From Caldicellulosiruptor danielii (GTDB taxonomy: Bacteria; Bacillota; Thermoanaerobacteria; Caldicellulosiruptorales; Caldicellulosiruptoraceae): DNA of 64,000 nucleotides. Positions 1 to 64,000 of this stretch are shown here, piece by piece (position 1 is the first letter of the stretch; each line of letters begins with the position of its first letter). The DNA is taken from positions 2,040,001-2,104,000 of the forward strand of contig NZ_CP139957.1 of assembly GCF_034343125.1 (NCBI RefSeq), read 5' to 3'. The translations under genes and the position numbers were made by a program. Below the pieces are notes generated by a model. That model was not told where the DNA came from. It saw only the letters and a list, made by a program, of their open reading frames with translations, and did not search any database.

Positions 1-510
1 AATGTCTGTATCCCCTATACACTGTATAGTACCATCTTCTGTTACTCTGTAGTATATTGGGTCATAATCATATGGTTCAACAGCAATTACCGCACCTGGC
101 TTTGCTGCAACTAACGAATATCTGTCTCCATGCTTACCTGTTCTTGAATAACCCGAGGCACGTACTACATCAACGTATTCTCCAGAAGAACCTTCGGATT
201 CAATAAAACCGTCAATACCAAACAATATATACTCTGCAACTTCAGAAGATTTGTAAAATCTAGTAATAATTCTGCCTTTCCTATCCTTTCCCTCCTGGAT
301 ACTATAAACTCCAGGCAAGATAGTCTTTTCTTCGATATTTATTGCATGTACTGGGAAAGTAAGTGCTGCGCAACACCAAGAACGTATACCAGAATGTCCT
401 CTAAGTTCAACCAATACTCTTCCGTTATCAGATGGTCCTACTATCTTTGTTGACACCCAACCACCGCTTGGCAACTTGATAGGCTCAGTAACTTTAACAC
501 GGATTTCCAT
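1..510 (-). CDS. Hypothetical protein, 3' end outside window
   Basis: Open on the minus strand from an ATG at 510 to the window edge (170 codons, no stop). The ATG sits 10 nt after a GGGAGG ribosome site. I do not recognise the family; the visible part is rich in beta-type residues with a Cys pair (WCCAAL) and no membrane segment or signal peptide. It is the last visible gene of the array of small genes preceded by the paired AGTTNGC element, with two terminators in its leader, so expression is likely attenuated. Confidence 0.75.
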   Translation of the reverse strand, partial: MEIRVKVTEPIKLPSGGWVSTKIVGPSDNGRVLVELRGHSGIRSWCCAALTFPVHAINIEEKTILPGVYSIQEGKDRKGRIITRFYKSSEVAEYILFGIDGFIESEGSSGEYVDVVRASGYSRTGKHGDRYSLVAAKPGAVIAVEPYDYDPIYYRVTEDGTIQCIGDTDI

Positions 511-520
511 AACAAACCTA

Positions 521-549
521 CCTCCCGCAAACTGTTTTTTGCGAACTCC
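521..549 (-). promoter_or_regulatory. Paired AGTTNGC element at SD of the 1..510 gene
   Basis: Minus strand reads AGTTCGC, 7 nt, AGTTTGC, directly followed by the SD GGGAGG. No clear anti-SD arm is visible here. Same architecture as about 22 other starts in the window. Confidence 0.7.
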
Positions 550-560
550 CAACAAGCACA

Positions 561-627
561 AAAAGCCCCAAAGGACATTTTGCAGTCCTAAGGGGCTAAC
601 TTTCTATCGGCAAACTACTGGCAAACT
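561..627 (-). terminator. Intrinsic terminator with AGTTNGC motifs on its 5' side
   Basis: Minus strand: two AGTTTGC copies, then AGTTAGC whose last bases start the stem AGCCCC...GGGGCT followed by a T tract. It lies in the leader of the 1..510 gene, downstream of a promoter, so it can act as an attenuator. Confidence 0.75.
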
Positions 628-660
628 GGATATTCAGTTTCCTAGCTGCATATAACATAA

Positions 661-729
661 AAGCCACAGGTGTTTGATGGTCTTCAAAAACCATACAAAC
701 AACCTGTGGCTAACTTTCTGGAGCAAACT
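661..729 (-). terminator. Intrinsic terminator with AGTTTGC-N7-AGTTAGC
   Basis: Minus strand AGTTTGC, 7 nt, AGTTAGCC running into a long stem (AGCCACAGGTTG... paired with ...CACCTGTGGCT) and TTTT. First of two tandem attenuator-like terminators between the promoter at 754-781 and the gene at 510. Confidence 0.75.
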
Positions 730-753
730 ACAGAATGAATGCTTTCTGATTTT

Positions 754-781
754 ATTATACCACTTTTTTTGTTTAATGCAA
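754..781 (-). promoter_or_regulatory. Sigma-A type promoter
   Basis: Minus strand TTGCAT, 16-nt spacer ending in GTGG, TATAAT. The GTGGTATAAT form recurs at many promoters in this window. Reads into the two terminators at 729-561. Confidence 0.7.
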
Positions 782-790
782 CACCTTTTT

Positions 791-826
791 GCAAACTTCC
801 AATGTGGGAGCAAATTATCTCCCACA
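791..826 (-). terminator. Hairpin over the stop codon of the 815..1066 gene plus one AGTTTGC
   Basis: Inverted repeat TGTGGGAG...CTCCCACA overlaps the stop codon, followed on the minus strand by a single AGTTTGC. No long T tract, so termination efficiency is uncertain. Confidence 0.5.
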
Positions 827-1066
827 GAAGAGATGCCAGAACTCTACTGGGTGCATGGGTCTAATACCAAAATCGTATGAAGCCTCAACTTTTAATTTCT
901 CCACTTTGCCGGTTTTTAGATTCTTAACTTTGAAGTGATATTCGCACACTACCTCATTTGTATCCGCATACTTGATTATCTTATAGCCGTTGAGGTACTT
1001 GTACTTTGGGAATATAGCTCGTCTCATGATACATCTAACTCCTTCTTTAAAGTTTCGTTTTAGCAT
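815..1066 (-). CDS. Hypothetical basic protein, 83 aa
   Basis: Start chosen at the ATG 11 nt after GGGAG of the upstream RNA element; an internal ATG at about 1027 behind AAGAAGGAG is an alternative that would remove 13 residues. The protein is basic at its N-terminus and ends in an aromatic-rich tail (PVEFWHLFCGR). No family recognised. Its stop codon is inside a hairpin. Confidence 0.6.
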   Translation of the reverse strand: MLKRNFKEGVRCIMRRAIFPKYKYLNGYKIIKYADTNEVVCEYHFKVKNLKTGKVEKLKVEASYDFGIRPMHPVEFWHLFCGR

Positions 1067-1077
1067 AACCAACACCA

Positions 1078-1120
1078 CTCCCTGCAAACTTTTATTTGGC
1101 AAACTTCCACATCCAGGGCA
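1078..1120 (-). promoter_or_regulatory. Paired AGTTTGC element with SD-sequestering helix
   Basis: Minus strand CCCTG ... AGTTTGC, 8 nt, AGTTTGC, CAGGGAG. CCCTG can pair with CAGGG and hide the SD of the 815..1066 gene. Confidence 0.65.
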
Positions 1121-1122
1121 GT

Positions 1123-1320
1123 TTATACTGCCCTTTTTAGTTCTTCTGGTTCATAATAAACCCAGCAAATTCTATATCCTGAATCTTGCAAAAAATTCTC
1201 TAACTCTTTGCAATAACAACGTTCTAAAACTAAGGCTTTATTTTCACGGACAATGCCAACTGGTCTTTGACAATAATAGATAATACCATTTTCTACTTTG
1301 CAAATATTGAAAACTACCAT
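1123..1320 (-). CDS. Hypothetical small cysteine-containing protein, 65 aa
   Basis: ATG at 1320 lies 8 nt after AAGGGGGAG of the upstream element. The 65-residue product has four cysteines (ICK, YCQ, RCYC, ICW) and an acidic C-terminus. No family recognised and no membrane segment seen. Confidence 0.6.
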   Translation of the reverse strand: MVVFNICKVENGIIYYCQRPVGIVRENKALVLERCYCKELENFLQDSGYRICWVYYEPEELKRAV

Positions 1321-1329
1321 AAGAATCAC

Positions 1330-1381
1330 TCCCCCTTGGTTTATATTTTTCTGCAAACTTTTGATGCTAACTTCCAAGGGA
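1330..1381 (-). promoter_or_regulatory. Paired AGTTNGC element with SD-sequestering helix
   Basis: Minus strand CCCTTGG, AGTTAGC, 6 nt, AGTTTGC, short AT loop, CCAAGGG-GGAG. The 7-bp helix CCCTTGG/CCAAGGG includes the SD of the 1123..1320 gene. Confidence 0.75.
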
Positions 1382-1420
1382 GAGAAAGGTTAGCAGAGCA
1401 CAGGGAAAACAACTTTTTCC

Positions 1421-1460
1421 CTGTTTTTTTTCAGCCTGAAGCTTAATTGCCTTTCGTAAA
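1421..1460 (-). repeat. Copy of a piece of the sigma-factor gene
   Basis: About 33 bases here match 2333-2366 inside the sigma-factor gene with few differences. Read on the minus strand the copy encodes ERQLSFRLKK, the same residues as in the sigma region-4 helix, then diverges. It is probably a remnant of a second sigma gene or a partial duplication. Confidence 0.6.
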
Positions 1461-1480
1461 TAGTATTTAAAAAGCAAAAA

Positions 1481-1532
1481 GCCCTGATTGAGCTTGTAAA
1501 CTCAAATCAGGGCTTACTGTAATCGGCAAACT
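1481..1532 (-). terminator. Terminator with AGTTTGC-N7-AGTAAGC
   Basis: Minus strand AGTTTGC, 7 nt, variant AGTAAGC, then stem AAGCCCTGATT...AATCAGGGCTT and a T tract. It lies downstream of the promoter at 1660-1688, in the leader of the 1123..1320 gene. Confidence 0.75.
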
Positions 1533-1555
1533 GGCATATTTGATTTTACAAATAA

Positions 1556-1645
1556 GGCAGGCAACTAACCTGCCTGGCTCCCGCTAAATGGGGTAAAACT
1601 GAAGGTAGCATTAAGCCACCGTGCTCCCGCTGAGGGGTAAAATAA
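1556..1645 (-). repeat. Tandem two-copy structured RNA-like module
   Basis: Minus strand contains two units of TTTTACCCC, 3-4 nt, AGCGGGAGC, followed each time by its own hairpin (GGTGGC...GCTACC, then GGCAGG...CCTGCC). The hairpin sequences differ but both pair, while the TTTTACCCC/AGCGGGAGC part is conserved. Located in the leader between a promoter and a terminator. I do not match it to a known riboswitch. Confidence 0.55.
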
Positions 1646-1659
1646 TCTTGACTGATTGT

Positions 1660-1688
1660 ATTTTACCACACTAATGGTCTAAAGTCAA
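1660..1688 (-). promoter_or_regulatory. Promoter for the 1.1-1.3 kb transcript
   Basis: Minus strand TTGACT, 17-nt spacer, TAAAAT preceded by TGTGG. It overlaps the stop codon of the MazF-like gene and reads through the tandem module and a terminator. Confidence 0.7.
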
Positions 1689-2215
1689 CATTTGCCCAGA
1701 AAAAGCTCTTTTAGCTTCTCATCAATGGCATTCAGAACTTCATCATTAACTTTTCCTACTGTACGCAATATCCTTAATTTGCTTACTGAACGAATATTCC
1801 CTATATCCACATATGTTTTATTACTTGGTAGCGGTGGTATGTGACCAACAAACACGCATGTAGGATGATTAACAGTACGTCCCTGTTTTGTGGTTAATGG
1901 CACTACGGTAAGTGTCCCAAAGGTAGGCAAATTATTCACATCAATTACAACAGCCCACCGAATTTTATTTTTCTCCGTTCCGACATTATAACCAAAATTT
2001 ACTAAAACAATATCACCCCTTTTGAATATACCAAATTTTTTGTAATCTTCACCCTTTTTGAAGTTTCTACTTTTTAAAAACAGGTTAGTCTTATTAATTA
2101 GCCACTCAATGTATTCCAAATATTCACCATAATCCTCTGGAAGCAAAACGTCAAGAACGTCTTTTAACTTTTTTTCTAACTCTGCAATTTTTGCATTTAT
2201 AATAGTTTTGTCCAC
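1685..2215 (-). CDS. MazF/PemK-like growth inhibitor domain protein, 176 aa
   Basis: The C-terminal two thirds (from about residue 60) has the PemK/MazF fold signature: KRGDIVLVNFG, then the R-W-A-V-V-I strand and the VVPLTTK strand. In the family this is a ribosome-independent mRNA interferase. The N-terminal 60 residues are a charged helical extension not seen in a minimal MazF (about 115 aa). GTG start at 2215 chosen because it is 8 nt after AAAGGGG; an earlier GTG is too close to the SD. No antitoxin gene is adjacent, so it may be an orphan or a domesticated RNA-binding protein. Confidence 0.75.
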   Translation of the reverse strand: MDKTIINAKIAELEKKLKDVLDVLLPEDYGEYLEYIEWLINKTNLFLKSRNFKKGEDYKKFGIFKRGDIVLVNFGYNVGTEKNKIRWAVVIDVNNLPTFGTLTVVPLTTKQGRTVNHPTCVFVGHIPPLPSNKTYVDIGNIRSVSKLRILRTVGKVNDEVLNAIDEKLKELFLGKC

Positions 2216-2222
2216 TTTAACC

Positions 2223-2274
2223 ACCCCTTTCCCGCCAACTTTAATTTGCTAACTTCAGAGTGCAGGGAAAGGGG
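2223..2274 (-). promoter_or_regulatory. Paired AGTTNGC element with SD-sequestering helix
   Basis: Minus strand CCCCTTTCCC ... AGTTAGC, 7 nt, AGTTGGC, GGGAAAGGGG. A perfect 10-bp helix covers the SD of the MazF-like gene. The CCCCTTTCCC arm can alternatively pair with the upstream GTGCGGGGA, ending the preceding transcript. Confidence 0.8.
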
Positions 2275-2295
2275 AAGGACAATCCCCGCACTTTT

Positions 2296-2904
2296 TCAAG
2301 ACGCTTTGATCAGTCTCTGCAGTTTAGTTCTCATTTTTTTCAGCCTGAAGCTTAACTGCCTTTCTGTAATTCCTAATTTTTCTGCTATCTGTTTGAACGT
2401 ATACCCCTGAATTCTTAAAAGTAGAACTTTTTTCTCTTCTTCATTGAGCACTTCAACAACCTTTTCTAACATAACCTTGAACTCTACCTCTCTTTCAACA
2501 CTGTCATCGCCGTGCAGAGTATCACCAAGACAGATTTTTTTACCTTCGTCTGCTTCTACTGGTGCATCGAGTGAAGCGACTGCAGGAATATCAGATAATC
2601 TCATGTGTGTCGAAATCTTAACACTTGAATTTTTGAGAATGTACCTGCTCATATTGCGCTGTACCCAGTAGAAAGCTAAGGTTACAAATGATACACCTAA
2701 ATTTGTGTTGAAATTCTTGGCTGCTTGTAGCAACCCAATGTACCCCTCTTGCAATAAGTCTTCATAGTTACTGTCCCTTGCATACTTTTGAGCTAGTGTT
2801 CGGATTAAAGGTGTATAGGCTTTTAGAAGTACTTCAGCAGCTTTTTTGTCGCCCTTCTTAATTCTTTCTATTAGTTGTCTCTGTTCTTCAAAGCTAAGAT
2901 TCAT
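2296..2904 (-). CDS. RNA polymerase sigma-70 family factor, 202 aa
   Basis: Region 2 is clear (about residues 40-90: the E-D-L-L-Q-E-G-Y-I-G-L core and FVTLAFYWVQRNM) and region 4 has a helix-turn-helix near the C-terminus (YTFKQIAEKLGITERQLSF). Between them a short region 3 with an acidic linker. Size resembles SigF/SigG-type or phage sigma factors, not ECF (region 3 remains). ATG at 2904 is 7 nt after AAGGAGG; longer upstream in-frame codons run through the regulatory element and are not used. Its SD is locked in a 9-bp helix, so the element apparently controls its own sigma factor. Promoter targets unknown; the window's promoters look like sigma-A. Confidence 0.9.
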   Translation of the reverse strand: MNLSFEEQRQLIERIKKGDKKAAEVLLKAYTPLIRTLAQKYARDSNYEDLLQEGYIGLLQAAKNFNTNLGVSFVTLAFYWVQRNMSRYILKNSSVKISTHMRLSDIPAVASLDAPVEADEGKKICLGDTLHGDDSVEREVEFKVMLEKVVEVLNEEEKKVLLLRIQGYTFKQIAEKLGITERQLSFRLKKMRTKLQRLIKAS

Positions 2905-2910
2905 GGTAAT

Positions 2911-2951
2911 CCCTCCTTGGCAAACTATTTTAGGCAAACTACCAAGGAGGA
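2911..2951 (-). promoter_or_regulatory. Paired AGTTTGC element with perfect anti-SD helix
   Basis: Minus strand CCTCCTTGG, then AGTTTGC, 7 nt, AGTTTGC, then CCAAGGAGG. The 9-bp helix sequesters the whole SD of the sigma-factor gene. The cleanest example of the element. Confidence 0.85.
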
Positions 2952-2968
2952 AGGGTGAGCAGAATCTT

Positions 2969-3160
2969 TTAATCGATAATAAGCCCTCCCTTTGAGCTTT
3001 TTCGTGCGATATAACAACCACAGTGTGCACGACTGAATAATTTTGCACCTTTATAATTGACATAATCGTAATCATCATAGTTGTACATAATTTTTTTAAG
3101 TTCTATACGTTCTTTTCTTCTAAGTGTCCTCTTAACTTTTCTTCTCATTATGCTGTCCAT
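2969..3160 (-). CDS. Hypothetical small basic protein, 63 aa
   Basis: ATG at 3160 is 9 nt after GAGGAGG. N-terminus is Arg/Lys-rich (RRKVKRTLRRKER), the middle is Tyr/Asp-rich and a C-x-C motif (HCGCY) is present near the end. It could bind nucleic acid. No family recognised. Confidence 0.6.
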   Translation of the reverse strand: MDSIMRRKVKRTLRRKERIELKKIMYNYDDYDYVNYKGAKLFSRAHCGCYIARKSSKGGLIID

Positions 3161-3169
3161 AACAAACAA

Positions 3170-3200
3170 CCTCCTCAAACTTTATTTTGGCAAACTACCA
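3170..3200 (-). promoter_or_regulatory. Paired AGTTTG element at SD
   Basis: Minus strand AGTTTGC, 8 nt, AGTTTGA (variant), immediately followed by GGAGG. It lies just after the terminator at 3207-3261; no separate anti-SD arm is evident. Confidence 0.6.
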
Positions 3201-3206
3201 AAAAAC

Positions 3207-3261
3207 AAAAGCCCTAAGCAGGTTGAAGTTCCTACTTAGGGCTAACTATTGTTGGCAAACT
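3207..3261 (-). terminator. Terminator with AGTTTGC-N7-AGTTAGC overlapping a stop codon
   Basis: Minus strand TGA stop of the upstream gene is part of the first AGTTTGC; 7 nt later AGTTAGCC enters the stem AGCCCTAAG...CTTAGGGCT followed by TTTTG. The motif pair therefore starts exactly at the end of the coding region. Confidence 0.8.
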
Positions 3262-3980
3262 CATGGTTCATCACAACCACAATAGTTATTCAAAAAGTAG
3301 TCATATTTTTGTTCTAATGTACTTGCTTTAATGTCACAAAAATGTCGTTCTAAACCGCATTCCCAACAATAAAAGTTTGCTTTGTCCCAACCGTTAAATG
3401 AAAAGTACGTTTCTATGTCTTCTATTGTCGCAGCTGTTCTTATGTCTTTTTTGCTTGGAAACTTGTTAAAATACATTCTTACCACATCGTAGTCATCTAT
3501 GGATGTTCTGTACGAATACTGTGCAACCCAGAGTTTGTCATCAATGCGTCCAACATCTACATACCCACTGCCCGTTAAGTTGTGCCAAATCTTGTACCGC
3601 TTCACAGGGACAAAGTCTTCCTCGTCATACCCATGAGCAATTTTAATAAGACCAATTCCACGTTTAATGCCCTCAAGATATTTTTGCATTCTGTTGTCTG
3701 GTTCAATCTTAGGTCTAATTTCTTCATAATGTTCTGGAAAAAGTAATTTACCCAGTTCTCTTTCGCTTAGAGCCACTATTCCTTTTTCTTCAAGTTCCTT
3801 TCTACTTAAGTTTCTGGGATCGCCATTAATATCTTGTCCAAATGTCAAATAAATCTTACGGTCACTTTTAAAACTTAAATATTTCTCACCTTTCGGAGTT
3901 TCTAAAATATAAGTGAACCTAAGCCAATTATCAAGTTTAGGTTTGTAAAACTCTTTTATTTTCTCTACAACTTCTCTCAT
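3261..3980 (-). CDS. Hypothetical protein with Cys/His cluster, 239 aa
   Basis: ATG at 3980 lies 7 nt after GGGAGG of the upstream element; the 19 extra upstream codons pass through that element and are rejected. Soluble, charged protein. Near the C-terminus FYCWECGLERHFCD and NNYCGC give two Cys-pairs and a His, suggesting a metal site. No family recognised. Confidence 0.7.
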   Translation of the reverse strand: MREVVEKIKEFYKPKLDNWLRFTYILETPKGEKYLSFKSDRKIYLTFGQDINGDPRNLSRKELEEKGIVALSERELGKLLFPEHYEEIRPKIEPDNRMQKYLEGIKRGIGLIKIAHGYDEEDFVPVKRYKIWHNLTGSGYVDVGRIDDKLWVAQYSYRTSIDDYDVVRMYFNKFPSKKDIRTAATIEDIETYFSFNGWDKANFYCWECGLERHFCDIKASTLEQKYDYFLNNYCGCDEP

Positions 3981-3985
3981 ACAAA

Positions 3986-4028
3986 TCCCTCCCAAACTAT
4001 TTTTAGCAAACTTCCAAAGTCGGGGATG
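3986..4028 (-). promoter_or_regulatory. Paired AGTTTGC element with anti-SD arm
   Basis: Minus strand CATCCCC ... AGTTTGC, 7 nt, AGTTTGG, GAGGGAT. ATCCC can pair with GGGAT over the SD of the 3261..3980 gene. The same CATCCCC also forms the hairpin at 4022-4041. Confidence 0.7.
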
Positions 4029-4041
4029 TTTAAACATCCCC
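4022..4041. terminator. Perfect palindrome after the 4049..4615 gene
   Basis: GGGGATGTTTAAACATCCCC is a 20-base palindrome just after the stop of the 4049..4615 gene. Its 3' arm doubles as the anti-SD arm of the next gene, so the two helices are mutually exclusive. Confidence 0.6.
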
Positions 4042-4048
4042 CTGACAA

Positions 4049-4615
4049 CTACTGGGATACGACTATTGCTTGTTCATATGCCTGTATTCCTGTAAAACCA
4101 AGTGGAGAAACTGACTTTAAATTGTATGGCGGATACTTTGCAATGAACACACCATCATTCACAAAGATAAACAACTTTCGGCTATAATTGCCTTTCCATT
4201 CCAGTAGCATAACTTCTACCGGGAAAAAGAATCTGACAAAGATTTTGTAATCATAAATTTCCTCTGCTCCGTCTATCCTTACAAAATTAGGTATACACAT
4301 TACATCTGCCTCATAGGAAATTTTGTCAACAATGTGCTGTGCAATCTGTGATTTTTTAATTGCTTCTTCTATTATTTTCTCCCTATTTTTGAGCGTCTCC
4401 TCAAACTGCGAACGTGTAGCATATTCCCACATATCAACAAGTCTCATTGAGTAATCTGCTGGCATGTTTATTAATGATATTCTGTTGAGTTTTATTAGAT
4501 TATTTGGTATTGCCCCAACATAAACATACTCAGTAAGTGAGTCTTTCAGATAAACGTTCATGTCTTCTCTGTCCTGAGGCAATGGATAAAGTTTTAAAAA
4601 CTCATCTCTTTTCAT
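4049..4615 (-). CDS. Hypothetical protein, 188 aa
   Basis: ATG at 4615 is 9 nt after AAGGAGG. Soluble protein, no signal peptide, with a central charged helix (ETLKNREKIIEEAIKKS) and a beta-rich C-terminal half. No family recognised. Neighbours are other element-controlled orphans. Confidence 0.65.
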   Translation of the reverse strand: MKRDEFLKLYPLPQDREDMNVYLKDSLTEYVYVGAIPNNLIKLNRISLINMPADYSMRLVDMWEYATRSQFEETLKNREKIIEEAIKKSQIAQHIVDKISYEADVMCIPNFVRIDGAEEIYDYKIFVRFFFPVEVMLLEWKGNYSRKLFIFVNDGVFIAKYPPYNLKSVSPLGFTGIQAYEQAIVVSQ

Positions 4616-4622
4616 TCTAAAC

Positions 4623-4657
4623 TTCCTCCTTCCAAACTGTATTTGGCAAACTACCAA
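4623..4657 (-). promoter_or_regulatory. Paired AGTTTGC element at SD
   Basis: Minus strand TTGGT-AGTTTGC, 7 nt, AGTTTGG-AAGGAGG. A short helix CTCTTGG...CCAAG-like pairing is weak; the heptamer pair and SD position are conserved. Confidence 0.65.
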
Positions 4658-4658
4658 G

Positions 4659-4686
4659 AGATGCAGGCAAGCAGTTTACTTGCCTG
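4659..4686 (-). terminator. Hairpin at the end of the 4676..4975 gene
   Basis: Inverted repeat GCAGGCAAG...CTTGCCTGC spans the stop codon region. No strong T tract; probably a terminator or mRNA-stabilising hairpin. Confidence 0.5.
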
Positions 4687-4975
4687 CTTGACTCAAAAGT
4701 TCTTCTAATGATAAATCACCTTTCAAATACTTTTCTACAACAAGTTTTTCCTTGGCACTATCTATGTCTGCTACCTTGACAAGTTGTCCGTCGTGCACTA
4801 CATACCAGCTTCTGTAATCATTTTTCCAGCTTCCACCGGTTCTGATTTCTATTATGTCGCCTTCTCTTGCTTTGTACTTTCCATGTACAAGCACATTTTT
4901 GCGCCCATATGTTTTTTGTAAATCAAAAAATTCTCTTTCAATTTTTTCGCCATTCCAAACTAGCTTTTGCAGCAT
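4676..4975 (-). CDS. Hypothetical protein, 99 aa
   Basis: ATG at 4975 behind AAAAGGG inside the upstream gene; the two genes overlap by 38 nt in different frames, implying translational coupling. Small beta-rich protein with a basic middle (TGGSWKNDYRSWYVV). No family recognised. Confidence 0.6.
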   Translation of the reverse strand: MLQKLVWNGEKIEREFFDLQKTYGRKNVLVHGKYKAREGDIIEIRTGGSWKNDYRSWYVVHDGQLVKVADIDSAKEKLVVEKYLKGDLSLEELLSQAGK

Positions 4976-5147
4976 AAGGAATCCCTTTTCTTGGGTCGTT
5001 TTCATACTCAAACTCAAACTCATACTCTTCTGCTTTTTCTTCTTTTCTTTTTTTGATTTCTTCCTTCACAAGTTCTAAAAGCTTTTCTAGTTCTTCAAGT
5101 GTTAACTCATTTAATCTTAAAATTTCAAGTTTCTCTAATTCAGCCAT
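4938..5147 (-). CDS. Small acidic coiled-coil protein, 69 aa
   Basis: ATG at 5147 is 10 nt after GGGGAGGG. The first 45 residues are a Leu/Glu/Lys heptad-like helix (LEELEKLLELVKEEIKKRK) followed by an acidic Glu/Phe/Tyr stretch. It may be an adaptor or antitoxin-like partner of the overlapping 4676..4975 gene; function not known. Confidence 0.65.
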   Translation of the reverse strand: MAELEKLEILRLNELTLEELEKLLELVKEEIKKRKEEKAEEYEFEFEYENDPRKGIPYAAKASLEWRKN

Positions 5148-5156
5148 CGCACACTT

Positions 5157-5197
5157 ACCCTCCCCAAACTTTTTTTAGCAAACTACCAGAAGGGGAG
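5157..5197 (-). promoter_or_regulatory. Paired AGTTTGC element with anti-SD helix
   Basis: Minus strand CTCCCC ... AGTTTGC, 7 nt, AGTTTGG-GGAGGG. CTCCCC pairs with GGGGAG over the SD of the 4938..5147 gene. Confidence 0.75.
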
Positions 5198-5220
5198 AGC
5201 GTTGACTTCTCAGAAAACAC

Positions 5221-5275
5221 AAAAGCCCTGACCGAGCTTTACGCTCATGTCAGGGCTAACTATAGTCTGCAAACT
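5221..5275 (-). terminator. Terminator with AGTTTGC-N7-AGTTAGC
   Basis: Minus strand AGTTTGC, 7 nt, AGTTAGCC into stem AGCCCTGACATGAGC...GCTCGGTCAGGGCT and TTTTG. It follows a promoter and a 20-codon ORF, so it could be an attenuator for the 5.1 kb operon. Confidence 0.8.
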
Positions 5276-5277
5276 GT

Positions 5278-5340
5278 TTACTCCTTGTGATATACTCCAG
5301 CGGTATACTCCTTTTTATATTTTTGTGGACGCTTTTTCAT
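5278..5340 (-). CDS. Possible leader peptide, 20 aa, very basic
   Basis: A 20-codon ORF (ATG at 5340, TAA at 5278) sits between a promoter and an attenuator-like terminator. Ten of its residues are Lys, Arg or His. AGGT upstream is a weak SD. The nucleotide run CCACAAAAATATAAAAA resembles the conserved leader found at seven other promoters. Could be a real leader peptide or just the leader sequence read as codons. Confidence 0.35.
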   Translation of the reverse strand: MKKRPQKYKKEYTAGVYHKE

Positions 5341-5359
5341 TACACGTCTACCTACTCTA

Positions 5360-5388
5360 TTTATACCACACTTTTTACATAGTTGCAA
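5360..5388 (-). promoter_or_regulatory. Promoter of the small-gene operon at 5.1 kb
   Basis: Minus strand TTGCAA, 17-nt spacer ending GTGG, TATAAA. Lies just before the stop of the transglutaminase-like gene upstream. Confidence 0.7.
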
Positions 5389-5405
5389 CAGGAAATTTTT
5401 AGTAG

Positions 5406-6818
5406 CTACTTCATATACTTTTGCAGCAAATCTAAGAGTTCAGGGCTGAACTTGTTTTTATCCCATGTATGGTCTTTAGCTATTTGTTCTTCGGTCAACA
5501 AAAAGTAGTCATACCTTACATAGTTGGGTCCCCCATCAGGTACCGGGTCATCCCATGTCACATCTACGTACCTGACCTCATTGTTTACCTTGATCATGTT
5601 CCATGCGTGCGGACCAGAAGACATGGTATTTGTTGCTTCCCCACTGATAATTATTGAAGGTATTCCTGCCATCTGGGCTAGTATATTAAAAGCTTCTGCA
5701 TATCCCTGACAAACACCTGTACCTTTGACTAAAACACCATATGCCCTGTAAGAATCAGCAGGAATACTACCGTTATTGTAGTTTTCTATATCATATCGAG
5801 CATTTTTGACAATATAGTCATGTATTGCTTTGATTTTTTCCTCATCAGTCATTCCGGGAAAAATTGTTTGTTGCAATATTTTCTGGATTTTTTCTTCTAA
5901 TTCTTTCTGTTTTTCTTCTTCATCACCGGTGTACCCATAGTACATACTGTAAGCCTTATAACCATTAGAACTTTCAAAACCTCTGCCACCACCAAACGTT
6001 AAACCCCAGCGACTGCCATAAATTAATATGTCTACCTTTTCCATAGTTCCGTTTATATCCTTTTCGCTCAATTTAGAATATCTGAAATCTATACGCTTAC
6101 TGCCTGTTGTCAGAGTCTTCAGAGCATAGTCAAATAATTCGTACTTATTTTCGATTGCTGGTATCGTTATCATATAAAGCAAGTAGGCAAGCCACCCTCT
6201 ATCAACATAAGTTTTGGGATAAAAGTAATACTGAGTCTGTTTTTTAACAATCACTCTGGTTACGTTGACCAATCCGTTTTCAACTGCCATTGCCACAAAA
6301 GGAATATATTCTTTTGATACGCTGGAACTATCGGCAATTAATTTGTTAAGCTGACTCTTGGTATATTTCCTGAGTAAGTCTGTTTTATATCCCAGTGCTT
6401 TTATAACCGAAGCCACGGCTTGTTCTTTTGTGATGTACATGGTTGGATTGTATTTTCTAAAGCCTTTGGCTGTTTGCTCATATGGGAGATAATCTCTCAT
6501 GGCTTCGATGTAAGCGAAATACTTATTAGTTTTTGGAACATCAACAAAGGACGGTTTGGTAGGAATTTTGATGTTCTTATCCCTTCCTGCAACCTTTGCT
6601 AATATCATCGCAAACTCATCTTTTCTAACATATTCGTATGTCATAAACCTATTGTTTTTCAAATCCATCCAGCCATGTTCCACTACCCAGGTGATTTCAG
6701 GAAAGTCATCACCGTTTAGAAAGGTATCACCAAACTGTACATCAAATGCAAAAACCGGTATTGCTGTCTGGCAAACAAACAACAGCAGGAAAAACAAAAG
6801 CATGATTCTTTTTCTCAT
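5406..6818 (-). CDS. Secreted SLH and transglutaminase-like domain protein, 470 aa
   Basis: N-terminal signal peptide (KRIMLLFFLLLFVCQTA...VFA). About residues 30-220 carry S-layer-homology-like repeats (ITWVVEHGWMD, YEYVRKDEFAMILAK; FVAMAVENGLVN) that would bind secondary cell-wall polymer. The C-terminal part is a transglutaminase-like cysteine-protease fold with the expected triad: Cys in GTGVCQGYAEA, His in GPHAWNMI and Asp in YVDVTWDDP. Family members cleave or cross-link peptides outside the cell. Target unknown; it belongs with the surface machinery encoded at 17-38 kb. Start ATG at 6818. Confidence 0.85.
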   Translation of the reverse strand: MRKRIMLLFFLLLFVCQTAIPVFAFDVQFGDTFLNGDDFPEITWVVEHGWMDLKNNRFMTYEYVRKDEFAMILAKVAGRDKNIKIPTKPSFVDVPKTNKYFAYIEAMRDYLPYEQTAKGFRKYNPTMYITKEQAVASVIKALGYKTDLLRKYTKSQLNKLIADSSSVSKEYIPFVAMAVENGLVNVTRVIVKKQTQYYFYPKTYVDRGWLAYLLYMITIPAIENKYELFDYALKTLTTGSKRIDFRYSKLSEKDINGTMEKVDILIYGSRWGLTFGGGRGFESSNGYKAYSMYYGYTGDEEEKQKELEEKIQKILQQTIFPGMTDEEKIKAIHDYIVKNARYDIENYNNGSIPADSYRAYGVLVKGTGVCQGYAEAFNILAQMAGIPSIIISGEATNTMSSGPHAWNMIKVNNEVRYVDVTWDDPVPDGGPNYVRYDYFLLTEEQIAKDHTWDKNKFSPELLDLLQKYMK

Positions 6819-6862
6819 ACAATATTCCCATCCTCTCGAAGTATATTTGTGTTATTGTTCTT

Positions 6863-6961
6863 CTACGGTTTGCACACTTTGCATGGCACATACCCTGCAT
6901 TTATTGCTTCCTGTCTCGTTTTGAAGTACACCCTGTGGTATGGCGCAATTTTCTTAGCTCA
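6863..6961 (-). pseudogene. Severed C-terminal zinc-binding domain of the MBL protein
   Basis: Directly after the TGA at 6961-6959 the same frame continues for 31 codons to a TAG at 6863, encoding AKKIAPYHRVYFKTRQEAI...GYVPCKVCKP. This completes the Cys-Cys domain (FHYSWC ... PCKVC) that commonly ends ComEC-like secreted hydrolases. A single TGG to TGA change, or UGA read-through, explains the break. Confidence 0.8.
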
Positions 6962-7921
6962 TGTACACCAGGAATAATGAAACTTCTTTGTATTTGAATT
7001 ACCGATGTACGCATATTGGTTTGTAGAACTACTGGGTGGTGCCTGTGGCTTGATTGCCGATGTCTTCTTGTCTATCTTGATTGTTTGTCCATCGCTTGTT
7101 ACTGTTATTGTCCCCTGTTGGTCTGTTCTGAGTATTTCAGCCCTTTCGCTTTTCAACTTTGAAATTGTTATCGCTGCCGGGTGTCCGTATGGGTTGTCTT
7201 TGCCAACACTAATAATAGCGTACTTGGGTTTGACTGTGCTTAAAAATGTCGATGTAGATGAATATTTTGAACCATGATGACCTACCTTCAAAACGTCTGC
7301 CTTCAAAAATTGTCTCAACTTGCTATCGTGCAAAAGTTTCTCTTCTATGTTTGCTGTTGCGTCGCCCATAAGCAAAAAACTTGTCTTGCCATATTCTACT
7401 TTCAGAACAATTGAATAGTCGTTTAGGTCATCATATCTGTCCTTTTTGCTTGGACTGAGAACTGTTATTTTTACTTTGCTATCAGGTGAAATGTTTTGCC
7501 CAGTGTCAGGAACTGTTATCTTGAGCCCTTTTTCTTTGACTGCCAGCAGGAAACTTTCAAATGCTTTTGTGTTTGTTGTTGCATTCGCTGCATATACCTT
7601 GCCAACGTTGAAGTTCTTAATAACAACATCCATATTGCCGATATGGTCTTCGTGTGGGTGTGTTGCTACTATCACGTCTAGTTTCTTGATGTTCCTACTC
7701 TTTAGAAAGTTTAGCACTGTATTCTCTGCTGTATTTGGACCGCTATCGACCAAGATGTTTTTCCCCTGTGGTGTTTGGATTAAAATGCTATCACCCTGTC
7801 CAACATCAATGAAACTAACTGTCAAGTTCTTCTGGGTTGACGCAAATGCAAAAGAAAACAGTGAAAATATAAAAGCTATTATAATTAACAAACAAATAGA
7901 AAGGATGTTCCTTCTGCTCAT
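6959..7921 (-). CDS. ComEC-like metallo-beta-lactamase fold hydrolase, truncated by TGA
   Basis: Signal peptide or membrane anchor at residues 1-30, then an MBL domain with HPHEDH (the HxHxDH zinc motif), MGDATANIEE and HHGSKYSSTS as in the C-terminal domain of ComEC and the secreted ComEC-like hydrolases, which cleave nucleic acid or phosphodiester substrates. Start ATG at 7921 is 9 nt after AAAGGAG. The frame stops in the middle of a C-terminal Cys-containing domain (see 6863..6961). The catalytic domain is intact, so activity is plausible without the tail. Confidence 0.85.
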   Translation of the reverse strand: MSRRNILSICLLIIIAFIFSLFSFAFASTQKNLTVSFIDVGQGDSILIQTPQGKNILVDSGPNTAENTVLNFLKSRNIKKLDVIVATHPHEDHIGNMDVVIKNFNVGKVYAANATTNTKAFESFLLAVKEKGLKITVPDTGQNISPDSKVKITVLSPSKKDRYDDLNDYSIVLKVEYGKTSFLLMGDATANIEEKLLHDSKLRQFLKADVLKVGHHGSKYSSTSTFLSTVKPKYAIISVGKDNPYGHPAAITISKLKSERAEILRTDQQGTITVTSDGQTIKIDKKTSAIKPQAPPSSSTNQYAYIGNSNTKKFHYSWCT

Positions 7922-7975
7922 AATGTACATCTCCTTTCTTCTTATATGTCTTTCCGTGTATAGGCAATGTTTTTC

Positions 7976-8200
7976 CTATGAGTTGTTGATGATGTATTTT
8001 ATTACCATTATAACAATTGCTACTATGCCTACTACATACCCCACTAACATACTTGAAAAAATAGAAAAGTACTCATTATATCGATTCTCTTCGTTATTTT
8101 TCTTTTTGTTGTACTCCTCTTTTACACGAGTATAGAAAAATAACAGTCCTAGAACTGGTATTACTACAAAATAACATATTACTAGCAAAATTGTTACCAT
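7976..8200 (-). CDS. Small membrane protein, 74 aa
   Basis: Two hydrophobic segments (VTILLVICYFVVIPVLGLLFF and SMLVGYVVGIVAIVIMVIKYI) separated by a polar Lys/Asn/Glu loop. ATG at 8200 chosen because GGAAAGGG precedes it and upstream codons are polar and unlikely. No family recognised. Confidence 0.6.
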   Translation of the reverse strand: MVTILLVICYFVVIPVLGLLFFYTRVKEEYNKKKNNEENRYNEYFSIFSSMLVGYVVGIVAIVIMVIKYIINNS

Positions 8201-8256
8201 TGGATTTACACCCTTTCCTTTTTTTCCGTGCAAAATTGCACGTATAGGTAATCTAC

Positions 8257-8400
8257 TCAATCGAAATATACATATAATGCGACTAACTCCCCGTCCTTAT
8301 TCCTCTTACCATATACTTCGTATGTCCCATCACCCCATCCGGTTTTAGAAAATACAGCGCTTTTCAGTATCTTATAAGGTGTCTTCTCAAGTACCAGCAC
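8257..8400 (-). pseudogene. Remnant encoding a DUF4241-like C-terminus
   Basis: A 47-codon frame from GTG 8400 to TGA 8257, closed upstream by an in-frame TAG. It contains SKTGWGDGTYEVY and NKDGELVALYVYFD, resembling the conserved end of DUF4241-type proteins (WGDGxYxVY..DGxxVAL). No start with a good SD, so most likely the 3' end of a lost gene. Confidence 0.5.
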
Positions 8401-8422
8401 CTTATTCTAATACAATAGAAAC

Positions 8423-8459
8423 AATCTTCCGCCTGCTATAAAACAGCAGGCGGAAGATT
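8423..8459. terminator. Strong palindromic terminator
   Basis: Near-perfect inverted repeat AATCTTCCGCCTGC...GCAGGCGGAAGATT. Follows the stop of 8476..8691 on the minus strand. Confidence 0.65.
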
Positions 8460-8475
8460 AATTACCAAGGAATGT

Positions 8476-8691
8476 CTAAAATATTTTGGTATATCCTGAG
8501 TCATCGTATAGTTCTTTATATTCGTTCTTCAGAATTGCTACAAATTGTTCCATGGGTATTATGTTTAAAGAATACTCAAATGTGTTTAGAGCAATTGGAT
8601 CTACTTTGAAGATGTTAATAGTTTTGTCAGGTTTCCTGGAATATCCCATCATATAATTATGGATTCCCACATGAACAGCGTGAACTACCAT
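8476..8691 (-). CDS. Hypothetical protein fragment at insertion-element edge, 71 aa
   Basis: The frame begins at the very end of the TnpB element (the GGTAGTTCAC edge) so its first residues come from the element boundary. The rest (HNYMMGYSRKPDKTINIFKVD...) is not recognised. It is either a 5'-truncated gene or a chance start; a terminator follows it. Confidence 0.4.
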   Translation of the reverse strand: MVVHAVHVGIHNYMMGYSRKPDKTINIFKVDPIALNTFEYSLNIIPMEQFVAILKNEYKELYDDSGYTKIF

Positions 8692-10025
8692 CCACCTAAA
8701 GAGGTGGAGGCTTCGTGAGAAGCTTGGTAGCAGTCTATGCTACCCTTATTCTCACAGGGTGGTTCACACACCCACTACTGGTTATCTGCTTTGCCACAGA
8801 CTCACCAGCTACCTTTGCAAGTATGTTTATCGCTCCATTTATATCTGCATTCAATACACACCCACATTTTTTGCATACATACAGCCCTCTGTGCTTTCTG
8901 TTACTTCTATCAACCGTCCCACATCTGCTGCACCTCTGTGATGTATAGCTTTCTTCTACCTCTGCATACTCTATACCATATAATCTGCACTTTGCTTCTA
9001 ATTTTCTCTTAAACTTCTTGTACGGTATCCCCACAAAGTTTTGATTGTTCACCTTCCCCAGCTCTATACCCTGCTTTATCTCTTTCATCTCACCCACAAC
9101 AACTACTCCTATTTTACTTTCCAAACAGTGCTTAATTACAACGTTTACAGCCTGATTTAAAAAGTTGTCAACTATATGCTGTCTTTTAAGGGAAATCTGA
9201 GCAAGTTTTGAACCATATTTAATCCCCTGCTTCGAGTATATACTTTGCAGTTTTGATCTTTCTTTGTTATACCATCGGTTGACTGATTTTAAAAACCTGC
9301 CTTCTATCAAAAAGGCAGTCCCAATGGTATCCACTACCGCTGCAAAGTTGTTTAACCCCAAGTCTATTGCCAAATACCTGTTTTTGTCAAGATTATAATC
9401 TTGCTCTTTTTCCTCATACACATACTCAATCTCAAACCATTTCCCATGGTATCTTGGTATTATCCTGACTTCCTTAATCTTTTTGCCTGCAATATTTTTG
9501 GGCAATTCAAAATATAAGTATCTTACCCCAAACTCTTTTGAAAAGCTTCTGCCAAGACTTAGTCGCACTTTTCTGTCTTCTATCTTGAACTGGTCTTTTG
9601 GGAAAACTATTTGATACATCCCTTCCTTTGGCAGGTATTTGGGCATTGAAACTTTCTCTTTTACCTTTCCTTCTTTTTTGGCTTTCAATAGACTCAAAAA
9701 AGATTTGAAAGTTTCATCCACAGAAATGAGTGTTTGCTGTGCAACCTGTGATGGCAAAAGTCTGTAGTTTTCGTTGCCTTTTGCAATGTGATATATACTT
9801 TCATATTGCAAGTATTCATGGGTTTGAAAATAGTGCTGTCTTATATGATACAAAGCGAAGTTATACAGGTTTTTGGAAAAGTGACAGAGTTTTCGCAAAA
9901 GTCTGTATGTTTTCTTATCAGATCTTATATGATTTTTTTGTGTTTTGTACACTTGACATCACCCAAAAATATTTTATCACATTTTTAGCAATTCATCTCC
10001 ATCTTGTAGAAGATGGAGTCTTCTT
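8692..10025 (-). mobile_element. TnpB-only insertion element (IS200/IS605, IS1341-like)
   Basis: One tnpB gene flanked by subterminal hairpins: CCACCTCTTTAGGTGG at about 8694-8709 with GGTAGCATAGACTGCTACC nearby at the tnpB 3' end, and CTCCATCTTCTACAAGATGGAG at about 9998-10019 at the 5' end. No Y1 transposase gene is present. Ends are approximate. The 3' hairpin segment is where guide (omega/re) RNA of TnpB elements is normally encoded. Confidence 0.75.
8735..9952 (-). CDS. tnpB: TnpB, RNA-guided nuclease of IS605-family element, 405 aa
   Basis: All RuvC parts are visible: Asp in LAIDLGLNNFAAV, Glu in VVVGEMKEIK, and the third Asp in NADINGAINI. The four-cysteine zinc finger (CSRCG ... CKKCG) lies between the last two. 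TnpB proteins are reRNA-guided DNA nucleases that keep IS200/IS605 elements in place; about 400 aa is full length. It appears intact. ATG at 9952. Confidence 0.92.
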   Translation of the reverse strand: MYKTQKNHIRSDKKTYRLLRKLCHFSKNLYNFALYHIRQHYFQTHEYLQYESIYHIAKGNENYRLLPSQVAQQTLISVDETFKSFLSLLKAKKEGKVKEKVSMPKYLPKEGMYQIVFPKDQFKIEDRKVRLSLGRSFSKEFGVRYLYFELPKNIAGKKIKEVRIIPRYHGKWFEIEYVYEEKEQDYNLDKNRYLAIDLGLNNFAAVVDTIGTAFLIEGRFLKSVNRWYNKERSKLQSIYSKQGIKYGSKLAQISLKRQHIVDNFLNQAVNVVIKHCLESKIGVVVVGEMKEIKQGIELGKVNNQNFVGIPYKKFKRKLEAKCRLYGIEYAEVEESYTSQRCSRCGTVDRSNRKHRGLYVCKKCGCVLNADINGAINILAKVAGESVAKQITSSGCVNHPVRIRVA

Positions 10026-10046
10026 GCTATATTTTTGATAAATTAG

Positions 10047-10082
10047 TAGCCCTACCAGCAGTATTTCAACTGCTGGTAGGTT
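10047..10082. terminator. Terminator-like inverted repeat
   Basis: CCTACCAGCAGT...ACTGCTGGTAGG, a 12-bp stem after the 10088..10627 gene and just outside the TnpB element. Confidence 0.6.
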
Positions 10083-10087
10083 CCTTT

Positions 10088-10627
10088 TCAGGCAGAAGGG
10101 GCTTTACTTGTAGATTCGTCTGGTAAAAAACAATTTCTTTCACCCTCTGCTTCTAAATCTAAGAACCCTATAATCCTGTATGCTATGGCAAAAGATATTG
10201 TCAGTATGATAAGGCAACTAAGCGCATAGTTACGCATAAGTTCAAACTTTAATTTTTCTTTTGCCTTTTTAGCTAACGTATTTATACTCTGTTCTGTTAC
10301 AACGGGTGCATTAATGAATTTTTGCCCGTCAACCCATTTATCTTTAACCAGTTGGGTTACAACAGACTTTTTAACTTTGTACACGGCAGTTTGCTGAAAC
10401 GGTCTTGGTTTTTCTACAATATAGTAGTATTCAGAAGTGTGGAGAATCGTATAATCATTAATGTTTAACGATAAAAGTTCGCTGTCGCTTAATTCAGGCG
10501 CAGAAGATAAATTGGAAAGTTCTTGCTCGAAAGCTTTTTCGCCATCATAGAGTGCTCTTTTTAGTGTAGGTATGTCAAAACAGTATTTAGGATTGATGAG
10601 AGCCCTCAAGTATATTCCATCAGCCAA
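10088..10627 (-). CDS. Hypothetical membrane-anchored protein, 179 aa
   Basis: Soluble N-terminal 130 residues, then one transmembrane segment (YALSCLIILTISFAIAYRI) and a short polar tail. TTG start at 10627 preceded by GGAGAAGG; the SD and start lie in the 3' arm of a 19-bp hairpin. No family recognised. Confidence 0.6.
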   Translation of the reverse strand: MADGIYLRALINPKYCFDIPTLKRALYDGEKAFEQELSNLSSAPELSDSELLSLNINDYTILHTSEYYYIVEKPRPFQQTAVYKVKKSVVTQLVKDKWVDGQKFINAPVVTEQSINTLAKKAKEKLKFELMRNYALSCLIILTISFAIAYRIIGFLDLEAEGERNCFLPDESTSKAPSA

Positions 10628-10670
10628 GTTGACCTTCTCCCCGCCTCACAGAGGCGAGGAGAAGGTCAAC
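10628..10670 (-). promoter_or_regulatory. Long hairpin occluding SD of the 10088..10627 gene
   Basis: Minus strand GTTGACCTTCTCCTCGCCTC, 4-nt loop, then AGGCGGGGAGAAGGTCAAC, ending 1 nt before the TTG start. The 3' arm contains the SD, so translation should need helix opening; no paired AGTTNGC here. Confidence 0.65.
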
Positions 10671-10709
10671 TCAATAAATCCAAACCCTTGTCCTGTTCTA
10701 AATCCATGG

Positions 10710-10760
10710 AGAAGGCTGGAATAGGTGTACAAGCAGACAGCAGGCTTATTCCAGCCTTCT
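10710..10760. terminator. Terminator-like inverted repeat after the LexA-like gene
   Basis: AGAAGGCTGGAATA ... TATTCCAGCCTTCT, a 14-bp stem with a long loop. No T tract, so function is inferred. Confidence 0.55.
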
Positions 10761-10779
10761 CTATTTCAGTACTGTTTTG

Positions 10780-10992
10780 TTAGTATGTGGGTATAACAGT
10801 TCTTGGTTTTCCTTTCTCTCTGGTGATATAACCTTTCTTTTCTAATCTCAACAGATGTCCATGGAGTGTAGATGATGACTTAATGCCAACCATTTCTGCA
10901 AGTTCTCTGATAGTCGGTGGATAGCCTTTTTCTTTAATGTAGTTTGTGATAGCGTTTAAGATTTGCTGCTGCCTTTCAGTTAGCTGCTGCAC
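10780..10992 (-). CDS. Stand-alone LexA DNA-binding domain, 70 aa
   Basis: Residues match the N-terminal winged helix of LexA: LTERQQQILNAI, KGYPPTIRELAEMVGI, SSSTLHGHLLRLEKKGYI. The self-cleaving S24 peptidase domain (Ser-Lys dyad) is absent; the frame ends at VIPTY right after the wing. Full LexA is about 200 aa. GTG at 10992 follows AGGGA by 7 nt; an ATG at 11010 lacks an SD. If folded it would bind SOS boxes without RecA-induced cleavage. An insertion element separates it from a promoter bearing a LexA-like box at 12740-12753. Confidence 0.85.
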   Translation of the reverse strand: MQQLTERQQQILNAITNYIKEKGYPPTIRELAEMVGIKSSSTLHGHLLRLEKKGYITREKGKPRTVIPTY

Positions 10993-11144
10993 AGGTGAAT
11001 CCCTGGTCATCTAAACTGTGCATACTAGCACAAGTTTAGACGGCTGGGCTATTTATAGTCCGCCTTTTCAAGGAGTGCCCACTCCCAGCAGGCGGTATTT
11101 AAGCACTCCTATAGCCCCTGCCCCAAGAAGCAGGAACTCACGCC

Positions 11145-12608
11145 CTATTTAGGTCTCCCCACTTGTCCTGAAATCAAAAGTGATTTCAGGACAGACATGT
11201 CACGCAACACCCTGTCAGGGGAGAGTGGAGTCACCACCGCTACCCTGAGAACTCGCCAGAGATTGTAGCCTGCGCTACAGCTACCCGCACTTGTTCCATC
11301 CAGAGGTGCAGATAACCTCCCTGACTCACTCCCAGGGCTTTGTATCATCCGCATTACATATTCAATCTCTTTTATCTGTTTCCTTCTCGAGTGTACATTC
11401 TTAACTGCTTTGCTTACATACTCTTTTAGCTCTTCTAAACTACTGGCGTCAAGTCTGCTAAGAAGCTCCATGTAGTTAGCAGGTATCTTCTCTTTTAGCC
11501 CAAGTCCCCTTCTTGCTATCACATATGCGCTTGCAACATCTTTGCTTATCATAAACTGCGGTGCATACTTCAGCATCCCTATCACTGATGTGTACGCAGG
11601 ACTTACTTCTATAACTTCTATTCCCTCTCGTTTTGCTAAAATCTTAATCTTCTCTAAAAGCGACCTGTAGCTGAAAAAATGTCTTATCCGTCTTGATTTT
11701 CTGCCCGAAAAGTCACCTCTTGTTCCTCTGTGTTTTATATCCAGCCTCTCAATCACAATAGCCTTTCTCTTCTCTTTTGCTATCTCTACAATTTCATGCG
11801 CATACTGCCACCTGTAATACTCTCTTTTTTCAAAGCTTCCACTTTCAAGCTCTGGCATTGGAATTTTGCCATAGCTTATAAACTGCCCGCTCCTGTCTAC
11901 TTCCACCCATGCTATGTGATTCGGATATGCGTTTGTATCTATCCCTATAGCACCATTTTCTTTGGTTATTTCTGTCGCTGGAAAAAGTTCTTCTACTGAA
12001 AAGTAAGCATACATATTCCCATTTTTAAGTTTTAGCTCTACCGAATAAGGCATTTCAAGGACAGCAATCTCCTGTAAAATTTCTTCCCTACTTTTGCCTT
12101 TCTTATAACCAGCTGATAATCTGGCAAATACATATTTTCTATCTCCTACATTTATCCTCAAAAATGTGCCTCTTTCATTTGCCACAATCCTTGTGTTTAA
12201 GTTCCCTTTCTTGCTTCTGTCACCTCTTGAGTATAAATTCCCTTTCCTTTTTTCCTGCCACTCAATCTTGAGTTTTTTGTAGGGATTGCCGTTTATATGC
12301 CGCTTTTTAAGTTTTTCGAAAAGCTCTCTGCCGCCAAAGACAACTTTTCTTGGGTCTTCGCCACTTTGCTTGCAAGATTCCAAAATGCTCCCTGCTTTCA
12401 TTATTGCATCATTCACATACCTTGAGTTCAAATTGAAAATCCCCTGCAAATCCTTTTTGAGGCTATTTCTATCAAAGCCTTCTAAAAGTCTTTTGTATGC
12501 AAATCTCATACAGGAAGACCATCTTCTCATAAGGTCCAGTACTTTTTGCTTATCTTCAAAACTTTCAAAAATCAGCTTAGCTTGAACTGTTACCACGTCT
12601 TTTAGCAC
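11145..12608 (-). CDS. tnpB: TnpB-family protein without zinc finger, 487 aa
   Basis: RuvC motifs are recognisable: Asp in IGIDTNAYPNHIAW, Glu in AIVIERLDIKHRG, Asp in ISKDVASAYVIARRGLG. The usual CxxC...CxxC finger is replaced by the VSPAYTSVIGMLKYAPQ segment, as in one TnpB subgroup. The last 60 residues run through the element's 3' hairpin region and look like read-through of the guide-RNA segment. GTG start at 12608 overlaps the tnpA remnant. Confidence 0.85.
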   Translation of the reverse strand: MLKDVVTVQAKLIFESFEDKQKVLDLMRRWSSCMRFAYKRLLEGFDRNSLKKDLQGIFNLNSRYVNDAIMKAGSILESCKQSGEDPRKVVFGGRELFEKLKKRHINGNPYKKLKIEWQEKRKGNLYSRGDRSKKGNLNTRIVANERGTFLRINVGDRKYVFARLSAGYKKGKSREEILQEIAVLEMPYSVELKLKNGNMYAYFSVEELFPATEITKENGAIGIDTNAYPNHIAWVEVDRSGQFISYGKIPMPELESGSFEKREYYRWQYAHEIVEIAKEKRKAIVIERLDIKHRGTRGDFSGRKSRRIRHFFSYRSLLEKIKILAKREGIEVIEVSPAYTSVIGMLKYAPQFMISKDVASAYVIARRGLGLKEKIPANYMELLSRLDASSLEELKEYVSKAVKNVHSRRKQIKEIEYVMRMIQSPGSESGRLSAPLDGTSAGSCSAGYNLWRVLRVAVVTPLSPDRVLRDMSVLKSLLISGQVGRPK

Positions 12609-12672
12609 CTCTTATTAATGTTCTTCTGCTGATACCATATATCTTACCAACCTTTTGCACACTTAGTAACAT
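12577..12672 (-). pseudogene. Truncated IS607 tnpA (serine recombinase) start
   Basis: A 31-codon frame whose first 21 residues (MLLSVQKVGKIYGISRRTLI) are the MerR-like helix-turn-helix that opens IS607 TnpA. It then runs into GAKRRGNSSS and stops; the catalytic serine domain is missing. An internal deletion fused it to tnpB. Confidence 0.7.
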
Positions 12673-12730
12673 TTAGTGCCACCCAGTAAAAATTATACCT
12701 TTTTGCATTGTTATTTTCAACTGTTGCTTA

Positions 12731-12790
12731 CCTCCTTTACAAACAGTTGTTCGCTATTTCTATTATACACTTTAGACACACTCAACACAA
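12731..12790 (-). promoter_or_regulatory. Promoter with LexA-like box and strong SD
   Basis: Minus strand TTGTGT, 17 nt, TATAAT, then CGAACAACTGTTTG 8 nt downstream (12740-12753), close to the Firmicute LexA box CGAAC-N4-GTTCG, then AAAGGAGG. The ORF behind this SD ends after 15 codons where the IS607 element begins. The promoter probably belonged to an SOS-type gene now cut by the insertion. Confidence 0.6.
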
Positions 12791-12795
12791 GCTTA

Positions 12796-12832
12796 ACTAA
12801 AAAAGGGCTGCAGAATTGCTTTCTGCAGCCCT
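12796..12832 (-). terminator. Intrinsic terminator
   Basis: Minus strand AGGGCTGCAGAAAG...CTTTCTGCAGCCCT-type stem followed by TTTTTTAG, at the stop of the 12831..15029 gene. Confidence 0.85.
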
Positions 12833-15029
12833 ACTGAAGTTTGCCGAGGACACTGAGCGGGTCTACTGGTGTTCCATTGATTCTAACTTCGAAGTGCAGG
12901 TGGTTACCGGTGGAATTCCCTGTTGAGTCAGCTCCACCTATCTGCTGTCCTTTCTTTACAAGTTGTCCTGCCTGAACATCTATATCAGCAAGGTGTGCAT
13001 AATAAAACTCATATTCACCTGTTTGCAGCACAATAACCTTACCATACCCGCTCATCCAGCCTGCATATTTAACAATTGAATCTTTAACCGCAAATACAGG
13101 TTGGTTGTATGTTGTTGCAATGTCTATGCCAGTGTGCATTTTCCATGTGTGATAGATTGGATGATAACGCATACCAAATGGGCTTGTTATGTTCATCTCT
13201 CCAAATACAGGTTTCGCTACGCTTGGATTAGCAAGCATTTCACCTATACTCTTGTAAACCTCTGCCTGTGCCAACAATGATGGTGCATACTCACTTCTTG
13301 TCTTTGCATAGTTTCTTGGAGCATCCCACTGTTTTGCTCCACCAACACCCATCCAGTAGCCAGCCAGAGCAGGTATCACCTGTTCCTTCCAGCCATCCCC
13401 CTGCCAGTCCACCGTTTTCGGGTCTATACCCATTTCTTTAAATGCGTTATACAATGTCCATGTACCAATAAGTATCTGGTTCCTTGGGTCGGCTATATCA
13501 TCAGTGATTGTGACGTCAGGGAAAGCATTTCTAAAGGCTTCTACTCTGCTGTTCCAGTATTTTTGTTGTACCTGCATAAGTCCTACTGCAACACCGTCAC
13601 TATTCGGTGTTCGTGCTGCTGGGTTGAATGAACTTTCTCTGAATGATACTGCGCCCAGGAACCAGTAAGGAATACCCATGAGTTTCTCCGCTTCCTGGAA
13701 CATCGGTAAAAACTGGGCAGGGATATATGAGCAACTTACATAACCGCCTACATTCATGTAATCGTTTATATCTGAAAATACCCAACTCAAGTCTTTGGTA
13801 CCTGACATGAAACTAAGTGCACTGTTGACTATCATTGCTCTTGCAAGGTTAATATCTTCTTTTGGATTATCTTCAAGTATCATTGCTTCAAGTCTCTCAT
13901 ACTCCTTACCGATGCTATTTTGACTTACCAGCTCTGGTACTTTCTCAACCACCTCTAATATCTCTTCACTATCAAGGTGCTTGTCCCCATCGGTATATGT
14001 TGCAGAGGGATCGTCAGTAAACGGCGGTTCTTCTGTTTGTGGCGACGTTTCAAGTGTTTTGCTGTCGCTACTTGGTTGTTGCTCCTTTTCTGCCCTGTCA
14101 AAGTTGGTCTTAATTTCAAACTTCGTTTTTACGTCTAAATCTTTTGCATGATAGCAGTCCTGCTGGACAATGAACTTCTGCGGGTCAAAGTCAAGTTTCA
14201 AGTCTTCACTTTTTGTTTTCTGTGTTGTTTGGGGTGTGCCGTTTTGATATGTGCGCTTGTATTCGTTTATGTCATAACTGAAAGTATATTTCTGCTTGAT
14301 GGTGTCGGCTGCAACTATTACCCAGATAGGTTGTGTTTCTGTGACCTGTACTTTTTCCGTCCATTTTACTGTGACAGTTTGGCTTTTATCTTCTTTTTCT
14401 TCCTTGTATTCCCCTGTTTCGGGGTCATATACCTCTTTGGTAACTGTCCATGTATATGTTCGTGGCATGGAATAGTGTAAGAGTTTTGTTGTTATAGTTT
14501 TCTTTTCGGTTTTGACATACAAGAATCTTGGTTTCATTCGCTCAGCAATATCCGTGAGTTCCCCTTTAACTTTTTTGTAAATGTACCATTGTGGCAATAT
14601 TCTATTAACAACACTTTGCAGTCCCTCTTTTGCAGCTTCTTTCATTGCCTCATCAAAGTCTTTTGCATTGAATATATCCGCTTTTTCAATCATTTGCAGA
14701 TACTTGAAGTATGAAAATACCCATGCGGCATTGAGCGCTAAATCTTCATCTGTGCCATAGTAGTCAAGAAGCTGTCCTGACTTTTCCCTTGCAATGTCTA
14801 TAATATCTTTCTGCAACTTCTGGTTGTGTTCTGCATCAAGCCTGTTTGTAATCTCTCCTGCTTCAATAAATGATTGCAAAGAACCAAGCACGATTAGTAT
14901 TATAACCAGAACCACTGTTAATATAATTCCTGGCGGACTTTTAAGGAAAGCCAGCAGGACTGCTTTTGCCTTGTTTTTTACATAAGCTTTTGCAACCTGT
15001 TTTGTTTTCTGTCTGTTTGTTCCATACAT
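12831..15029 (-). CDS. Conjugation-type cell-wall hydrolase: SLT plus M23 peptidase, 732 aa
   Basis: One transmembrane segment at about residues 25-50 (PPGIILTVVLVIILIVLGSL), a long linker with a coiled/charged region, a lytic transglycosylase domain with catalytic Glu in SFRESSFNP and GLMQVQQKYW, and a C-terminal M23 LytM domain with complete zinc motifs (HTGID and HLHFE). This order is typical of VirB1-like hydrolases of Gram-positive conjugative elements, which open peptidoglycan for a transfer channel; it could also serve the Tad pilus. ATG at 15029 overlaps the stop of the upstream gene (TGATG) behind GAGG. No other type IV secretion gene lies in the window. Confidence 0.88.
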   Translation of the reverse strand: MYGTNRQKTKQVAKAYVKNKAKAVLLAFLKSPPGIILTVVLVIILIVLGSLQSFIEAGEITNRLDAEHNQKLQKDIIDIAREKSGQLLDYYGTDEDLALNAAWVFSYFKYLQMIEKADIFNAKDFDEAMKEAAKEGLQSVVNRILPQWYIYKKVKGELTDIAERMKPRFLYVKTEKKTITTKLLHYSMPRTYTWTVTKEVYDPETGEYKEEKEDKSQTVTVKWTEKVQVTETQPIWVIVAADTIKQKYTFSYDINEYKRTYQNGTPQTTQKTKSEDLKLDFDPQKFIVQQDCYHAKDLDVKTKFEIKTNFDRAEKEQQPSSDSKTLETSPQTEEPPFTDDPSATYTDGDKHLDSEEILEVVEKVPELVSQNSIGKEYERLEAMILEDNPKEDINLARAMIVNSALSFMSGTKDLSWVFSDINDYMNVGGYVSCSYIPAQFLPMFQEAEKLMGIPYWFLGAVSFRESSFNPAARTPNSDGVAVGLMQVQQKYWNSRVEAFRNAFPDVTITDDIADPRNQILIGTWTLYNAFKEMGIDPKTVDWQGDGWKEQVIPALAGYWMGVGGAKQWDAPRNYAKTRSEYAPSLLAQAEVYKSIGEMLANPSVAKPVFGEMNITSPFGMRYHPIYHTWKMHTGIDIATTYNQPVFAVKDSIVKYAGWMSGYGKVIVLQTGEYEFYYAHLADIDVQAGQLVKKGQQIGGADSTGNSTGNHLHFEVRINGTPVDPLSVLGKLQ

Positions 15030-15391
15030 CACCACCACACCTCACTGGCTCCTTCTAGAATTTTACTAACAAGCTCCTTGCTTTTGAAATGATAGCACCT
15101 GATAGGGATTTTATATTTTTTAGCAACTTCAATTTCCCGCCACATACCTTCTGTCACTTCCGGACCAAACACCCAGAGTTCCTGGCATTCAGATAAAAGT
15201 TGCAATCCCATTTCCTGCCCTTGCTCTCTTTCAGTCGTCTCATCTAAAAACTGTGGAAAATAGATATGTGGAGCAACAGGCAGGCAACCTTCTTCGAATG
15301 CTTTTCTGCAATACTGCAGGGCTTTCTTTCTGTTTTCTTCTGGGTTATCCCTATAGGGTGAGCAAATATATACCTTCTTTCTGAATTGCAA
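15029..15391 (-). CDS. DUF4406/DUF7768-like nucleoside 2-deoxyribosyltransferase-fold protein, 120 aa
   Basis: Starts KKVYICSPYRDN and continues with PHIYFPQFLD and ELWVFGPEVTEGMWREIE, the pattern of small phage/plasmid proteins related to nucleoside 2-deoxyribosyltransferases. Activity unproven. TTG at 15391 chosen: it is 8 nt after GGAAGGGG; an ATG closer to the SD is too near. Overlaps both neighbours by a few bases, a tight operon. Confidence 0.8.
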   Translation of the reverse strand: MQFRKKVYICSPYRDNPEENRKKALQYCRKAFEEGCLPVAPHIYFPQFLDETTEREQGQEMGLQLLSECQELWVFGPEVTEGMWREIEVAKKYKIPIRCYHFKSKELVSKILEGASEVWW

Positions 15392-15545
15392 ATGAATCAT
15401 CCCCTTCCACCATAACATCTCCCGTGAGCAAATCAGTGTACTGGAAACATTCTTTTATGCCATTTTTGAACTCAACAACAAAGTAGTGCCTGTACTTTGC
15501 AACTACTTTGCCAATTCTCTTTTTCTCTTCTGCGTCTCTAAGCAT
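15351..15545 (-). CDS. Hypothetical protein, 64 aa
   Basis: Overlaps the upstream gene by 8 nt and the downstream gene by 41 nt. Small beta-rich protein (KVVAKYRHYFVVEFKNG ...). SD is weak, suggesting coupling to the gene before. No family recognised. Confidence 0.6.
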   Translation of the reverse strand: MLRDAEEKKRIGKVVAKYRHYFVVEFKNGIKECFQYTDLLTGDVMVEGDDSFAIQKEGIYLLTL

Positions 15546-15669
15546 ATCTGCCGGTCAGGTTGTGCCAGGGTGCTTTGTAAGTTATAACCGTCTGCCCTAT
15601 ACGCAATTTCTTTTTCAGTTCGTCCAAATAGTAGGGTGTGACAAATAATTTGGGACTTGCCCTTGCCAT
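15538..15669 (-). CDS. Hypothetical protein, 43 aa
   Basis: ATG at 15669 follows GGGGTGG by 5 nt. Short basic product (ARASPKLFVTPYYLDELKKK...). First gene of the operon leading to the SLT/M23 hydrolase. Earlier in-frame codons are rejected because they lack an SD. Confidence 0.55.
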   Translation of the reverse strand: MARASPKLFVTPYYLDELKKKLRIGQTVITYKAPWHNLTGRYA

Positions 15670-15849
15670 GAATACCACCCCGTTTAAAACCGTTTTATTG
15701 CTTTTTCTTTTGCCTTTAAAAACACGACAAAAATAGGAGGGAATATTTTTATATCCCCTTATGGACAAACAACGCTCTAAAACGGCGGTATAATTGGAAT
15801 ATTAGGTATATATTGTTGTGTCAAGTTCTGCCGAAAAGTAGCTGACTAA

Positions 15850-16380
15850 TTAGCCCAGAGCCCTGTTGTCCTTTATCACAAATTCCTTCTGGGAGTTTTC
15901 CAGAGCTTGTATAATTACTGGACTGAATATACCCATATCTTTCAGTTTCCCAATTGCTTCTTTTGCTGTCATTGCTTTTCTGTACTGTCGCCATAGACTT
16001 GTCATAGCTTCAAACTTGTCGGCAATAGCTACAATCTGTACACTCAATGGCAAATCAGGCATGTCATCGTGATGTCGAAGTGTTGTTGTATAAAACTCCT
16101 CAAACCCCATTACTTTGAGCATCTCTGCTCCCCAGTAGCTATGATTTTTGAGGATTTGTTGTTCTTCCTGCCCTATTGGTATGGACTTGTCCAGAAGTGC
16201 GTTGGGAATGAGTAGTTTACCTACATCATGCAAAAGTCCTGCGGTATAATAGAACTCTTCATCCATTCCCATGTTCTTTGCTATAACCATACTCAGTTTT
16301 GCAACATTAATCGAATGAGTTAGAAGCGTAGCATTCTTCTCACTCATGTTCTGCAAAAGCATGTCAAGGGTTCTGGACAA
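15850..16380 (-). CDS. HD-domain phosphohydrolase related to HD-GYP, 176 aa
   Basis: Conserved HD core: H in LTHSINVAKLS, HDVGKLLIP, HSYWGAEML, RHHDDMPDLPLS and ADKFEAM. In HD-GYP c-di-GMP phosphodiesterases the HH is followed by E-x-x-D-G-x-G-Y-P; here the GYP is missing, so the substrate may differ. Metal-binding residues are retained. TTG at 16380 lies 9 nt after AAAGGGGG; a TTG two codons earlier is possible. Confidence 0.82.
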   Translation of the reverse strand: MSRTLDMLLQNMSEKNATLLTHSINVAKLSMVIAKNMGMDEEFYYTAGLLHDVGKLLIPNALLDKSIPIGQEEQQILKNHSYWGAEMLKVMGFEEFYTTTLRHHDDMPDLPLSVQIVAIADKFEAMTSLWRQYRKAMTAKEAIGKLKDMGIFSPVIIQALENSQKEFVIKDNRALG

Positions 16381-16416
16381 CTTCAAATGCCCCCTTTGTG
16401 ATGTCTTCTGGCTTTG

Positions 16417-16446
16417 ACAAAAAAAGCAGGGCTTTAAAACCCTGCT
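16417..16446 (-). terminator. Intrinsic terminator after ssb
   Basis: Minus strand AAAGCAGGGTTTTAAAGCCCTGCTTTTTTTG.. stem with T tract overlapping the end of ssb. Confidence 0.85.
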
Positions 16447-16917
16447 TTAGAACGGCAATCCGTTTTCTGATGTGATAACGCCGTTTTCTACTGGTGGTAC
16501 AAAGGTTGGGTCTTCTTCAAAAATCTCCTCAAGCTCCTTTTCAAGCTCATCCTCTGGAATCTCAGGTCCTGTTGCTGGTGCCTCTGCAGTCTGTTCATGC
16601 TGCTGTTCCTTTTTTGCTCCTGCAAACCAGAACCGCTCAACCACAAACCTGAATGTTGGATATTCCACTCCGTCTTTTGTCTTCCCAGTAGCATTTTCAA
16701 CCCTTGCCTCAACCAGTATTTCTCTGCCCTTTTGATAATATTGCTCCAAAAGCTCTGCATTCTTGTTAAACGCTATGCACGGAATGAATTGTGCCCTTTT
16801 TTCATCCTTGACCTTTCTGTCCATGGCGATTGTGATACGCACAAGCTTGTTGCCACTTTGTGTTGTAAACACTTCGGGGTCTTTTGTGAGTCTGCCAAAA
16901 AACAAGCATTTGTTCAT
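16447..16917 (-). CDS. ssb: Single-stranded DNA-binding protein, 156 aa
   Basis: OB-fold SSB: starts NKCLFFGRLTKDPEV, with TTQSGNKLVRITIAMDR and PTFRFVVERFWFAG strands, an acidic Glu/Pro-rich tail and the terminal NGLPF that stands in for the usual DDDIPF tip that recruits partners. Binds ssDNA during replication and transfer. SD GGGGGG 11 nt upstream. It is the last gene of the pilus-side transcript. Confidence 0.93.
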   Translation of the reverse strand: MNKCLFFGRLTKDPEVFTTQSGNKLVRITIAMDRKVKDEKRAQFIPCIAFNKNAELLEQYYQKGREILVEARVENATGKTKDGVEYPTFRFVVERFWFAGAKKEQQHEQTAEAPATGPEIPEDELEKELEEIFEEDPTFVPPVENGVITSENGLPF

Positions 16918-16943
16918 GAAAAATCATTTCCCCCCTTTCTATT

Positions 16944-17591
16944 TTATTGATTTTGACCCATATCTTTTAAAACTACGAAAGTCCCTGTCTTTTCAAGCTG
17001 TTTTAATTGTACTACAGTATCTTTGTTGCCCAACACCTCAATATATGCAACGTTCATTGGTTGGTATGCATTCTGCTGGGAAGTCACTTCTTCTATTGTT
17101 TTGAAATTTGCATCGTACATGTTTTTTACCTGAACTGTATCAAGTATCTGTATTGCAGGTTTTTGAGTCTTTGCATCAACAGTGTTTGATACAAACATTA
17201 ATCTGATTGTATCATACTTGGCAACAAATGTTGACGGTACAGGCTCAATTTTAATCAGTATTGAATACTGTCCCTTAGATACATCTATTGGTGGCTTTAC
17301 AGTCAGTTTCGCTGGTATAATTGGTTCACCTCTTTTAATGTCATACAGTACATACTTGTTCAAAATCTCAGCTGGATTTTTGGCAGCCGGTATTGGTGTA
17401 GGTGCTGCAACTCTTACCAATGCTAACTTGTCCTGTGTTATTTTCTCACCCTTTTTAATATCAACCGCTGCAACTATTATGTCTTCAAACATGCTTGCAC
17501 TTTTCTTTGTAAAATACACATACTCACCGATAACTGCACCGACAGTTACTAAAATTGCCAGTATGGTCGCTATCAACTTTTTTAGCTTCAA
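16944..17591 (-). CDS. cpaB: CpaB/RcpC-like Flp pilus assembly protein, 215 aa
   Basis: N-terminal membrane segment (LIATILAILVTVGAVIGEYVY), then a SAF-like domain (VAAVDIKKGEKITQDKL; YDIKRGEPIIPAKL), the hallmark of CpaB/RcpC, the periplasmic/outer-face component of Tad systems. TTG start at 17591 is 9 nt after AGGAGG. In a Gram-positive it probably lines the exit path through the wall. Confidence 0.88.
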   Translation of the reverse strand: MKLKKLIATILAILVTVGAVIGEYVYFTKKSASMFEDIIVAAVDIKKGEKITQDKLALVRVAAPTPIPAAKNPAEILNKYVLYDIKRGEPIIPAKLTVKPPIDVSKGQYSILIKIEPVPSTFVAKYDTIRLMFVSNTVDAKTQKPAIQILDTVQVKNMYDANFKTIEEVTSQQNAYQPMNVAYIEVLGNKDTVVQLKQLEKTGTFVVLKDMGQNQ

Positions 17592-17610
17592 AGACTAAAC
17601 ACCTCCTTGT

Positions 17611-18321
17611 CTAATCCTGTGCGAAGTATGGATTTTTTATATAGAACTCATACGTCTGTACTACCTGACTTTCAGGTGAAACAAAAAATGTTATTGTATT
17701 CCCTGTCCCGTCCCAGAAACTTGGCATGATTTTGAAGGTACAAGTTTGATATTCTCCATCGGTTGAAAAATCAATAAGTTTTACATTGCTTGCTACCGAA
17801 ACACTGCTGGCATATAGTGTTCCTACTTTTTTTTCATTATATGTGCTACCCTTTATTGCAGGTCCTTTGGCATATAGAGATAATGGCTCTGATGTTGCCT
17901 GAACACGTTTTGCACTGAATGACACTATATATGCTTTGTTCTTGTCCACTGTATAGGCATAGTTGGTTGCTGACGGTGAAAATACAAATCTTATAGCAAC
18001 ATACGTTGTGTTTTTAAGTTGCTGGTAATAGATTTTTGCAACACCGCCATATATTTGACTGCCCAAATCAACACCGTTTGTACCATCAATGCTTAGTTTC
18101 CACAAACTGCATGTAGAAAGTCCTACTGGGTCAGGTACAAGGTTTACACCTGGCATTGCAGTAGGGTCAAGTTTTTTCTCCAGATATTTGTTCATTGCAG
18201 AAACAATAGAATTAGTAGTGTACGCACATGCAAGCAATGATGGCATGACTTGAATAACGATGAAAATTATCAGCAGAGCAGCACCAAGTATTTCTGATGT
18301 TCCTTTTTTGTTTCGAAGCAG
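17611..18321 (-). CDS. Pseudopilin-like secreted protein, 236 aa (start CTG?)
   Basis: The N-terminus LRNKKGTSEILGAALLIIFI is a class III-type prepilin signal (basic, KKG|xxE, hydrophobic) paralogous to that of the next gene; the in-frame region upstream ends at a TAG, and the only codon after AAAGGAG (9 nt) in frame is CTG at 18321. The first in-frame ATG (18246) would remove the whole signal. The rest is a beta-rich domain. Likely a minor pilin processed by the prepilin peptidase at 20432. Confidence 0.7.
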   Translation of the reverse strand: MLRNKKGTSEILGAALLIIFIVIQVMPSLLACAYTTNSIVSAMNKYLEKKLDPTAMPGVNLVPDPVGLSTCSLWKLSIDGTNGVDLGSQIYGGVAKIYYQQLKNTTYVAIRFVFSPSATNYAYTVDKNKAYIVSFSAKRVQATSEPLSLYAKGPAIKGSTYNEKKVGTLYASSVSVASNVKLIDFSTDGEYQTCTFKIMPSFWDGTGNTITFFVSPESQVVQTYEFYIKNPYFAQD

Positions 18322-18338
18322 AAACTATCACTCCTTTC

Positions 18339-20157
18339 CTACTGGGCTGTGATGTTGATTACAACTGACGAAAGCGAAGGAGTAACTGTTACATCGCTGG
18401 TTGTTAAAGTTTCGCGTATTTGTAGTCTTGCATTTGAGAGGTCCATTCCCGTGGTAATGTCCGGGATTGGTCCGCCGTTTGTGCATTGTTTCCATCCAAG
18501 CCATGTGTTGCCGCCATCGAGTGACAGATTGGATTCTATAACTACACTTGTTCCAGTAGGTGTTGTCGCAGTCCATGAAATATTAGAATCCTTTGCAATT
18601 TTGACCTGGCTTATGTCATATACAGGTGAAATACGCATTCCTCCTCTGCCTGCTGTCACAGTGCCATCAAAACTGCATTTGTAAGTAGTGTACCCATCTA
18701 TACTCAGCCCTGTTGTACTAGAATATGCTGAAGCTATTTCACTTGCACTTCGTGCTTTGTTTGAAATTCTTAGTTCATCAAACAATGCATTTGATATATA
18801 TTCTCCCAGCGATGACTGCCCAAGAAATATATTCGGATACTTAAAAATCGAACTAGTACCTAAAGTACCAATTGGTTGGCTTGAGTGTAATGTACCGTTT
18901 ACGTAAAGTTTAATAGAGTCATTCTCTTTCCAAGTTGCAGCGATATAATACCAGTTGCCTATTTGCAAATTATTATATGAACCTGTGCTGTACAGTCCTG
19001 TTCCGTAACCGTAAGAAGAATGTAAACCACCGTCAGAAAAGTCATACCAAATGTTATATGATTGTTGGTCTTCACTAAGCTGAAATAAATCGTGAACCAC
19101 CAACGCCTATATACATGTTTGTTGTCAAATCAAAAGGCTTCACCCAGAATTCTATTGTCCCTTCCTTGGTATTAATAATATCTGCTAACGTTGTTGACAC
19201 TAAGTCTGAACTTCTTGTAGTTCCGCCCGGTACCCAGGTCGTAGGCAAAGAAGTTTGAGCCGAAACTTGTTCCAGTTGCAACCCATCAACCCAGAACACC
19301 ACTGAAGTTGAACCTGATACTAAAATTTGAAATCCTGGTCTAAAACTCTGAGTAGTGCATGTGAAAGGTGGTGTGTAAATCCTTTGCCATGTTCCTGTTG
19401 CCGTAAACCAATTGGTATATAATAATTCGTGAAGATAACCACCTGAAGAAGTAGTTACTCTCTCTGATATACATATTTGAGTTCCTGTTGGTGCCCAGAT
19501 ATAAGCACTGCCAATAAAATAAGTATTAGCTGAGTATGTTGTTGAAATAGAGTTTACAACTACTCCATGATATGCATGACCATCATTGGCTTTTGAGGTA
19601 GTATCTACTTTTATTGAAGCACTTCCGATAAGTGCTTTCGATGTATCTCTTGAAATGGACGTATCCCAGTAAGGTGAGAATCCGCTTGTATCTGTTTCAA
19701 CACTGCTTTGGTTGTCAGTTAATAAGTTAGTAGTTCCCCTTTCTATTAATAGTGCACTTCCATACTTGCCTGCTTCGTATCTTGGCTGATTAGAACCTAC
19801 CTGTGTAATACCGTCCAGCTTATAAGCAATACTGCTTCGTGAAAATGTAAGATTGGATGCTGTTGTAAGATTTAGACCGCCACTGCTTGTTGATACCGTA
19901 TTTATAAGAGTACCACTTGAAAAATCGCTCTGGGTTTCTTCCGTTAGTATAAAATCAGTTCCGTGTACTGGAATGCTATAATTGTTTCCGCTTGTTAGTT
20001 GTCCTTTTATCTTTGTATCAACAGCAGCAATTAATTTATCAGAGTTGATTGAAACATTTCTAACCGCTGGCATAATCTGAAGCGCAAGGAACAGTATCAA
20101 AAGAGCTGCTCCAACTATCTCTGCCATTCCTTTTTTACTGGTCCAGAACTTCAACAA
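18339..20157 (-). pseudogene. Pseudopilin with LamG-type domain, +1 frameshift
   Basis: N-terminal class III prepilin-like signal (FWTSKKGMAEIVGAALLILF), a carbohydrate-binding-like middle, then a LamG/concanavalin fold split by a frameshift near 19090. Frame one ends GTIEFWVKPF...GVGGSRFISA; frame two resumes LFQLSEDQQSYNIWYDF. Removing one T from CGATTTATTT restores one protein of about 605 residues. TTG start at 20157 behind GGAGG. Either a real broken gene, a sequencing error or programmed shifting. Role: tip adhesin or minor pilin. Confidence 0.8.
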
Positions 20158-20170
20158 AACAGGACACCTC

Positions 20171-20206
20171 CAAAAAATAAGAAAGGGTGCTTGAAAAAAG
20201 CACCCC
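20171..20206 (-). terminator. Intrinsic terminator
   Basis: Minus strand GGGTGCTTTTTTCAAGCACCC stem followed by TTTCTTATTTTTT, between the small membrane gene and the LamG pseudopilin. Confidence 0.85.
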
Positions 20207-20208
20207 AC

Positions 20209-20418
20209 TTATTTGATTAACTGTGCTATGACTATCAACGCTGCTGTTAGGACAACAATTAGCCAGAACACTGACTTGATTAAACCAAGCTTCACAACAT
20301 TTTGTTTTTTCATGGCATCAAAAGGAACTGCTGATGAGTATAAAATTGCACATGCGACATAGATACCAAGCCCCAACCCAGCAGCAATCATTGAAATGTA
20401 GTAAAGTAATTCCTTCAT
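20209..20418 (-). CDS. Small membrane protein of the pilus locus, 69 aa
   Basis: Two transmembrane helices (YYISMIAAGLGLGIYVACAI; SVFWLIVVLTAALIVIA). ATG at 20418 follows AAGGAGG by 8 nt. Unrecognised, but placed between prepilin peptidase and pseudopilins, so probably a Tad accessory protein. Confidence 0.7.
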   Translation of the reverse strand: MKELLYYISMIAAGLGLGIYVACAILYSSAVPFDAMKKQNVVKLGLIKSVFWLIVVLTAALIVIAQLIK

Positions 20419-20431
20419 TTTAAAAACCTCC

Positions 20432-20875
20432 TTAACCAAGATTTTTGAAAATAAGAAGTTTAAGGATTATGCTTAACACCATTCCGGGAATAAGGAATGG
20501 TGCAAGTGGCATTTTGAATTTCCAGAAGTTTTCCGCTGTTCTTCTGGCTTTAAGGTAACCTGTAGCAATGAATATTACAAGAGCAAAAAAGATTGCAAAA
20601 AATGCATTGTAACCCAGTAATAGCACAAGTGAAGGTAACAGCTTAGCATCTCCTGCGCCAATCAGTTTAAATAACCACATTGCAAACATCACTGCAAACA
20701 TACTCAATGCGAGCCAAAGATGTCCATTTCTTATGAGACTGCTTCTAAAAATTAGAATAGCGGCTATAACGTTTATCAGTACTACCGAATTAGGGATTAT
20801 TTGTTTTTTATAGTCTGTATATGCTGCCCAGCAGCATGTAATACATCCAACCAGATATGCTAACCATATCGTCAT
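20432..20875 (-). CDS. tadV: TadV/CpaA-like prepilin peptidase (A24), 147 aa
   Basis: Short A24 aspartic peptidase with both catalytic motifs: Asp in AAYTDYKKQIIPN and GAGDAKLL. Several hydrophobic helices. It removes the basic leader of Flp-type prepilins at the inner membrane. ATG at 20875 overlaps the stop of the gene before (ATGA). Confidence 0.9.
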   Translation of the reverse strand: MTIWLAYLVGCITCCWAAYTDYKKQIIPNSVVLINVIAAILIFRSSLIRNGHLWLALSMFAVMFAMWLFKLIGAGDAKLLPSLVLLLGYNAFFAIFFALVIFIATGYLKARRTAENFWKFKMPLAPFLIPGMVLSIILKLLIFKNLG

Positions 20876-21423
20876 TGCCCAGCCCCCGTTTCGAATATAT
20901 CTATGTCTTTATGGATTCTGATTGTGATATAATCACCAAAAACATCTGCCATGTAGTTTCTGTGTATTCTGGTCAGAAGTACAACATGTATGCCTGGATA
21001 GTTTATTTCTTTCCCCCAACTGCACGTCGCAGGCACGTCGTTGCCGTCATACACTGTTATTTCCTCAATAGTGATAGGGTCTTTTATTGGTCCAGAAGTC
21101 GGTACAAAATTGTCGTCAAGGTTGAGATTCTTTTTCAGAAAGTACTTGAACCTGTTGGTAATATCATCTTTCTGAAAATCTGACAGGTCCGTATCGACTG
21201 AGACGTTGTACAACGCTGCAAGTGCCGAAACAACTGCCGCACGCTCAATGTGCTTTTGCTCTTCTACTGCGAGCATCATATCAATCTGGAACATTGACAG
21301 TGGGAAGGTAACAAAGAACAAAAGCACAAATGCGAACAATATCATTGCAGCACCCTTTTTATCATTCAAGATTCTTTTTGCTGACAGAAGTATATGGTCC
21401 AACAGTTGCTTGAATTGTGTCAT
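20872..21423 (-). CDS. TadE/TadF-like pseudopilin, 183 aa
   Basis: N-terminus DKKGAAMILFAFVLLFFV is a TadE/TadG-type signal and membrane helix; the rest is an extracytoplasmic domain. Overlaps the upstream gene by 62 nt with a GGAGGG site inside it. Minor pilin processed by the adjacent A24 peptidase. Confidence 0.75.
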   Translation of the reverse strand: MTQFKQLLDHILLSAKRILNDKKGAAMILFAFVLLFFVTFPLSMFQIDMMLAVEEQKHIERAAVVSALAALYNVSVDTDLSDFQKDDITNRFKYFLKKNLNLDDNFVPTSGPIKDPITIEEITVYDGNDVPATCSWGKEINYPGIHVVLLTRIHRNYMADVFGDYITIRIHKDIDIFETGAGQ

Positions 21424-21787
21424 TTGAAAGCCCTCCAGCTTTGATAAGCACTATTCGTTTCATTGTAAGAGGGACAGTAATTTTCAGTGCTACTTCTTCG
21501 CCAAATTCTACTGGGTATGGAGTGTAGTCAATTTTAGCTTGGGAAATATCAAATCCGGCACTGGCAAGGTCATTTAAAAGCTGACCATAGTCTTCTGGAG
21601 TCAAACCACCTGTTGTTTCCATCTTGATAATATATGTTTTTGCAATCTCATCGAGTCGTGAGTATTTTTGCAGGTCAAGGAACATCAGTATAGGGTTGAG
21701 TGAAAGTGATATTAACACAGGTAGAGCAATTAGTGCACCTATCAATTCTGCATTACCTTTTCTATTTCTGAAAAATAGCTTTAACAC
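21362..21787 (-). CDS. TadE-like pseudopilin, 141 aa
   Basis: FFRNRKGNAELIGALIALPV is a prepilin-like leader and helix with Glu five residues into the mature part. GTG start at 21787 after GGGAGG. Together with the next gene it gives the TadE/TadF pair normal for Tad loci. Confidence 0.75.
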   Translation of the reverse strand: MLKLFFRNRKGNAELIGALIALPVLISLSLNPILMFLDLQKYSRLDEIAKTYIIKMETTGGLTPEDYGQLLNDLASAGFDISQAKIDYTPYPVEFGEEVALKITVPLTMKRIVLIKAGGLSNDTIQATVGPYTSVSKKNLE

Positions 21788-21805
21788 TATTAAATCACCT
21801 CCCAA

Positions 21806-21840
21806 AAAAGAAAGGCAGGGTGTTAGAAGTACCCTGCCTT
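21806..21840 (-). terminator. Intrinsic terminator after the pilin genes
   Basis: Minus strand AAGGCAGGGTACTTC...CACCCTGCCTT stem with TTTCTTTTTT; reduces flow from the highly expressed pilins into the assembly genes. Confidence 0.85.
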
Positions 21841-22048
21841 ATTGAATCTGGTTGAGGTAGCTTAAGTTGCTGTTTAACTTGCTATTGAGTGTGTTATAGC
21901 CACCGCCAAGTGTTGAACCAATGTTTTGTAGCGGCTTACCAAGTACGAAAACTACGAAAATCAGTAAAAAGGCGACACCAATTACCTCTGACATACCAGA
22001 AGTGTCCTTAGCAAATGCTTTAACAGCAGAAACCATTTTCCTCAACAT
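21839..22048 (-). CDS. Flp-type pilin, copy 3, 69 aa
   Basis: Leader ...KDTSG then MSEVIGVAFLLIFVVFVLG: class IV Flp cleavage after Gly with Glu at +3 and a hydrophobic helix; C-terminal Gly/Asn-rich part. Nearly identical to the two upstream copies from the Glu onward, differing mainly in the leader. Forms the pilus shaft. Confidence 0.88.
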   Translation of the reverse strand: MLRKMVSAVKAFAKDTSGMSEVIGVAFLLIFVVFVLGKPLQNIGSTLGGGYNTLNSKLNSNLSYLNQIQ

Positions 22049-22068
22049 CTCATAAACCCCCTTTTGTA

Positions 22069-22278
22069 TTATTGAATCTGGTTAAGATAGCTTAAGTTGC
22101 TGTTTAATTTGCTGTTGAGTGTGTTATAGCCACCGCCAAGTGTTGAACCGATATTTTGTAGTGGTTTACCAAGCACAAATACTACAAAGATTAACAAGAA
22201 AGCAACACCAATTACCTCTGACATACCAGAGTTGTCGTTCACAAACGCTTTGACAATAGGAAATATTTTTCTTAACAT
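22069..22278 (-). CDS. Flp-type pilin, copy 2, 69 aa
   Basis: Same length and mature sequence as copy 3; leader LRKIFPIVKAFVNDNSG. SD AGGAGG upstream. The pair differs from copy 3 by a few leader substitutions and many silent changes, so the duplication is not recent. Confidence 0.88.
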   Translation of the reverse strand: MLRKIFPIVKAFVNDNSGMSEVIGVAFLLIFVVFVLGKPLQNIGSTLGGGYNTLNSKLNSNLSYLNQIQ

Positions 22279-22298
22279 CTTGCAGACCTCCTTTTGTA

Positions 22299-22508
22299 TT
22301 ATTGAATCTGGTTAAGATAGTTTAAGTTATTATTCAGTTTATCATTGAGTGTATTATAACCACCACCGAGTGTCGAACCAATATTCTGTAGCGGCTTGCC
22401 AAGCACAAAGACTATGAAAATTAGTAAAAAGGCAACACCAATCACTTCTGATATACCAGAGTTGCTATTTAAAAAACCTTTGATAGTTCCTAAAAAGCTT
22501 TTGAACAT
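22299..22508 (-). CDS. Flp-type pilin, copy 1, 69 aa
   Basis: ATG at 22508 behind GAGAGGGG gives a 69-residue product matching the other two copies. Most diverged: ISEV at the cleavage site and NDKLNNNLNYLNQIQ at the end. First pilin of the cluster. Confidence 0.88.
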   Translation of the reverse strand: MFKSFLGTIKGFLNSNSGISEVIGVAFLLIFIVFVLGKPLQNIGSTLGGGYNTLNDKLNNNLNYLNQIQ

Positions 22509-22574
22509 TAGAATCCCCTCTCTTTGATTAGCATTTTGTTTCAAAAAGATTTTTGAGCATCAAAACCACCCCTT

Positions 22575-23304
22575 TTAAATTAGTGTTTTTTTGTTATACT
22601 GATATTGCAATGGCTTTGAGCCATTATAGGCATTTACAATTTTTAAAAGAGTAATTAGCATTTCTACAGGTGTGGATAGAGTAACTTTGCTTCCGTTTTT
22701 AGCAACCCAGTTTACTCCTACTTCAGCAATTTTGAGGTCAAGTTGTTTTGCTCTCAGAAGTATTTCAATGTCAAACGCATATCTATTTGCCACAAGCGGT
22801 TCTGCAAACAACAACTTTGCAATGTCGGTTCGGAAAAACTTGAGTCCGCACTGTGTGTCCCTTACTCCCAGCTGTAGAATTTCATACACAATTTTGGAAA
22901 AGGTTTTACTTATCAGGTTTCTGAACACGGAACGCTGTACAACAGAATCTGGCATAGAACGTGAACCGACAACAACATCATACTTATCAAGTTTTTCGAT
23001 TAATTTTCCCCACTGGTCTGGCGACACACTCAGGTCAGCATCTGTGAATCCTATAAAATCAGGTATTGGCTTTAAACTTAGAGCTCTCAAAACGCCCCTC
23101 CCTTACAGCAAACCCCTTCCCCATGTTTTTCGGTAGTCTTACTATATGCCAGCCAAGAATCTCACCTATCCTGTATGTTTCATCGTCAGAACCATCGTCT
23201 ACAAGTATTATTTTATACTGTCTTGTTAGCCTGCGATAGACCGGTAGTAATAAACTCATCCTGAAAAACTCATTGTATGCCGGTATTATTATTGCTCCAC
23301 TCAT
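22575..23304 (-). pseudogene. GT2 glycosyltransferase (dolichyl-phosphate glucose synthase-like), frameshifted
   Basis: First frame has the GT-A start GAIIIPAYNE, ILVDDGSDDETY and MGKGFAVREG; the second frame continues VLRALSLKPIPDFIGFTDADLSV with the DAD metal motif, GSRSMPDS and DTQCGLKFF. One extra base in GGGGCGTTTT (near 23085) splits them. ATG at 23304 behind AGGAAGTG, overlapping the methyltransferase gene. Intact, it would make a polyprenyl-phosphate sugar donor for the membrane glycosyltransferase at 24069. Broken gene, error or recoding. Confidence 0.85.
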
Positions 23305-23974
23305 ATAAATCACTTCCTTTTTTTACTATTGCAATAAGAGAAAGCCCTACTGGCAATACAGGCAAAAAATAGTATTCAGCAGAGAGTATTGTAAGCAGGA
23401 GTTTGTTGAGAAGAGCTGGGACTGGCTTTAAATTGTTTTTCCCTTTTGTAAGCAGTCTGTACAACACCTCTGCTGGGAACAGTAGTGAGTTGTAGTAGTA
23501 TATTCTGCAGTCAAACGTTCTGAATAGTTCTTTGAGCTGTTTTTTAGTGTATCTCCTGTAGTGTCCGCATACTCTGTCATGTTCAGAAAACAGCCACGGG
23601 TGTGCAGGAACAGTAATTATTGCAATACCGTTGTTCTTGAGGTTGTTTTGTAAAAAACGAAGAATTACCCTATCATCTTCAAGATGTTCCAAAACATCAA
23701 GTGCAAGAATTACATCATATTTGTCTGTTAATTCAACATCTTCAATCCGTGTCTTTAAGATATTAGGAGCATCATCTTCCGCATTTGGGTCAATGCCTGT
23801 GTACTGATAGAATTTCGAAAAGTATGCTGGTCCACATCCAATGTCGAGTATCCGTGGTACGTAAGGCGTTTTGACATATTTCTGTATAAGTTTGTGCACT
23901 ATCCTGTATTTCCCAATAAACCACCAGTGTGTTTCATATAACGTTTGAGTTTTTTGAAGTTCTTCCCTGTTCAG
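23270..23974 (-). CDS. Class I SAM-dependent methyltransferase, 234 aa (start CTG?)
   Basis: SAM motif I ILDIGCGPAYFSKF, motif II/III ILALDVLEHLEDD and the HRRYTKKQL segment mark a type-11 methyltransferase of the sugar or small-molecule kind. Homologues begin with ...HWWF-x-x-(K/R)xRIV; that block is in frame upstream of the GTG at 23899, back to a TGA, and the only plausible initiator there is CTG at 23974 after AGGTGA. Likely methylates a glycan made by the neighbouring glycosyltransferases. Confidence 0.78.
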   Translation of the reverse strand: MNREELQKTQTLYETHWWFIGKYRIVHKLIQKYVKTPYVPRILDIGCGPAYFSKFYQYTGIDPNAEDDAPNILKTRIEDVELTDKYDVILALDVLEHLEDDRVILRFLQNNLKNNGIAIITVPAHPWLFSEHDRVCGHYRRYTKKQLKELFRTFDCRIYYYNSLLFPAEVLYRLLTKGKNNLKPVPALLNKLLLTILSAEYYFLPVLPVGLSLIAIVKKGSDLYEWSNNNTGIQ

Positions 23975-24042
23975 TGCCCGTCACCTGCCCTCCCTATTAT
24001 TTTGGCTTTTTGGTTTCGTTGCCTGTATTGTCCGAAAAATAA

Positions 24043-24069
24043 AAAAAAAGCAGGTTTTTATCCCTGCTT
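24043..24069 (-). terminator. Intrinsic terminator
   Basis: Minus strand AAAGCAGGGATAAAAACCTGCTTT followed by a long T run, at the stop of the GT-C gene. Confidence 0.85.
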
Positions 24070-25508
24070 TATTCTGGTACTTTGAAAAGTATGCTGTATT
24101 TGTCGCTATATAGAACTTTATATCGCTTTGCTTTTAAATAAAGTGCAAGTGAGTCTTTCGATTTTGCCAGGATATACTTGGCTTTTAGCTTTTTGATAAG
24201 ACTGTCAGGCGCTCTTTGAAGCAGGAAACTCTCTATATACTCTTTTGTGAATTCAGGACTTGCCAGGTAGTACATATCGCCTCTGCTATCAATCGCACAT
24301 TTTATCCCCCTAAATATCATATATGCTCCAAATTCATATTCATTTAAAACTCTGTCTGTATAGCCATTTTTCTGCATGTAGTCTACTACTTTGAATACCT
24401 GTGCCCATTCCTGCTCCAACATGGTTTTCTCATCTACCAGTTTTAAATGGTTCAGATTCATACTGAACATAAAAGTAACTATAAGCAGATATATATAAAC
24501 ACTAAACCATCTTTTTTCCTGCTTTTTGTCATCTTTTGTTCCATTAAATGCAATACCCAGAAGCAATCCCATATATACAACATTTCGCAGTGCACTTAAA
24601 AACATTGCCAAGCCTAATATGAAAAAAGGAAGTGTATCTAATAGGTTCTGTTTTTGCTTTATTGAAACCACAAATGCCACTAACCATACAAGAACCAATA
24701 AAAGTAATAGTGTATTGTGGAAGTTCGGGGATAGCCATTCATTTATATGGTCTGTTAAAACCCTTGCTGTCGTTAGTTTGTAGAAAAAGTAGTACAGTTT
24801 AATATGGTGTGGGTTTATTAAAGAAGCTATGGCTACTGTTGCAACAGTTTTTGCCGATTCCACATATTCCCTTGTTTTTATAGCCTTTATTAAAGAAAAT
24901 AGTCCAATAAGAAAGACACCAAATACTACAGAGGAGTGTATATTAGCCCAGAACACAAACATTAAAGCAAGAACTAACAGATGTTTTCTAGTAAGGTTTT
25001 CACGTTTTATTATGACCAGTACACTTAGTGTAAGCAAAAGCGTAGCCAGTACAAGTGCACGTGCTACAAAAAAGCCATACAACAGTCCCCAGCCTATAAT
25101 TGAGGTAATTGTAAACAGAACCTTCCCTATTGTAGACTCTATAACAAAGTAGCTAACGAAAAGTATTAGTGCAAGGATGACAACATTGGACCAGAACAAA
25201 CCGGCAAAACCAAAGTGTTTGTATATCGCATAAAAGAGGACTGACCACAACCACTCATGTGAGTACCAGTGTACGCCTGGCATCGTCCACGAATATATGT
25301 CATGCATCAGAATTGTTTTGTTTTGTACCATATATTCTCCAGATTTTAATAACCACAAAGTGTCGTTTTGGATAAACCAAGGTAAACGCATTATCCCAAT
25401 GATGTATGCGAGTAAAAAACTCAGAATAGCAAGAACAAATGTATAAATGCTTCTTGAATAATTCTTCAACATCTCTCTTTTTTGTGTTATTATTTCCAAC
25501 TGTTGCAC
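24069..25508 (-). CDS. GT-C fold membrane glycosyltransferase-like protein, 479 aa
   Basis: About ten transmembrane helices. The first loop carries QNDTLWLLKSGEYMV...DIYSWTMPG, like the acidic first loop of lipid-linked-sugar transferases, and a soluble C-terminal domain follows (EFGAYMIFRGIKCAID...). Probably transfers a lipid-linked sugar to pilin or adhesin on the outside. Exact family not assigned. Start uncertain: GTG at 25508 is only 2 nt after AAAGGAG; TTG at 25499 is better spaced. Confidence 0.75.
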   Translation of the reverse strand: MQQLEIITQKREMLKNYSRSIYTFVLAILSFLLAYIIGIMRLPWFIQNDTLWLLKSGEYMVQNKTILMHDIYSWTMPGVHWYSHEWLWSVLFYAIYKHFGFAGLFWSNVVILALILFVSYFVIESTIGKVLFTITSIIGWGLLYGFFVARALVLATLLLTLSVLVIIKRENLTRKHLLVLALMFVFWANIHSSVVFGVFLIGLFSLIKAIKTREYVESAKTVATVAIASLINPHHIKLYYFFYKLTTARVLTDHINEWLSPNFHNTLLLLLVLVWLVAFVVSIKQKQNLLDTLPFFILGLAMFLSALRNVVYMGLLLGIAFNGTKDDKKQEKRWFSVYIYLLIVTFMFSMNLNHLKLVDEKTMLEQEWAQVFKVVDYMQKNGYTDRVLNEYEFGAYMIFRGIKCAIDSRGDMYYLASPEFTKEYIESFLLQRAPDSLIKKLKAKYILAKSKDSLALYLKAKRYKVLYSDKYSILFKVPE

Positions 25509-25517
25509 ATCTCCTTT

Positions 25518-26279
25518 CTACTGGAAGAACTGAATCATGCTCTGCATAATCAATCTGTAGATTGGAGCAAAGTAAACCATCATAGCGGCAAACAAAATTA
25601 TTGCAACAGCAACTGTTGAGTATGTTGTAACTGATTCTTTCCGTCTTGAAAGATAATCATTCGCTCTCAGGTTTTGCATGTTTGTAAAGGTTTCGAGTGA
25701 TACAAGAGCACTTGTTCCTACTTTTTCAACTTCTTTCAGAGCTGTTTTGAAGAGTTTTAGCTCTGGTGTGGTAATAATGGTTTCTACTTCAGACAGTGCC
25801 TGGTCAATATCACGTGTTTTGATGTAGACTGCACCTGCACGTTTTAACGCCTCACTCAGTTTTTTATGTTTTATTGTTGCGGCACAAGTATGAAATACTT
25901 TTTCAAGCGGCACATTAGATTTGATACCTATTTCAAACAGAGTTGCAATTGTTGTTAGGTACTTTTCAACTTTCTTATTCATGGATTTAACTATTAAAGT
26001 TGGCATCGCATAACCGAGTGCTCCAAATCCAACCGCACCTATAATCGCAAGCGGATATGAACCTGTCCACCATGCAGAAGCAAAGAATCCTGCTATGCCC
26101 ATAAGCAATGTAAGTATAGCTTGAATTTTTGACTGTATTTTATCTATTCTAGCAGTTACAGGCTGAATGCGGTTGTTGATTCTATATACTGTGACTGCTG
26201 AGATTCCTGCAGTTACAGCAACTGCGATTCCCAGGACCTGTATGACTGACAAAATACCCGCAACAATGTCAATATGCAT
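25518..26279 (-). CDS. tadC: TadC-like type II/IV secretion F-domain protein, 253 aa
   Basis: Membrane helices at the N-terminus and near residue 60-110, then a GspF/T2SSF domain (TLFEIGIKSNVPLEKVF, ARDYLSRRKES-like end) and two C-terminal helices. Inner-membrane platform of the Tad machine with TadB. ATG at 26279 after AAGGGG. Preceded by its own promoter and a leader terminator, unlike tadB. Confidence 0.85.
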   Translation of the reverse strand: MHIDIVAGILSVIQVLGIAVAVTAGISAVTVYRINNRIQPVTARIDKIQSKIQAILTLLMGIAGFFASAWWTGSYPLAIIGAVGFGALGYAMPTLIVKSMNKKVEKYLTTIATLFEIGIKSNVPLEKVFHTCAATIKHKKLSEALKRAGAVYIKTRDIDQALSEVETIITTPELKLFKTALKEVEKVGTSALVSLETFTNMQNLRANDYLSRRKESVTTYSTVAVAIILFAAMMVYFAPIYRLIMQSMIQFFQ

Positions 26280-26284
26280 TTTCC

Positions 26285-26433
26285 CCTTACCCCTTCTTTT
26301 GTCTTCTATAAAAAATAAAAACCACAGCACCTATATAGGTACTGTGGTTTTATTTTTTATATTCTTGTAGGACATATCTTGAACACAGTTTTGCTAACCA
26401 TTTTTAGTATACCACAAAGTTTCGATTTTGCAA
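26285..26433 (-). promoter_or_regulatory. Promoter, conserved leader and attenuator before tadC
   Basis: Minus strand TTGCAA, 16 nt, TATACT (26433-26406); leader with AGCAAAACTGTGTT and GTCCTACAAGAATATAAAA; then terminator ACCACAG...CTGTGGT with T tract (26350-26310); then the tadC SD. The same promoter-leader layout occurs near 38.7, 41.0, 41.9, 42.3 and 62.8 kb. Confidence 0.7.
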
Positions 26434-26436
26434 CAG

Positions 26437-27186
26437 TTAATCATTCAGCCATCCCAGTAGCATTTTAGCTATTGCTATGGCTGCTATATTTGCAACCAGG
26501 GTAAAAAGCACAGTAACTGGAGATATTTGTTGAACAATATCTGTGGTTTCGAGTGCATTGGAAACAAGATATGTCGCAAGAGCAATCATAGCACCAATGA
26601 TAGCAACCGACACTGTAACTGTTCCACGGAGTTGACTTCTAATTTTCTCCTGCTCAGTCTCACGTGCTATTATTTGTGTCGCAACACTCACAATGTCTGC
26701 CCCCGATTCATCAGCATAGTATATAAGCATCAAGAAATTCGTATAGCTTGGTATATCTATTTCTTCGCTTATCTTCTTAAAGAGCTGTTCATAGGTAAGC
26801 CTTCCCTTTTCGTACAAGTAAAGGTTGCCAAGAATTATAGTTTTAATTGGGTCGTTGATATAGTTGCAGACCTCATACAGTGTTTTGAGCGCATTACCGA
26901 ACACTGCATAAGCACTTGCAAATACCGAGGCAAAGTGCATAAACTGGCTTTGTAACTTGTTCTTGCAATATGCTACAAGTATCTCCCATACGAAGTATAA
27001 CATTACGAACGTCAGTATACCAAGAGTACCTGCCTTGTAGAGGTTAAACCGCAAGTTAAGCAGGAATACCACGACACTTAATACACACTGAAGTACAAAA
27101 TACGCTTCGAAGAAAAACAACTGGTTAATGACTGCACGTAGGTACTTTTCCTGTGACTTGAAATATTTATACACCTGCTTCAGCAT
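26437..27186 (-). CDS. tadB: TadB-like secretion F-domain protein, 249 aa
   Basis: Two N-terminal helices, a cytoplasmic F domain (LYEKGRLTYEQLFKKISEEI) and two C-terminal helices. Overlaps the tadA stop by 20 nt. Partner of TadC in the inner-membrane platform. Confidence 0.85.
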   Translation of the reverse strand: MLKQVYKYFKSQEKYLRAVINQLFFFEAYFVLQCVLSVVVFLLNLRFNLYKAGTLGILTFVMLYFVWEILVAYCKNKLQSQFMHFASVFASAYAVFGNALKTLYEVCNYINDPIKTIILGNLYLYEKGRLTYEQLFKKISEEIDIPSYTNFLMLIYYADESGADIVSVATQIIARETEQEKIRSQLRGTVTVSVAIIGAMIALATYLVSNALETTDIVQQISPVTVLFTLVANIAAIAIAKMLLGWLND

Positions 27187-28294
27187 ATTCTAATTCGCCC
27201 CGTTTCACATTGTAAATTTCTCTCAGTTTGAATCCTTTTACGTACAGGATGTAATCTATTGAGCTAAGAAGCACACTTTTCAAGAAATCTGCTGGCAGGT
27301 CAGTATCTGCCATTTTCATGAGCATCAGTAGTTTGGGTATAGTTTCCTGGCTGGAGTTTGTGTGCACGGTTGTCATTGAACCGTTCATGCCGGAATAAAT
27401 TGCGAAGACCCATTCATACGTTTCTGCGCCTTTGACTTCACCAATTATTATCCGACCAAGTGTCTCCAGTAGCCCTATCTTGACAAGCTCAAACAGGGTA
27501 TATTGTTTTAGCCATGGCTGAAGTTCCGATGTGCGCATAACCTCAACAAAGCTGTTTGGATGTATTCTTGGTATTTCGAATGTTTCCTGAATGATGGCAT
27601 AACGTTCATGCTCTGGAATTTCACGTATGAGCGCTGCCAGCAGTGTGGTTTTGCCACTACTGGGTGGTCCTGATATTACTATTGATTTTCTTTCCTTTAC
27701 TAAAGCAGCAAGTTGTTGTGCTTGTTGTTGAGTAAGCATACCATCGCCCACTAAATCAAGTAGTGTTTTGTATGTTGGTGGTTTTCGTATGTGCAACATT
27801 GGTGAGTGGATGCTGATTGACTCAAGCGTTGCTACTATGCGCAGGTTGTATCTTGGGTCTGTCGTGATTACTTTTGCCTCATTTTCATTTATTCTCCCAC
27901 CATTCATTATGACTATTCGTTTTACAAACTCTTTTAGTTCTTTGTTCGACTTGAAATTTATGTTCAGTCTGGTGTCCTTTCCTCTTTTCCTGACTGCCAC
28001 AAAGTCAGGTGCGTTTATGAATATGTCTGTTACTTCAGGGTCTTCAATGTAGTCCTGAAACGGACCGTACTGAAAAAGGTTCTGGATAATATGTTTTGGT
28101 GTTATGTTGGTGTACCCAAGCTGAGCTATGATGTCCTGTATGTCAGGAATGAGTGAGAAAGGGTCTGTATTTTCAAGGATTACACCCGGTTTCCGCTTTA
28201 ATAACTGTTCTATAACTTCCGTTATCCTCTCTTCACGAAGAGCCTCATCAATGTCTTCATCCCTTGCTGTATAAGCGTACGGATTTATTATCAT
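27167..28294 (-). CDS. tadA: TadA/CpaF secretion ATPase, 375 aa
   Basis: Type II/IV secretion ATPase: N-terminal domain, Walker A GPPSSGKTTL, Asp box (IIQETFEIPR), Walker B region LGRIIIGEVKGAE and the His box TTVHTNSS. Drives pilus polymerisation at the cytoplasmic face. ATG at 28294 overlaps the tadZ stop (ATGA), so translation is coupled. Slightly short relative to typical CpaF (about 430-480) at the N-terminus. Confidence 0.92.
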   Translation of the reverse strand: MIINPYAYTARDEDIDEALREERITEVIEQLLKRKPGVILENTDPFSLIPDIQDIIAQLGYTNITPKHIIQNLFQYGPFQDYIEDPEVTDIFINAPDFVAVRKRGKDTRLNINFKSNKELKEFVKRIVIMNGGRINENEAKVITTDPRYNLRIVATLESISIHSPMLHIRKPPTYKTLLDLVGDGMLTQQQAQQLAALVKERKSIVISGPPSSGKTTLLAALIREIPEHERYAIIQETFEIPRIHPNSFVEVMRTSELQPWLKQYTLFELVKIGLLETLGRIIIGEVKGAETYEWVFAIYSGMNGSMTTVHTNSSQETIPKLLMLMKMADTDLPADFLKSVLLSSIDYILYVKGFKLREIYNVKRGELEYAEAGV

Positions 28295-29556
28295 GCATCA
28301 CACCCCTTTATAACCAGTTCGTTAATGAGTTTGTTTATCGTCTTCATGTATTTCTTCCCGCCTGCACCTGCAAAGTTTACTCCATTCAGTTCGCACAGTT
28401 CACGTACGGTTGCAGCGTCAAGTTCGGTTGTCCAGCCGTCTTCGATAAGGTACACATACACTTTTGATTTATCTACTCCCCAGGCTGATGCTGTGAAGTT
28501 AATTAATTCTAGTGTTCTAACTACCTCCGTCCTGTTGGGTTTGACAGGCACAAGCAGTTTGTCTGACTTGGTGATGGTTACTGCTGGACCGGTTGTTGTC
28601 ACTCCGCTACCACCATGGATAACCACAAATTGTGTGCTTTCTTTCAGTATGTTCAAAAGTACTATCAAATGTTTGTCTGTTACTTTTAGACTGTTGCGTA
28701 TGGTAATACCGCCAAAGACTTTTATTTCGTCTATGTCTGACAATAACTCATCAAGTTTCTTCCTTGTCAGTTCACCAAGGTTAATGAGTCGTATGAGGTA
28801 TTCTATATGTGTTTCACGTGTTTTCAGAATATCACAAATTCTTGGCGTGATTTCCTCAAAGTCCAGCAGAGCCACATTTGGAGTTTTCGAATACTGCTTT
28901 AACGCACGTGCAATTTCGACCGCAATCTCAGGCGTTGGATAGCCAGAATTAACAGACCAGACACCTATTATATGTGAACGGACAATTACAGGCTTTTCTA
29001 TTTGTATAACCTTTTCCTTTTCGACTACTTTTTCTACCACCTTTTCTACCGGTACTTCAACAACTTTTTCAACTACTTGTACTGTTTCATCCGCTTGTGC
29101 CTGTTGTTCGGTAGTTTGCCCCTGTTCAACCTTTTGCTCTTTCTGAGGTTGTTCTTCCTTGATGACAGGCTTAATATCTTCTGCGCCACTTACCTTGAGT
29201 AATAATCTTGATACATCTTTGAATGTTCTTGGGTTGTTCAGGATATTTATAACATCGTCGGGGGTTACACTACCGGTGAGAATGTCATACACTCCCAGTA
29301 GTAAGAGGTACTTTACAAAGCTTGGGTTGTCCTCTATATCAGGTATGATGAATACCAGTCTTGTACCGTTCTCACGCAGTTTAAAAGTGAGTTCTTCAAA
29401 CTGGACAGCACCTGGCAATAGTTCTGATATAATTGCTGTGTCGTATTGCTCTTTTAGTAAAAACTCCCTGTAGTACACAACGTCAGAGTTTTCTATTTTC
29501 TTTTGCAACTCTTCATCGAATGAGTTGATTCCGGTTGCTATTGCTATCTTGCTCAA
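28291..29556 (-). CDS. tadZ: TadZ/CpaE-like protein with degenerate ATPase, 421 aa
   Basis: N-terminal receiver-like domain, a long Glu/Val/Lys repeat linker (VVEKVVEVPVEKVVEKVVE), then a MinD/ParA-like fold where the deviant Walker A is GVWSVNSGYPTPEIAVEIA: the K-G-G-x-G-K-S/T lysines are gone. TadZ localises the Tad machine to a pole; several family members do not need ATP hydrolysis. TTG start at 29556 after GGGAGG. Confidence 0.8.
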   Translation of the reverse strand: MSKIAIATGINSFDEELQKKIENSDVVYYREFLLKEQYDTAIISELLPGAVQFEELTFKLRENGTRLVFIIPDIEDNPSFVKYLLLLGVYDILTGSVTPDDVINILNNPRTFKDVSRLLLKVSGAEDIKPVIKEEQPQKEQKVEQGQTTEQQAQADETVQVVEKVVEVPVEKVVEKVVEKEKVIQIEKPVIVRSHIIGVWSVNSGYPTPEIAVEIARALKQYSKTPNVALLDFEEITPRICDILKTRETHIEYLIRLINLGELTRKKLDELLSDIDEIKVFGGITIRNSLKVTDKHLIVLLNILKESTQFVVIHGGSGVTTTGPAVTITKSDKLLVPVKPNRTEVVRTLELINFTASAWGVDKSKVYVYLIEDGWTTELDAATVRELCELNGVNFAGAGGKKYMKTINKLINELVIKGCDA

Positions 29557-29574
29557 GAAAATTCACCTCCCAAA

Positions 29575-29618
29575 AAATAAAGCCTCTGGTGGGCAATAAC
29601 CCTCCAGAGGCTTCTTGT
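29575..29618 (-). terminator. Intrinsic terminator between adhesin and tadZ
   Basis: Minus strand AAGCCTCTGGAGGG...CCACCAGAGGCTT stem then TATTTTTT. Would separate the giant adhesin from the Tad operon unless read through. Confidence 0.85.
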
Positions 29619-29623
29619 ACAGG

Positions 29624-32600
29624 TTAGTTCAGTATTTCTGTACCGAACGCAAGTGAACCTTTGATGTAAACCGGTAGTTCTACTTCTTTGACCGTGTCAG
29701 TCCCGTTTGCGTTCTTTTTATATGCTCTTACCTTTACCCAGACCGTATCACCGACACGCAGATACGATACTCTGCCGTATAGTGACTCCATTTGACTGCG
29801 GTTAAATGTGGTGCTTGGATAATCGGTCCATTTATACGCTCCTGTGAACAGGTTTTTGTTGTAGCCGGTGTAACCATTGTAGTGTGAGATTGGGAACTGC
29901 AGCTGCAGAGCTACTGCGTAAGGATTGAGTGTTTTTGTTGGGTCATCCTTGTACGGTATTTTTCCACGTCGCTCAGCTGGGTTTGTAATGTCGAGGGATA
30001 CCCATTCTTTTGTATTGTTTGAACCTGTCTTTATCACTTTCAATGGAACTATCATGCTGTTCTTGTTCTTGTATATCATTTTCCATTGTGTGGTATCGCA
30101 ATCCCACCAGCCGTCGAAGTACTTTGTAACTTTTGTGCCTTTCTGAGGTTTATCTACTGTAGTGTCAACCCTATCGAAGAAAGCTTCTACTTTATATACA
30201 TAGCCTGTTGTTTTAGCATGTACAATAACTGTTTCACCACGCAGGAACTGGTTTGTAGTTATTTCTTCGTTGCAGGTTGGTTTGTGTTCCTTAAGCTTAC
30301 CTGTCCATGCCTGGATTGTGATGTCGGTGCTGATATAGTACGTCTGTACATACCAGTTGCTCCAAAGCGGTTTAAGTGAAGTAGACCTTCCAGTTGGATT
30401 GTCCTGTACCCTGTAGCCTATCTCATATGTGCCATCGTAAGTGTAGCCAGCTTCTTCTAATGAGTTCGGTAGTTTGTCATAGTACTTTGTTTGACCGTTG
30501 AATTTGATATACCATTGCTCAGCGTTTTTGGGGTCGCCATCAGGGTCAGAGTAAGTGGTTGACGGTTTTAGCCTTGTCCTGTGGTCGGTGATTGTCATTG
30601 TGAATGTGCCTACTGGCGGATTGTTTACAAGTTCAGGTGTTGTGTCTTTGTTGGGTGAGTATATCCTGAACTGTTTTATTGTAACTGCTGAGTAGTTTCC
30701 TGCAGAGTCTTTAACCTGTAGTGCAAGTCTGTAACTGCCCTCTGACATTGTTGCAATGTAGCTCTTGACATTGCTGATATTGTTGTTTGTTGCTTCTCCA
30801 AAGTCCTTGTTGGTGCTGCCATCACTGTTGTATATCCACCAGTGCCAAGCTGTAATTGCGTCACCATCAGGGTCATAGCTCTTATCAGTTAGATTGCCTG
30901 GCTGATTGCCCTTTAAAATCTCTGAGTCAATTGTGAAATCGGCTACCGGTGGATTATTGGATACACTTAAATCTATCATTGCAATCTTTGGCTTTGACCA
31001 TACACCGACACCGTTTGGACCGTCACAGTCCTGAACTTCAAGCTTGATGAGGTATATCTTGCCACTTTGCAGTGTCATGTTCTGTAAATTAGTAAGTGTT
31101 GTATCTGTCCAGTTTGCATCGTCTGTTGTTTTGTATTGCCACTTCCATGCAATTATGCCCTTATCAGTTCTGTTGTATTGATGGTCAGGGTCATAGCTTT
31201 TATCGGTGATTGTCACCTTCCCAGTAGATTTATTATATACTGCTGTGAAGTCTGCTACTGGTCGTCTGTGAACATAGAGCACCATCTGACGCTCCAGTTT
31301 GCTCCAGAGCTTGTACTCATCAAAATCATCTGTGCCCGGTGGTGGATTGTCCTGTACCTGGAATGTTACATAGTATTTGCCCGGCTTTGTGAATACTTCA
31401 ACCGGAGCATTTAACCAAATATTGTTAAATTCTGCTTTGCCAAGGTTGTTGTCGAATACCGTCTCATCGTGTTCATACTTCCAGCGCTGGTCTATGATAG
31501 CATCTTTCTCATAGTCGTCCCAGTATGGGTAGTAGATAACCTTTTCCTCATCAGCAAGGACATATACTGGGTCAGGCGTTAACTGTGGGTTGGTGTATTT
31601 TGCTTTTATTACTCCAAGAATTGTATTGAACTGTCCTACGTCATACAAACCACCGCCTGCTGGTGCATAGTTTACAAATTGTCTTATAGTGTATTGTTGT
31701 TTAGTTGACTCTGGTAATTTGTAGTCCCATGCACTGCTTGGAACTGTTGCGTAAACAGCGTAATTGTTGAGTATCACATATTTTAGATGGTCCTTACTGA
31801 GCGATGAGAAGGAATAGTAGTTTCCAAAACCGTTAGAAAAATTATTACCTGTACCGTTTGAAACAAAAATTAAGTATTTGTCAGTTACGTTTTCTGTAAG
31901 TTCTTTTATAGTATTTGCAGACAATCCTTCTATATTAACAGTTACAGTTGTTGTTTGCGGTACCCAAACAGTATCATAACCAACATAATCTTGTGCATAG
32001 CCATAGACTGCCCCTTCATAATAACAATCATAGTATTGGATTTCTACATAGTTTACACCGTTTCTATAGCTATTAGAACCTGTTGGAACCCATTTATTTG
32101 TGCCCGGTGGATAACTTTGATAATAGGAAACTGTGTGTCTCACTCCAGTATTATCCACCCAGTATTCGTAGTATTGATACCCTGTCCCCAAGTATTCTAA
32201 TTTATAATCTATTTGCACCTGGTAAGGAGAGCCGGATTTATAACAAGTTACTCCATTATACACAACACTGTCAGGAAAATCAGGTGTACTATTAGTCAAC
32301 GTAGTAAACACTGGTTGAGAAACAGGTATATAGGTCGTTTCGGTTTTCGTATAGGTACCAACTACTTCTCTACTGTTGTCTATAATGTAATTTACTTCTA
32401 CACCATAGGAATATAGGTCGGACTTTAATTGGTTAAGAGAACTTTTTAATGGATTCACATCACTATAATCTGTTACAACGTCGATAAAGATTTTCTTTTT
32501 CTCAACTTTACTGCTGCTCAGTGTTGCAAAAGGTGCAACGTTTAATACTTCAATAACCTTTTTATCGTCATCTATGTTTGTTGATACATTCCTTCTTCTA

Positions 32601-35600
32601 TCATAAGGTGTTACGAATTGAGGAATAGTCTCTTGCCCAAATTCTTCTCTTACCCAAAGTTCTATCTTGTACTTACCGACATTTGTTACTTTGAATGTGA
32701 TTGTCGTATTGTTCCCGCTATCAAAGTTTTCCAGATCAAATCCAAGTACCTTGTTGTAATCCCCTACTGCCTGCCATGTACCATCTGCTTTCCTGACATA
32801 CCACGTCTCGTTATCAAAGTTCCCATCATTATTGGAGTCAAATGCGTAAAACCATACATGCTTTGCTATTATATCGTTGTCTGGACTGTAGCTGTTACTT
32901 GTAATCTGTATCGATGCTTGAGAATTATCTGCTGGGTCACGAAGTATCTTTGTTGGTGTTGTGAAACTAACAACAGGTTTTTCATCAGGCTTTATGTCTA
33001 TATACCATGTTCCAGTTGCACTGTTGCCATAGTTGTTTGTAAGAGTCAGGTCAACTCTATATTTACCTGCTGTCTTGAACAAACAGTTCAGTTTCTGAGA
33101 ACCTGTCAAGTTTTCTACTACTTTGATTGAACTTGCTGGGATATTGCTGTCAACAGGGGTTATTTTCCATTGTGCCTCATCCCAGATAATATATGCTCGC
33201 TTTGAGCCTGCATATGAACTTGATGCGTCCAGTACCACCTTACGATTTTCTTTTAGAGCCCCTGAAATATAACAGACAGGTCGTGGTATAGCGGGAATAA
33301 CTGTTATATTTGTCTGTGCTGTTCCAGTAGCTCCTTTAGTATCCGTTGCAACTGCTTCAGCGGTATATGTTCCTGTTTCGTTGCTCCAGAATATTGCATA
33401 AGCCTGGTTTTTGTTTTGAGTAAAGCCTTCAACATTACCACCATTAGCTGTAATAGATGCAATCGTTGCGCTATCATCTTTGTCTGTATCAGAAGCGGTT
33501 GCAACAAGAAATGCATCGTCTCCCTGTGCAATAACACTTGGTATTGCCTGCAGTGTCGCTGTTGGTGGATTATTTGGAGGTTCTTCAACAGGTATAATTG
33601 GTTGATCCTCAGGCACAGGTTGGTCGTTAGGTACTTGGTCAGTATCATCTGTCACAACAACCCTGACTTTTACTGTTTTTTGCCCACTATCCAGTGAATT
33701 GGTACCTACAGTTGCTTTTGAACGTGCAACAAATATTAGGTCTTTCCCATTCATATCTTTTTTAAGCACATACGTAAAAGTTCTTGTAGCAGTTAGTGTT
33801 TTCTGCGCACCGCTTGCAGTTGGCGAAGGTAATTGTTCATAATCAGCCCGTACCCATACTCTGTGGTCTGTCACCTGTCCTGTTGCTGTAATCGTAGAGT
33901 TTGCTGTAATTGTGACACTTTTAACATCCCCAGGTTTTCCAGACAGCAGTGTTTTATTAGCAGTAAGTGTAAGATCAATACCTGCACCGTCACTTTCTAC
34001 TGGGACTGAAACAGTTACTGTGTTTGTTTTCTTTTGCGACCCATCTGTAAAGTATAACGTTCCTGATACATCAAAATCCTCTGATGTCCTACTGGAGCTT
34101 GTTGCTATATTAACCTGCAATGTTGTGCTGGCACTTCTACTGGTTGTCGTAACAGTTTGTGTAGCTTTTTCATTCTGATTCTGTTTATGGATAGCAACAA
34201 AATCCCACTTTTGTATTGTTTTTGAACCCACCTCATCTATTTGTGCAGATACATTGATTTTAACTGTGTAAGTTTTGGGATTGCCGGCTGAGTCAAGGTG
34301 TATCTTATCACTGCTTGCTGCAGCAAGAACTGGTGAACCATCCTTAGGCGTTACTTTTACAGTAGCACTGGTTGATGCTGACCCCCACTCTGAATTGTGC
34401 AAATTGCCACTTGGGTCTTTAACAACGTATCTTACCTTGCCATAGTATGCAGGTGTCCCTGTTTTACCAGGCTGGATGTATGTCGTGTTGTAATCAAATG
34501 TCTTGCTCTGTGTGAAACTTGTGATTGTTGTAGCGGTTGTATCATAGGATTCGCTGTAGTCAGGTGTTGTAGCACTCTGTACTCTGTTTACGTCTTTATC
34601 AATCACAAAATCAAGCCTGACAAGTTTCCAGCCTGCTGGAACGGTAATGTTGCTGACTTTTGCTGGTTGTACTTTGTGCTGTATTGTGGATGGTACATAC
34701 TGACCGTTTGAAATTGTAACAGTGCTTTGTGAAGGCGTTACTGAAAGTTGCAGGCTTGGTTTGGGCAGGTTGATAACCCTGATGGTAAACGTCAAAGTTG
34801 CTGAATTTTGTGATGTCACAGTCTTTGTCCTGCCATCTCCTATGTCAAATATCACCCGTGTTTCTCCTGTGACAACTATTGTATTATCTCCACTTTTGAG
34901 CATGTTTGTTGGAATGTCAAAATGCCTGCCTTCTACCTGTGTCCTAAAAGTTACAGTGTTTGAGTCTTTGTTAGTAACTATTGCATCTGTCCACCTGTTT
35001 ATGATACTGCTACTAACAGAACTGCCGTTGATTGTGATTGAAGTTATCCTTGTCTGATACTGCAAAACGTCATTTCTTGTAAGTGTGTTACGGTCATAGT
35101 ATGGATTTGTAGCACTCATTGTGCCAAGCTTATCCTCAAGCACACCGTCAATGTAAAGGTCTATTGATGGTTTTGCAGTGTTCTTGGGGTCATATTGCAA
35201 AACAGCACCGCTCAAGGTTGATGAGCCACTTCCGCTTGCAAAACTCAAGCCTGAAACTATTATCCCATCGACACCTTTTGCTGTAACATTAGGATTTCCG
35301 CCCTGTGCAATAAAGCCTGTATATGTTCTGTATCTAAGTCTGCCAGTAGAATCCTTCCACACAATTCTTGCTGATGCGTTGTAGTTATTATCTGTGCCAA
35401 GATATGCAACATATGTGGAAAGCCCGCTTGCCGATGTCACTTTCCCACTGTCAACAAGGAGTTGCTTGAGTGTCTGATAAGTTCCTGAGTCGTACTCTTT
35501 CAGATTGAACAGGTTATCCCACAATGTTTGCCAGTCACTTGCAGAAACGTTGTTTGGGTTATACCCAGAAAGACCAAGGTCGTCTTTTGCCGATGCAGGA

Positions 35601-36160
35601 ACACTGGAAAGTGGCACTACTTTGTCTGGTGTTATAACTTCTGGTGCATAGTCAGGTGGAAACTTTGAATCAGAAAAAGGAGCAAGTGATTTTGAATACC
35701 CTAGATACCTGAACCAACCACGAACAGCACCTGGTGTTCCCGGTGTAGCCAGTGTGTAATATGTGTGACCAGATGAATCAGTATGCGGAAGAGCGTAGAA
35801 ATATCCGTTTGCTGCTGGCTTAAATCCTGCTGGTGATACAAGGTGGTTTTGCGGCACGTCATCAGGTGTCCCATACACCACCTGCCCACGCTCTGCATAG
35901 ATTTCACAGTTGAAATACAGGGTTTTGCCATTGACGGTGATAGAGTAAATATACTCTTTTCCTTCTTTCACTCCTGCTTGTTCTGTCCACCATTTATAAT
36001 CGTGCCCACCATAGCTTGTATATCCGCCATTGTAGACGCTTGGGTCGTCAGCAGCTTTGACACTATGCCAGATTCCTACTGGTGGAACAATGCTTAAAAC
36101 AAGTGACAGAATACATAAAAAAGAAAGAGCTTTTAACAAGCTCCTGTGCTTAAATAACAT
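29624..36160 (-). CDS. Giant secreted PKD-type adhesin, 2178 aa
   Basis: Signal peptide (SLLKALSFLCILSLVLSIV...VKA). The body is a string of Ig-like and PKD-like domains: several Ser/Thr-rich beta domains in the first half, then PPTATLQAIP, PVADFTAVYNKSTG..SYDPDHQ, PVADFTIDSE..SYDPDGDAITAWHW and PVGTFTMTIT..YSDPDGDPKNAEQW. No LPXTG, SLH or membrane anchor is visible at the C-terminus, so it may attach through the pilus or the neighbouring SLH protein. ATG at 36160 after AAAGAGGTGAAAGAGGG. Probably the business end of the attachment system. Confidence 0.88.
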   Translation of the reverse strand: MLFKHRSLLKALSFLCILSLVLSIVPPVGIWHSVKAADDPSVYNGGYTSYGGHDYKWWTEQAGVKEGKEYIYSITVNGKTLYFNCEIYAERGQVVYGTPDDVPQNHLVSPAGFKPAANGYFYALPHTDSSGHTYYTLATPGTPGAVRGWFRYLGYSKSLAPFSDSKFPPDYAPEVITPDKVVPLSSVPASAKDDLGLSGYNPNNVSASDWQTLWDNLFNLKEYDSGTYQTLKQLLVDSGKVTSASGLSTYVAYLGTDNNYNASARIVWKDSTGRLRYRTYTGFIAQGGNPNVTAKGVDGIIVSGLSFASGSGSSTLSGAVLQYDPKNTAKPSIDLYIDGVLEDKLGTMSATNPYYDRNTLTRNDVLQYQTRITSITINGSSVSSSIINRWTDAIVTNKDSNTVTFRTQVEGRHFDIPTNMLKSGDNTIVVTGETRVIFDIGDGRTKTVTSQNSATLTFTIRVINLPKPSLQLSVTPSQSTVTISNGQYVPSTIQHKVQPAKVSNITVPAGWKLVRLDFVIDKDVNRVQSATTPDYSESYDTTATTITSFTQSKTFDYNTTYIQPGKTGTPAYYGKVRYVVKDPSGNLHNSEWGSASTSATVKVTPKDGSPVLAAASSDKIHLDSAGNPKTYTVKINVSAQIDEVGSKTIQKWDFVAIHKQNQNEKATQTVTTTSRSASTTLQVNIATSSSRTSEDFDVSGTLYFTDGSQKKTNTVTVSVPVESDGAGIDLTLTANKTLLSGKPGDVKSVTITANSTITATGQVTDHRVWVRADYEQLPSPTASGAQKTLTATRTFTYVLKKDMNGKDLIFVARSKATVGTNSLDSGQKTVKVRVVVTDDTDQVPNDQPVPEDQPIIPVEEPPNNPPTATLQAIPSVIAQGDDAFLVATASDTDKDDSATIASITANGGNVEGFTQNKNQAYAIFWSNETGTYTAEAVATDTKGATGTAQTNITVIPAIPRPVCYISGALKENRKVVLDASSSYAGSKRAYIIWDEAQWKITPVDSNIPASSIKVVENLTGSQKLNCLFKTAGKYRVDLTLTNNYGNSATGTWYIDIKPDEKPVVSFTTPTKILRDPADNSQASIQITSNSYSPDNDIIAKHVWFYAFDSNNDGNFDNETWYVRKADGTWQAVGDYNKVLGFDLENFDSGNNTTITFKVTNVGKYKIELWVREEFGQETIPQFVTPYDRRRNVSTNIDDDKKVIEVLNVAPFATLSSSKVEKKKIFIDVVTDYSDVNPLKSSLNQLKSDLYSYGVEVNYIIDNSREVVGTYTKTETTYIPVSQPVFTTLTNSTPDFPDSVVYNGVTCYKSGSPYQVQIDYKLEYLGTGYQYYEYWVDNTGVRHTVSYYQSYPPGTNKWVPTGSNSYRNGVNYVEIQYYDCYYEGAVYGYAQDYVGYDTVWVPQTTTVTVNIEGLSANTIKELTENVTDKYLIFVSNGTGNNFSNGFGNYYSFSSLSKDHLKYVILNNYAVYATVPSSAWDYKLPESTKQQYTIRQFVNYAPAGGGLYDVGQFNTILGVIKAKYTNPQLTPDPVYVLADEEKVIYYPYWDDYEKDAIIDQRWKYEHDETVFDNNLGKAEFNNIWLNAPVEVFTKPGKYYVTFQVQDNPPPGTDDFDEYKLWSKLERQMVLYVHRRPVADFTAVYNKSTGKVTITDKSYDPDHQYNRTDKGIIAWKWQYKTTDDANWTDTTLTNLQNMTLQSGKIYLIKLEVQDCDGPNGVGVWSKPKIAMIDLSVSNNPPVADFTIDSEILKGNQPGNLTDKSYDPDGDAITAWHWWIYNSDGSTNKDFGEATNNNISNVKSYIATMSEGSYRLALQVKDSAGNYSAVTIKQFRIYSPNKDTTPELVNNPPVGTFTMTITDHRTRLKPSTTYSDPDGDPKNAEQWYIKFNGQTKYYDKLPNSLEEAGYTYDGTYEIGYRVQDNPTGRSTSLKPLWSNWYVQTYYISTDITIQAWTGKLKEHKPTCNEEITTNQFLRGETVIVHAKTTGYVYKVEAFFDRVDTTVDKPQKGTKVTKYFDGWWDCDTTQWKMIYKNKNSMIVPLKVIKTGSNNTKEWVSLDITNPAERRGKIPYKDDPTKTLNPYAVALQLQFPISHYNGYTGYNKNLFTGAYKWTDYPSTTFNRSQMESLYGRVSYLRVGDTVWVKVRAYKKNANGTDTVKEVELPVYIKGSLAFGTEILN

Positions 36161-36176
36161 TCCCTCTTTCACCTCT

Positions 36177-38039
36177 TTATTGTTTATATTTAGGATTTGG
36201 CTTGGCAACTGGAACAGGATAAACCCTCTTTTCGTTGAGCGGGTCATATGGTGTTGGTGCTGTGTAAATACAGTAGTTTATTGTCTTCTTGTAATATGGC
36301 TCTAAAGTAAAACTTACATAGATGTTGCCATATTTCTTTATAAGCCTGTGTAGCTCATTAATAGTCTTGAGTTTTGAAACGTTATAAACGCTCAGGTCTT
36401 TTATAAACTCATCACGATATGCAAGAGGAATGAAGTTTGATAAAACCTTCCCATCGCCCTGGACTTTTAATTTTTCATCATCAATTTCGTCATATAGACG
36501 GAAACCCAACCTGTCTCCACCTAAATATGCCAAATCATAGCCATTACCCGAACCTTGCTGAGCCAAAGCTATACCATAGTACCCAGCAGGTATTATTTTA
36601 TATACTGTTTTAGCAAAAGACATTGCCATGGGTTCTTCTATTCTAAATGTCGCTACCTGCGAAACAGTTGTCAATCCATCTGTACACTCATCAAAAATAC
36701 CGTCTGCTGCATTTCGATATTTCTTCAAATCGTAATCATATATTCCCCATTTTCCTAACCCAATCTCATTTTTAGGTTCCCAATATTCATACTGTTTAAC
36801 AGTCACCTCATCCAGCACATCTCTCTGATTCTTATTGAACACTCTTGAAATCATCTGGACAGCGTCTGAGCGTGTGAGCATCTTTGCAGGATTGAAATAG
36901 TAAACGCCTACATTCAGCGCTGATTGGTCTGGTGTGATAATCCCAAGGTCTGCTAAGTGTAGCATTGCTTCTCTGTAGAGCTGTGGTATCGTTGAATAGT
37001 CCTTGCAGTAGTATGCAAACCTTGTATAGTCAGTCGGGTACTTTCGTGGATAGTTCACTAAAAAGTCTTCAAAGTACATATTGAAGTATGGATGCTCTTT
37101 GATGTTGTATTTTACCCTGTTACCTTTAAACTCTTCCATGCCCTGTGTATGATAAAGATAAGTTACTTCTGCCATGTCACGTCTTGTAAGAGGTAAACCA
37201 AGATGCTCATATGCGTTGCTACCCATAAGTAATATTTCAACTGCCTTTTCAGGTGTATCTACATCCCATCTACTTGTAACATACTTCTTTGTAATCAAAT
37301 CAAAAGAAGTTTCAGGCACATTGTAGATTGGGTACTTTAGCTTTTGTGCCTCAGGCATAGGGTCTATTGTGAACAGCCAGCCCTTCTGGTATGGTCTTGG
37401 TGCATATACCACTTTGTCAGGATACTTCTTCTTGAATTCATTCAAAAGCCCTAAAAATATTGAGTTGCTATTAATGTAATTCTCACGTGTTATACTTATT
37501 CCCTTGTATCTATCCCAAACATATTTTATCTCTGTTCTACCATCTGCATATTTGTACTCCATCACCAGTAGTTGATAGCCCTGAATAAACTCATCAAGGT
37601 CATAACCAACTACTGGTTGTCTAACAACATAACCATCTCCCCTAACTGGTCCACCAAAAAAGCAGATACCTCTCATGAACGCCTCAGTTGGTGGCACTCT
37701 CCTGACTGACACTGGTATATTCTTGTTTTTCAGCTCTGGCACAGCGTTGATTAACTTCCACACGATATAGCTTGCCTGAGCTCTTGTCAGTCCCTTATCC
37801 TTTTTAACTTCAGCAGGTATCAACCCCATTTGTACAGCTTTTCCCCAGTAGTCAGCAATGCCATTTGGTTTGACCTTTGCACCCATCAAAAGCGATGTGA
37901 CAAACTCACCTGCGGTGATGTATTGAACTGTGTTGACTATTGTATTTACTGCCTGTGTGAGCGTCCCTGCATGTGCTACTGGCAGGGCAAGACTCAAAAG
38001 CAGGCTTATGATAGCTATAAAGCTCAAAAACTTTCTCAT
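36177..38039 (-). CDS. SLH-domain surface protein, 620 aa
   Basis: Signal peptide (FLSFIAIISLLLSLALPVAHA) and S-layer-homology repeats near both ends of the N-terminal two thirds: YWGKAVQMGLIPAEVKKDKGLTRAQASYIVWKL-type and LHLADLGIITPDQ..FNPAKMLTRSDAVQMISRV. SLH repeats bind pyruvylated wall polymer. Immediately upstream of, and probably co-transcribed with, the adhesin; it could anchor it. ATG at 38039 behind AAAAAGGAG. Confidence 0.85.
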   Translation of the reverse strand: MRKFLSFIAIISLLLSLALPVAHAGTLTQAVNTIVNTVQYITAGEFVTSLLMGAKVKPNGIADYWGKAVQMGLIPAEVKKDKGLTRAQASYIVWKLINAVPELKNKNIPVSVRRVPPTEAFMRGICFFGGPVRGDGYVVRQPVVGYDLDEFIQGYQLLVMEYKYADGRTEIKYVWDRYKGISITRENYINSNSIFLGLLNEFKKKYPDKVVYAPRPYQKGWLFTIDPMPEAQKLKYPIYNVPETSFDLITKKYVTSRWDVDTPEKAVEILLMGSNAYEHLGLPLTRRDMAEVTYLYHTQGMEEFKGNRVKYNIKEHPYFNMYFEDFLVNYPRKYPTDYTRFAYYCKDYSTIPQLYREAMLHLADLGIITPDQSALNVGVYYFNPAKMLTRSDAVQMISRVFNKNQRDVLDEVTVKQYEYWEPKNEIGLGKWGIYDYDLKKYRNAADGIFDECTDGLTTVSQVATFRIEEPMAMSFAKTVYKIIPAGYYGIALAQQGSGNGYDLAYLGGDRLGFRLYDEIDDEKLKVQGDGKVLSNFIPLAYRDEFIKDLSVYNVSKLKTINELHRLIKKYGNIYVSFTLEPYYKKTINYCIYTAPTPYDPLNEKRVYPVPVAKPNPKYKQ

Positions 38040-38081
38040 GGCTAAATCAACTCCTTTTTGCTAAAGTTTTTTCTCAATATA

Positions 38082-38110
38082 GTTATACCATGATTTTCAA
38101 AAAAGCTACA
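38082..38110 (-). promoter_or_regulatory. Proximal promoter of SLH-adhesin operon
   Basis: Minus strand TGTAGC, 17 nt, TATAAC preceded by TGG. Starts just downstream of a terminator that is itself downstream of another promoter. Confidence 0.65.
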
Positions 38111-38136
38111 CAGAATTTTAAAGCTCTTACAAATAC

Positions 38137-38196
38137 AAAAAGCCACGACTGGATAGGCAGCTTATTTAAAGCTGCTTTAAAAACCAAGTCGTGGCT
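38137..38196 (-). terminator. Terminator in the SLH-adhesin leader
   Basis: Minus strand AGCCACGACT...AGTCGTGGCT stem with inner AAAGCAGCTTTAAATAAGCTG hairpin, then TTTTTG. Lies between the distal and proximal promoters. Confidence 0.8.
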
Positions 38197-38321
38197 TTAC
38201 TCCTCTTCTTTTTGTTACTTTTTTACGTTTTACTCTCTGCCACTTTCTACTCTTGTAGAAAATTTGACATTCTGTATAAACAGCTAATTTATACACTTCT
38301 GGCAATCATTCTCTTGAGTAT

Positions 38322-38350
38322 ATTATATCATTGTGGCTTTAAAATTTCAA
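38322..38350 (-). promoter_or_regulatory. Distal promoter of SLH-adhesin operon
   Basis: Minus strand TTGAAA, 17 nt, TATAAT. Transcripts from it must pass the terminator at 38196-38137 to reach the SLH gene. The remaining gene-free sequence here (38040-38379) shows nothing else. Confidence 0.7.
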
Positions 38351-38379
38351 CAGCAAAATAGGGATACTTAGAAGACATT

Positions 38380-38580
38380 TTACACTGCCACCTCTATGGT
38401 AGTTATCAGTGGTGGCATTTGTGGTTTTTGTATTTCTTCCCCTTCGTAGTAAAGTTTAAGAGTTTCTTTTAAGTTAGCGATTGCTTCTTCAATGGTTTTC
38501 CCCTGTGAAGCTACACTGTTTTCCACACATTTAGCTACATACCAGTTGTCCTCTTTGTTTACTACCACTGTGAACAACAT
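38380..38580 (-). CDS. HicB-family antitoxin-like protein, 66 aa
   Basis: Typical HicB N-domain: FTVVVNKEDNWYVAKC, then VASQGKTIEEAIANLKE and LKLYYE. No C-terminal DNA-binding extension and no adjacent HicA mRNA interferase, so it is an orphan. ATG at 38580 after AAAAGGTG. Confidence 0.85.
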   Translation of the reverse strand: MLFTVVVNKEDNWYVAKCVENSVASQGKTIEEAIANLKETLKLYYEGEEIQKPQMPPLITTIEVAV

Positions 38581-38619
38581 AACAAAATCACCTTTTGAAA
38601 GTTTTTGGTTACATTTCTT

Positions 38620-38756
38620 ATTATACCACACAAAAAAAACAAAAACCACAGCCTAAAAGCTGTGGTAGTTTTTATTTTTTATATTTTTGTAGGACAGGTT
38701 CTAAGTGCACTTCTCCTAACTGCTTTTATTATACACCCTGTTTGCAGGTTTTGCAA
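38620..38756 (-). promoter_or_regulatory. Two promoters with leader and terminator before the HicB-like gene
   Basis: Minus strand distal promoter TTGCAA, 17 nt, TATAAT (38756-38728); leader with ACCTGTCCTACAAAAATAT; terminator ACCACAGC...GCTGTGGT plus T tract (38666-38640); proximal GTGTGGTATAAT at 38631-38620. Confidence 0.7.
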
Positions 38757-38786
38757 TAGTGGTTTGAACAGAAATTCTAATGGTTT

Positions 38787-38972
38787 CTAATACTCATCGT
38801 CTACACTTTTTGGTTTTATTTTGGTTTTCTGACTCTCATGGCTGTTGCTGTCTATAACGTCGTTATAATTTTTTATTACGGTGTTATTTTGAAGTTTTAT
38901 AACTGACTCACGAATTACCGTTATAACATCTTCTGGCAGACTGGCTATTTGTAGGTGAAATACAAAAAACAA
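38787..38972 (-). CDS. Doubtful small ORF, possible gene remnant
   Basis: 61 codons from a TTG without a ribosome site; the frame is open a few codons further up to a TGA. Polar C-terminus (SQKTKIKPKSVDDEY). The DNA contains three GTTATAAC/TATAACG half-palindromes that may matter more than the reading frame. Not recognised. Confidence 0.3.
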   Translation of the reverse strand: MFFVFHLQIASLPEDVITVIRESVIKLQNNTVIKNYNDVIDSNSHESQKTKIKPKSVDDEY

Positions 38973-39020
38973 ACGCTGTGAACTTCAACGCAAAGCAAAC
39001 TTATTTGCTCATAAAAACCG

Positions 39021-39048
39021 AAGTCGCCCTCACAACTGAGGACGACTT
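39021..39048 (-). terminator. Terminator of the Doc-like pair
   Basis: Minus strand AAGTCGTCCTCA, 4-nt loop, TGAGGGCGACTT, then CGGTTTTTAT. Confidence 0.75.
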
Positions 39049-39089
39049 CTCCGCTCCTTCTGCACTTGGCAGATAAGCTATTTAGCTTT

Positions 39090-39482
39090 TTACCTCTTCT
39101 TTCTTTCTACGTGTTCAATAGTCCAACTTTTAACTTGTTCTCTGTCATATTTTCCTTCTGCAATTCCTACTCCCAACTCTACCAATTCTTCATCCGAGCA
39201 CTCCAATTGCATATCGTTTATATCACATAAAACTGCCATTAATGTTATACCCAGTCGTTTATTCCCATCAATCAACGGGTGATTTTTTATAATATTGTAA
39301 CACACTGCTGCTATTTTATCGAAAACTGTTGGATAAAGTTCAACCCCATCGAACGTTTGAAATGCACTTTCCAATGATGCTCTCAGCAGCCCTTCATCAC
39401 GAATACCATAACTCCCTCCGCTTTCAATTACAAGTCTTTTGTATATATCCAGTACTTTTTCATACGGAATTGTCCTCATCAT
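39090..39482 (-). CDS. doc: Doc-type Fic-domain toxin, 130 aa
   Basis: Fic core motif HPLIDGNKRLGI matches the Doc consensus HxFxDxNKR; N-terminal IPYEKVLDIYKRL and GSYGIRDEGLLRASL are typical. Doc phosphorylates EF-Tu. Start overlaps the antitoxin stop (TGATG), giving a coupled pair. Confidence 0.9.
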   Translation of the reverse strand: MMRTIPYEKVLDIYKRLVIESGGSYGIRDEGLLRASLESAFQTFDGVELYPTVFDKIAAVCYNIIKNHPLIDGNKRLGITLMAVLCDINDMQLECSDEELVELGVGIAEGKYDREQVKSWTIEHVERKKR

Positions 39483-39661
39483 CTCTTAGCAAGTTCCATC
39501 AAAGCATTTCTGTGTTTTTTTATAAATCTTTCCACTGCGTCATCTATTTCTTTGTTTTCAACTTTTTCTTTGCTCAATTCCTTTACAAAATTCAATACTT
39601 TCATCTGCTGCTCTGGTGATAGGTCAATAACTCTTTTGTAGATTTCTTTTGCTATCCACAT
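39479..39661 (-). CDS. Antitoxin of the Doc-like toxin, 60 aa
   Basis: Small charged protein (AKEIYKRVIDLSPEQQMKVLNFV) directly before doc with overlapping stop/start, as expected for an antitoxin. Not a clear Phd sequence; assigned by position. SD AGGAG 8 nt upstream. TATAAT at about 39694. Confidence 0.7.
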   Translation of the reverse strand: MWIAKEIYKRVIDLSPEQQMKVLNFVKELSKEKVENKEIDDAVERFIKKHRNALMELAKR

Positions 39662-39869
39662 GGCAAAAAACTCCTGAGTGCAAGGTTTTCTAATGATAAT
39701 TATATCACAAAACAGTGTGTTTATTCTACAAAAATCTTATCTTTTACAGTCCTCTTCTGGCTCAGGGTGATTCTGCAAATCCAGTATTCTCATGATTTTT
39801 GAAATACTGTCAAACCCCAAAAGGGCTTTGAAGCCAACCTGAATGAACCAGAATTATTGCCTTTTTTCT

Positions 39870-39985
39870 GTTCCCTGCTATGAAAACGTTTCCATAAGGT
39901 TTATACGTTGCAATTGCACCAGTAGCTACCTTTTGCCTTGACCAAAAGCCCTTCTCAGATTTGGCTACTGGAACAGAATGCAGAT
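39870..39985. repeat. Degenerate intergenic repeat A with cre-like palindrome
   Basis: Holds TGAAAACGTTTCCA (fits the CcpA cre pattern TGNAANCGNTNNCA) and CAAAAGCCCTTCTCAG; similar units at 42080-42220 and 42340-42500. The sequence 39740-40027 otherwise has no gene; a 50-codon frame crosses it (SEKGFWSRQKVATGAIATYK) with no start site, so it may be coding debris. Confidence 0.5.
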
Positions 39986-40027
39986 GTCATCATGTTTTGA
40001 GATTTGGTCTGTGCCTTCTTTAATTGA

Positions 40028-40060
40028 AAAAGCCCTGAAACAAATCAGGGCTTTTGTTGC
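40028..40060 (-). terminator. Terminator overlapping stop of the 40045..40419 gene
   Basis: Minus strand AAAGCCCTGATTTGTTTCAGGGCTTTTT; the TGA stop lies in the first arm. Confidence 0.8.
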
Positions 40061-40419
40061 TGTTTTTCTTGCTCTTTTCTTCGGTTTTCCATGACTATCT
40101 CACGAACTGATTTGTAGTTCGGGTCTTTTTTCTTTTGCTCATAAACGTCAACTACAGTATCGCAAGGAAAATAGAATGTGACTACATATTCGTCTTCGGA
40201 AATTCTTTTAACTATTGCTGTTTTTTCTTCGCCGACAAAGCCTTTTCTGTCGTTTATCTCTATTTCATCTTTTTGCAAGCATTTAAGCACAAATTGGCGA
40301 ATTTCTTCTTGGGTTGGCATGTCTTCAATATCTTCATACTTTTTAGGGTCAAACTCTTTTGAAAAGGTTATTTTGGGTTCTTTTCGCTCAAAGGAGATTA
40401 TCTTATCATTTCTTTTCAT
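40045..40419 (-). CDS. Hypothetical acidic/basic protein, paralogue of 59454..60008, 124 aa
   Basis: Shares QFVLKCLQKDE and KRISEDEYVV..CDTVVD with KFVLECLENDD and KRLSEDEYEI..CHAVID of 59454..60008. Preceded by a gene whose paralogue precedes 59454, so the two-gene unit was duplicated. ATG at 40419 behind AGGGAGAG. Family unknown; an antitoxin role is possible. Confidence 0.7.
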   Translation of the reverse strand: MKRNDKIISFERKEPKITFSKEFDPKKYEDIEDMPTQEEIRQFVLKCLQKDEIEINDRKGFVGEEKTAIVKRISEDEYVVTFYFPCDTVVDVYEQKKKDPNYKSVREIVMENRRKEQEKQQQKP

Positions 40420-40459
40420 GTTACTTCTCTCCCTTCAGTTTTTCTTATAGAGAAAACAA

Positions 40460-40508
40460 AAGGCGGAGCTGTTGCCTTATGTTTTCTCTACCACCACTCC
40501 GCCTTTTG
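40460..40508 (-). terminator. Terminator after the 40523..40843 gene
   Basis: Minus strand AAAAGGCGGAG ... CTCCGCCTTTTG stem with long loop and T tract. Confidence 0.75.
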
Positions 40509-40522
40509 TTGTATTTACTTTT

Positions 40523-40843
40523 CTATGCTGCTTCTTCCCAAACGTCTATTATCTCAGCGTCGTGGACTTTTAACCCATCCACCTTGTCCAGTAGTGTGAT
40601 AATCTCAATGTTAATCCAATACCCACCTGCTACTATACGGACAAGTACTGACTTCTGACGTGTCCAGTTCCTAACCCAGCATTTTGTTCCGGTTTTGAAA
40701 TCTAAAAGTTCTACAGCAAGCGATAGAGTTGCTATAACATCTTCTGGTGTGAAAAGCCTTTCTACTTCCCTTTCTGTAGAGTGCTTGGACCAATCCAGAT
40801 AGCACTCCAAACCATCTATTGTGATTTCTTCTGGGTGATACAT
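40523..40843 (-). CDS. DUF4258-like protein, paralogue of 60130..60453, 106 aa
   Basis: Begins with ITIDGLECYLDWSKHSTEREVERLFT; paralogue at 60130 has TITIDGIECELVWKTHSTIRRATR. The H-S-T-x-R signature and following helix recall DUF4258/BrnT-like toxins of the RelE class. With 40045..40419 it may be a toxin-antitoxin-like pair. ATG at 40843 after the SD of a perfect paired element. Confidence 0.65.
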   Translation of the reverse strand: MYHPEEITIDGLECYLDWSKHSTEREVERLFTPEDVIATLSLAVELLDFKTGTKCWVRNWTRQKSVLVRIVAGGYWINIEIITLLDKVDGLKVHDAEIIDVWEEAA

Positions 40844-40850
40844 CTCCGAC

Positions 40851-40895
40851 TCTCCCCCTTGCTAACTTTGGTTTGCTAACTTCCAAAGCAAGGGG
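40851..40895 (-). promoter_or_regulatory. Paired AGTTAGC element with anti-SD helix
   Basis: Minus strand CCCCCTTGC ... AGTTAGC, 7 nt, AGTTAGC, AAGGGGG. CCCCCTTGC pairs with GCAAGGGGG. A second ACTCCCCCTTG copy lies further 5' (40898-40918), offering an alternative arm. Confidence 0.8.
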
Positions 40896-40940
40896 GGGAG
40901 TTTGGGCAAGGGGGAGTGGGAGTACCGCTTGCTACTATTA

Positions 40941-41126
40941 GTTATACCACGTTTTGAAAAAAAGCTACATAAAAATTTTTTGCTTAAAAACACAAAAGCC
41001 CTGGTATTTTGGAACCAGGGCTAACTTTTGTTTGCCAACTTTTATTTTTTATATTTTTGTAGGACAGGTTTTAAACATGGTTTTGCTAGTTAACTTTGTT
41101 ATACACCTGTTTGTGAAGTTTTGCAA
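40941..41126 (-). promoter_or_regulatory. Distal promoter, leader, terminator with AGTTNGC pair, proximal promoter
   Basis: Minus strand, in order: TTGCAA-17-TATAAC (41126-41098); leader ACCTGTCCTACAAAAATAT; AGTTGGC, 7 nt, AGTTAGCC entering terminator AGCCCTGG...CCAGGGCT plus TTTTG (41040-40993); TGTAGC-17-TATAAC (40969-40941). The fullest example of the composite control region; it feeds the 40.8 and 40.4 kb genes. Confidence 0.75.
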
Positions 41127-41160
41127 TACTATTCTCAGTATGGTTTTGCTGACTATTTTA

Positions 41161-41189
41161 ATTATACATCGAATTTTTAAGTTTTGCAA
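41161..41189 (-). promoter_or_regulatory. Additional promoter
   Basis: Minus strand TTGCAA, 17 nt, TATAAT, followed by AGCAAAACCATACTG, the same early leader sequence as other cassettes. Lies between the antitoxin stop and the next promoter. Confidence 0.65.
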
Positions 41190-41210
41190 CATGGTTTGAA
41201 AACAGTGTTC

Positions 41211-41384
41211 TTATTGTTTCAGTATTTCTTTCCCATTTTCTTCTTTAAACTCTTCTAACTCTTTCCTGACTTTTTCTGCTCTTTTGTGTACGTACTCTAA
41301 AAATTCTTGCAAAGTCATATTTTTTGTTTCTTCATAGAATTTCTCCTGAAACCGATGAATTTCTTGCATTACAGCATTTTCCAT
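41211..41384 (-). CDS. Putative antitoxin next to PIN toxin, 57 aa
   Basis: Short helical, highly charged protein (QEFLEYVHKRAEKVRKELEEF). ATG at 41384 with GAGGAG 8 nt upstream inside the end of the PIN gene. Order toxin-antitoxin is the reverse of usual. Assigned by position. Confidence 0.6.
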   Translation of the reverse strand: MENAVMQEIHRFQEKFYEETKNMTLQEFLEYVHKRAEKVRKELEEFKEENGKEILKQ

Positions 41385-41389
41385 AATTA

Positions 41390-41866
41390 TCACTCCTCAT
41401 CTACAAGCATATTGGGAGCCACAATTTGAATTTCTTTATAACCTGTCAGTTTATTAATCCCATTGACTCCCAATATAGTTTTCGCACGTACAATATGTTT
41501 GAAGTTCCATGATACAAGAAAATCGCAGTTTGAAACGGTTGCTGCTGCTATGTGCAATGCGTCTGACTTGTACTTCTGTGGTATAATACCTGCGTTAACA
41601 TACTTTTCTGCAAGACTGTTAATTTCTTCTGTTAGAAATATTAGGTTATAATTGATTTGTCGCAAATAATTATACAAGTTGGACCTTTTTACAGGGTTAC
41701 AACCTTCAAGCTCTATCAGCACAAGTTCCGAGATGAAAATAATATATTCCTGTTTTCTGCAACTGTCCCAGAGTTTTTGGGTTATCAATGTATTCTGAGG
41801 GTTATCTGGATGGTCCAGATGGCTTATTACTGAAGTATCAAAGTATAGTGTTAATTTTTTATTCAT
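41390..41866 (-). CDS. PIN-domain ribonuclease (VapC-like), 158 aa
   Basis: PIN acidic residues: Asp in LYFDTSVISHLD, Glu in ELVLIELEG, Asp in SDALHIAAATVSNCDFLVSWN. VapC-type PIN toxins cleave tRNA or rRNA. ATG at 41866 after GAGGGG of a paired element variant. Confidence 0.88.
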   Translation of the reverse strand: MNKKLTLYFDTSVISHLDHPDNPQNTLITQKLWDSCRKQEYIIFISELVLIELEGCNPVKRSNLYNYLRQINYNLIFLTEEINSLAEKYVNAGIIPQKYKSDALHIAAATVSNCDFLVSWNFKHIVRAKTILGVNGINKLTGYKEIQIVAPNMLVDEE

Positions 41867-41876
41867 TTTTCCCCTC

Positions 41877-41909
41877 TTTCTTTTTTTGGCAAACTATAAA
41901 TAGCAAGCT
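41877..41909 (-). promoter_or_regulatory. Paired element variant before the PIN gene
   Basis: Minus strand AGCTTGC (one change), 7 nt, AGTTTGC, then a purine tract and GAGGGG. No anti-SD arm obvious. Confidence 0.55.
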
Positions 41910-41927
41910 TCTACCCAATGAGAGCTT

Positions 41928-42010
41928 TTATTTTTACATTTTTGTAGACAGGTTTTAAACACAGTTTTGCCGACTGTTTTTATTATACACCTTATTTGTA
42001 GTTTCTGCAA
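41928..42010 (-). promoter_or_regulatory. Promoter and conserved leader of the PIN-antitoxin operon
   Basis: Minus strand TTGCAG, 17 nt, TATAAT (42010-41982), then GCAAAACTGTGTTTAAAACC and TGTCTACAAAAATGTAAAAA. No terminator between it and the PIN gene. Confidence 0.7.
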
Positions 42011-42079
42011 TACAATTTAAGCAGAGATTTTTAGGACTTTTAGACTACTGGACAAGGTATTGTACGGGCTGTGAAGTTA

Positions 42080-42220
42080 TCTTTTCTTCCTGCTGGGTAT
42101 TGTGTGAGGCTTTTGTGTAATCGTTTACGCTCATTCCTCTTGACCTTTTTGCTATTGTTGTTGATACCCCGGCTCAAAAGCCCTTCTCAGGTCTGGTTGC
42201 AACCTGCAACCCCAGTAGTT
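42080..42220. repeat. Degenerate intergenic repeat B with cre-like palindrome
   Basis: Contains TGTAATCGTTTACG, then CTCAAAAGCCCTTCTCAGG and a CCAGTAG word. Related to repeat A and repeat C. Sits just upstream of the PIN operon promoter. Confidence 0.55.
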
Positions 42221-42231
42221 GTCTGTGACTT

Positions 42232-42312
42232 TTTTTATATTTTTGTAGGACATTTTCAGAACACAATTTCGCTACCAGAATCTATTATACACTTGGGTTC
42301 TAGTTTTTGCAA
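42232..42312 (-). promoter_or_regulatory. Promoter and conserved leader upstream of repeat B
   Basis: Minus strand TTGCAA, 17 nt, TATAAT (42312-42284), then AGCGAAATTGTGTT and TGTCCTACAAAAATATAAAA. It reads into repeat B. Confidence 0.65.
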
Positions 42313-42339
42313 CAGTTTTTTTTACTGCTGGGCGTGAGG

Positions 42340-42500
42340 AAAGCTTATGCTCCTATCGGACATTTGTTTGCTTTTAAATGTAATCGTTTACAGTTATTCT
42401 TCCCCTGCTTTTCCCTTCCGTGCGACTTTGCAGGTAGCTCGAAAGCCCTTTTCAGGTTTGGTTGCTACCTGCAAGCCCAGTAGTTATCTGGGTTTTTGCA
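42340..42500. repeat. Degenerate intergenic repeat C with cre-like palindrome
   Basis: Contains TGTAATCGTTTACA (perfect fit to TGNAANCGNTNNCA) and a hairpin GCAGGTAGC...GCTACCTGC whose loop holds GAAAGCCCTTTTCAGG. The region 41910-42568 has no gene; it holds repeats B, C and two promoters. Confidence 0.55.
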
Positions 42501-42568
42501 ATACTCCCGTGCCCGATTAGGGCTTTTGGTTTACCTTTTTTGTGGGCGCATCTGCAAGGTACCTGTTT

Positions 42569-43171
42569 CTATCTCTTCCGCATTACAGTTTTCTTTGTTC
42601 TGCACTTCTTAGCTTTCTTAATAGCTTGGGCTTCTAATATCCTAATGTTAATGATTTTTGTCAATTTCTGATTTCTGCAGTATTTGTCAGGTTGGCGACG
42701 TTGAACCATGAAAGTTTCTGGGCAATATACGTTAGGATTTTCCCTTTTTTCTTTGATACCTAAATAGAGATATATTGGTTTGTTTTTTTCTATTTCTATC
42801 TTAAAGAATAGAAATTTGGACTGAAGCTTGCAATTTTGTAATTTATGTGGGTCAAAATCAATTATGTACTTACTGGTTGCTAGAATGGGTAGCAGGTCGA
42901 AAAATTTTATTCTTTCTTCGATTTCAGCAAAAAATTTGCTTGTTTTTAGGTAGGAAAAAGTTATTTTTCGCTCATTTAAACTTTTGAAAACCTTGTCAGG
43001 AGGAGCTTTTGATAAGTTTGGTTTGTCAACAAGTTTATGTAGACCTAACAAATGTCTTAAATTTCTTTTACCACATTTAAGAATTATTTCTCTTCCATCA
43101 TCCAAAGTATATATGAAATACTTCCCCATCACTTTTTTGTAATTCTCAAGTGCTCGTTGCAATTCGTCCAC
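42569..43171 (-). CDS. PBECR4-like putative nuclease-fold protein, 200 aa
   Basis: YFIYTLDDGREIILKCGKRNLRHLLGLHKL resembles the PBECR4 (phage Barnase-EndoU-colicin-RelE-like) signature with the HLLGL block; these are predicted RNases of phages and mobile elements. C-terminus is strongly basic. GTG start at 43171 after AAGGGGG; earlier codons cross a terminator hairpin. Family call is from memory of the motif, so moderate. Confidence 0.6.
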   Translation of the reverse strand: MDELQRALENYKKVMGKYFIYTLDDGREIILKCGKRNLRHLLGLHKLVDKPNLSKAPPDKVFKSLNERKITFSYLKTSKFFAEIEERIKFFDLLPILATSKYIIDFDPHKLQNCKLQSKFLFFKIEIEKNKPIYLYLGIKEKRENPNVYCPETFMVQRRQPDKYCRNQKLTKIINIRILEAQAIKKAKKCRTKKTVMRKR

Positions 43172-43191
43172 AAAAGAAAAAACCCCCTTAA

Positions 43192-43226
43192 AGCAAAAAC
43201 CTTGGGTGTTAACACCCAAGGTTTTA
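43192..43226. terminator. Perfect palindromic terminator in the leader
   Basis: AAAACCTTGGGTGTTAACACCCAAGGTTTT, 15-bp stem, 20 nt before the SD of the PBECR4-like gene; T tract on the minus strand. Confidence 0.8.
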
Positions 43227-43390
43227 CTCTTATTATTTCACCTTCGTGTTTTGTTTTCGGGATGACTTTTCATCCCTAGCCAGCAGGGCTCCAACACGAA
43301 GGAAAAGCCCCAACATGTGCTTCTATATTTTACGTCCCGAAGCTAGGGAGAGGCTCGCTGGCAAAGCCCGGTATGCTTCTAAGGTGCATA
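43227..43390 (-). ncRNA. Candidate structured leader RNA upstream of the PBECR4-like gene
   Basis: About 160 nt with many perfect helices on the minus strand: GGTATGC...GCATACC, CCTTCGTGTT...AACACGAAGG, GGGATG-6-CATCCC. TCCCTAGC and GCCAGC can pair with GCTAGGGA and GCTGGC, but those two targets are adjacent and overlap (GCTGGCTAGGGA), so the helices exclude each other. It lies between a promoter and a terminator. GC-rich compared with surroundings. No known riboswitch recognised. Confidence 0.55.
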
Positions 43391-43426
43391 CCACACCTTT
43401 CACTTTAATTATACCCATTGCACTTT

Positions 43427-43455
43427 TATTATATACCACTTTTTATTTGGTTGCA
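43427..43455 (-). promoter_or_regulatory. Promoter of the structured leader
   Basis: Minus strand TTGCAA, 17 nt ending GTGGTAT, TATAAT. A second TATAAT occurs at 43412-43407 without a clear -35. Confidence 0.65.
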
Positions 43456-43545
43456 AGACAATTATTACCAATGTCCTTTTATGGATTTCCGTACGTTTGG
43501 TGAACTCTCTGCATCACACCTGATGCAAATTATCGCATTTGCTTT

Positions 43546-46419
43546 CTAGACAAAAATTTTGTTGACCAGGTCTTTTTCTGTAGTATACTCAATTACTCTT
43601 TTACTTAGTTCTTTCAAGAGTGTATCAAAATATTTATGCTTTCCCCACAGGTCTTTATCACCTATTACTATGACTCTATATTTAGCTCTTGTCAGTGCTA
43701 CATTTAAGATATTCGGCTCTGAAGATGCCCAGCTTATAGCCCCTTCGCTGTTTTCATCAGCACCAAGACATATAATTACATTGTTGGCTTGCTTACCTTG
43801 AAAGCTGTGTATTGTACCAACTATTTCATCAACTATATGTTCCCATTCTTCTTTCTTAAAATTTATATTATGCAAAGGTATTCTCTTCAACTCAGTAGAT
43901 ATACTATTTTTAACAGCTTTAAAAGGAGAAATAATAAAAAGCTCTTCGGTTAATTTAATTTCATTTTGAACTATTAGTGCTCGGTGCAAAAATTCCTGTA
44001 CGATGGTTTTTACTACTTGCCCCTGTTTTTCAACATAATGTCTTCCACTGCATTTACCCTTTACATTTATCCAGAAGCTATCTTTAAAAACTGTCCGTAA
44101 TTTTTCTGGTTTATTCACATCAAAAATCATAAGATTATTATAAGCTATTTCATTCGCCACTGTGAACATTGGGTCCATACAACGTTTATGTACTCTAAGG
44201 GGACATCCTACCCACATATTACTAATTCTTGCACCAAATTTGCTGGCTCTGTCTGCTACAATTTGTACAGAATCAGTTTCGGTTATACGTGGTGTGCATG
44301 AATTGCTATTTTCTTCCTTTTTGAAGATTCCATATGCTTTGAATACATTATTGATAACAAACGATGGTATTTTTACAACAGGTGGAATCTGCAAAGGATC
44401 TCCCACTATTATTGCTCTTTTACTTCTGAGAAGCGCACCGATAAAGTGCTGGGGCAGCACCTGACCAGCTTCATCCACAATCAGCCAGCCAATGATTTCG
44501 TCATCAACATCTCTGAACATATTACTCAATGATGCAAGTGTTGTTGAAACAACGGGAACAATTAAAAAGAAAGTATACCACAGTTCTTTTACCTTTTCTG
44601 AAGGTAGTGATTCGTTTTTTCTCATATATTTAATAAACCTCTCCAGATTACATATAAACTTTTCTTTGTTTGCAGCAATAACAGCCTGATGTAATTGAAG
44701 AGCTCTTACAAAAACTTCGTCGCGTATATCATTGAAATATTTGCTTAACCATGGAAATGATTTGTGAATTTCACGCTCACTTTGAGACCAGAACTCCTGG
44801 GAAGGAAGTTTCATATCATCAGGAAAATATCTAGCAAAAATTTTCTTCAGACAAAACTCCCCAGCTCTGGCTACTAAATGGCTGAATTTAAACTTAGTTC
44901 CCTCAAGTTTCAAAAAAAACTCTATAGCTCTGTAACATTTCTGAATACGTCTAAACTTTTTAAAGGCATGATTGAACCTTCTTTTACATAGTTCCCACTT
45001 AACTTGCGGTATAGAAGAAAACAGTTCATTAATATACTTTTCCAGAGCACTGAAAAACTTTTCTCTGTTTTCTTTTTTGCCCAAAACTGCTGAAATTAAT
45101 GCCCAGTATTGCTGTCCGTTTTCGCTTGATACAGGGAATTCTGTTTTCTTACTATCTTCATTGTTTTCCTCTTTATAGTCGTATATCAGTTTAGCTTCAT
45201 CTTTAAAATAATCCAATTCATATTTTTCAAGACAGGACCAGTCAACTGAATCTAGGACCGGTATTTCTTTAGTAACGTTTTCCACAGCTTTGTTGTTGGC
45301 AGAAGCAACTACAATGTTAAAGTTTTTTAAAGCGGAATTGACGACATTTACATCACCCACGAGCCCTTTAAATAGTTCTTCTGGTGAACGAAACCTGACA
45401 AGTTCAAGCGCTCTTAGTGTGATGATATTGGCTATAATATCTTTAAGAATAGTAGTTTTACCAGTACCCGGTGGTCCATTAATTGAGAATATTTTTTCAG
45501 TTTCAATTGTGTTGAAAATAAGGTTAACAGCTATTTGCTGCATAAGGTTTAAATTTATCTTTTCAGGATGTATCCACCTTGCAGGAGTTATATATTTGGC
45601 AGTAGTGTATTTTCTAAGTTTCAATAATTCTGTAAGATCTTCTTTTTGTTGCGACTCAGTAAAGAAACGAAATAGGATGGGATTTAAATTATCGTTTTCA
45701 AGCCGTTTGAGTGCTTTCTCAATATCTTTCAAATAGAAACTATCAAAAAGGTCCTGTGATTGTATTTCATCATCTTCGTCTATTTCATTTTCCACGTTAG
45801 TTTTTTGTTTGTCTTTTTTGAACCACTTAACACCAAATGAATTGACAAATTCTTTGTTTTCAACAGGATAAATGTCGTAACAAAATTTTTGAAGTAAATT
45901 CATATAGATTTCTTTAACATTAATGTTCTCCTGATTTTTTACTATCTTTTCAAACTCGTCTTTCAGGTTCTGAGCAAACTCTGCGAATTTTTCTCCTAGT
46001 TCATAGTCTCCAGTTTGCCTTTCTTTATTTTTCCCCTGCAATATTTCTGGGTTTTCCCTTTCAATAGTACTTTCATTCTCCAGTTGTTTAAGAGCCCACA
46101 ACGTAGAAGACACTTTAAAACTATTGTCTTTATATTTTCCGTTTTCATCGATATCAAAATAGAACCAGTATAGCTTTTCATCCCCTTTTTCAGGGTGGTT
46201 ATATGGCTGGTTATAAATTTTTTCAAAAGCTTTTTTTACTTCCTGGTAACTATAGATTCCAAGGAAAACTCTGCAATTTGTAAAATATTTTGGACTCCTA
46301 ATTTCAGAAAAGTTGTTTATAAAGACCCCATTGGAAATAGTAGCAGGTTGTAATAATTCAAGTTTTTGATATGCCAGTAATATTCTTCTCATCTCATCTT
46401 TTGCAATTGTATCTACCAT
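43546..46419 (-). CDS. SF1 (Upf1/DNA2-like) helicase, 957 aa
   Basis: N-terminal 300 residues unlike known helicases, then SF1B motifs: Walker A NGPPGTGKTTILKDI, motif II VDEAGQV (DEAG), motif III GDPLQIPP, motif V VGTIHSFQGKQANNVI and motif VI LNVALTRAKYRVIV. A long insertion lies between motifs Ia and II. Such large SF1 helicases with a private N-terminal domain are common in mobile elements and defence islands. ATG at 46419 after AAAGGAG. Has none of the CTACTGG words common elsewhere, consistent with separate origin. Confidence 0.88.
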   Translation of the reverse strand: MVDTIAKDEMRRILLAYQKLELLQPATISNGVFINNFSEIRSPKYFTNCRVFLGIYSYQEVKKAFEKIYNQPYNHPEKGDEKLYWFYFDIDENGKYKDNSFKVSSTLWALKQLENESTIERENPEILQGKNKERQTGDYELGEKFAEFAQNLKDEFEKIVKNQENINVKEIYMNLLQKFCYDIYPVENKEFVNSFGVKWFKKDKQKTNVENEIDEDDEIQSQDLFDSFYLKDIEKALKRLENDNLNPILFRFFTESQQKEDLTELLKLRKYTTAKYITPARWIHPEKINLNLMQQIAVNLIFNTIETEKIFSINGPPGTGKTTILKDIIANIITLRALELVRFRSPEELFKGLVGDVNVVNSALKNFNIVVASANNKAVENVTKEIPVLDSVDWSCLEKYELDYFKDEAKLIYDYKEENNEDSKKTEFPVSSENGQQYWALISAVLGKKENREKFFSALEKYINELFSSIPQVKWELCKRRFNHAFKKFRRIQKCYRAIEFFLKLEGTKFKFSHLVARAGEFCLKKIFARYFPDDMKLPSQEFWSQSEREIHKSFPWLSKYFNDIRDEVFVRALQLHQAVIAANKEKFICNLERFIKYMRKNESLPSEKVKELWYTFFLIVPVVSTTLASLSNMFRDVDDEIIGWLIVDEAGQVLPQHFIGALLRSKRAIIVGDPLQIPPVVKIPSFVINNVFKAYGIFKKEENSNSCTPRITETDSVQIVADRASKFGARISNMWVGCPLRVHKRCMDPMFTVANEIAYNNLMIFDVNKPEKLRTVFKDSFWINVKGKCSGRHYVEKQGQVVKTIVQEFLHRALIVQNEIKLTEELFIISPFKAVKNSISTELKRIPLHNINFKKEEWEHIVDEIVGTIHSFQGKQANNVIICLGADENSEGAISWASSEPNILNVALTRAKYRVIVIGDKDLWGKHKYFDTLLKELSKRVIEYTTEKDLVNKIFV

Positions 46420-46495
46420 CCTGCCAACTCCTTTCGTTACATGCAAACCATGATTTGAAAATATTTTTTACTCTGTATTATTTCGAGGGTAGAAA

Positions 46496-46681
46496 TTATT
46501 CAGAATTTTCCTTTTCAATTTTTATTTCACCATGTTTTTCTTCAAACTCTTTGACATAACGTTCAACCAAAAATTCTATCTCTTTATTAACTGAGCGTTT
46601 ATTAATGCCTGCAATTACTCTTAGTTTTGCAAGCAGTTTTTCGGGAAGGCGAAGCGTGAAAGTAGGCAAGTTAGAAGGCAT
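46496..46681 (-). CDS. Ribbon-helix-helix (CopG/Arc-like) protein, 61 aa
   Basis: PTFTLRLPEKLLAKLRVIAG then NKRSVNKEIEFLVERYV is a RHH domain: beta strand plus two helices; acidic tail. Likely repressor. ATG at 46681 after GAGGTG. Divergent from another RHH gene at 46831. Confidence 0.82.
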   Translation of the reverse strand: MPSNLPTFTLRLPEKLLAKLRVIAGINKRSVNKEIEFLVERYVKEFEEKHGEIKIEKENSE

Positions 46682-46730
46682 ACAATCACCTCAACTTATA
46701 GTTGATAACATAATTATATCAGTTTGATGT

Positions 46731-46806
46731 CACTGAGTATACACCCACGGTGAGTTTAAAATTCACTCAAAGTGATATTGACTTCATTTTAACTTCACCT
46801 TATAAT
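46731..46806. promoter_or_regulatory. Divergent operator/promoter between two RHH genes
   Basis: Plus-strand promoter TTGACT, 17 nt, TATAAT (46778-46806). Upstream TCACT...GTGAGTTTAAAATTCACTC...AGTGA, nested inverted repeats, fit RHH operators. Confidence 0.7.
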
Positions 46807-46830
46807 AGATAGTAAAGAGGTGATTTAAAA

Positions 46831-46995
46831 GTGAGTGCACTACCCCAAAAAAGAACGATTGCTTTAACTATCAGAATAACTCCTGAAATAAATGAGAAAT
46901 TAACAGAATTGACAAGAAAAATGGGGATATCCAAAAATGCTTACATTAAGATGTTGTTAATTAATGCTTTACAAACATTTGACAAATTAGCTTAA
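46831..46995 (+). CDS. Small ribbon-helix-helix protein, 54 aa
   Basis: GTG start at 46831 after GAGGTGA, TAA at 46995. KRTIALTIRITPEINEKL then KMGISKNAYIKMLLINAL is the RHH pattern. First plus-strand gene. Shorter than many gene callers report. Confidence 0.75.
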   Translation: MSALPQKRTIALTIRITPEINEKLTELTRKMGISKNAYIKMLLINALQTFDKLA

Positions 46996-47106
46996 CTACT
47001 GCTTCTAATTTGTTGTAAGAAATTTCTGCTAAAAATATAATATACTCCTGTTGCGGTTTTGGGAAATTTGATTTTTGCAATTGCTTTAAGAAATAACAAA
47101 CATATG

Positions 47107-47433
47107 TTAGTAGTCATGTGTTTCAAAAATCTCTTTTAAAAACTTGGTTAATGCAATTACTTTCTTCTTTGGAAGTTTATTTATAATGCTTAATAGTTCA
47201 TTTATTGCAGGATTTATCTCATTTTGAGGTTGTTCCTCGTCTTCAAAAAATTGACTCAAAGTAATACCAAAACCATTTTCACATATCCTCTGCAACGTAG
47301 GAATACTTGGTATTTTGCCTTCTTTTAGAATACTCTGCAAGGTAGATTGTGCTATTCCCGATTTTATAGCTAATTGGCGTGTAGTGTAACCGTATTTTTC
47401 TTTCAGCTTAGCTATTTTCTGAATTACGTCCAT
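47107..47433 (-). CDS. XRE-family regulator, 108 aa
   Basis: HTH: YGYTTRQLAIKSGIAQSTLQSIL, followed by PSIPTLQRICENGFGITLSQFF and a C-terminal helical tail. Divergent from the XRE gene at 47565 with operators between, a CI/Cro-like layout. ATG at 47433 with GGTGAG upstream. Confidence 0.88.
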   Translation of the reverse strand: MDVIQKIAKLKEKYGYTTRQLAIKSGIAQSTLQSILKEGKIPSIPTLQRICENGFGITLSQFFEDEEQPQNEINPAINELLSIINKLPKKKVIALTKFLKEIFETHDY

Positions 47434-47445
47434 GTTTCTCACCAT

Positions 47446-47540
47446 ACGATTTTTCGTTCATAGTTTTTATTATAGCATTCTATCAATTTTATCAGTCTAA
47501 CGAATTATCGGTTGACAAAATAACGATATTTCGTTATAAT
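47446..47540. promoter_or_regulatory. Divergent XRE switch: three operators and a consensus promoter
   Basis: Operators ACGATTTTTCGT (47446), ACGAATTATCGG (47500), ACGATATTTCGT (47523) share ACGA-N4-TCGT. Plus promoter TTGACA, 17 nt, TATAAT (47512-47540) is perfect consensus and has the third operator in its spacer. Confidence 0.8.
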
Positions 47541-47564
47541 ATCTTTAGATTCGAAAGGAGTGAT

Positions 47565-47783
47565 ATGAAGGTGACATTGGGAGATAAGATAAGAAATTTA
47601 AGATTGACAAAAGGATTATCACAGAAAAAACTGGCAGAGTTAACTGGTATTCCACAAACAACTATTAGTGATTTTGAGCGTAATAAATATAAACCAGACC
47701 TTGAAAGATTACAAAAACTAGCGAGATTTTTTGAAATGACACTTGATGAACTTTTGAGCTTTCCTAACGACAAATCAGCATAG
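47565..47783 (+). CDS. XRE-family repressor, 72 aa
   Basis: Minimal HTH_3: DKIRNLRLTKGLSQKKLAEL, TTISDFERNKYKPDLERLQKLA, MTLDELL. ATG at 47565 after AAAGGAG. Its own promoter carries an operator, so likely autoregulated; it leads the replication genes. Confidence 0.88.
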   Translation: MKVTLGDKIRNLRLTKGLSQKKLAELTGIPQTTISDFERNKYKPDLERLQKLARFFEMTLDELLSFPNDKSA

Positions 47784-47817
47784 TTTTAAATTCACCTAAA
47801 TAAAGGAGTGTTCTAAA

Positions 47818-48927
47818 ATGGATATTCACAGCGAGATAGAAGCATTTGAAAATTGGCTGGAAACTAATTATCTTCCCATAACAAGTCAATTTTTATGGTA
47901 TAAACTCTTGAGTTTGTTTGCTAAAGCAGGTTACCCCGAGTGGTTAACAATTAGCAACCAAGTTCTAATGGCTAAAACAGGAATAAACTCCAAACACACA
48001 CTTATAGAAGCAAGAAATAAACTACTGAAAGCAGGATTTATAGAAATCAGGACAGGAAAGAAAGGAGAACCTACAAGCTATAGATTGATTTCAAATCAAG
48101 AAAGGGTGCAAAAAAAGAACCAAATAATGCACTCTAAAAGTTTTGGTGCAGAAAAAGGTGCAAAAAATGAACCAAATATTGTACCCTATTTAGAAAACGG
48201 TACAGAATATGGTGCAAATTTTGAACCGAATATTGCACCAAAAGAGAAAAAGGGTGCAGAATATGGTGCAAAAAATGCACCGAATCCTGCACCAGAAGAA
48301 CAACAAAACCCAGTAGACTCCTGCTCTCAAACCACTTCGCAAAACCAGAACCTGCAAAACGACAAAGATATAAATATCTTTGTTAGCAATAATAACAATA
48401 ATCTAAATAAAAATCAAGATAATTTAGAGGTTTTAAAAGATATTAAGTTAACTAACGTTAACACAGAAGTGGATTTGAGAGCACAGAAAACTACTGGGGA
48501 AGATGTAAGTGAATCACTGCCAGAAGTAAACAACAGGAAGTTGATAGCAGACCTTGTTAAGCGGTTTGAAGAGATTACTGGAAAGCATGACAACAAACTT
48601 TATCCGCTGCTGGGGCAGCTATATAACCAGTACGGTTATGCTGAGGTTTTGTGGGCACTTGACAGGCTTGAGTGGGGGCTTAGAAATAAAAAAATTGAGA
48701 AACCCGAAGGGTATCTAATCAACGTTTTGAAAAACGGAAATGAAAGAAAAAAGGAGAGTGAGGCAGATGGAAAGCATAAGAAAGATAGCAGAAAATATGG
48801 TGAACTTCCACCAGACGACCCATACTCTATCATCAAACCAATCAGGCTTGGAAAACAGCCAGACTCGGATTTTGACCCATACTCTCTCATCCAGCCTATT
48901 CGACTTGGAGGCAGTAGTTCATCGTGA
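47818..48927 (+). CDS. DnaD-like replication initiation protein with internal repeats, 369 aa
   Basis: N-terminal winged helix like DnaD/phage replisome organisers (FLWYKLLSLFAKAG, WLTISNQVLMAKTGI, LIEARNKLLKAGFIE). Residues about 95-160 are three to four 18-residue repeats (GAEYGAKNxPNxAP), encoded by 54-bp DNA repeats. C-terminal DnaD-2-like part (VKRFEEITGKHDNKL, YAEVLWALDRLE). ATG at 47818 after AAAGGAG. Its end overlaps the loader gene by 161 nt. It probably binds the origin and recruits the loader. Confidence 0.85.
   Translation: MDIHSEIEAFENWLETNYLPITSQFLWYKLLSLFAKAGYPEWLTISNQVLMAKTGINSKHTLIEARNKLLKAGFIEIRTGKKGEPTSYRLISNQERVQKKNQIMHSKSFGAEKGAKNEPNIVPYLENGTEYGANFEPNIAPKEKKGAEYGAKNAPNPAPEEQQNPVDSCSQTTSQNQNLQNDKDINIFVSNNNNNLNKNQDNLEVLKDIKLTNVNTEVDLRAQKTTGEDVSESLPEVNNRKLIADLVKRFEEITGKHDNKLYPLLGQLYNQYGYAEVLWALDRLEWGLRNKKIEKPEGYLINVLKNGNERKKESEADGKHKKDSRKYGELPPDDPYSIIKPIRLGKQPDSDFDPYSLIQPIRLGGSSSS
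48105..48293 (+). repeat. 54-bp tandem repeats: candidate origin iterons
   Basis: Units at 48157, 48211 and 48265 begin GGTGCAAA and end TTGCACC or CTGCACC within 29 bases, spaced exactly 54 bp; a degenerate unit starts at 48105. Each is an imperfect palindrome. Location inside the initiator gene matches origins of many phages and plasmids. Confidence 0.65.
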
Positions 48928-49696
48928 AGAAGTGTGTCCTGTATGTGGTGGCAGACTCTGGACTGAAGTTGAGATTTTTGGTGTGTTGAGAAAACTTCCG
49001 TGTACATGTGAGTGCAAAAAGCAGGAATACCAGAAACAGCAACAACTTCAGGAAGCAAGAGAAAAAGCTCTGAGACTTGAGAGATTGAGAAATTTTTCGC
49101 TCATGGATAAAAAGTTTGAATCATGCACTTTTGAAAACTTCAGGGTTGATTCTGAAAATGAGCAGTTTTACCGACTTGCAAAGAACTACTGTGAAAGGTT
49201 TGATGAGATGAAAAGGCAAAACATTGGTTTTCTGTTTTATGGACCACCTGGGACAGGGAAGACATTTCTTGCGTTTTGTATTGCTAACTATCTCATTGAG
49301 AGGTTTTATCCTGTTATTGCTGTTTCCACAATAGGTTTTCTTGCAAAGCTCAAACAGTTGTATTCACAATCTTCTGGTGAGATGGAGATTGAGGTTTTAA
49401 ACAGTTTTAAAAATGCTGATTTGGTGATTCTGGATGATTTAGGTGCTGAGAGCTCTACTGGCTGGGCTGTGGAAAAGTTGTACATGCTTGTGGATATGCG
49501 CTATCGTGATGAGAAACCACTGATTGTAACCACGAACTATGACCTTGAACAGCTAAAAGAAAGGCTTGGAATTCGTATTTTCGACAGGCTTATAGAGATG
49601 TGTTATCCGGTAGAGATTGGTGGCACATCCAGAAGACTAAAAACTACTAACGAAAAAGCTCAGATTGTGAGAAAACTTCTGGAAAAAGCAGTGTAG
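48767..49696 (+). CDS. dnaC: DnaC/DnaI-like helicase loader, 309 aa
   Basis: N-terminal region with zinc knuckle CPVCGG ... CTCECKK, then AAA+ loader: Walker A FYGPPGTGKTFLA, Walker B DLVILDDLGAE, sensor TTNYDLEQLKERLG and Arg finger RIFDRLIEM. ATG at 48767 after AGGAGAG. Its first 53 codons overlap the DnaD-like gene in another frame, which is long for such an overlap. Confidence 0.9.
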   Translation: MESIRKIAENMVNFHQTTHTLSSNQSGLENSQTRILTHTLSSSLFDLEAVVHREEVCPVCGGRLWTEVEIFGVLRKLPCTCECKKQEYQKQQQLQEAREKALRLERLRNFSLMDKKFESCTFENFRVDSENEQFYRLAKNYCERFDEMKRQNIGFLFYGPPGTGKTFLAFCIANYLIERFYPVIAVSTIGFLAKLKQLYSQSSGEMEIEVLNSFKNADLVILDDLGAESSTGWAVEKLYMLVDMRYRDEKPLIVTTNYDLEQLKERLGIRIFDRLIEMCYPVEIGGTSRRLKTTNEKAQIVRKLLEKAV

Positions 49697-49794
49697 AAAA
49701 TTCCGAAAGTGATGTGCTTCAACAAGAGGGAAATTGTTAAAGCCTATGTCACTGGTTTACCTCAAATTTAAAAGGAAAAGGAGAGTGATTTAAC

Positions 49795-50118
49795 ATGGCA
49801 AAGCAGGTTATTGAAGAGCTTATTGAAAATCTGATTTATGACGCTGTTTATGAGCATCGTGAGAATTTGGAGAACAACTCTGAATGGAACAGGGTTAAAA
49901 GTGAGTTTGAAGCGCTCAGCAATGAGGTAAAAACACACCTGTGTGCAAACACATCTAGTGCTGAAGCTGAAAGAAAGATGGAAAAACTTTTTGGAGAGTT
50001 GCTGGACAGGCATGTATATCTTGTGAATCTTGCAGAGTTGAATGCCTACCGCAATGGTTTTCAGGATGGTGCAAGGCTGGTTTTAGTGCTCCTGAGTGGA
50101 CAGATATTTGGGGAATAA
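49795..50118 (+). CDS. Hypothetical helical protein (DUF6809-like?), 107 aa
   Basis: All-helical, acidic N-terminus; ends YRNGFQDGARLVLVLLSG, typical of small Clostridia/phage proteins of the DUF6809 type. ATG at 49795 after AAAGGAGAG. Family is tentative. Confidence 0.65.
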   Translation: MAKQVIEELIENLIYDAVYEHRENLENNSEWNRVKSEFEALSNEVKTHLCANTSSAEAERKMEKLFGELLDRHVYLVNLAELNAYRNGFQDGARLVLVLLSGQIFGE

Positions 50119-50141
50119 AAACTACTGGGGAGATGATAGTG

Positions 50142-50282
50142 ATGAAAGATTGCAGAACGAAAAGTTTTTGTATGGCACATATTGCAGCAATGAAAAGAAA
50201 GCAAGAATACTGGAAAACAAAGGCAAAAGAAAAGTTTTTAGCTGAGTATTTTTCAAGATGGAAAATACAAGAAAGGAGTTGA
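50142..50282 (+). CDS. Small basic protein, 46 aa
   Basis: ATG at 50142 with GGGGAG 9 nt upstream; TGA at 50282 overlaps the next SD. Lys-rich helix (MKRKQEYWKTKAKEKFLAEYF). Too short for most gene callers, but SD and tight spacing support it. Confidence 0.55.
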   Translation: MKDCRTKSFCMAHIAAMKRKQEYWKTKAKEKFLAEYFSRWKIQERS

Positions 50283-50287
50283 AAAAT

Positions 50288-50788
50288 ATGAACAATATTG
50301 ACTTGTTGCTGGAGAAAATTAGGAAACGTTCGTTAGAGCCTATTCATGAGTATGGAGAGGTTCTCACAAATGGGCACTTTGCTATTTTGAAAGACTATGT
50401 ACCGGACACTATTCGGGAAAAACTTGTTTCCAAGGTTGTACGCAAGAAGAAGGAAACATATGAAAATATCATGAACAAATTTTTTGAAGCAAGAAAGAAT
50501 TTCAAAAATAGGAGCGTTATTAGATTTGCTCCTTCAGGGATTTTTAAAAGCAGTGAAGAAGGTGAAGAAATTGTTTGTATGTTTTATGGACTAAAATCTG
50601 CAAATGATTTAAAATTTGCGACCTATTTGAAAGTGTACTATGAGTTTGTGACTGCAATTCTGGGGTACCATCTGTACCACGATGTCCATGAAAACCATGC
50701 ATACATTGTATGCATAGAACACAATGAAGTTGCAGGTTTGTTAATGCCTGTTGTTCCATCCTGTTATTTGGTAAATGACATATACTGA
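50288..50788 (+). CDS. Hypothetical protein, 166 aa
   Basis: ATG at 50288 is 9 nt after AAAGGAG. Charged N-terminal half, then YLKVYYEFVTAILGYHLYHD. No family recognised; co-transcribed with the radical SAM gene. Confidence 0.65.
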   Translation: MNNIDLLLEKIRKRSLEPIHEYGEVLTNGHFAILKDYVPDTIREKLVSKVVRKKKETYENIMNKFFEARKNFKNRSVIRFAPSGIFKSSEEGEEIVCMFYGLKSANDLKFATYLKVYYEFVTAILGYHLYHDVHENHAYIVCIEHNEVAGLLMPVVPSCYLVNDIY

Positions 50789-50809
50789 AGAATGAAGGAG
50801 ATGATACGA

Positions 50810-51586
50810 TTGGAAAAAGTTGTGAAGAAACAACTGCTTTATAAAACTGGTGTTGAGTACGGTGATTATGCTTTGAACCATGTCCTTGGCTGCGCTCACG
50901 GTTGCAGGTATCCCTGTTATGCTTTTCTGATGAACAAGCGTTTCAGGAACATCACATACGAAGATTGGGTAAAACCCAAACTTGTAGAAAACACAATTGA
51001 ACTTCTTGAGCTTGAACTGCCAAAACTCAAAGGAAAAGCAAAGTACATTAACATGTGTTTTGCAACTGACCCGCTAATGTACAATCAGCCAGAAGTAATA
51101 AAGCTTTCTTGCGATGTGATTGCACTAATAAACTCTTTTGGTATTCCTGTAAAAGTTTTAACCAAGGGCGTGTACACACTTGATGTTGCAAAGGTGTCAA
51201 GTCATCCAGACAACAGTTTTGGGATAACATTGGTATCACTATCAGAGGAGTTCAGAAAAAGATTTGAACCGAACGCAGCACCTATTAATGAAAGGCTCAA
51301 AAGTCTTTTTGCGATGCACAAATGTGGGTTCAAAACGTGGGTTTCGATTGAACCATATCCCACACCGGACATCATTGAACAGGACATAGATGAACTCCTT
51401 CGCAGCATTAGTTTTGTAGACAGGATAGTATTTGGTCGCTGGAACTATGGAAAACTCAGCTATCCTGAACAGGAAAAATTTTATCGTGAAATGGCTTCGA
51501 AAGTGCTTGAGTTTGGAGAAAGAAAAGGGATAGAAATTGTAATTAAAAAAGAAGTTGGTTTTGCACTTGAAGACAGAAAAAATTAA
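50810..51586 (+). CDS. Radical SAM protein with CX3CX3C motif (SPL-like), 258 aa
   Basis: Cluster-binding motif GCAHGCRYPCYA has spacing C-x3-C-x3-C instead of the classical CX3CX2C; otherwise the fold matches SplB-like radical SAM proteins of mobile elements (YINMCFATDPLMYN, PVKVLTKG, WVSIEPYPTPDI). TTG at 50810 after AAGGAG; the ATG at 50792 lacks an SD. Substrate unknown. Confidence 0.82.
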   Translation: MEKVVKKQLLYKTGVEYGDYALNHVLGCAHGCRYPCYAFLMNKRFRNITYEDWVKPKLVENTIELLELELPKLKGKAKYINMCFATDPLMYNQPEVIKLSCDVIALINSFGIPVKVLTKGVYTLDVAKVSSHPDNSFGITLVSLSEEFRKRFEPNAAPINERLKSLFAMHKCGFKTWVSIEPYPTPDIIEQDIDELLRSISFVDRIVFGRWNYGKLSYPEQEKFYREMASKVLEFGERKGIEIVIKKEVGFALEDRKN

Positions 51587-51614
51587 GGCAGGGTTGCATT
51601 CCCTGCCTTTTTAG
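51587..51614. terminator. Bidirectional terminator between convergent genes
   Basis: AGGCAGGG-7-CCCTGCCT followed by TTTTT on the plus strand. Confidence 0.85.
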
Positions 51615-52096
51615 TGATGATTCAGTATCATCTGTGGGATGATTATAGCCGCAATTATGCCGGCAAAACCCATTAAAAGTGCCACTATTATACCAACAGT
51701 GTTCCAGCGGAATGTATTCTTGATGTCAGCTATTTCGTTTCTGATTCCAGCAAGTTCGTTTCTAATTGCAGCAATTTCATTTTTGATACTACTGAATTCT
51801 TTTGTATTCTCATTCTTAAAATCAGCCATTTCGTTTCGCAACTCTGCTCTGAGTTCATTAATTTTACCATTAAATTCTGTTTTGGTTTCATTAATTTTCG
51901 TATTGAGCTCTGTCCTTGTTTCGTTAATTTTTGCATTGAGTTCTGTTCTGGTTTCGTTGATTTCACGCCTTATATTCGCTGTTTCCTGCTTTAGTTCAAG
52001 TCTTAATATGTCGATCTTGTTGTCAAGCAACCTTGCAGTTATTGCTGATAATTTCCCGGATTTGCTGTTCTGGTTTGGCATTGTGTTTGCTTCCAC
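51611..52096 (-). CDS. Coiled-coil protein with C-terminal membrane anchor, 161 aa
   Basis: Heptad-like repeats (about 11 residues: INETRTELNAK, INETRTELNTK, INETKTEFNGK) from residue 40 to 115, then a transmembrane helix (NTVGIIVALLMGFAGIIAAIII). Similar layout to DUF1640-type coiled coils. GTG at 52096, 8 nt after AAAGGGGG. Confidence 0.75.
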   Translation of the reverse strand: MEANTMPNQNSKSGKLSAITARLLDNKIDILRLELKQETANIRREINETRTELNAKINETRTELNTKINETKTEFNGKINELRAELRNEMADFKNENTKEFSSIKNEIAAIRNELAGIRNEIADIKNTFRWNTVGIIVALLMGFAGIIAAIIIPQMILNHH

Positions 52097-52103
52097 CTTT
52101 TAT

Positions 52104-52149
52104 ACCCCCTTTGCTAACTTTGTTTTGCTAACTCCCAAAGCAAAGGGGG
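52104..52149 (-). promoter_or_regulatory. Paired AGTTAGC element with perfect 10-bp anti-SD helix
   Basis: Minus strand CCCCCTTTGC ... AGTTAGC, 7 nt, AGTTAGC, AAAGGGGG. CCCCCTTTGC/GCAAAGGGGG is perfect. The preceding TTCTCCCCC can alternatively pair with GGGGGAGAA upstream of the TATAAT at 52172-52167. Confidence 0.85.
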
Positions 52150-52201
52150 AGAATAACTCTAATCTGATTATACCACATTTTCTCCCCCTGTACCCAGAAA
52201 G

Positions 52202-52612
52202 TCAATACGAATATTCAGCAAACATTTCTGAAAAGTCCCAATCCGGTTGTGAAAGTGCTCTTTCCAGTAGTTGAATAGCTTCCTTGTTTGGTGTACGCTC
52301 AAACTGCTGGGAAAGAGTGTAGCAATCAGTATAACCGTCTGCTGTTTTGACAATACTAAAAAGCACTTTACAATTCTTCAGGTCCAAAGTCTTGCCCCAG
52401 TAGTTTTGCTCTACTTTTTCGATGATATTCTTTGCTGGGTATGGTTTGCCTTTGCCATATCCGTTTTTGTATGGATTTGTGCTGGATAGTTTGCTGTTGA
52501 CTCTCCTCCATAATGTTGCCCAGCTGAGCTTTTGGACAGGATATTTAGTGTTGAAAAGTTCTTCTAAACTCTCTAAAAATGCTTTTTCTACTTCTTGTTC
52601 ATACACATACAT
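52202..52612 (-). CDS. Hypothetical protein, 136 aa
   Basis: ATG at 52612 after GGGAGAGGG. Aromatic-rich soluble protein (QNYWGKTLDLKNCKVLFSIV; QPDWDFSEMFAEYSY). No family recognised. Confidence 0.65.
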   Translation of the reverse strand: MYVYEQEVEKAFLESLEELFNTKYPVQKLSWATLWRRVNSKLSSTNPYKNGYGKGKPYPAKNIIEKVEQNYWGKTLDLKNCKVLFSIVKTADGYTDCYTLSQQFERTPNKEAIQLLERALSQPDWDFSEMFAEYSY

Positions 52613-52619
52613 AGCGAAC

Positions 52620-52672
52620 CCTCTCCCTTCCTGCAAACTTTGTTTTTGCGAACTTCCAAAGGGAGAGGGGCA
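52620..52672 (-). promoter_or_regulatory. Paired AGTTNGC element with 11-bp anti-SD helix
   Basis: Minus strand CCCTCTCCCTT ... AGTTCGC, 8 nt, AGTTTGC, AAGGGAGAGGG. Longest sequestering helix in the set. The hairpin GGGCAG...CTGCCC just 5' (52669-52692) shares bases with the arm. Confidence 0.85.
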
Positions 52673-52690
52673 GAAGAATTTTCTCCTGCC

Positions 52691-54271
52691 CTACTTTTTG
52701 AGCTTTTTAATAATGTCCTCTAGCATGGATGTATTTCGGATATTCCTCTTCCTTTCCCCATCAACAATAGACTCAATGATTCTCAACTTCTTCTCCAGTG
52801 TGTCAACAAGGTGTTCCTCGATTTCTGCCCCATCAGCGTAGAGATAGTATATGTTAACTTTGCTGTCCTGTGAGATTCTATGTATCCTGTCCTCTGCTTG
52901 AACGTGTGTCGCCGGTACCCAGTCATAATCGTTTATTATCATCGATTTGGCACGTGTTAGCGTGATTCCTACACCGGCTGCCTGCATGTTCCCTACGAAG
53001 ACCTGCACATCTCCGTTTTGGAATGCCTCAACTGCTTCCTGACGTTTGTGTCCGGGTGTGCTGCCGTCTATGACTACGCAGTTGTTTTTGAATTTTCCCA
53101 CTAACGCTTCAATAACGCTTTTGTAGTTTGTGAATATGACAATTGCGCCTTCCTCTTCTATAATGTTTTCAGCGAATTCTATTGTGTGCGGTATCTTCTG
53201 GTCAGCAAGAAGTTTTTTCATAGCATTGAGCATAACTAATTCTTCTGCGTATGTTGCGTTGCTGTGCGATAAATATTCTCTTAGCTTTTGCTGATACTCT
53301 CTCAAGTCAACTTCAACTGGCATGAAGTGCCTTATCTTTGGTGGCAGGTCTATTACTTGTTCTTTGGTTCTACGGAGCATGTATGGTTTTACAAAGTTGT
53401 GTAGTTCTTTGATGTTGCTTGCACCACTAAAATCCCAAACGTACCTTGACCCTATTTTGATTTGTTTGCCGTTGCAGTATCTTTTGCCATATTCAAAAAA
53501 TTTCACTTTCCCAAGCGGGTGCTCTATCGCCTTTAGCAAATTATACAAGTCCTTAGGTCTTGATGTTATTGGCGTACCGGTAAGCAAAAATACATATGGC
53601 GCATTCTTTGCAATTTCTAATGCAAGTTCAGCTCTTTTGGAATCGGGTTTTCCGGAATTGCTAACAGCTTTTATATAGTGTGCCTCGTCAAGTATGAGTA
53701 CTGCTGGTTTGGTTGTTGTTATCATGTACTTGTACTTTTCCAATATGTCATAGTTGACGATGTACCATTCTGCATTTTCTACTGACTTTTTTGTTTCAAG
53801 AATGCTAATTTGTGGAGGTTCGTTGAATGCGGTTCTTATTTCCTTTGCCCAGTTGAGTTTGAGGCTTGCAGGACACACTATTAGTTTTGGACCTGGTACA
53901 TGTGCAGCTGCTATGATTGCTGTGAGTGTCTTGCCACAGCCCATTTCATCTGCAAGAATGCACTTTCTGTTAAACAGCAGAAATTTTGCTCCGTCTATCT
54001 GGTGCTGGTATGGTTTTGCCTTGAATAATTTCAGATTAAGTTCGATTCCCAAATACCTATCGTCGCTAACCTCAGGCAGTTCCAATTCTGTCAAACCGAC
54101 TTTCTGGAACTTCTCCAGTAGCATGTCCCTTTCAAATAAGGGTACTAACCATGTCTTTTCAGCCGGATTGTATTCCCGAAACGGCAAACTTTTTATGCAT
54201 TGCAAAACTGTCTCGTCAAACTTTGTCATTCGAAGATGAAAGTAAGAAGCATTAATTTTGACTTCTAACAT
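52691..54271 (-). CDS. SNF2-family (SMARCAL1/HARP-like) helicase, 526 aa
   Basis: N-terminal HARP-like region (YFHLRMTKFDET, KTWLVP), then SNF2 motifs: LADEMGCGKTLTAI, VCPASLKLNWAKEI, LDEAHYIKA, LLTGTPITSRP, and C-terminal VGNMQAAGVGITLTRA and QAEDRIHRISQ. SMARCAL1-type enzymes anneal DNA strands at forks. ATG at 54271 after GGGGG. Confidence 0.9.
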   Translation of the reverse strand: MLEVKINASYFHLRMTKFDETVLQCIKSLPFREYNPAEKTWLVPLFERDMLLEKFQKVGLTELELPEVSDDRYLGIELNLKLFKAKPYQHQIDGAKFLLFNRKCILADEMGCGKTLTAIIAAAHVPGPKLIVCPASLKLNWAKEIRTAFNEPPQISILETKKSVENAEWYIVNYDILEKYKYMITTTKPAVLILDEAHYIKAVSNSGKPDSKRAELALEIAKNAPYVFLLTGTPITSRPKDLYNLLKAIEHPLGKVKFFEYGKRYCNGKQIKIGSRYVWDFSGASNIKELHNFVKPYMLRRTKEQVIDLPPKIRHFMPVEVDLREYQQKLREYLSHSNATYAEELVMLNAMKKLLADQKIPHTIEFAENIIEEEGAIVIFTNYKSVIEALVGKFKNNCVVIDGSTPGHKRQEAVEAFQNGDVQVFVGNMQAAGVGITLTRAKSMIINDYDWVPATHVQAEDRIHRISQDSKVNIYYLYADGAEIEEHLVDTLEKKLRIIESIVDGERKRNIRNTSMLEDIIKKLKK

Positions 54272-54280
54272 AACAAACTA

Positions 54281-54309
54281 CCCCCTTGCAAACTTTAGTT
54301 TGCAAACAT
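54281..54309 (-). promoter_or_regulatory. Paired element before the SNF2 gene
   Basis: Minus strand TGTTTGC (variant), 7 nt, AGTTTGC, AAGGGGG. GCAAACTAAAGTTTGC within it is palindromic, so this copy can fold on itself. A GTGCAGGG...CCCTGCAC terminator lies at 54323-54348. Confidence 0.65.
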
Positions 54310-54322
54310 CCAAAAAACCGTA

Positions 54323-54348
54323 CGTGCAGGGTTTAGAACCCTGCACTG
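54323..54348 (-). terminator. Hairpin after the 54333..54548 gene
   Basis: GTGCAGGGTT...AACCCTGCAC, overlapping the stop codon; TTTTTTGG follows on the minus strand. Confidence 0.65.
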
Positions 54349-54548
54349 AGAGTTTTTTGAATCTCTTCAATAACTTCTTTAACATCTTCCCCTGTGTCCA
54401 GTTCTAATATCGCTTTCCTTTTTAAATACCTTGCAAAAAGCCAGGCTGGACATCTTTCTTCATCGCTGAGAGCACTCAATACTTTACAACTTCTTTCGTT
54501 CTGTCCATAAGGACATATATCCAGACAAAATGCTTTAATCTTATTCAT
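54333..54548 (-). CDS. Hypothetical cysteine-containing protein, 71 aa
   Basis: ATG at 54548, 10 nt after AAGGGGG. Four cysteines (FCLDICPYG, SCKVL, RCPAW) in the N-terminal half suggest a metal site. C-terminal acidic helix. Confidence 0.65.
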   Translation of the reverse strand: MNKIKAFCLDICPYGQNERSCKVLSALSDEERCPAWLFARYLKRKAILELDTGEDVKEVIEEIQKTLSAGF

Positions 54549-54590
54549 TGCAAACTTACCCCCTTGCAAACTTTTTGTGCAAACTCCCAT
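54549..54590 (-). promoter_or_regulatory. Triple AGTTTGC element with anti-SD arm
   Basis: Minus strand CCTTGC ... AGTTTGC, 6 nt, AGTTTGC, AAGGGGGTA, AGTTTGC, ATG. CCTTGC pairs with GCAAGG. A third motif sits between SD and start. Confidence 0.75.
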
Positions 54591-54612
54591 GGCAAGGCTG
54601 GGAAGTCCTGTC

Positions 54613-54726
54613 CTAAAACTCCCAGTCCTCGCCTCTTAAGGTTTGGATAATTTTCAATACAAGCAATGGAACCATCCACAACACAAAGACAACTACTAAA
54701 GGATGTTCTAATAGTTGACGAAGCAT
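54613..54726 (-). CDS. Small single-pass membrane protein, 37 aa
   Basis: ATG at 54726, 9 nt after AAGGAG. One transmembrane helix (HPLVVVFVLWMVPLLVLKII) and charged ends. Short but with its own paired element and terminator, so likely expressed. Confidence 0.6.
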   Translation of the reverse strand: MLRQLLEHPLVVVFVLWMVPLLVLKIIQTLRGEDWEF

Positions 54727-54734
54727 TCTAACCA

Positions 54735-54767
54735 TCTCCTTGCAAACTATATTTGGCAAACTGCTAA
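54735..54767 (-). promoter_or_regulatory. Paired AGTTTGC element at SD of the 37-aa gene
   Basis: Minus strand AGTTTGC, 7 nt, AGTTTGC, AAGGAG. The hairpin GGTAGGGG...CCCCTACC (54769-54791) precedes it. Confidence 0.65.
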
Positions 54768-54768
54768 G

Positions 54769-54791
54769 ACAGGTAGGGGTGGTTCCCCTAC
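54769..54791 (-). terminator. Hairpin after the 54800..55315 gene
   Basis: GGTAGGGG-5-CCCCTACC, just after the stop codon; no T tract. Confidence 0.55.
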
Positions 54792-54799
54792 CCACATTA

Positions 54800-55315
54800 T
54801 CACAGGTCAAACTGGTCGTGCCTGAGAATGTGCTCCAAATGTTCTGTCGCACTTTCCTGCAGGTCTTTCTGATAACTTTCTTCCTGCAACCTTTGCAACA
54901 GTATTTCAAGAGCACATTCCAGACAGTCTGCATCCTGTAACTCCGGATAATCATTCTCCAGTTGTTCGATGATATACCATCCAAGGCAATATGCAAGATC
55001 GTCGAGAACAACAGACATTATGAATTTGTATAGCGGTACTTCTGCGTCTGCTACGAAAAAGTTATCATAGCCTGTTCTGTCAATAAAACCTTCAAAGTAT
55101 ATGATGATGTCACTTCTAAACTGGTCAAAAAGTTCCTTCAAATTCTCATCATCAAGTCCTGTACCGTATTGCAATACTTTTAAGATAGCTTTTAGAATGC
55201 CTTCATCATTAGCGTTATTGTCCCAATAAATTGGCTTTTGTAATAACACATACTTGATAAATCTGTTCTCCGGATATTCGTTCCTGACAAACTCCTCAAC
55301 TAATCTTTTAATCAT
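54800..55315 (-). CDS. Hypothetical protein, paralogue of 56883..57410, 171 aa
   Basis: Shares EEFVRNEYPENRFIKYVL, LKELFDQFRSDI, YIIEQLENDYPEL and the ending QESATEHLEHI..DQFDL with the gene at 56883. All-helical and acidic. ATG at 55315 after AAGGAGG. Unknown family. Confidence 0.7.
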   Translation of the reverse strand: MIKRLVEEFVRNEYPENRFIKYVLLQKPIYWDNNANDEGILKAILKVLQYGTGLDDENLKELFDQFRSDIIIYFEGFIDRTGYDNFFVADAEVPLYKFIMSVVLDDLAYCLGWYIIEQLENDYPELQDADCLECALEILLQRLQEESYQKDLQESATEHLEHILRHDQFDL

Positions 55316-55324
55316 AGCAAACAA

Positions 55325-55358
55325 ACCTCCTTACTAACTTTGGTTTGGCAAAACTACC
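55325..55358 (-). promoter_or_regulatory. Degenerate paired element
   Basis: Minus strand AGTTTTGC (one extra T), 8 nt, AGTTAGT, AAGGAGG. The weakest member of the set. Confidence 0.5.
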
Positions 55359-55390
55359 AAACTTTCAGGATTTGTATGACCTATAATAAA

Positions 55391-55457
55391 AGCCCCGTGC
55401 TGTTTTAACATAGCAATCGTCCAAACAGCACAGGGCAAACTTTACTTCGCAAACTCC
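55391..55457 (-). terminator. Terminator with AGTTTGC-N7-AGTTTGC
   Basis: Minus strand AGTTTGC, 7 nt, AGTTTGCC entering the stem GCCCTGTGCTGTTT...AAACAGCACGGGGC and TTTTAT. Here the second motif keeps T where other terminators have A. Confidence 0.8.
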
Positions 55458-55769
55458 TCATAGTACCAGCCACCAAAAATCTATTAGTTTTTTGCTATCA
55501 GGAATATATACTTCGCGTTCACTTGATTTGCACAGACTTATTATTTGCCTCTCCAGTGTCCTTTCTTTCCTGTGAGTTATCTGTTTTGCTGTTGTTTTCC
55601 TCTTCGAGTAATAATATATTTTTGTTCTCTCTGAATTCCATACGCCATATTTCCACCAGGGCAAAAACCTCTTAATGCGGTGTGGCTTGTTGGATAACTT
55701 CTGGTACCTTTGTTTTGCTCTTTTAAGTTTTCTCTGCATGTGTTCTTCCCATGTTATTTCTTTCACCAT
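55458..55769 (-). CDS. Hypothetical basic protein, 103 aa
   Basis: Very Lys/Arg-rich with repeated aromatic residues (RIKRFLPWWKYGVWNSE). ATG at 55769 after AAAGGAG, or TTG two codons earlier. May bind RNA or DNA. Its stop is next to the terminator motif pair. Confidence 0.6.
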   Translation of the reverse strand: MVKEITWEEHMQRKLKRAKQRYQKLSNKPHRIKRFLPWWKYGVWNSERTKIYYYSKRKTTAKQITHRKERTLERQIISLCKSSEREVYIPDSKKLIDFWWLVL

Positions 55770-55800
55770 TTGCAAATCACTCCTTTAGCAAACTTCCAAG
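55770..55800 (-). promoter_or_regulatory. Single AGTTTGC plus GATTTGC around the SD
   Basis: Minus strand AGTTTGC, TAAAGGAGT, GATTTGC, AAATG. The second, altered copy lies after the SD. Confidence 0.5.
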
Positions 55801-55834
55801 CTACTGGCAGAGCTTATGACCCTGCCAGTAGGCT
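55799..55834 (-). terminator. Hairpin after the 55814..56281 gene, built from CTACTGG words
   Basis: Inverted repeat CCTACTGGCAGGG...CTCTGCCAGTAG contains the over-represented heptamer in both arms. Confidence 0.6.
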
Positions 55835-56281
55835 TTTCTGGTACTTTTCTATTATCTCCTTTGCTTTTCTTCTTGTTTCCTGTGTGCGTTCGATAATGCT
55901 CAATACTTTGTTCTGTACAGTCGTTGTGTTTTCAGTGTAGTATATTACAGCAGAATCGTCTTCTATCTCTGCTACTACAATGTATTTAGCCTTCTGTAGT
56001 TTTTGTGGGTACTTCTCGAATACTTTCCAAACCTGCAGTTCAAAAAATTCAAAACCGTCTATTTCCTCTACTGAACCGTCTTCGTACACAAGGTAGCTTT
56101 TCTGACAGCGTCCCCACGGCTCATAAAAGTCTGCCCAGTAGGCAATATCGTAGATGATGTCTGCATAGAAAAACTGTATCTTGTCTATTGCTTCCTCTTT
56201 TTCAAAGTGCTCTAAAAACTTTTGTATCTCCTGTCTTGCTTTTTCCTCTGGTACAGGTGTCTTATAAATAAGTCCATCCAT
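55814..56281 (-). CDS. Hypothetical protein, 155 aa
   Basis: ATG at 56281, 7 nt after AGGGGGG. Acidic; aromatic-rich middle (FFYADIIYDIAYWADFYEPWG) and beta C-terminal half. No family recognised. Confidence 0.65.
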   Translation of the reverse strand: MDGLIYKTPVPEEKARQEIQKFLEHFEKEEAIDKIQFFYADIIYDIAYWADFYEPWGRCQKSYLVYEDGSVEEIDGFEFFELQVWKVFEKYPQKLQKAKYIVVAEIEDDSAVIYYTENTTTVQNKVLSIIERTQETRRKAKEIIEKYQKSLLAGS

Positions 56282-56287
56282 ACTTAA

Positions 56288-56320
56288 TCCCCCCTGCAAA
56301 CTTTATTTGGCTAACTTCCA
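56288..56320 (-). promoter_or_regulatory. Paired AGTTNGC element at SD
   Basis: Minus strand AGTTAGC, 7 nt, AGTTTGC, AGGGGGG. Preceded by the hairpin at 56324-56358. Confidence 0.7.
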
Positions 56321-56323
56321 AGT

Positions 56324-56358
56324 CTGCTGGCAGAAGTTATAACCCTGCCAGCAGACTT
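56324..56358 (-). terminator. Terminator after the 56361..56810 gene
   Basis: GTCTGCTGGCAGGG...CTGCCAGCAGAC, a 12-bp stem after the stop codon. Confidence 0.65.
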
Positions 56359-56360
56359 TT

Positions 56361-56810
56361 TTAGTTTGTTTCTGCTGTGAGATTATAGCCCTTTTTTCTA
56401 AGCCAAGCTAAGACCTGTTCACGTTTTATTACGCCGCCTTCATATGGCATAGTCTCAATAAATTCATGCTTGAATTCTTGATAAAGCCCGTTCTTTTCTG
56501 CCTTTTCACGTCCGATGTACATTGCTAAAGCGTTAAGTGCTAAATCGGCAGGACCGGAGCCTGCATAACCCCATTCAAAACCAGTAGGACTGTGCTTTAC
56601 ATACCTGTGTGGAATATTAACTTCTGGTCCGTGTTCGGTTCGCCGGCAGATGATGTCACCATTGAATGGGATAAATGGTTCTTGTTCGTTTTTCTGCACC
56701 TTAGCATAATCTAATAACCCCATTTTGGCAGCACAGACTTTGCCATATCCGATTTCAATGTAAACAGGATTTTTCAAGGGTCTGCCACAACGCTTACACT
56801 TGCTTGACAT
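56361..56810 (-). CDS. DUF6011 zinc-ribbon plus DUF6166-like protein, 149 aa
   Basis: N-terminus KCKRCGRPLKNPVYIEIGYG..C is a DUF6011-type zinc ribbon; the rest has HRYVKHSPTGFEWGYAGSGP and ADLALNALAMYIG, the DUF6166 signature common in phages and plasmids. ATG at 56810 after GGGAGGGG. Function unknown. Confidence 0.8.
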   Translation of the reverse strand: MSSKCKRCGRPLKNPVYIEIGYGKVCAAKMGLLDYAKVQKNEQEPFIPFNGDIICRRTEHGPEVNIPHRYVKHSPTGFEWGYAGSGPADLALNALAMYIGREKAEKNGLYQEFKHEFIETMPYEGGVIKREQVLAWLRKKGYNLTAETN

Positions 56811-56817
56811 CGTGTTT

Positions 56818-56863
56818 CCCCTCCCTGGCAAACTATTTTTGGCAAACCGCCAAGGGGAGGTAG
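56818..56863 (-). promoter_or_regulatory. Paired element with anti-SD helix
   Basis: Minus strand CCTCCCCTTGGC, GGTTTGC (variant), 7 nt, AGTTTGC, CAGGGAGGGG. CCTCCC pairs with GGGAGG. The preceding GGTAGGG-5-CCCTACC (56865-56883) competes for bases at its edge. Confidence 0.75.
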
Positions 56864-56882
56864 GGAGTATCCCTACCTATTA

Positions 56883-57410
56883 TTAAAGGTCAAACTGGTC
56901 GTATCCTGAAATGTGTTCAAGATACTCTGTCGCACTTTCCTGCAATTCTTTTTGATAGTTATCTTTCTGCAACTGTTGTAGCAACATTTCAAGCCCGCAC
57001 AACAGACAGTCTGTATCCTTTAATTCCGGATAATCATTCTCTAGTTGTTCGATGATATACCGTCCAAGGCAATTTACGACATCGTTCAACACTATTTGCA
57101 TGATGAATTCGTATAATGGTGTTTCAGCATCCTCAAATTCAAGTTTAAAAAGGAAATCTCTAAATTCTTCGTCCAGAAGACGCTCAAGGTAAGTCATAAT
57201 ATCACTTCTGTGTTGGTTGAAAAGTTCTTTCATCTTTTTGTTATCAAAATCGATACCACCTTCCAGAGTATTATAAATGCCACGAATGATTTTCGTATCT
57301 GTGTTGCTTTGCCAGTATACTGGTTCATCAATTAACACTTTTCTAATAAATTTGTTGCTTTCCCAATTTTCTCTTACAAAATCTTTTACTAAGTTGTAGA
57401 TATAACTCAT
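56883..57410 (-). CDS. Hypothetical protein, paralogue of 54800..55315, 175 aa
   Basis: ATG at 57410 after GGGAGG. Same helical architecture and ending (YQKELQESATEYLEHI..YDQFDL) as 54800..55315. Tandem-like paralogues two genes apart. Confidence 0.7.
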   Translation of the reverse strand: MSYIYNLVKDFVRENWESNKFIRKVLIDEPVYWQSNTDTKIIRGIYNTLEGGIDFDNKKMKELFNQHRSDIMTYLERLLDEEFRDFLFKLEFEDAETPLYEFIMQIVLNDVVNCLGRYIIEQLENDYPELKDTDCLLCGLEMLLQQLQKDNYQKELQESATEYLEHISGYDQFDL

Positions 57411-57417
57411 TTTAATT

Positions 57418-57464
57418 ACCTCCCTGCAAACTTTATATTTGGCAAACTACCACCAACAGGGAGG
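57418..57464 (-). promoter_or_regulatory. Paired AGTTTGC element with 8-bp anti-SD helix
   Basis: Minus strand CCTCCCTG ... AGTTTGC, 9 nt, AGTTTGC, CAGGGAGG. The CCCTG of the arm can instead pair with CAGGGG just 5'. Confidence 0.8.
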
Positions 57465-57606
57465 TTCCCCCTGCCATATCATTAAACCCAACCAGTAATC
57501 TTGCCCCTTTCGGGTACAAGCCTTGGAAGGTGACCAGTCCGTTCTTCTTGTTTCGGTGCCTTAGGACCACGGACCGCACAATCCATAGCACCTTGTATCT
57601 GAACAT
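57433..57606 (-). CDS. Possible small ORF, 57 aa, overlapping the element
   Basis: ATG at 57606 with AAGGG 4 nt upstream, inside hairpin ATGCAATCC...GGGTTGCAT. Basic (FRYKVLWIVRSVVLRHRNKK). It runs into the paired element of the next gene, which argues against it. Sequence 57465-57606 otherwise shows nothing. Confidence 0.35.
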   Translation of the reverse strand: MFRYKVLWIVRSVVLRHRNKKNGLVTFQGLYPKGARLLVGFNDMAGGTSLLVVVCQI

Positions 57607-57631
57607 GCAACCCTTATAAAGGATTGCATGT

Positions 57632-57660
57632 TATACTCTGGAAAAAGATGTTCAAGGGAA
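57632..57660 (-). promoter_or_regulatory. Proximal promoter downstream of the terminator
   Basis: Minus strand CCCTTG, 17 nt, TATAAC. Weak -35. Confidence 0.4.
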
Positions 57661-57666
57661 AAACAA

Positions 57667-57725
57667 AAAGCCCTGAAAGGTGAATTTGAACCCACCTATC
57701 AGGGCTAACTGTCTTTTGGCAAACT
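57667..57725 (-). terminator. Terminator with AGTTTGC-N8-AGTTAGC
   Basis: Minus strand AGTTTGC, 8 nt, AGTTAGCC into stem AGCCCTGATAGG...CCTTTCAGGGCT and TTTTTG. Downstream of the promoter at 57750-57777. Confidence 0.8.
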
Positions 57726-57749
57726 GTCTTTGTATTTGTTTCTAATTTT

Positions 57750-57777
57750 ATTATACCACTTTTTTGTGTTTCTGCAA
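57750..57777 (-). promoter_or_regulatory. Distal promoter
   Basis: Minus strand TTGCAG, 16 nt ending GTGG, TATAAT. Confidence 0.7.
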
Positions 57778-57790
57778 CTACTTTTGTTTG

Positions 57791-58693
57791 TCATTTTTCT
57801 AAAACCTGTCGCAAAAATTCAATTATCTTTTCTACTGGCTGACGATAAGGTTTTATAAGCGGGTTTGTGTAGTCAATCTCCAGTAGCCCCTCAACCTTGA
57901 CAGGTTCGAATGGTATGCCCCTTATATAGCACACATACAACAATGTTGAATTGACCCCTACAACAAGGTCGCAGTAGTTGATGAAGTCATACACATAACT
58001 GTTTTTCGCTTCTGAGAACACCTTAACAGGATACTTTGAAAGCCAAGATGCGTCTTCTCTTGGATGTGGTTTGACAATGATGTTTGTATTGCTATCTGCT
58101 CTGCTTAAGATGTACTTCGCAAATATCTCTTCCTGTGTTATCTTATAGCCATCTTCTTTGAAACATTGCGATACAAAAAGCACGTTCTTTTTGCCCTTCT
58201 CAATGTATTTCTCAAATTCCTTTCTGAACACAGGAGTGTATGTTAGCATCTCCCCAAAGAACGGATTGCCAAACGGTAGGAGTTTCTCTTCCTTGAAACC
58301 TTCCTTTAGCATTTCCTGACGAATAAACTCATTTGGAACAATGATGTAGTCTGGTTCTATTGCAAACCTCTTTCTGTACCCGCCAAAGAAGTCCAGCATC
58401 CCTACTGTTAGAAGTCCTAATTGTTTTGCTGTCTCTGTTACCCTGTGACAGGTAGCGTTGACAGCTCCGTCCACCATCACAATATGAGGCTTTGTTGTTT
58501 CTAAAAACTCTAACAACTTCTCTTCCGTTTCAAACCTGTGTGTCTTTATGTCATTTTCTTGAAAAAGTCTTTCTATAACCTCTGATGTTGTCCCAGTAGT
58601 TATACTTGCCGGTATTCTGTCTTTTTCTCTGTATATTCCTCTGAAAAACTCCACACCAGCAGGGTGATTTAAAAAAACAAACAGTAGCTTCAT
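57791..58693 (-). CDS. GT-B fold glycosyl/glycerophosphotransferase-like protein, 300 aa
   Basis: Rossmann-type N-half and a C-half with KPHPREDASWL, then SEAKNSYVYDFINYCDLVVGVNSTLLYVC, the pattern of CDP-glycerol/capsule transferases that use nucleotide-activated substrates. ATG at 58693 after AAAGGGGGC. Might modify wall polymer or adhesin. A LexA box lies 160 bp upstream. Confidence 0.72.
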   Translation of the reverse strand: MKLLFVFLNHPAGVEFFRGIYREKDRIPASITTGTTSEVIERLFQENDIKTHRFETEEKLLEFLETTKPHIVMVDGAVNATCHRVTETAKQLGLLTVGMLDFFGGYRKRFAIEPDYIIVPNEFIRQEMLKEGFKEEKLLPFGNPFFGEMLTYTPVFRKEFEKYIEKGKKNVLFVSQCFKEDGYKITQEEIFAKYILSRADSNTNIIVKPHPREDASWLSKYPVKVFSEAKNSYVYDFINYCDLVVGVNSTLLYVCYIRGIPFEPVKVEGLLEIDYTNPLIKPYRQPVEKIIEFLRQVLEK

Positions 58694-58852
58694 GTTGCCC
58701 CCTTTTTTATCATTTGTTCTTCTTGTGTTCTTCTTGAAAAACTACTGGCAGAAAGATTTTTTAATGTATCTTCCGGGCTTTTGAGCCATCCTCACGCACA
58801 GCCCGAAGCAAAAAACTGCAACCTACCCTTTTGATTGATTCCTAAACAATAG

Positions 58853-58866
58853 CGAACAAATGTTCG
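58853..58866. promoter_or_regulatory. LexA (SOS) box
   Basis: CGAACAAATGTTCG is a perfect palindrome and fits the Firmicute LexA box CGAAC-N4-GTTCG. The region 58694-59142 holds no convincing gene; the nearest downstream gene on the minus strand is 57791..58693. Confidence 0.7.
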
Positions 58867-59142
58867 TTATTTTTAGGTGTGTCCCTTCAAAAACAGCTTT
58901 TCCCATCTTGCTGTGGTCAGGGGTAGACCAAAAGCCCGGACGTGACTCTGTATAGAGTTGCAAATTGGCTCTCTGTCTGGCTTTTTGCCTCTTCCAAAAA
59001 GCTTAATTTTGTTTTTCTGTTTTGCTATATCCCCCCTTCTGAAATATCCATGAAAGCGGTTGCTTTTACCCTGTATTGAACGTTTTTGGACCGGCACATA
59101 TTTTTTAATCGTCTTTAAATTTTGAGTGCTGATTTTGGGCTT

Positions 59143-59397
59143 TTATGCGTTTTTGTTTTTTCTCTGTTTCCTGAACCGCCAGCGAACCTCAATACCTGTG
59201 AGTTCTCTGTATTTGTCATAAAGTCGGTTCAGATTGTCATTTTCAATTTCCTGGACAAATAATTCTTTGCCACACCTGTTGCAACGTGGAACATATTCTT
59301 CAACGTTAACTTTTACCCCTTTGTACTCTTCTATGATTCTTTTTTCTATTGTATATTCAGTATACTCTCTGCAATTCTGACAATAAGCTTTATTCAT
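59143..59397 (-). CDS. MqsA-type zinc-finger antitoxin N-domain, 84 aa
   Basis: CQNCREYTEYTI...PRCNRCGKELF matches the YgiT/MqsA zinc finger (two CxxC). The C-terminal HTH of MqsA is missing; the protein ends after a short helix and a basic tail. No MqsR toxin nearby. ATG at 59397 after GGTGAGGG. Confidence 0.75.
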   Translation of the reverse strand: MNKAYCQNCREYTEYTIEKRIIEEYKGVKVNVEEYVPRCNRCGKELFVQEIENDNLNRLYDKYRELTGIEVRWRFRKQRKNKNA

Positions 59398-59427
59398 AAA
59401 CCCTCACCACCTACCATAAGATTTTTA

Positions 59428-59457
59428 TAAAAGAGCAGGGATTAACTCCCTGCTTAC
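59428..59457 (-). terminator. Terminator after the 59454..60008 gene
   Basis: Minus strand AGCAGGGAGTTAATCCCTGCT then CTTTTAT. Confidence 0.8.
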
Positions 59458-60008
59458 TCAAAGTTTCTTTTGTCTATTACTGCGTGGCATCTGTAGTATT
59501 CTTCTATTTCGTACTCATCTTCTGAAAGTCGCTTGAATATTACTGTGATTTTGTATTTTTCTATATCGTAGTATGCTGCCTCTTCGCCTACCGGGGTATC
59601 GTCATTCTCTAAACACTCTAATACAAACTTGAGAACAAGGTCTTTATCAGGATATTCATCTTTGTCTTCTTCATCGCCTTCTGGCGAAGGGAAATTAGGG
59701 AAAAAGCATATCTTGACTTTTCTGCCGTTTGAAAGTGTATATTCTTTGAATTCTCTTGGTGTTTTGGGATTTAGGTATTCGTCGTATCTTATATACCAGT
59801 TGATGACATAAGAGTTGTCAGGTTCTTTTATGAGTTGAAATGCTAAGCCTTTTTCGTCATCGCTGAATGTGAAACTTGGATAAAATTCTCTGTCTAAATC
59901 AGTTCTCACTTCTCTCTTGTCAAGTTCGTATTGTTCTATTGTTTCGAGTGCAAGTTTAAGTATCTCAGGGTCTTCTTTGATTCTTTTTGCAAATCTTATC
60001 TTTCTCAT
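59454..60008 (-). CDS. Hypothetical protein, paralogue of 40045..40419, 184 aa
   Basis: C-terminal 70 residues align with 40045..40419 (KFVLECLENDD; KRLSEDEYEI). N-terminal extension of about 60 residues not found in the paralogue. ATG at 60008, with AAAGGGG 11 nt upstream. Preceded by the DUF4258-like paralogue, same order as near 40 kb. Confidence 0.7.
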   Translation of the reverse strand: MRKIRFAKRIKEDPEILKLALETIEQYELDKREVRTDLDREFYPSFTFSDDEKGLAFQLIKEPDNSYVINWYIRYDEYLNPKTPREFKEYTLSNGRKVKICFFPNFPSPEGDEEDKDEYPDKDLVLKFVLECLENDDTPVGEEAAYYDIEKYKITVIFKRLSEDEYEIEEYYRCHAVIDKRNFE

Positions 60009-60044
60009 CTTGGCTCAAGCCCCTTTCTATTTATTTTCTAAAAC

Positions 60045-60112
60045 GCAAAAGGGTGGAAAGCAACCTAAGAGCTGTCTTCCCACAGCCCTTTTGCTTCCAC
60101 CCTTTCGCCTCT
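60045..60112 (-). terminator. Terminator after the 60130..60453 gene
   Basis: Minus strand AAAGGGTGGAAGC ... GCTTTCCACCCTTTTG with an inner GGGCTGTGGG...-type hairpin and T tract. Confidence 0.75.
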
Positions 60113-60129
60113 CTCCTCTGTTTACTTTT

Positions 60130-60453
60130 TCACTCAAAAAATCTCTTGTCGATAATTACATCTGTCGGATACTTTGGTTTTACATCAGGTTTGTCTATTA
60201 CTGTCTTTAGGTGTATTCTTATGTTCCCTTTTGATGTGCATTTTACTATTACTACTGGTGCAAACCATTTCGCTTGAATGATAATTTCTGTGCAGTGTGG
60301 ATAATCAAGTATTTCCGGTGAAATTTGGAGAAGTTCTAAAATCTTCTCCTCTGGTATTTTTCTTGTAGCCCTTCTTATAGTGGAATGTGTCTTCCACACT
60401 AATTCGCATTCAATACCATCAATCGTGATTGTTCCCGGCAGTTCCTTTGCCAT
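60130..60453 (-). CDS. DUF4258-like protein, paralogue of 40523..40843, 107 aa
   Basis: TITIDGIECELVWKTHSTIRR aligns with the start of 40523..40843. Ends DVIIDKRFFE, like the DKRNFE end of its neighbour 59454, an odd shared tail. ATG at 60453 behind GGGGGGAGTGGAGAG. Confidence 0.65.
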   Translation of the reverse strand: MAKELPGTITIDGIECELVWKTHSTIRRATRKIPEEKILELLQISPEILDYPHCTEIIIQAKWFAPVVIVKCTSKGNIRIHLKTVIDKPDVKPKYPTDVIIDKRFFE

Positions 60454-60462
60454 CTCTCCACT

Positions 60463-60521
60463 CCCCCCTTTGCAAACTTCTTTCGCTAACTTTTATTAGC
60501 TTACTTCCACACCAAGGGGGA
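60463..60521 (-). promoter_or_regulatory. Triple AGTNNGC element with anti-SD arm
   Basis: Minus strand CCCCCTTGG ... AGTAAGC, 7 nt, AGTTAGC, 6 nt, AGTTTGC, AAAGGGGGG. CCCCCTT pairs with AAGGGGG; a second ACTCCCCCT lies 5'. Confidence 0.8.
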
Positions 60522-60578
60522 GTTAGAGGGGGAGTGGAGTCTTCCTGCCTGCCGGAAACTTATCGCTTTCTAATCTTT

Positions 60579-60607
60579 ATTATACCACATTTTTTCGATT
60601 TGCTACA
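60579..60607 (-). promoter_or_regulatory. Promoter of the 60.4 kb pair
   Basis: Minus strand TGTAGC, 17 nt ending GTGG, TATAAT; overlaps the stop of the upstream gene. Confidence 0.65.
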
Positions 60608-60828
60608 CAATTTTTTCTCTCTTGTTCTGCCCAGTTTGTATATGCTATTTCGTATGCTTCTTCTAAACTCCTGGTGCTTGTACCCACGCTGCGCTTGAAG
60701 TCTTTGTATAAAACTACGGTGTAGTATTCATGTTCTTTTTGTGTAATTGACAGATAACTCAAATGTATCTCTACATGAAATCCTTCTCTATGAAGATTTT
60801 GTAGTTTTTCAAACAATTCGTTTGACAC
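60580..60828 (-). CDS. Hypothetical protein, 82 aa
   Basis: GTG at 60828, 7 nt after CGGGGG. Soluble alpha/beta (EIHLSYLSITQKEHEYYTVVL; STRSLEEAYEIAYTNWAEQ). No family recognised. Confidence 0.6.
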   Translation of the reverse strand: MSNELFEKLQNLHREGFHVEIHLSYLSITQKEHEYYTVVLYKDFKRSVGTSTRSLEEAYEIAYTNWAEQERKNCVANRKNVV

Positions 60829-60860
60829 AATCACACCCCCGAAAACAAAGTATGTGGCAC

Positions 60861-60885
60861 AGGGCAGACTTGTGTGCGCCTGCCC
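60861..60885 (-). terminator. Terminator-like hairpin after HU fragment
   Basis: GGGCAGGCGCACACAAGTCTGCCC; no T tract. Confidence 0.5.
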
Positions 60886-61032
60886 TTACTTTGCTGCAAG
60901 TACAGCTTCTTTTAGGTCCTTTCCTGCTCTGAACGCTGCTACTTTCTTCGCAGGAATGACTATCTCCTGCTGGGTCTGTGGGTTTCTCCCTTTGCGCTCT
61001 GCACGCTCTCTTACCTCATTCGTGCAAAACAT
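60886..61032 (-). CDS. Truncated HU-like protein: C-terminal DNA-binding arm only, 48 aa
   Basis: [21 protein letters not shown] then [20 protein letters not shown] is the second half of HU (RKGRNPQT beta arm). The N-terminal dimer helices (about 45 residues) are absent. ATG at 61032 lies inside the end of the RNase H gene. May be a remnant after a deletion, or a small arm-only DNA binder. Confidence 0.75.
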
Positions 61033-61510
61033 CCACTGCATAGTCCTCTGTACCGTGTGCTATGTATATGTGCTCTGTTACTTGTTCTAACTTTTCTTCT
61101 GGGAACGTGTTTGGCGATGGTGGCGTGATTGCTGCGTTCGATAAACTGTCGGCTTTCTTGTTCTTCTCCCTTGGTATCCACTTTCCTCGTACCCTGTTAA
61201 ACTTCTCTATCAGTTCGGTAGCCTGCTCATACAACTCGTACAAATGCGGTTGGTTGATGTTCCAGCTGCCAAATACCTGATTTATGACAAGTTGACTGTC
61301 TCCCAAGACTTCTAACTCCTTTATACCCAGCTCCAAAGCCTTTTGCAATAATTCTATCAGCGCTAAATACTCTGCTTCGTTGTTTGTCCTTATCCCCAGT
61401 TCTCTGCTGTATTCCAGAATTGTATTGCCTTCAGGACTCATTATTACAATGCCTGCACCTGCTGGTCCAGGATTGCCTTTTGATGCTCCGTCAAAATAGC
61501 CTCTATACAT
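61016..61510 (-). CDS. rnhA: Ribonuclease HI, 164 aa
   Basis: Asp of [13 protein letters not shown], Glu of [12 protein letters not shown], Asp of [12 protein letters not shown] and Asp of KADSLSN give the DEDD set. C-terminal extension of about 30 residues. Cleaves RNA in RNA-DNA hybrids during replication. ATG at 61510 after AAAGGAG. Confidence 0.92.
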
Positions 61511-61907
61511 CCTGTTCTCTCCTTTCTATCTGCTCCTGAGATTCCAGCACTCCAATTACTTGACCATCCTTAATAAGAAGCACATTTCCTTCTTGAACAA
61601 CTACTGGAGAATCGTTTATGAAAACTACTGGCTCGCAGTATTTGCATTTTCTCAGGTCGTCGAATGCCCTGCAGTTGTTACAGGGTTCTGCCGGATAGAT
61701 GTTAATGCAGCAGAAAAAGTCATCTTCCAACCCCAAATCAGGCTGGTATTCTATGCATTCCAGTTCCAGCATTCTTTTCTCTGCTTTCTCCCAGTAGCAA
61801 TCCTGGTCGTGCAGTGCACGTTCGCAATAACTCACTTCTTCGTCCTGATAGAAATGTTTGCAGTACCTACAGTGTTCTGCAAAGTACCTGCTACTGTCCT
61901 GTACCAT
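61503..61907 (-). CDS. Cysteine-rich zinc-binding-like protein, 134 aa
   Basis: Eleven or more Cys in pairs: HCRYCKHF, SYCERAL, FFCCINIY, PCNNCRAF, RKCKYCE. C-terminal half resembles a small beta domain (VVVQEGNVLLIKDGQVIGV). ATG at 61907; AAGGAG is 12 nt upstream. Overlaps rnhA by 8 nt. Confidence 0.7.
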   Translation of the reverse strand: MVQDSSRYFAEHCRYCKHFYQDEEVSYCERALHDQDCYWEKAEKRMLELECIEYQPDLGLEDDFFCCINIYPAEPCNNCRAFDDLRKCKYCEPVVFINDSPVVVQEGNVLLIKDGQVIGVLESQEQIERREQDV

Positions 61908-61949
61908 ACAATAGACACGCTCCTTATCTTTTCTCAATCACATTATTTT

Positions 61950-61978
61950 TTTATACCGCACTTTTTGAATTTCTTACA
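61950..61978 (-). promoter_or_regulatory. Promoter of the rnhA operon
   Basis: Minus strand TGTAAG, 17 nt, TATAAA. Confidence 0.6.
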
Positions 61979-62762
61979 CAAAAATTAATCCTTTGTTTGT
62001 GTCCCACTTGCTTCGTATTCCTATTTTGAGCTGGGGATACTTCATCTTTAGTCTTTTAGCTTTGACCATTATGTCTTCTGGTACAGGTGGTTTGAATTTT
62101 TCCATTGCCTTTCCCACATATAATCTTAATGTCCAGAAAAGATTTTCGTTCTCGCATGATAGCAAAAATTCCGCTATCCTTTCCAGTTCCTCTCCTTCTG
62201 TGTCACCAAACACCGTCGTTCTGACCTCAAGCGGTATGTCATACCACGAAATCAGTTGTATGCTTTGCAATGTGTTCTCAAGATATTTCTCACTTTTCCT
62301 GCCAGTCCCGGTCAATATCCTGAACCTCTCCGGTTTTATGCTCTTCAAATCTACTGCCCAGAAGTCTGTATATTCGATTAGCTTTTCCACAAATTCAGGA
62401 CTTGAACCGTTGTGGGCTATTGATACCATCCCGCCTGCCTTCTTTATCGCTTTTGCAAGAGTTTTAGTGATGTTTGGAAAGCAACATGGGTCGCCACCCG
62501 AAAAGCGTATTGCATATCCCCTATCCATGTGCTGCCTTGCCTTTTTTGCTATGTCCCTTAATTCCATCCACACACTTCCCTCTATTACCCCCTTTGTCTT
62601 CCTGTACCCGTTGCGTTTGCACCATGGACATGAGTAGTTGCAAGCGCCAAAGGATAAAATCTTCATTGGTATGGGGTTGTCCTTTCCTATCGCCTGCATA
62701 AAATGTGCGTACCGCACTTCCTCAAATACCCCGTCCCTGTGTGGTATCACAGGTATTTGCAC
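61974..62762 (-). CDS. Radical SAM activating-enzyme-like protein, 262 aa
   Basis: Classical CX3CX2C in GACNYSCPWCKR, IRFSGGDPCCFP (GGE-like), and VDLKSIKPERF as in pyruvate-formate-lyase or ribonucleotide-reductase activases. Target not in the window. GTG at 62762 after GGGGG. Confidence 0.85.
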   Translation of the reverse strand: MQIPVIPHRDGVFEEVRYAHFMQAIGKDNPIPMKILSFGACNYSCPWCKRNGYRKTKGVIEGSVWMELRDIAKKARQHMDRGYAIRFSGGDPCCFPNITKTLAKAIKKAGGMVSIAHNGSSPEFVEKLIEYTDFWAVDLKSIKPERFRILTGTGRKSEKYLENTLQSIQLISWYDIPLEVRTTVFGDTEGEELERIAEFLLSCENENLFWTLRLYVGKAMEKFKPPVPEDIMVKAKRLKMKYPQLKIGIRSKWDTNKGLIFV

Positions 62763-62784
62763 TTCTATCCCCCTGAAAAATAAA

Positions 62785-62895
62785 AAAGCCCTGGCGTAAA
62801 ACCAGGGCTTTATTTTTTATATTCCTGTAGGACACATTTTTTGTCCTTTTTCCCCCTTATGGCTATATTATACTACTCCTGCTTTGCTTTTGCAA
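62785..62895 (-). promoter_or_regulatory. Promoter, conserved leader and attenuator before the radical SAM gene
   Basis: Minus strand TTGCAA, 17 nt, TATAAT (62895-62867); leader with GTGTCCTACAGGAATATAAA; terminator AGCCCTGG...CCAGGGCT plus TTTTTT (62811-62785); then SD GGGGG. Confidence 0.75.
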
Positions 62896-62899
62896 GTTG

Positions 62900-63646
62900 C
62901 TATCTCAAAATCCTTAAAATTGTCCCAAATATCCTTCTGTTTTCTACGTCCACTGTCTTTATCAGCACTGCCACTTTTGTGCCTATTATCGGATTCTCTC
63001 TTGCGTTTGTGTATGGTGGGCACAGGCATTGCTTGCCATCAGGCAGTCTCACAAGTATCCCAAACGGTGCTATCGCATCTACTGGTGCTGCTATCGTCTG
63101 CTCAGGCTGTACTTCGGGTGGTGTCGACCATGGGTCAGGCATTGCCTCTTTCACGCTCACTCTTGGCGGATTTGTCGCTAATATCTTAACTTTCACCCTC
63201 TGCCCAAGCTTGAAATGTCTCCTCAAGTCGTTTGTATAGTTCCATAACATCTCCTCTACTGGCAGTGGAAATTCATAACCGTATACCTCTACAAACGCAT
63301 TCCTGGGTGTGATTCCTGTTATCCTGCCATTGACTATATCACCTATCTTTAAGTTCGCCCACTGCTTCCTTCTCTGTTCCATTGCTTTCCTGCGTGATAC
63401 CAGAAATTGCCCATTGCTCTCTGCAATAACTACAAACTCTACTGGCACTCCCAGTAGTGCATTTACCTTGTCCTTTACGTCGTCTTTTACTCCAAGCTCG
63501 CTCTCTGGACAAAATACCTTGAGCCCCTTGAAGTTTATCACTGCTGCAGGCTGGTTGTCTACCTGCCCCTTCGTTATAATTTCTCCAAGCAAAATCTTCC
63601 CGGTTCTCTGTGAATCCATCAGTTCTTTGATTCTCCTGTCTTCCAT
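62900..63646 (-). CDS. S1-like RNA-binding domain protein, 248 aa
   Basis: At least two S1/OB repeats: LLGEIITKGQVDNQPAAVINFKG... and LKIGDIVNGRITGITPRNAFVEVYG..GQRVKVKILA, plus a third part with GILVRLPDGKQCLCPP. Similar in size to phage/plasmid S1 proteins and the ribosomal S1-like group. RNA binding makes it a candidate partner of the RNA elements. ATG at 63646 after GGGAGG. Confidence 0.82.
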   Translation of the reverse strand: MEDRRIKELMDSQRTGKILLGEIITKGQVDNQPAAVINFKGLKVFCPESELGVKDDVKDKVNALLGVPVEFVVIAESNGQFLVSRRKAMEQRRKQWANLKIGDIVNGRITGITPRNAFVEVYGYEFPLPVEEMLWNYTNDLRRHFKLGQRVKVKILATNPPRVSVKEAMPDPWSTPPEVQPEQTIAAPVDAIAPFGILVRLPDGKQCLCPPYTNARENPIIGTKVAVLIKTVDVENRRIFGTILRILR

Positions 63647-63654
63647 CTTCTCAT

Positions 63655-63687
63655 ACCTCCCTGCAAACTTATTTTTTGTTGCAAACA
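63655..63687 (-). promoter_or_regulatory. Loose paired element
   Basis: Minus strand TGTTTGC, 11 nt, AGTTTGC, AGGGAGG. Outlier spacing. Confidence 0.5.
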
Positions 63688-63689
63688 AT

Positions 63690-63724
63690 AAAAAAAGCCT
63701 CTGGTACAAAATCCAGAGGCTTTT
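63690..63724 (-). terminator. Intrinsic terminator
   Basis: Minus strand AGCCTCTGG...CCAGAGGCT then TTTTTTTATTG. Confidence 0.85.
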
Positions 63725-64000
63725 TCACAGCAATTCGTCTTCTTCACCTGTAGTTTGCTGGTTTTGCAGTTGTGGTTCCTGCTGGGCTGTCAACTGTGGG
63801 GATTGTTGTACAGTCAGTTGCCCGGACTGTTGCTGGGTTTGAGTCTGCCACGACTGCCCTGTCTGCACCTGATACTGGGCTGTTAACCTCGCCTGTTCTT
63901 TTATCGCCTCTATCGCCCAGTCCCTTTCATACTCCCTTACTCCCCTCCTGATAAGTTCCTTGCTCTCTCTCAGTTCATCTATGTCAACCTTATCCACTAT
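63725..64000 (-). CDS. Gln-rich protein, 5' end outside window
   Basis: Visible part: charged helix (LRESKELIRRGVREYERDW), then a Gln/Thr-rich tail (QTQQQSGQLTVQQSPQL...) and acidic end EEDELL. Open to the window edge. Low-complexity tail suggests a scaffold or secreted protein. Confidence 0.6.
   Translation of the reverse strand: MVDKVDIDELRESKELIRRGVREYERDWAIEAIKEQARLTAQYQVQTGQSWQTQTQQQSGQLTVQQSPQLTAQQEPQLQNQQTTGEEDELL

Follow-up and report, generated by a model that had tools for sequence, protein, structure and literature searches.

What does a structured RNA do when it is encoded immediately ahead of a nuclease-like gene? The question is raised by a locus of Caldicellulosiruptor danielii (contig NZ_CP139957.1), which was analysed within a window of 64,000 nt (the whole stretch of DNA from position 2,040,001 to 2,104,000 of the contig). 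The first-pass annotation had described a structured leader with mutually exclusive helices and a terminator next to it, and read it as an expression platform. By analogy with known systems, we consider it probable that the locus is a module of a structured-RNA antitoxin and a BECR-family RNase-like toxin (PBECR4), which would work like the type III and AbiF systems, and that the window RNA is a divergent counterpart of the drum RNA.

Layout of the locus and the PBECR4 protein

The elements of the locus lie on the minus strand in the order promoter, structured RNA, terminator and PBECR4 gene, as follows.

43428..43456, minus strand: promoter TTGCAA-17-TATAAT (10/12 consensus, spacer 17)
43241..43399, minus strand: structured RNA core, the proposed antitoxin RNA (from conservation, fold z-score and position)
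43370..43392, minus strand: 5´ hairpin P1, GGUAUGC/GCAUACC (43392-43386 with 43376-43370), invariant in four genomes
43357..43362, minus strand: 5´ strand of helix GCCAGC:GCUGGC, with a compensatory C-G/G-C change relative to three relatives
43342..43349, minus strand: UCCCUAGC, alternative or pseudoknot partner of GCUAGGGA (43280-43273), from the sequence
43293..43302, minus strand: 5´ strand of the 10-bp helix CCUUCGUGUU:AACACGAAGG, pairing in four genomes
43279..43284, minus strand: 3´ strand of helix GCCAGC:GCUGGC, with the compensatory change
43259..43276, minus strand: 3´ hairpin GGGAUGA/UCAUCCC (43276-43270 with 43265-43259), perfectly paired and similar to the drum 3´ module
43241..43250, minus strand: 3´ strand of the 10-bp helix, AACACGAAGG, pairing in four genomes
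43195..43225, minus strand: intrinsic terminator, near-palindrome AAAACCTTGGGTGTT AACACCCAAGGTTTTT, from the sequence
42569..43171, minus strand: PBECR4-domain protein of 200 aa with a GTG start, the proposed RNase toxin (PF18813)

Transcription probably starts near 43421, and the structured RNA extends for about 200 nt downstream of the promoter. A Shine-Dalgarno sequence (AAGGGGG, at about 43189) precedes the GTG-started PBECR4 gene. The helices listed in the first-pass annotation, including GCCAGC, UCCCUAGC and their target GCUGGCUAGGGA, are all present on this strand. The terminator expected next to them is a near-perfect palindrome at 43196-43225, which could be active on both strands, and the reported G+C excess was also found (51% in the core versus 31–40% in the adjoining 500-base windows). 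The core is conserved and its folding z-score against shuffles is -3.6, in agreement with the description of a structured RNA before a nuclease-like gene. A plus-strand reading was rejected, as no suitably placed promoter precedes the core on that strand and the fold is slightly weaker (z of -3.1).

The downstream gene encodes a PBECR4 protein, which matches PF18813 with an E-value of 1.5e-14 and 55.2 bits (Pfam cut-off 27). PF18813 is the sole Pfam family found, with none of the ToxN, CptN or TenpN type, and NCBIfam gave no match for the window protein. PBECR domains were predicted to be endoRNases of the BECR fold, with active sites that comprise a conserved histidine in the N-terminal helix and a C-terminal Ser/Thr (PMC5512222). 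The family histidine is invariant in 33 proteins, the window protein included. The column of the C-terminal Ser/Thr holds a Lys in the aligned window protein, and Ser/Thr is not conserved there. PBECR4 is proposed to be an RNase toxin. AlphaFold2 modelled the window PBECR4 with a pLDDT of 87 and a second PBECR4 with a pLDDT of 95. A PDB structure search with these confident models gave no significant match; BrnT, RelE, HigB2 and ParE appeared only as weak rows (Z of 2–3.6), in a list from which the absence of ToxN is not evidence. A PDB sequence search by the PBECR4 profile gave no match. No PBECR4 was found in the phage collection, and the viral contigs contained one relative (L049), which is 25% identical to the window PBECR4 in the alignment.

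Fold of the RNA and its conservation in the genus

GCCAGC and UCCCUAGC have an overlapping target, GCUGGCUAGGGA, at 43284-43273 of the minus strand. Among dinucleotide shuffles, 5% contain an 8-bp and a 6-bp perfect helix that share a target; the competing pair alone is mildly unusual, and conservation is the stronger evidence. The overlap of the first description stands, and the mutual exclusion is less firm: the arms follow the order a-b-a'-b', so the helices are not necessarily exclusive and, each trimmed to 6 bp, could coexist as a pseudoknot. UAGGGA, the 3´ side of the UCCCUAGC pairing, also overlaps the GGGAUGA/UCAUCCC hairpin, and UCCCUAGC may act as a switch strand or as a pseudoknot strand, or may not be used. 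The 10-bp helix CCUUCGUGUU:AACACGAAGG crosses the GCCAGC helix and would create a pseudoknot if both form.

The window genome was compared with eleven congeneric genomes, and the core is present in four: the window's own, G001, G007 and G010. The core is 91–94% identical in the latter three, in which the alignable stretch is confined to the core; the promoter region and the terminator of the window differ from theirs. Homologues were inspected for the named pairings, and both are retained; the outcome favours the GCCAGC:GCUGGC pairing. The window helix GCCAGC:GCUGGC becomes GGCAGC:GCUGCC in the other three genomes, a compensatory double change that counts as one event and no more among four close sequences, and the UCCCUAGC pairing is kept in those three at 7 bp as UCCCUAG:CUAGGGA, invariant there. 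The remaining helices are invariant in the four genomes except for one G-U/A-U change and one broken cell. The 10-bp helix is paired in 97.5% of cells and otherwise invariant.

In the window and in G001, the RNA is followed by the terminator and then by PBECR4, and the two PBECR4 proteins are 76% identical. The terminator itself is kept in both, with a stem of CCTTGGGTG... in the window versus CCCTGGGTCA... in G001. G007 carries the RNA as an orphan, without PBECR4; in G010, it also lacks PBECR4 and lies directly ahead of an Abi_2 (AbiF) gene. G001 additionally carries a lone 3´ remnant of a window-type RNA (L130 1501-1550), about 13 kb from the complete module, which was rejected as a second full copy since its similarity is confined to the 3´ third.

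These comparisons bear on the reading of the RNA as a cis-acting leader, in which attenuator- or riboswitch-like refolding (GCCAGC versus UCCCUAGC for the common target) would control the terminator and thereby PBECR4, possibly by toxin binding as autoregulation. The terminator directly ahead of the gene and the overlapping alternative helices, at their 5% frequency in shuffles, agree with such a leader. However, no conserved antiterminator was found: the window terminator arm is equalled in pairing by 48% of shuffled arms, the terminator arm of G001 pairs at a different site, and the sequence of the terminator varies freely. A promoter of its own precedes the RNA, and the RNA persists without PBECR4 in G007 and G010, which is compatible with an independent role too. 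The expression platform of the first-pass annotation is thus not upheld, and we regard a cis-acting leader as unlikely. A riboswitch is disfavoured, because neither a conserved antiterminator nor a metabolic gene was found, although autoregulation in response to the toxin keeps a small probability.

The arrangement in G010 could also mean that the RNA is part of an AbiF (Abi_2) module, as it adjoins the Abi_2 gene there. However, a separate promoter, hairpin RNA and terminator, which belong to this Abi_2 gene, lie between it and the window-type RNA. The Abi_2 gene of the window genome is located elsewhere; it carries this private leader too (88% identity over 116 nt) and lacks the window RNA, and RF03085 (abiF RNA) gave no match in the window RNA. 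Since the Abi_2 genes have private leaders, the window RNA is not the AbiF RNA, and we give this assignment very little probability. The private leader of the Abi_2 genes in the genus (L012 1725-1795; L133) reads GAGCUCACC..GGUUGGC..GCCAGCC..GGUGAG followed by a T-run. It is probably a divergent abiF antitoxin RNA, although the Rfam abiF model misses it in G010. AbiF-type and PBECR4 modules coexist in the genus.

Drum RNA at other PBECR4 loci

The order promoter, RNA, terminator and PBECR4 recurs in Selenomonas (L039), on a Streptococcus suis plasmid (L048) and on Enterococcus plasmids (L050-L052), and the RNA of these loci is the Rfam family drum (RF02958). Rfam types drum as an sRNA, which argues against a cis-acting leader, and does not assign a function to it. 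In an unbiased test, 84,980 genomes were searched with the PBECR4 protein motif alone, which gave 64 loci, 60 of them scanned with Rfam. Drum lies upstream on the same strand, above the Rfam gathering score, at 50 of the 60 scanned loci, usually with a gap of about 50 nt between the RNA and the start codon. Promoters that match the consensus at 10/12 positions or more were found in 48 of 50 scored loci, at the same place as in the window, and a simple scan detected a terminator in 37 of 50. Sub-threshold drum matches are correctly placed at L062 (39.3 bits) and L118 (27.9 bits), the upstream RNAs of L063, L081, L086 and L100 are drum-like by eye, and L046, outside the 64-locus set, carries drum at 43.0 bits. 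The modules reside on plasmids and in prophage-like and defence-island settings, and AbiH adjoins the module in E. faecalis.

A search from the RNA side found drum in 2 of 398 phylum genomes (0.5%) and in 7 of 200 genomes of one family. PBECR4 directly follows six of the nine drums from this search, L039 included; orphan drums were found in L055, L122 and L125. Extra drums with no obvious second toxin occur beside drum-PBECR4 modules in L072 (3266-3377 and 3646-3758) and in L083 (2061-2176, forming a tandem drum pair), and they may be orphan or duplicated antitoxins. An independent trans-acting small RNA that merely neighbours the toxin would account for the own promoter and terminator, for the orphan window-type copies in G007 and G010 and the orphan drums, and for the extra copies in L072 and L083. 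It sits poorly with the presence of drum at 50 of 60 PBECR4 loci against any drum in about 0.5% of phylum genomes, and we consider it improbable.

The fate of the RNA at decaying loci was consistent with the antitoxin reading. Intact PBECR4 ORFs were found at 52 of the 64 loci, and the upstream RNA is kept in all 52. It adjoins the intact ORF in 51; at the exception, L087, an IS3-type element (773-2298) lies between the drum RNA and the ORF. The remaining 12 loci have broken or shortened ORFs, and nine of them still contain the RNA, which an antidote would lead one to expect. Three loci have lost the RNA or its 5´ part, and PBECR4 is broken in all three: the start codon is changed from ATG to ACG in L106, a stop is present at codon 4 in L112, and the protein is truncated in L115. 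The association between RNA loss and a broken ORF gives a Fisher p of 0.005, or 0.028 if L106 and L112 represent one event, values that are indicative because related genomes are not independent. Across the 64 loci, RNA without a toxin is common and an intact toxin without RNA was not seen, which is the pattern expected of an antidote.

The literature searched, which did not cover the original drum paper (Weinberg 2017), contains no drum-PBECR4 link and no mention of PBECR4 by name; the drum passage of one paper handles drum purely as an RNA family. A skipping-rope RNA (RF02924, 502-585, 54 bits), to which no function is assigned, was observed on the same contig stretch as the PBECR4 module of L118.

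The window RNA as a putative counterpart of drum and the proposed module

The window RNA gave no match to the drum covariance model at E<=10 (gathering score 43 bits), and neither did the relative L011. The Rfam and covariance search suggested in the first-pass annotation returned nothing at the gathering score over the whole window. At E<=10 it returned for the region only leaders such as rnk_leader and His_leader, which were rejected as chance matches driven by the terminator hairpin.

The window RNA nonetheless resembles drum in its position between a promoter and a terminator upstream of PBECR4 (not in Rfam's definition), its similar length, its 5´ hairpin, its crossing long-range pairings and, tentatively, a 3´ module of UAG, a hairpin, CGAAA and an A-rich segment, after which a strand pairs back. 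In the window, the hairpin GGGAUGA/UCAUCCC is flanked by UA(G) before and CGAAAACAAAACAC after, and AACAC pairs back to GUGUU; in drum, UAG and the hairpin are followed by CGAAAGAAAAUGC, and UGC pairs back. The strict pattern of this module was found in 1.1% of window-sequence shuffles, in 5 of the 850 stretches taken as background and in only 14 of the 44 other PBECR4-upstream regions; the likeness is suggestive only, with modest significance. The window RNA differs from drum in an extra central domain, GCUUC...GAAGC with the loop GGGACGUAAAAUAUA, and in the 10-bp 3´ helix.

The RNA of the viral contig L049 has CUCCCU..GGGACGUWAAAUAUA in common with the window RNA, as well as UCCCU/AGGGA, and the motif GGGACGUWAAAUAUA is in no other viral contig. 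When a window-type covariance model was run against 37 PBECR4 loci, the best hit was L049, at the right place with E=0.09, and the rest were chance. By eye, the non-drum RNA of L120 contains CUUCGG..GAC..GUAAAA..AUAGAAG.CAC as in the window RNA. In the protein tree, the PBECR4s of the window and G001, L049, L120 and Halobacillus are placed outside the group with the majority of drum-associated PBECR4s, a grouping whose support (89/87) is under the strict threshold. The RNA and the toxin appear as if they had diverged together. From its position, size, layout and 3´ module, we take the window RNA to be probably a functional counterpart of drum that has diverged beyond the drum model.

RNA antitoxins are of a kind already known. 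In the type III systems and in the AbiF/RCd22 system of C. difficile, the RNA antitoxin binds the toxin and a terminator keeps the RNA in excess (PMC12373285). The terminator of such modules is constitutive and fixes the proportion of RNA to toxin. The window module resembles the type III systems (ToxIN, CptIN, TenpIN and AbiQ) in the series of promoter, antitoxin RNA, terminator and small RNase-type toxin; in the single transcription unit of RNA gene, terminator and toxin gene, which is found in the window and in relatives; and in the putatively pseudoknotted RNA and the plasmid and phage-defence contexts. In contrast to type III, the window RNA has no tandem repeats (none within 43150-43480) and is much longer than the 34–50 nt type III repeat, and its toxin matches PF18813 instead of ToxN-type families. 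AbiF modules (Abi_2 HEPN toxin with abiF RNA, for example RCd22) likewise place a single leader RNA, with a promoter and a terminator of its own, ahead of the toxin, but the toxin belongs to the HEPN superfamily and the RNA is another, whereas the window partner is PBECR4.

Following this analogy, we infer that PBECR4 is toxic and is neutralised by the RNA. RNA polymerase would mostly stop at the terminator and make abundant short RNA, and occasional read-through would supply a small amount of toxin mRNA. Once folded, the RNA would bind the PBECR4 RNase and silence it. If the short-lived RNA were lost, through plasmid loss or through phage shut-off of transcription, PBECR4 would be freed to cut RNA.

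More tentatively, we lean towards a general proposal, in which drum and its divergent counterparts, the window RNA included, are the antitoxins of PBECR4. They would form a class that is widespread in Bacillota, occurs in some MAGs of Spirochaetota and differs from both ToxIN/CptIN/TenpIN and AbiF. In this class, a BECR RNase would be silenced by one multi-pseudoknot RNA without repeats, which would diverge with its toxin and be orphaned on toxin decay. If true, this would give a function to the orphan Rfam family drum and to the prediction-only Pfam domain PBECR4, and would add a toxin-antitoxin class with silencing by one complex RNA instead of short repeats. The modules on Enterococcus and Streptococcus plasmids and integrative elements could then have a bearing on plasmid maintenance and on phage defence.

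The neighbourhood of the module contains repeats. A direct repeat of 40–90 nt, which carries a TTGCAA-17-TATAAT-like promoter, is present in six copies at 38670-43463, in the vicinity of small toxin-antitoxin-like cassettes (Fic/Doc, PIN-like and PBECR4), as if cassettes were exchanged at a shared promoter repeat. The promoter of the window RNA sits in one of the six copies. This location would suit a palindrome-rich intergenic repeat or DNA element without RNA function, but the core is single-copy in its own genome, where only promoter-repeat fragments match elsewhere, and it shows a compensatory base-pair change and is bounded by a promoter and a terminator on one strand. We consider such an element highly improbable. 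The gene immediately upstream of the RNA-PBECR4 module, at 43546-46446 on the minus strand, encodes an SF1 helicase that PADLOC relates to MkoC, a member of the Mokosh defence family (E=7.7e-68).
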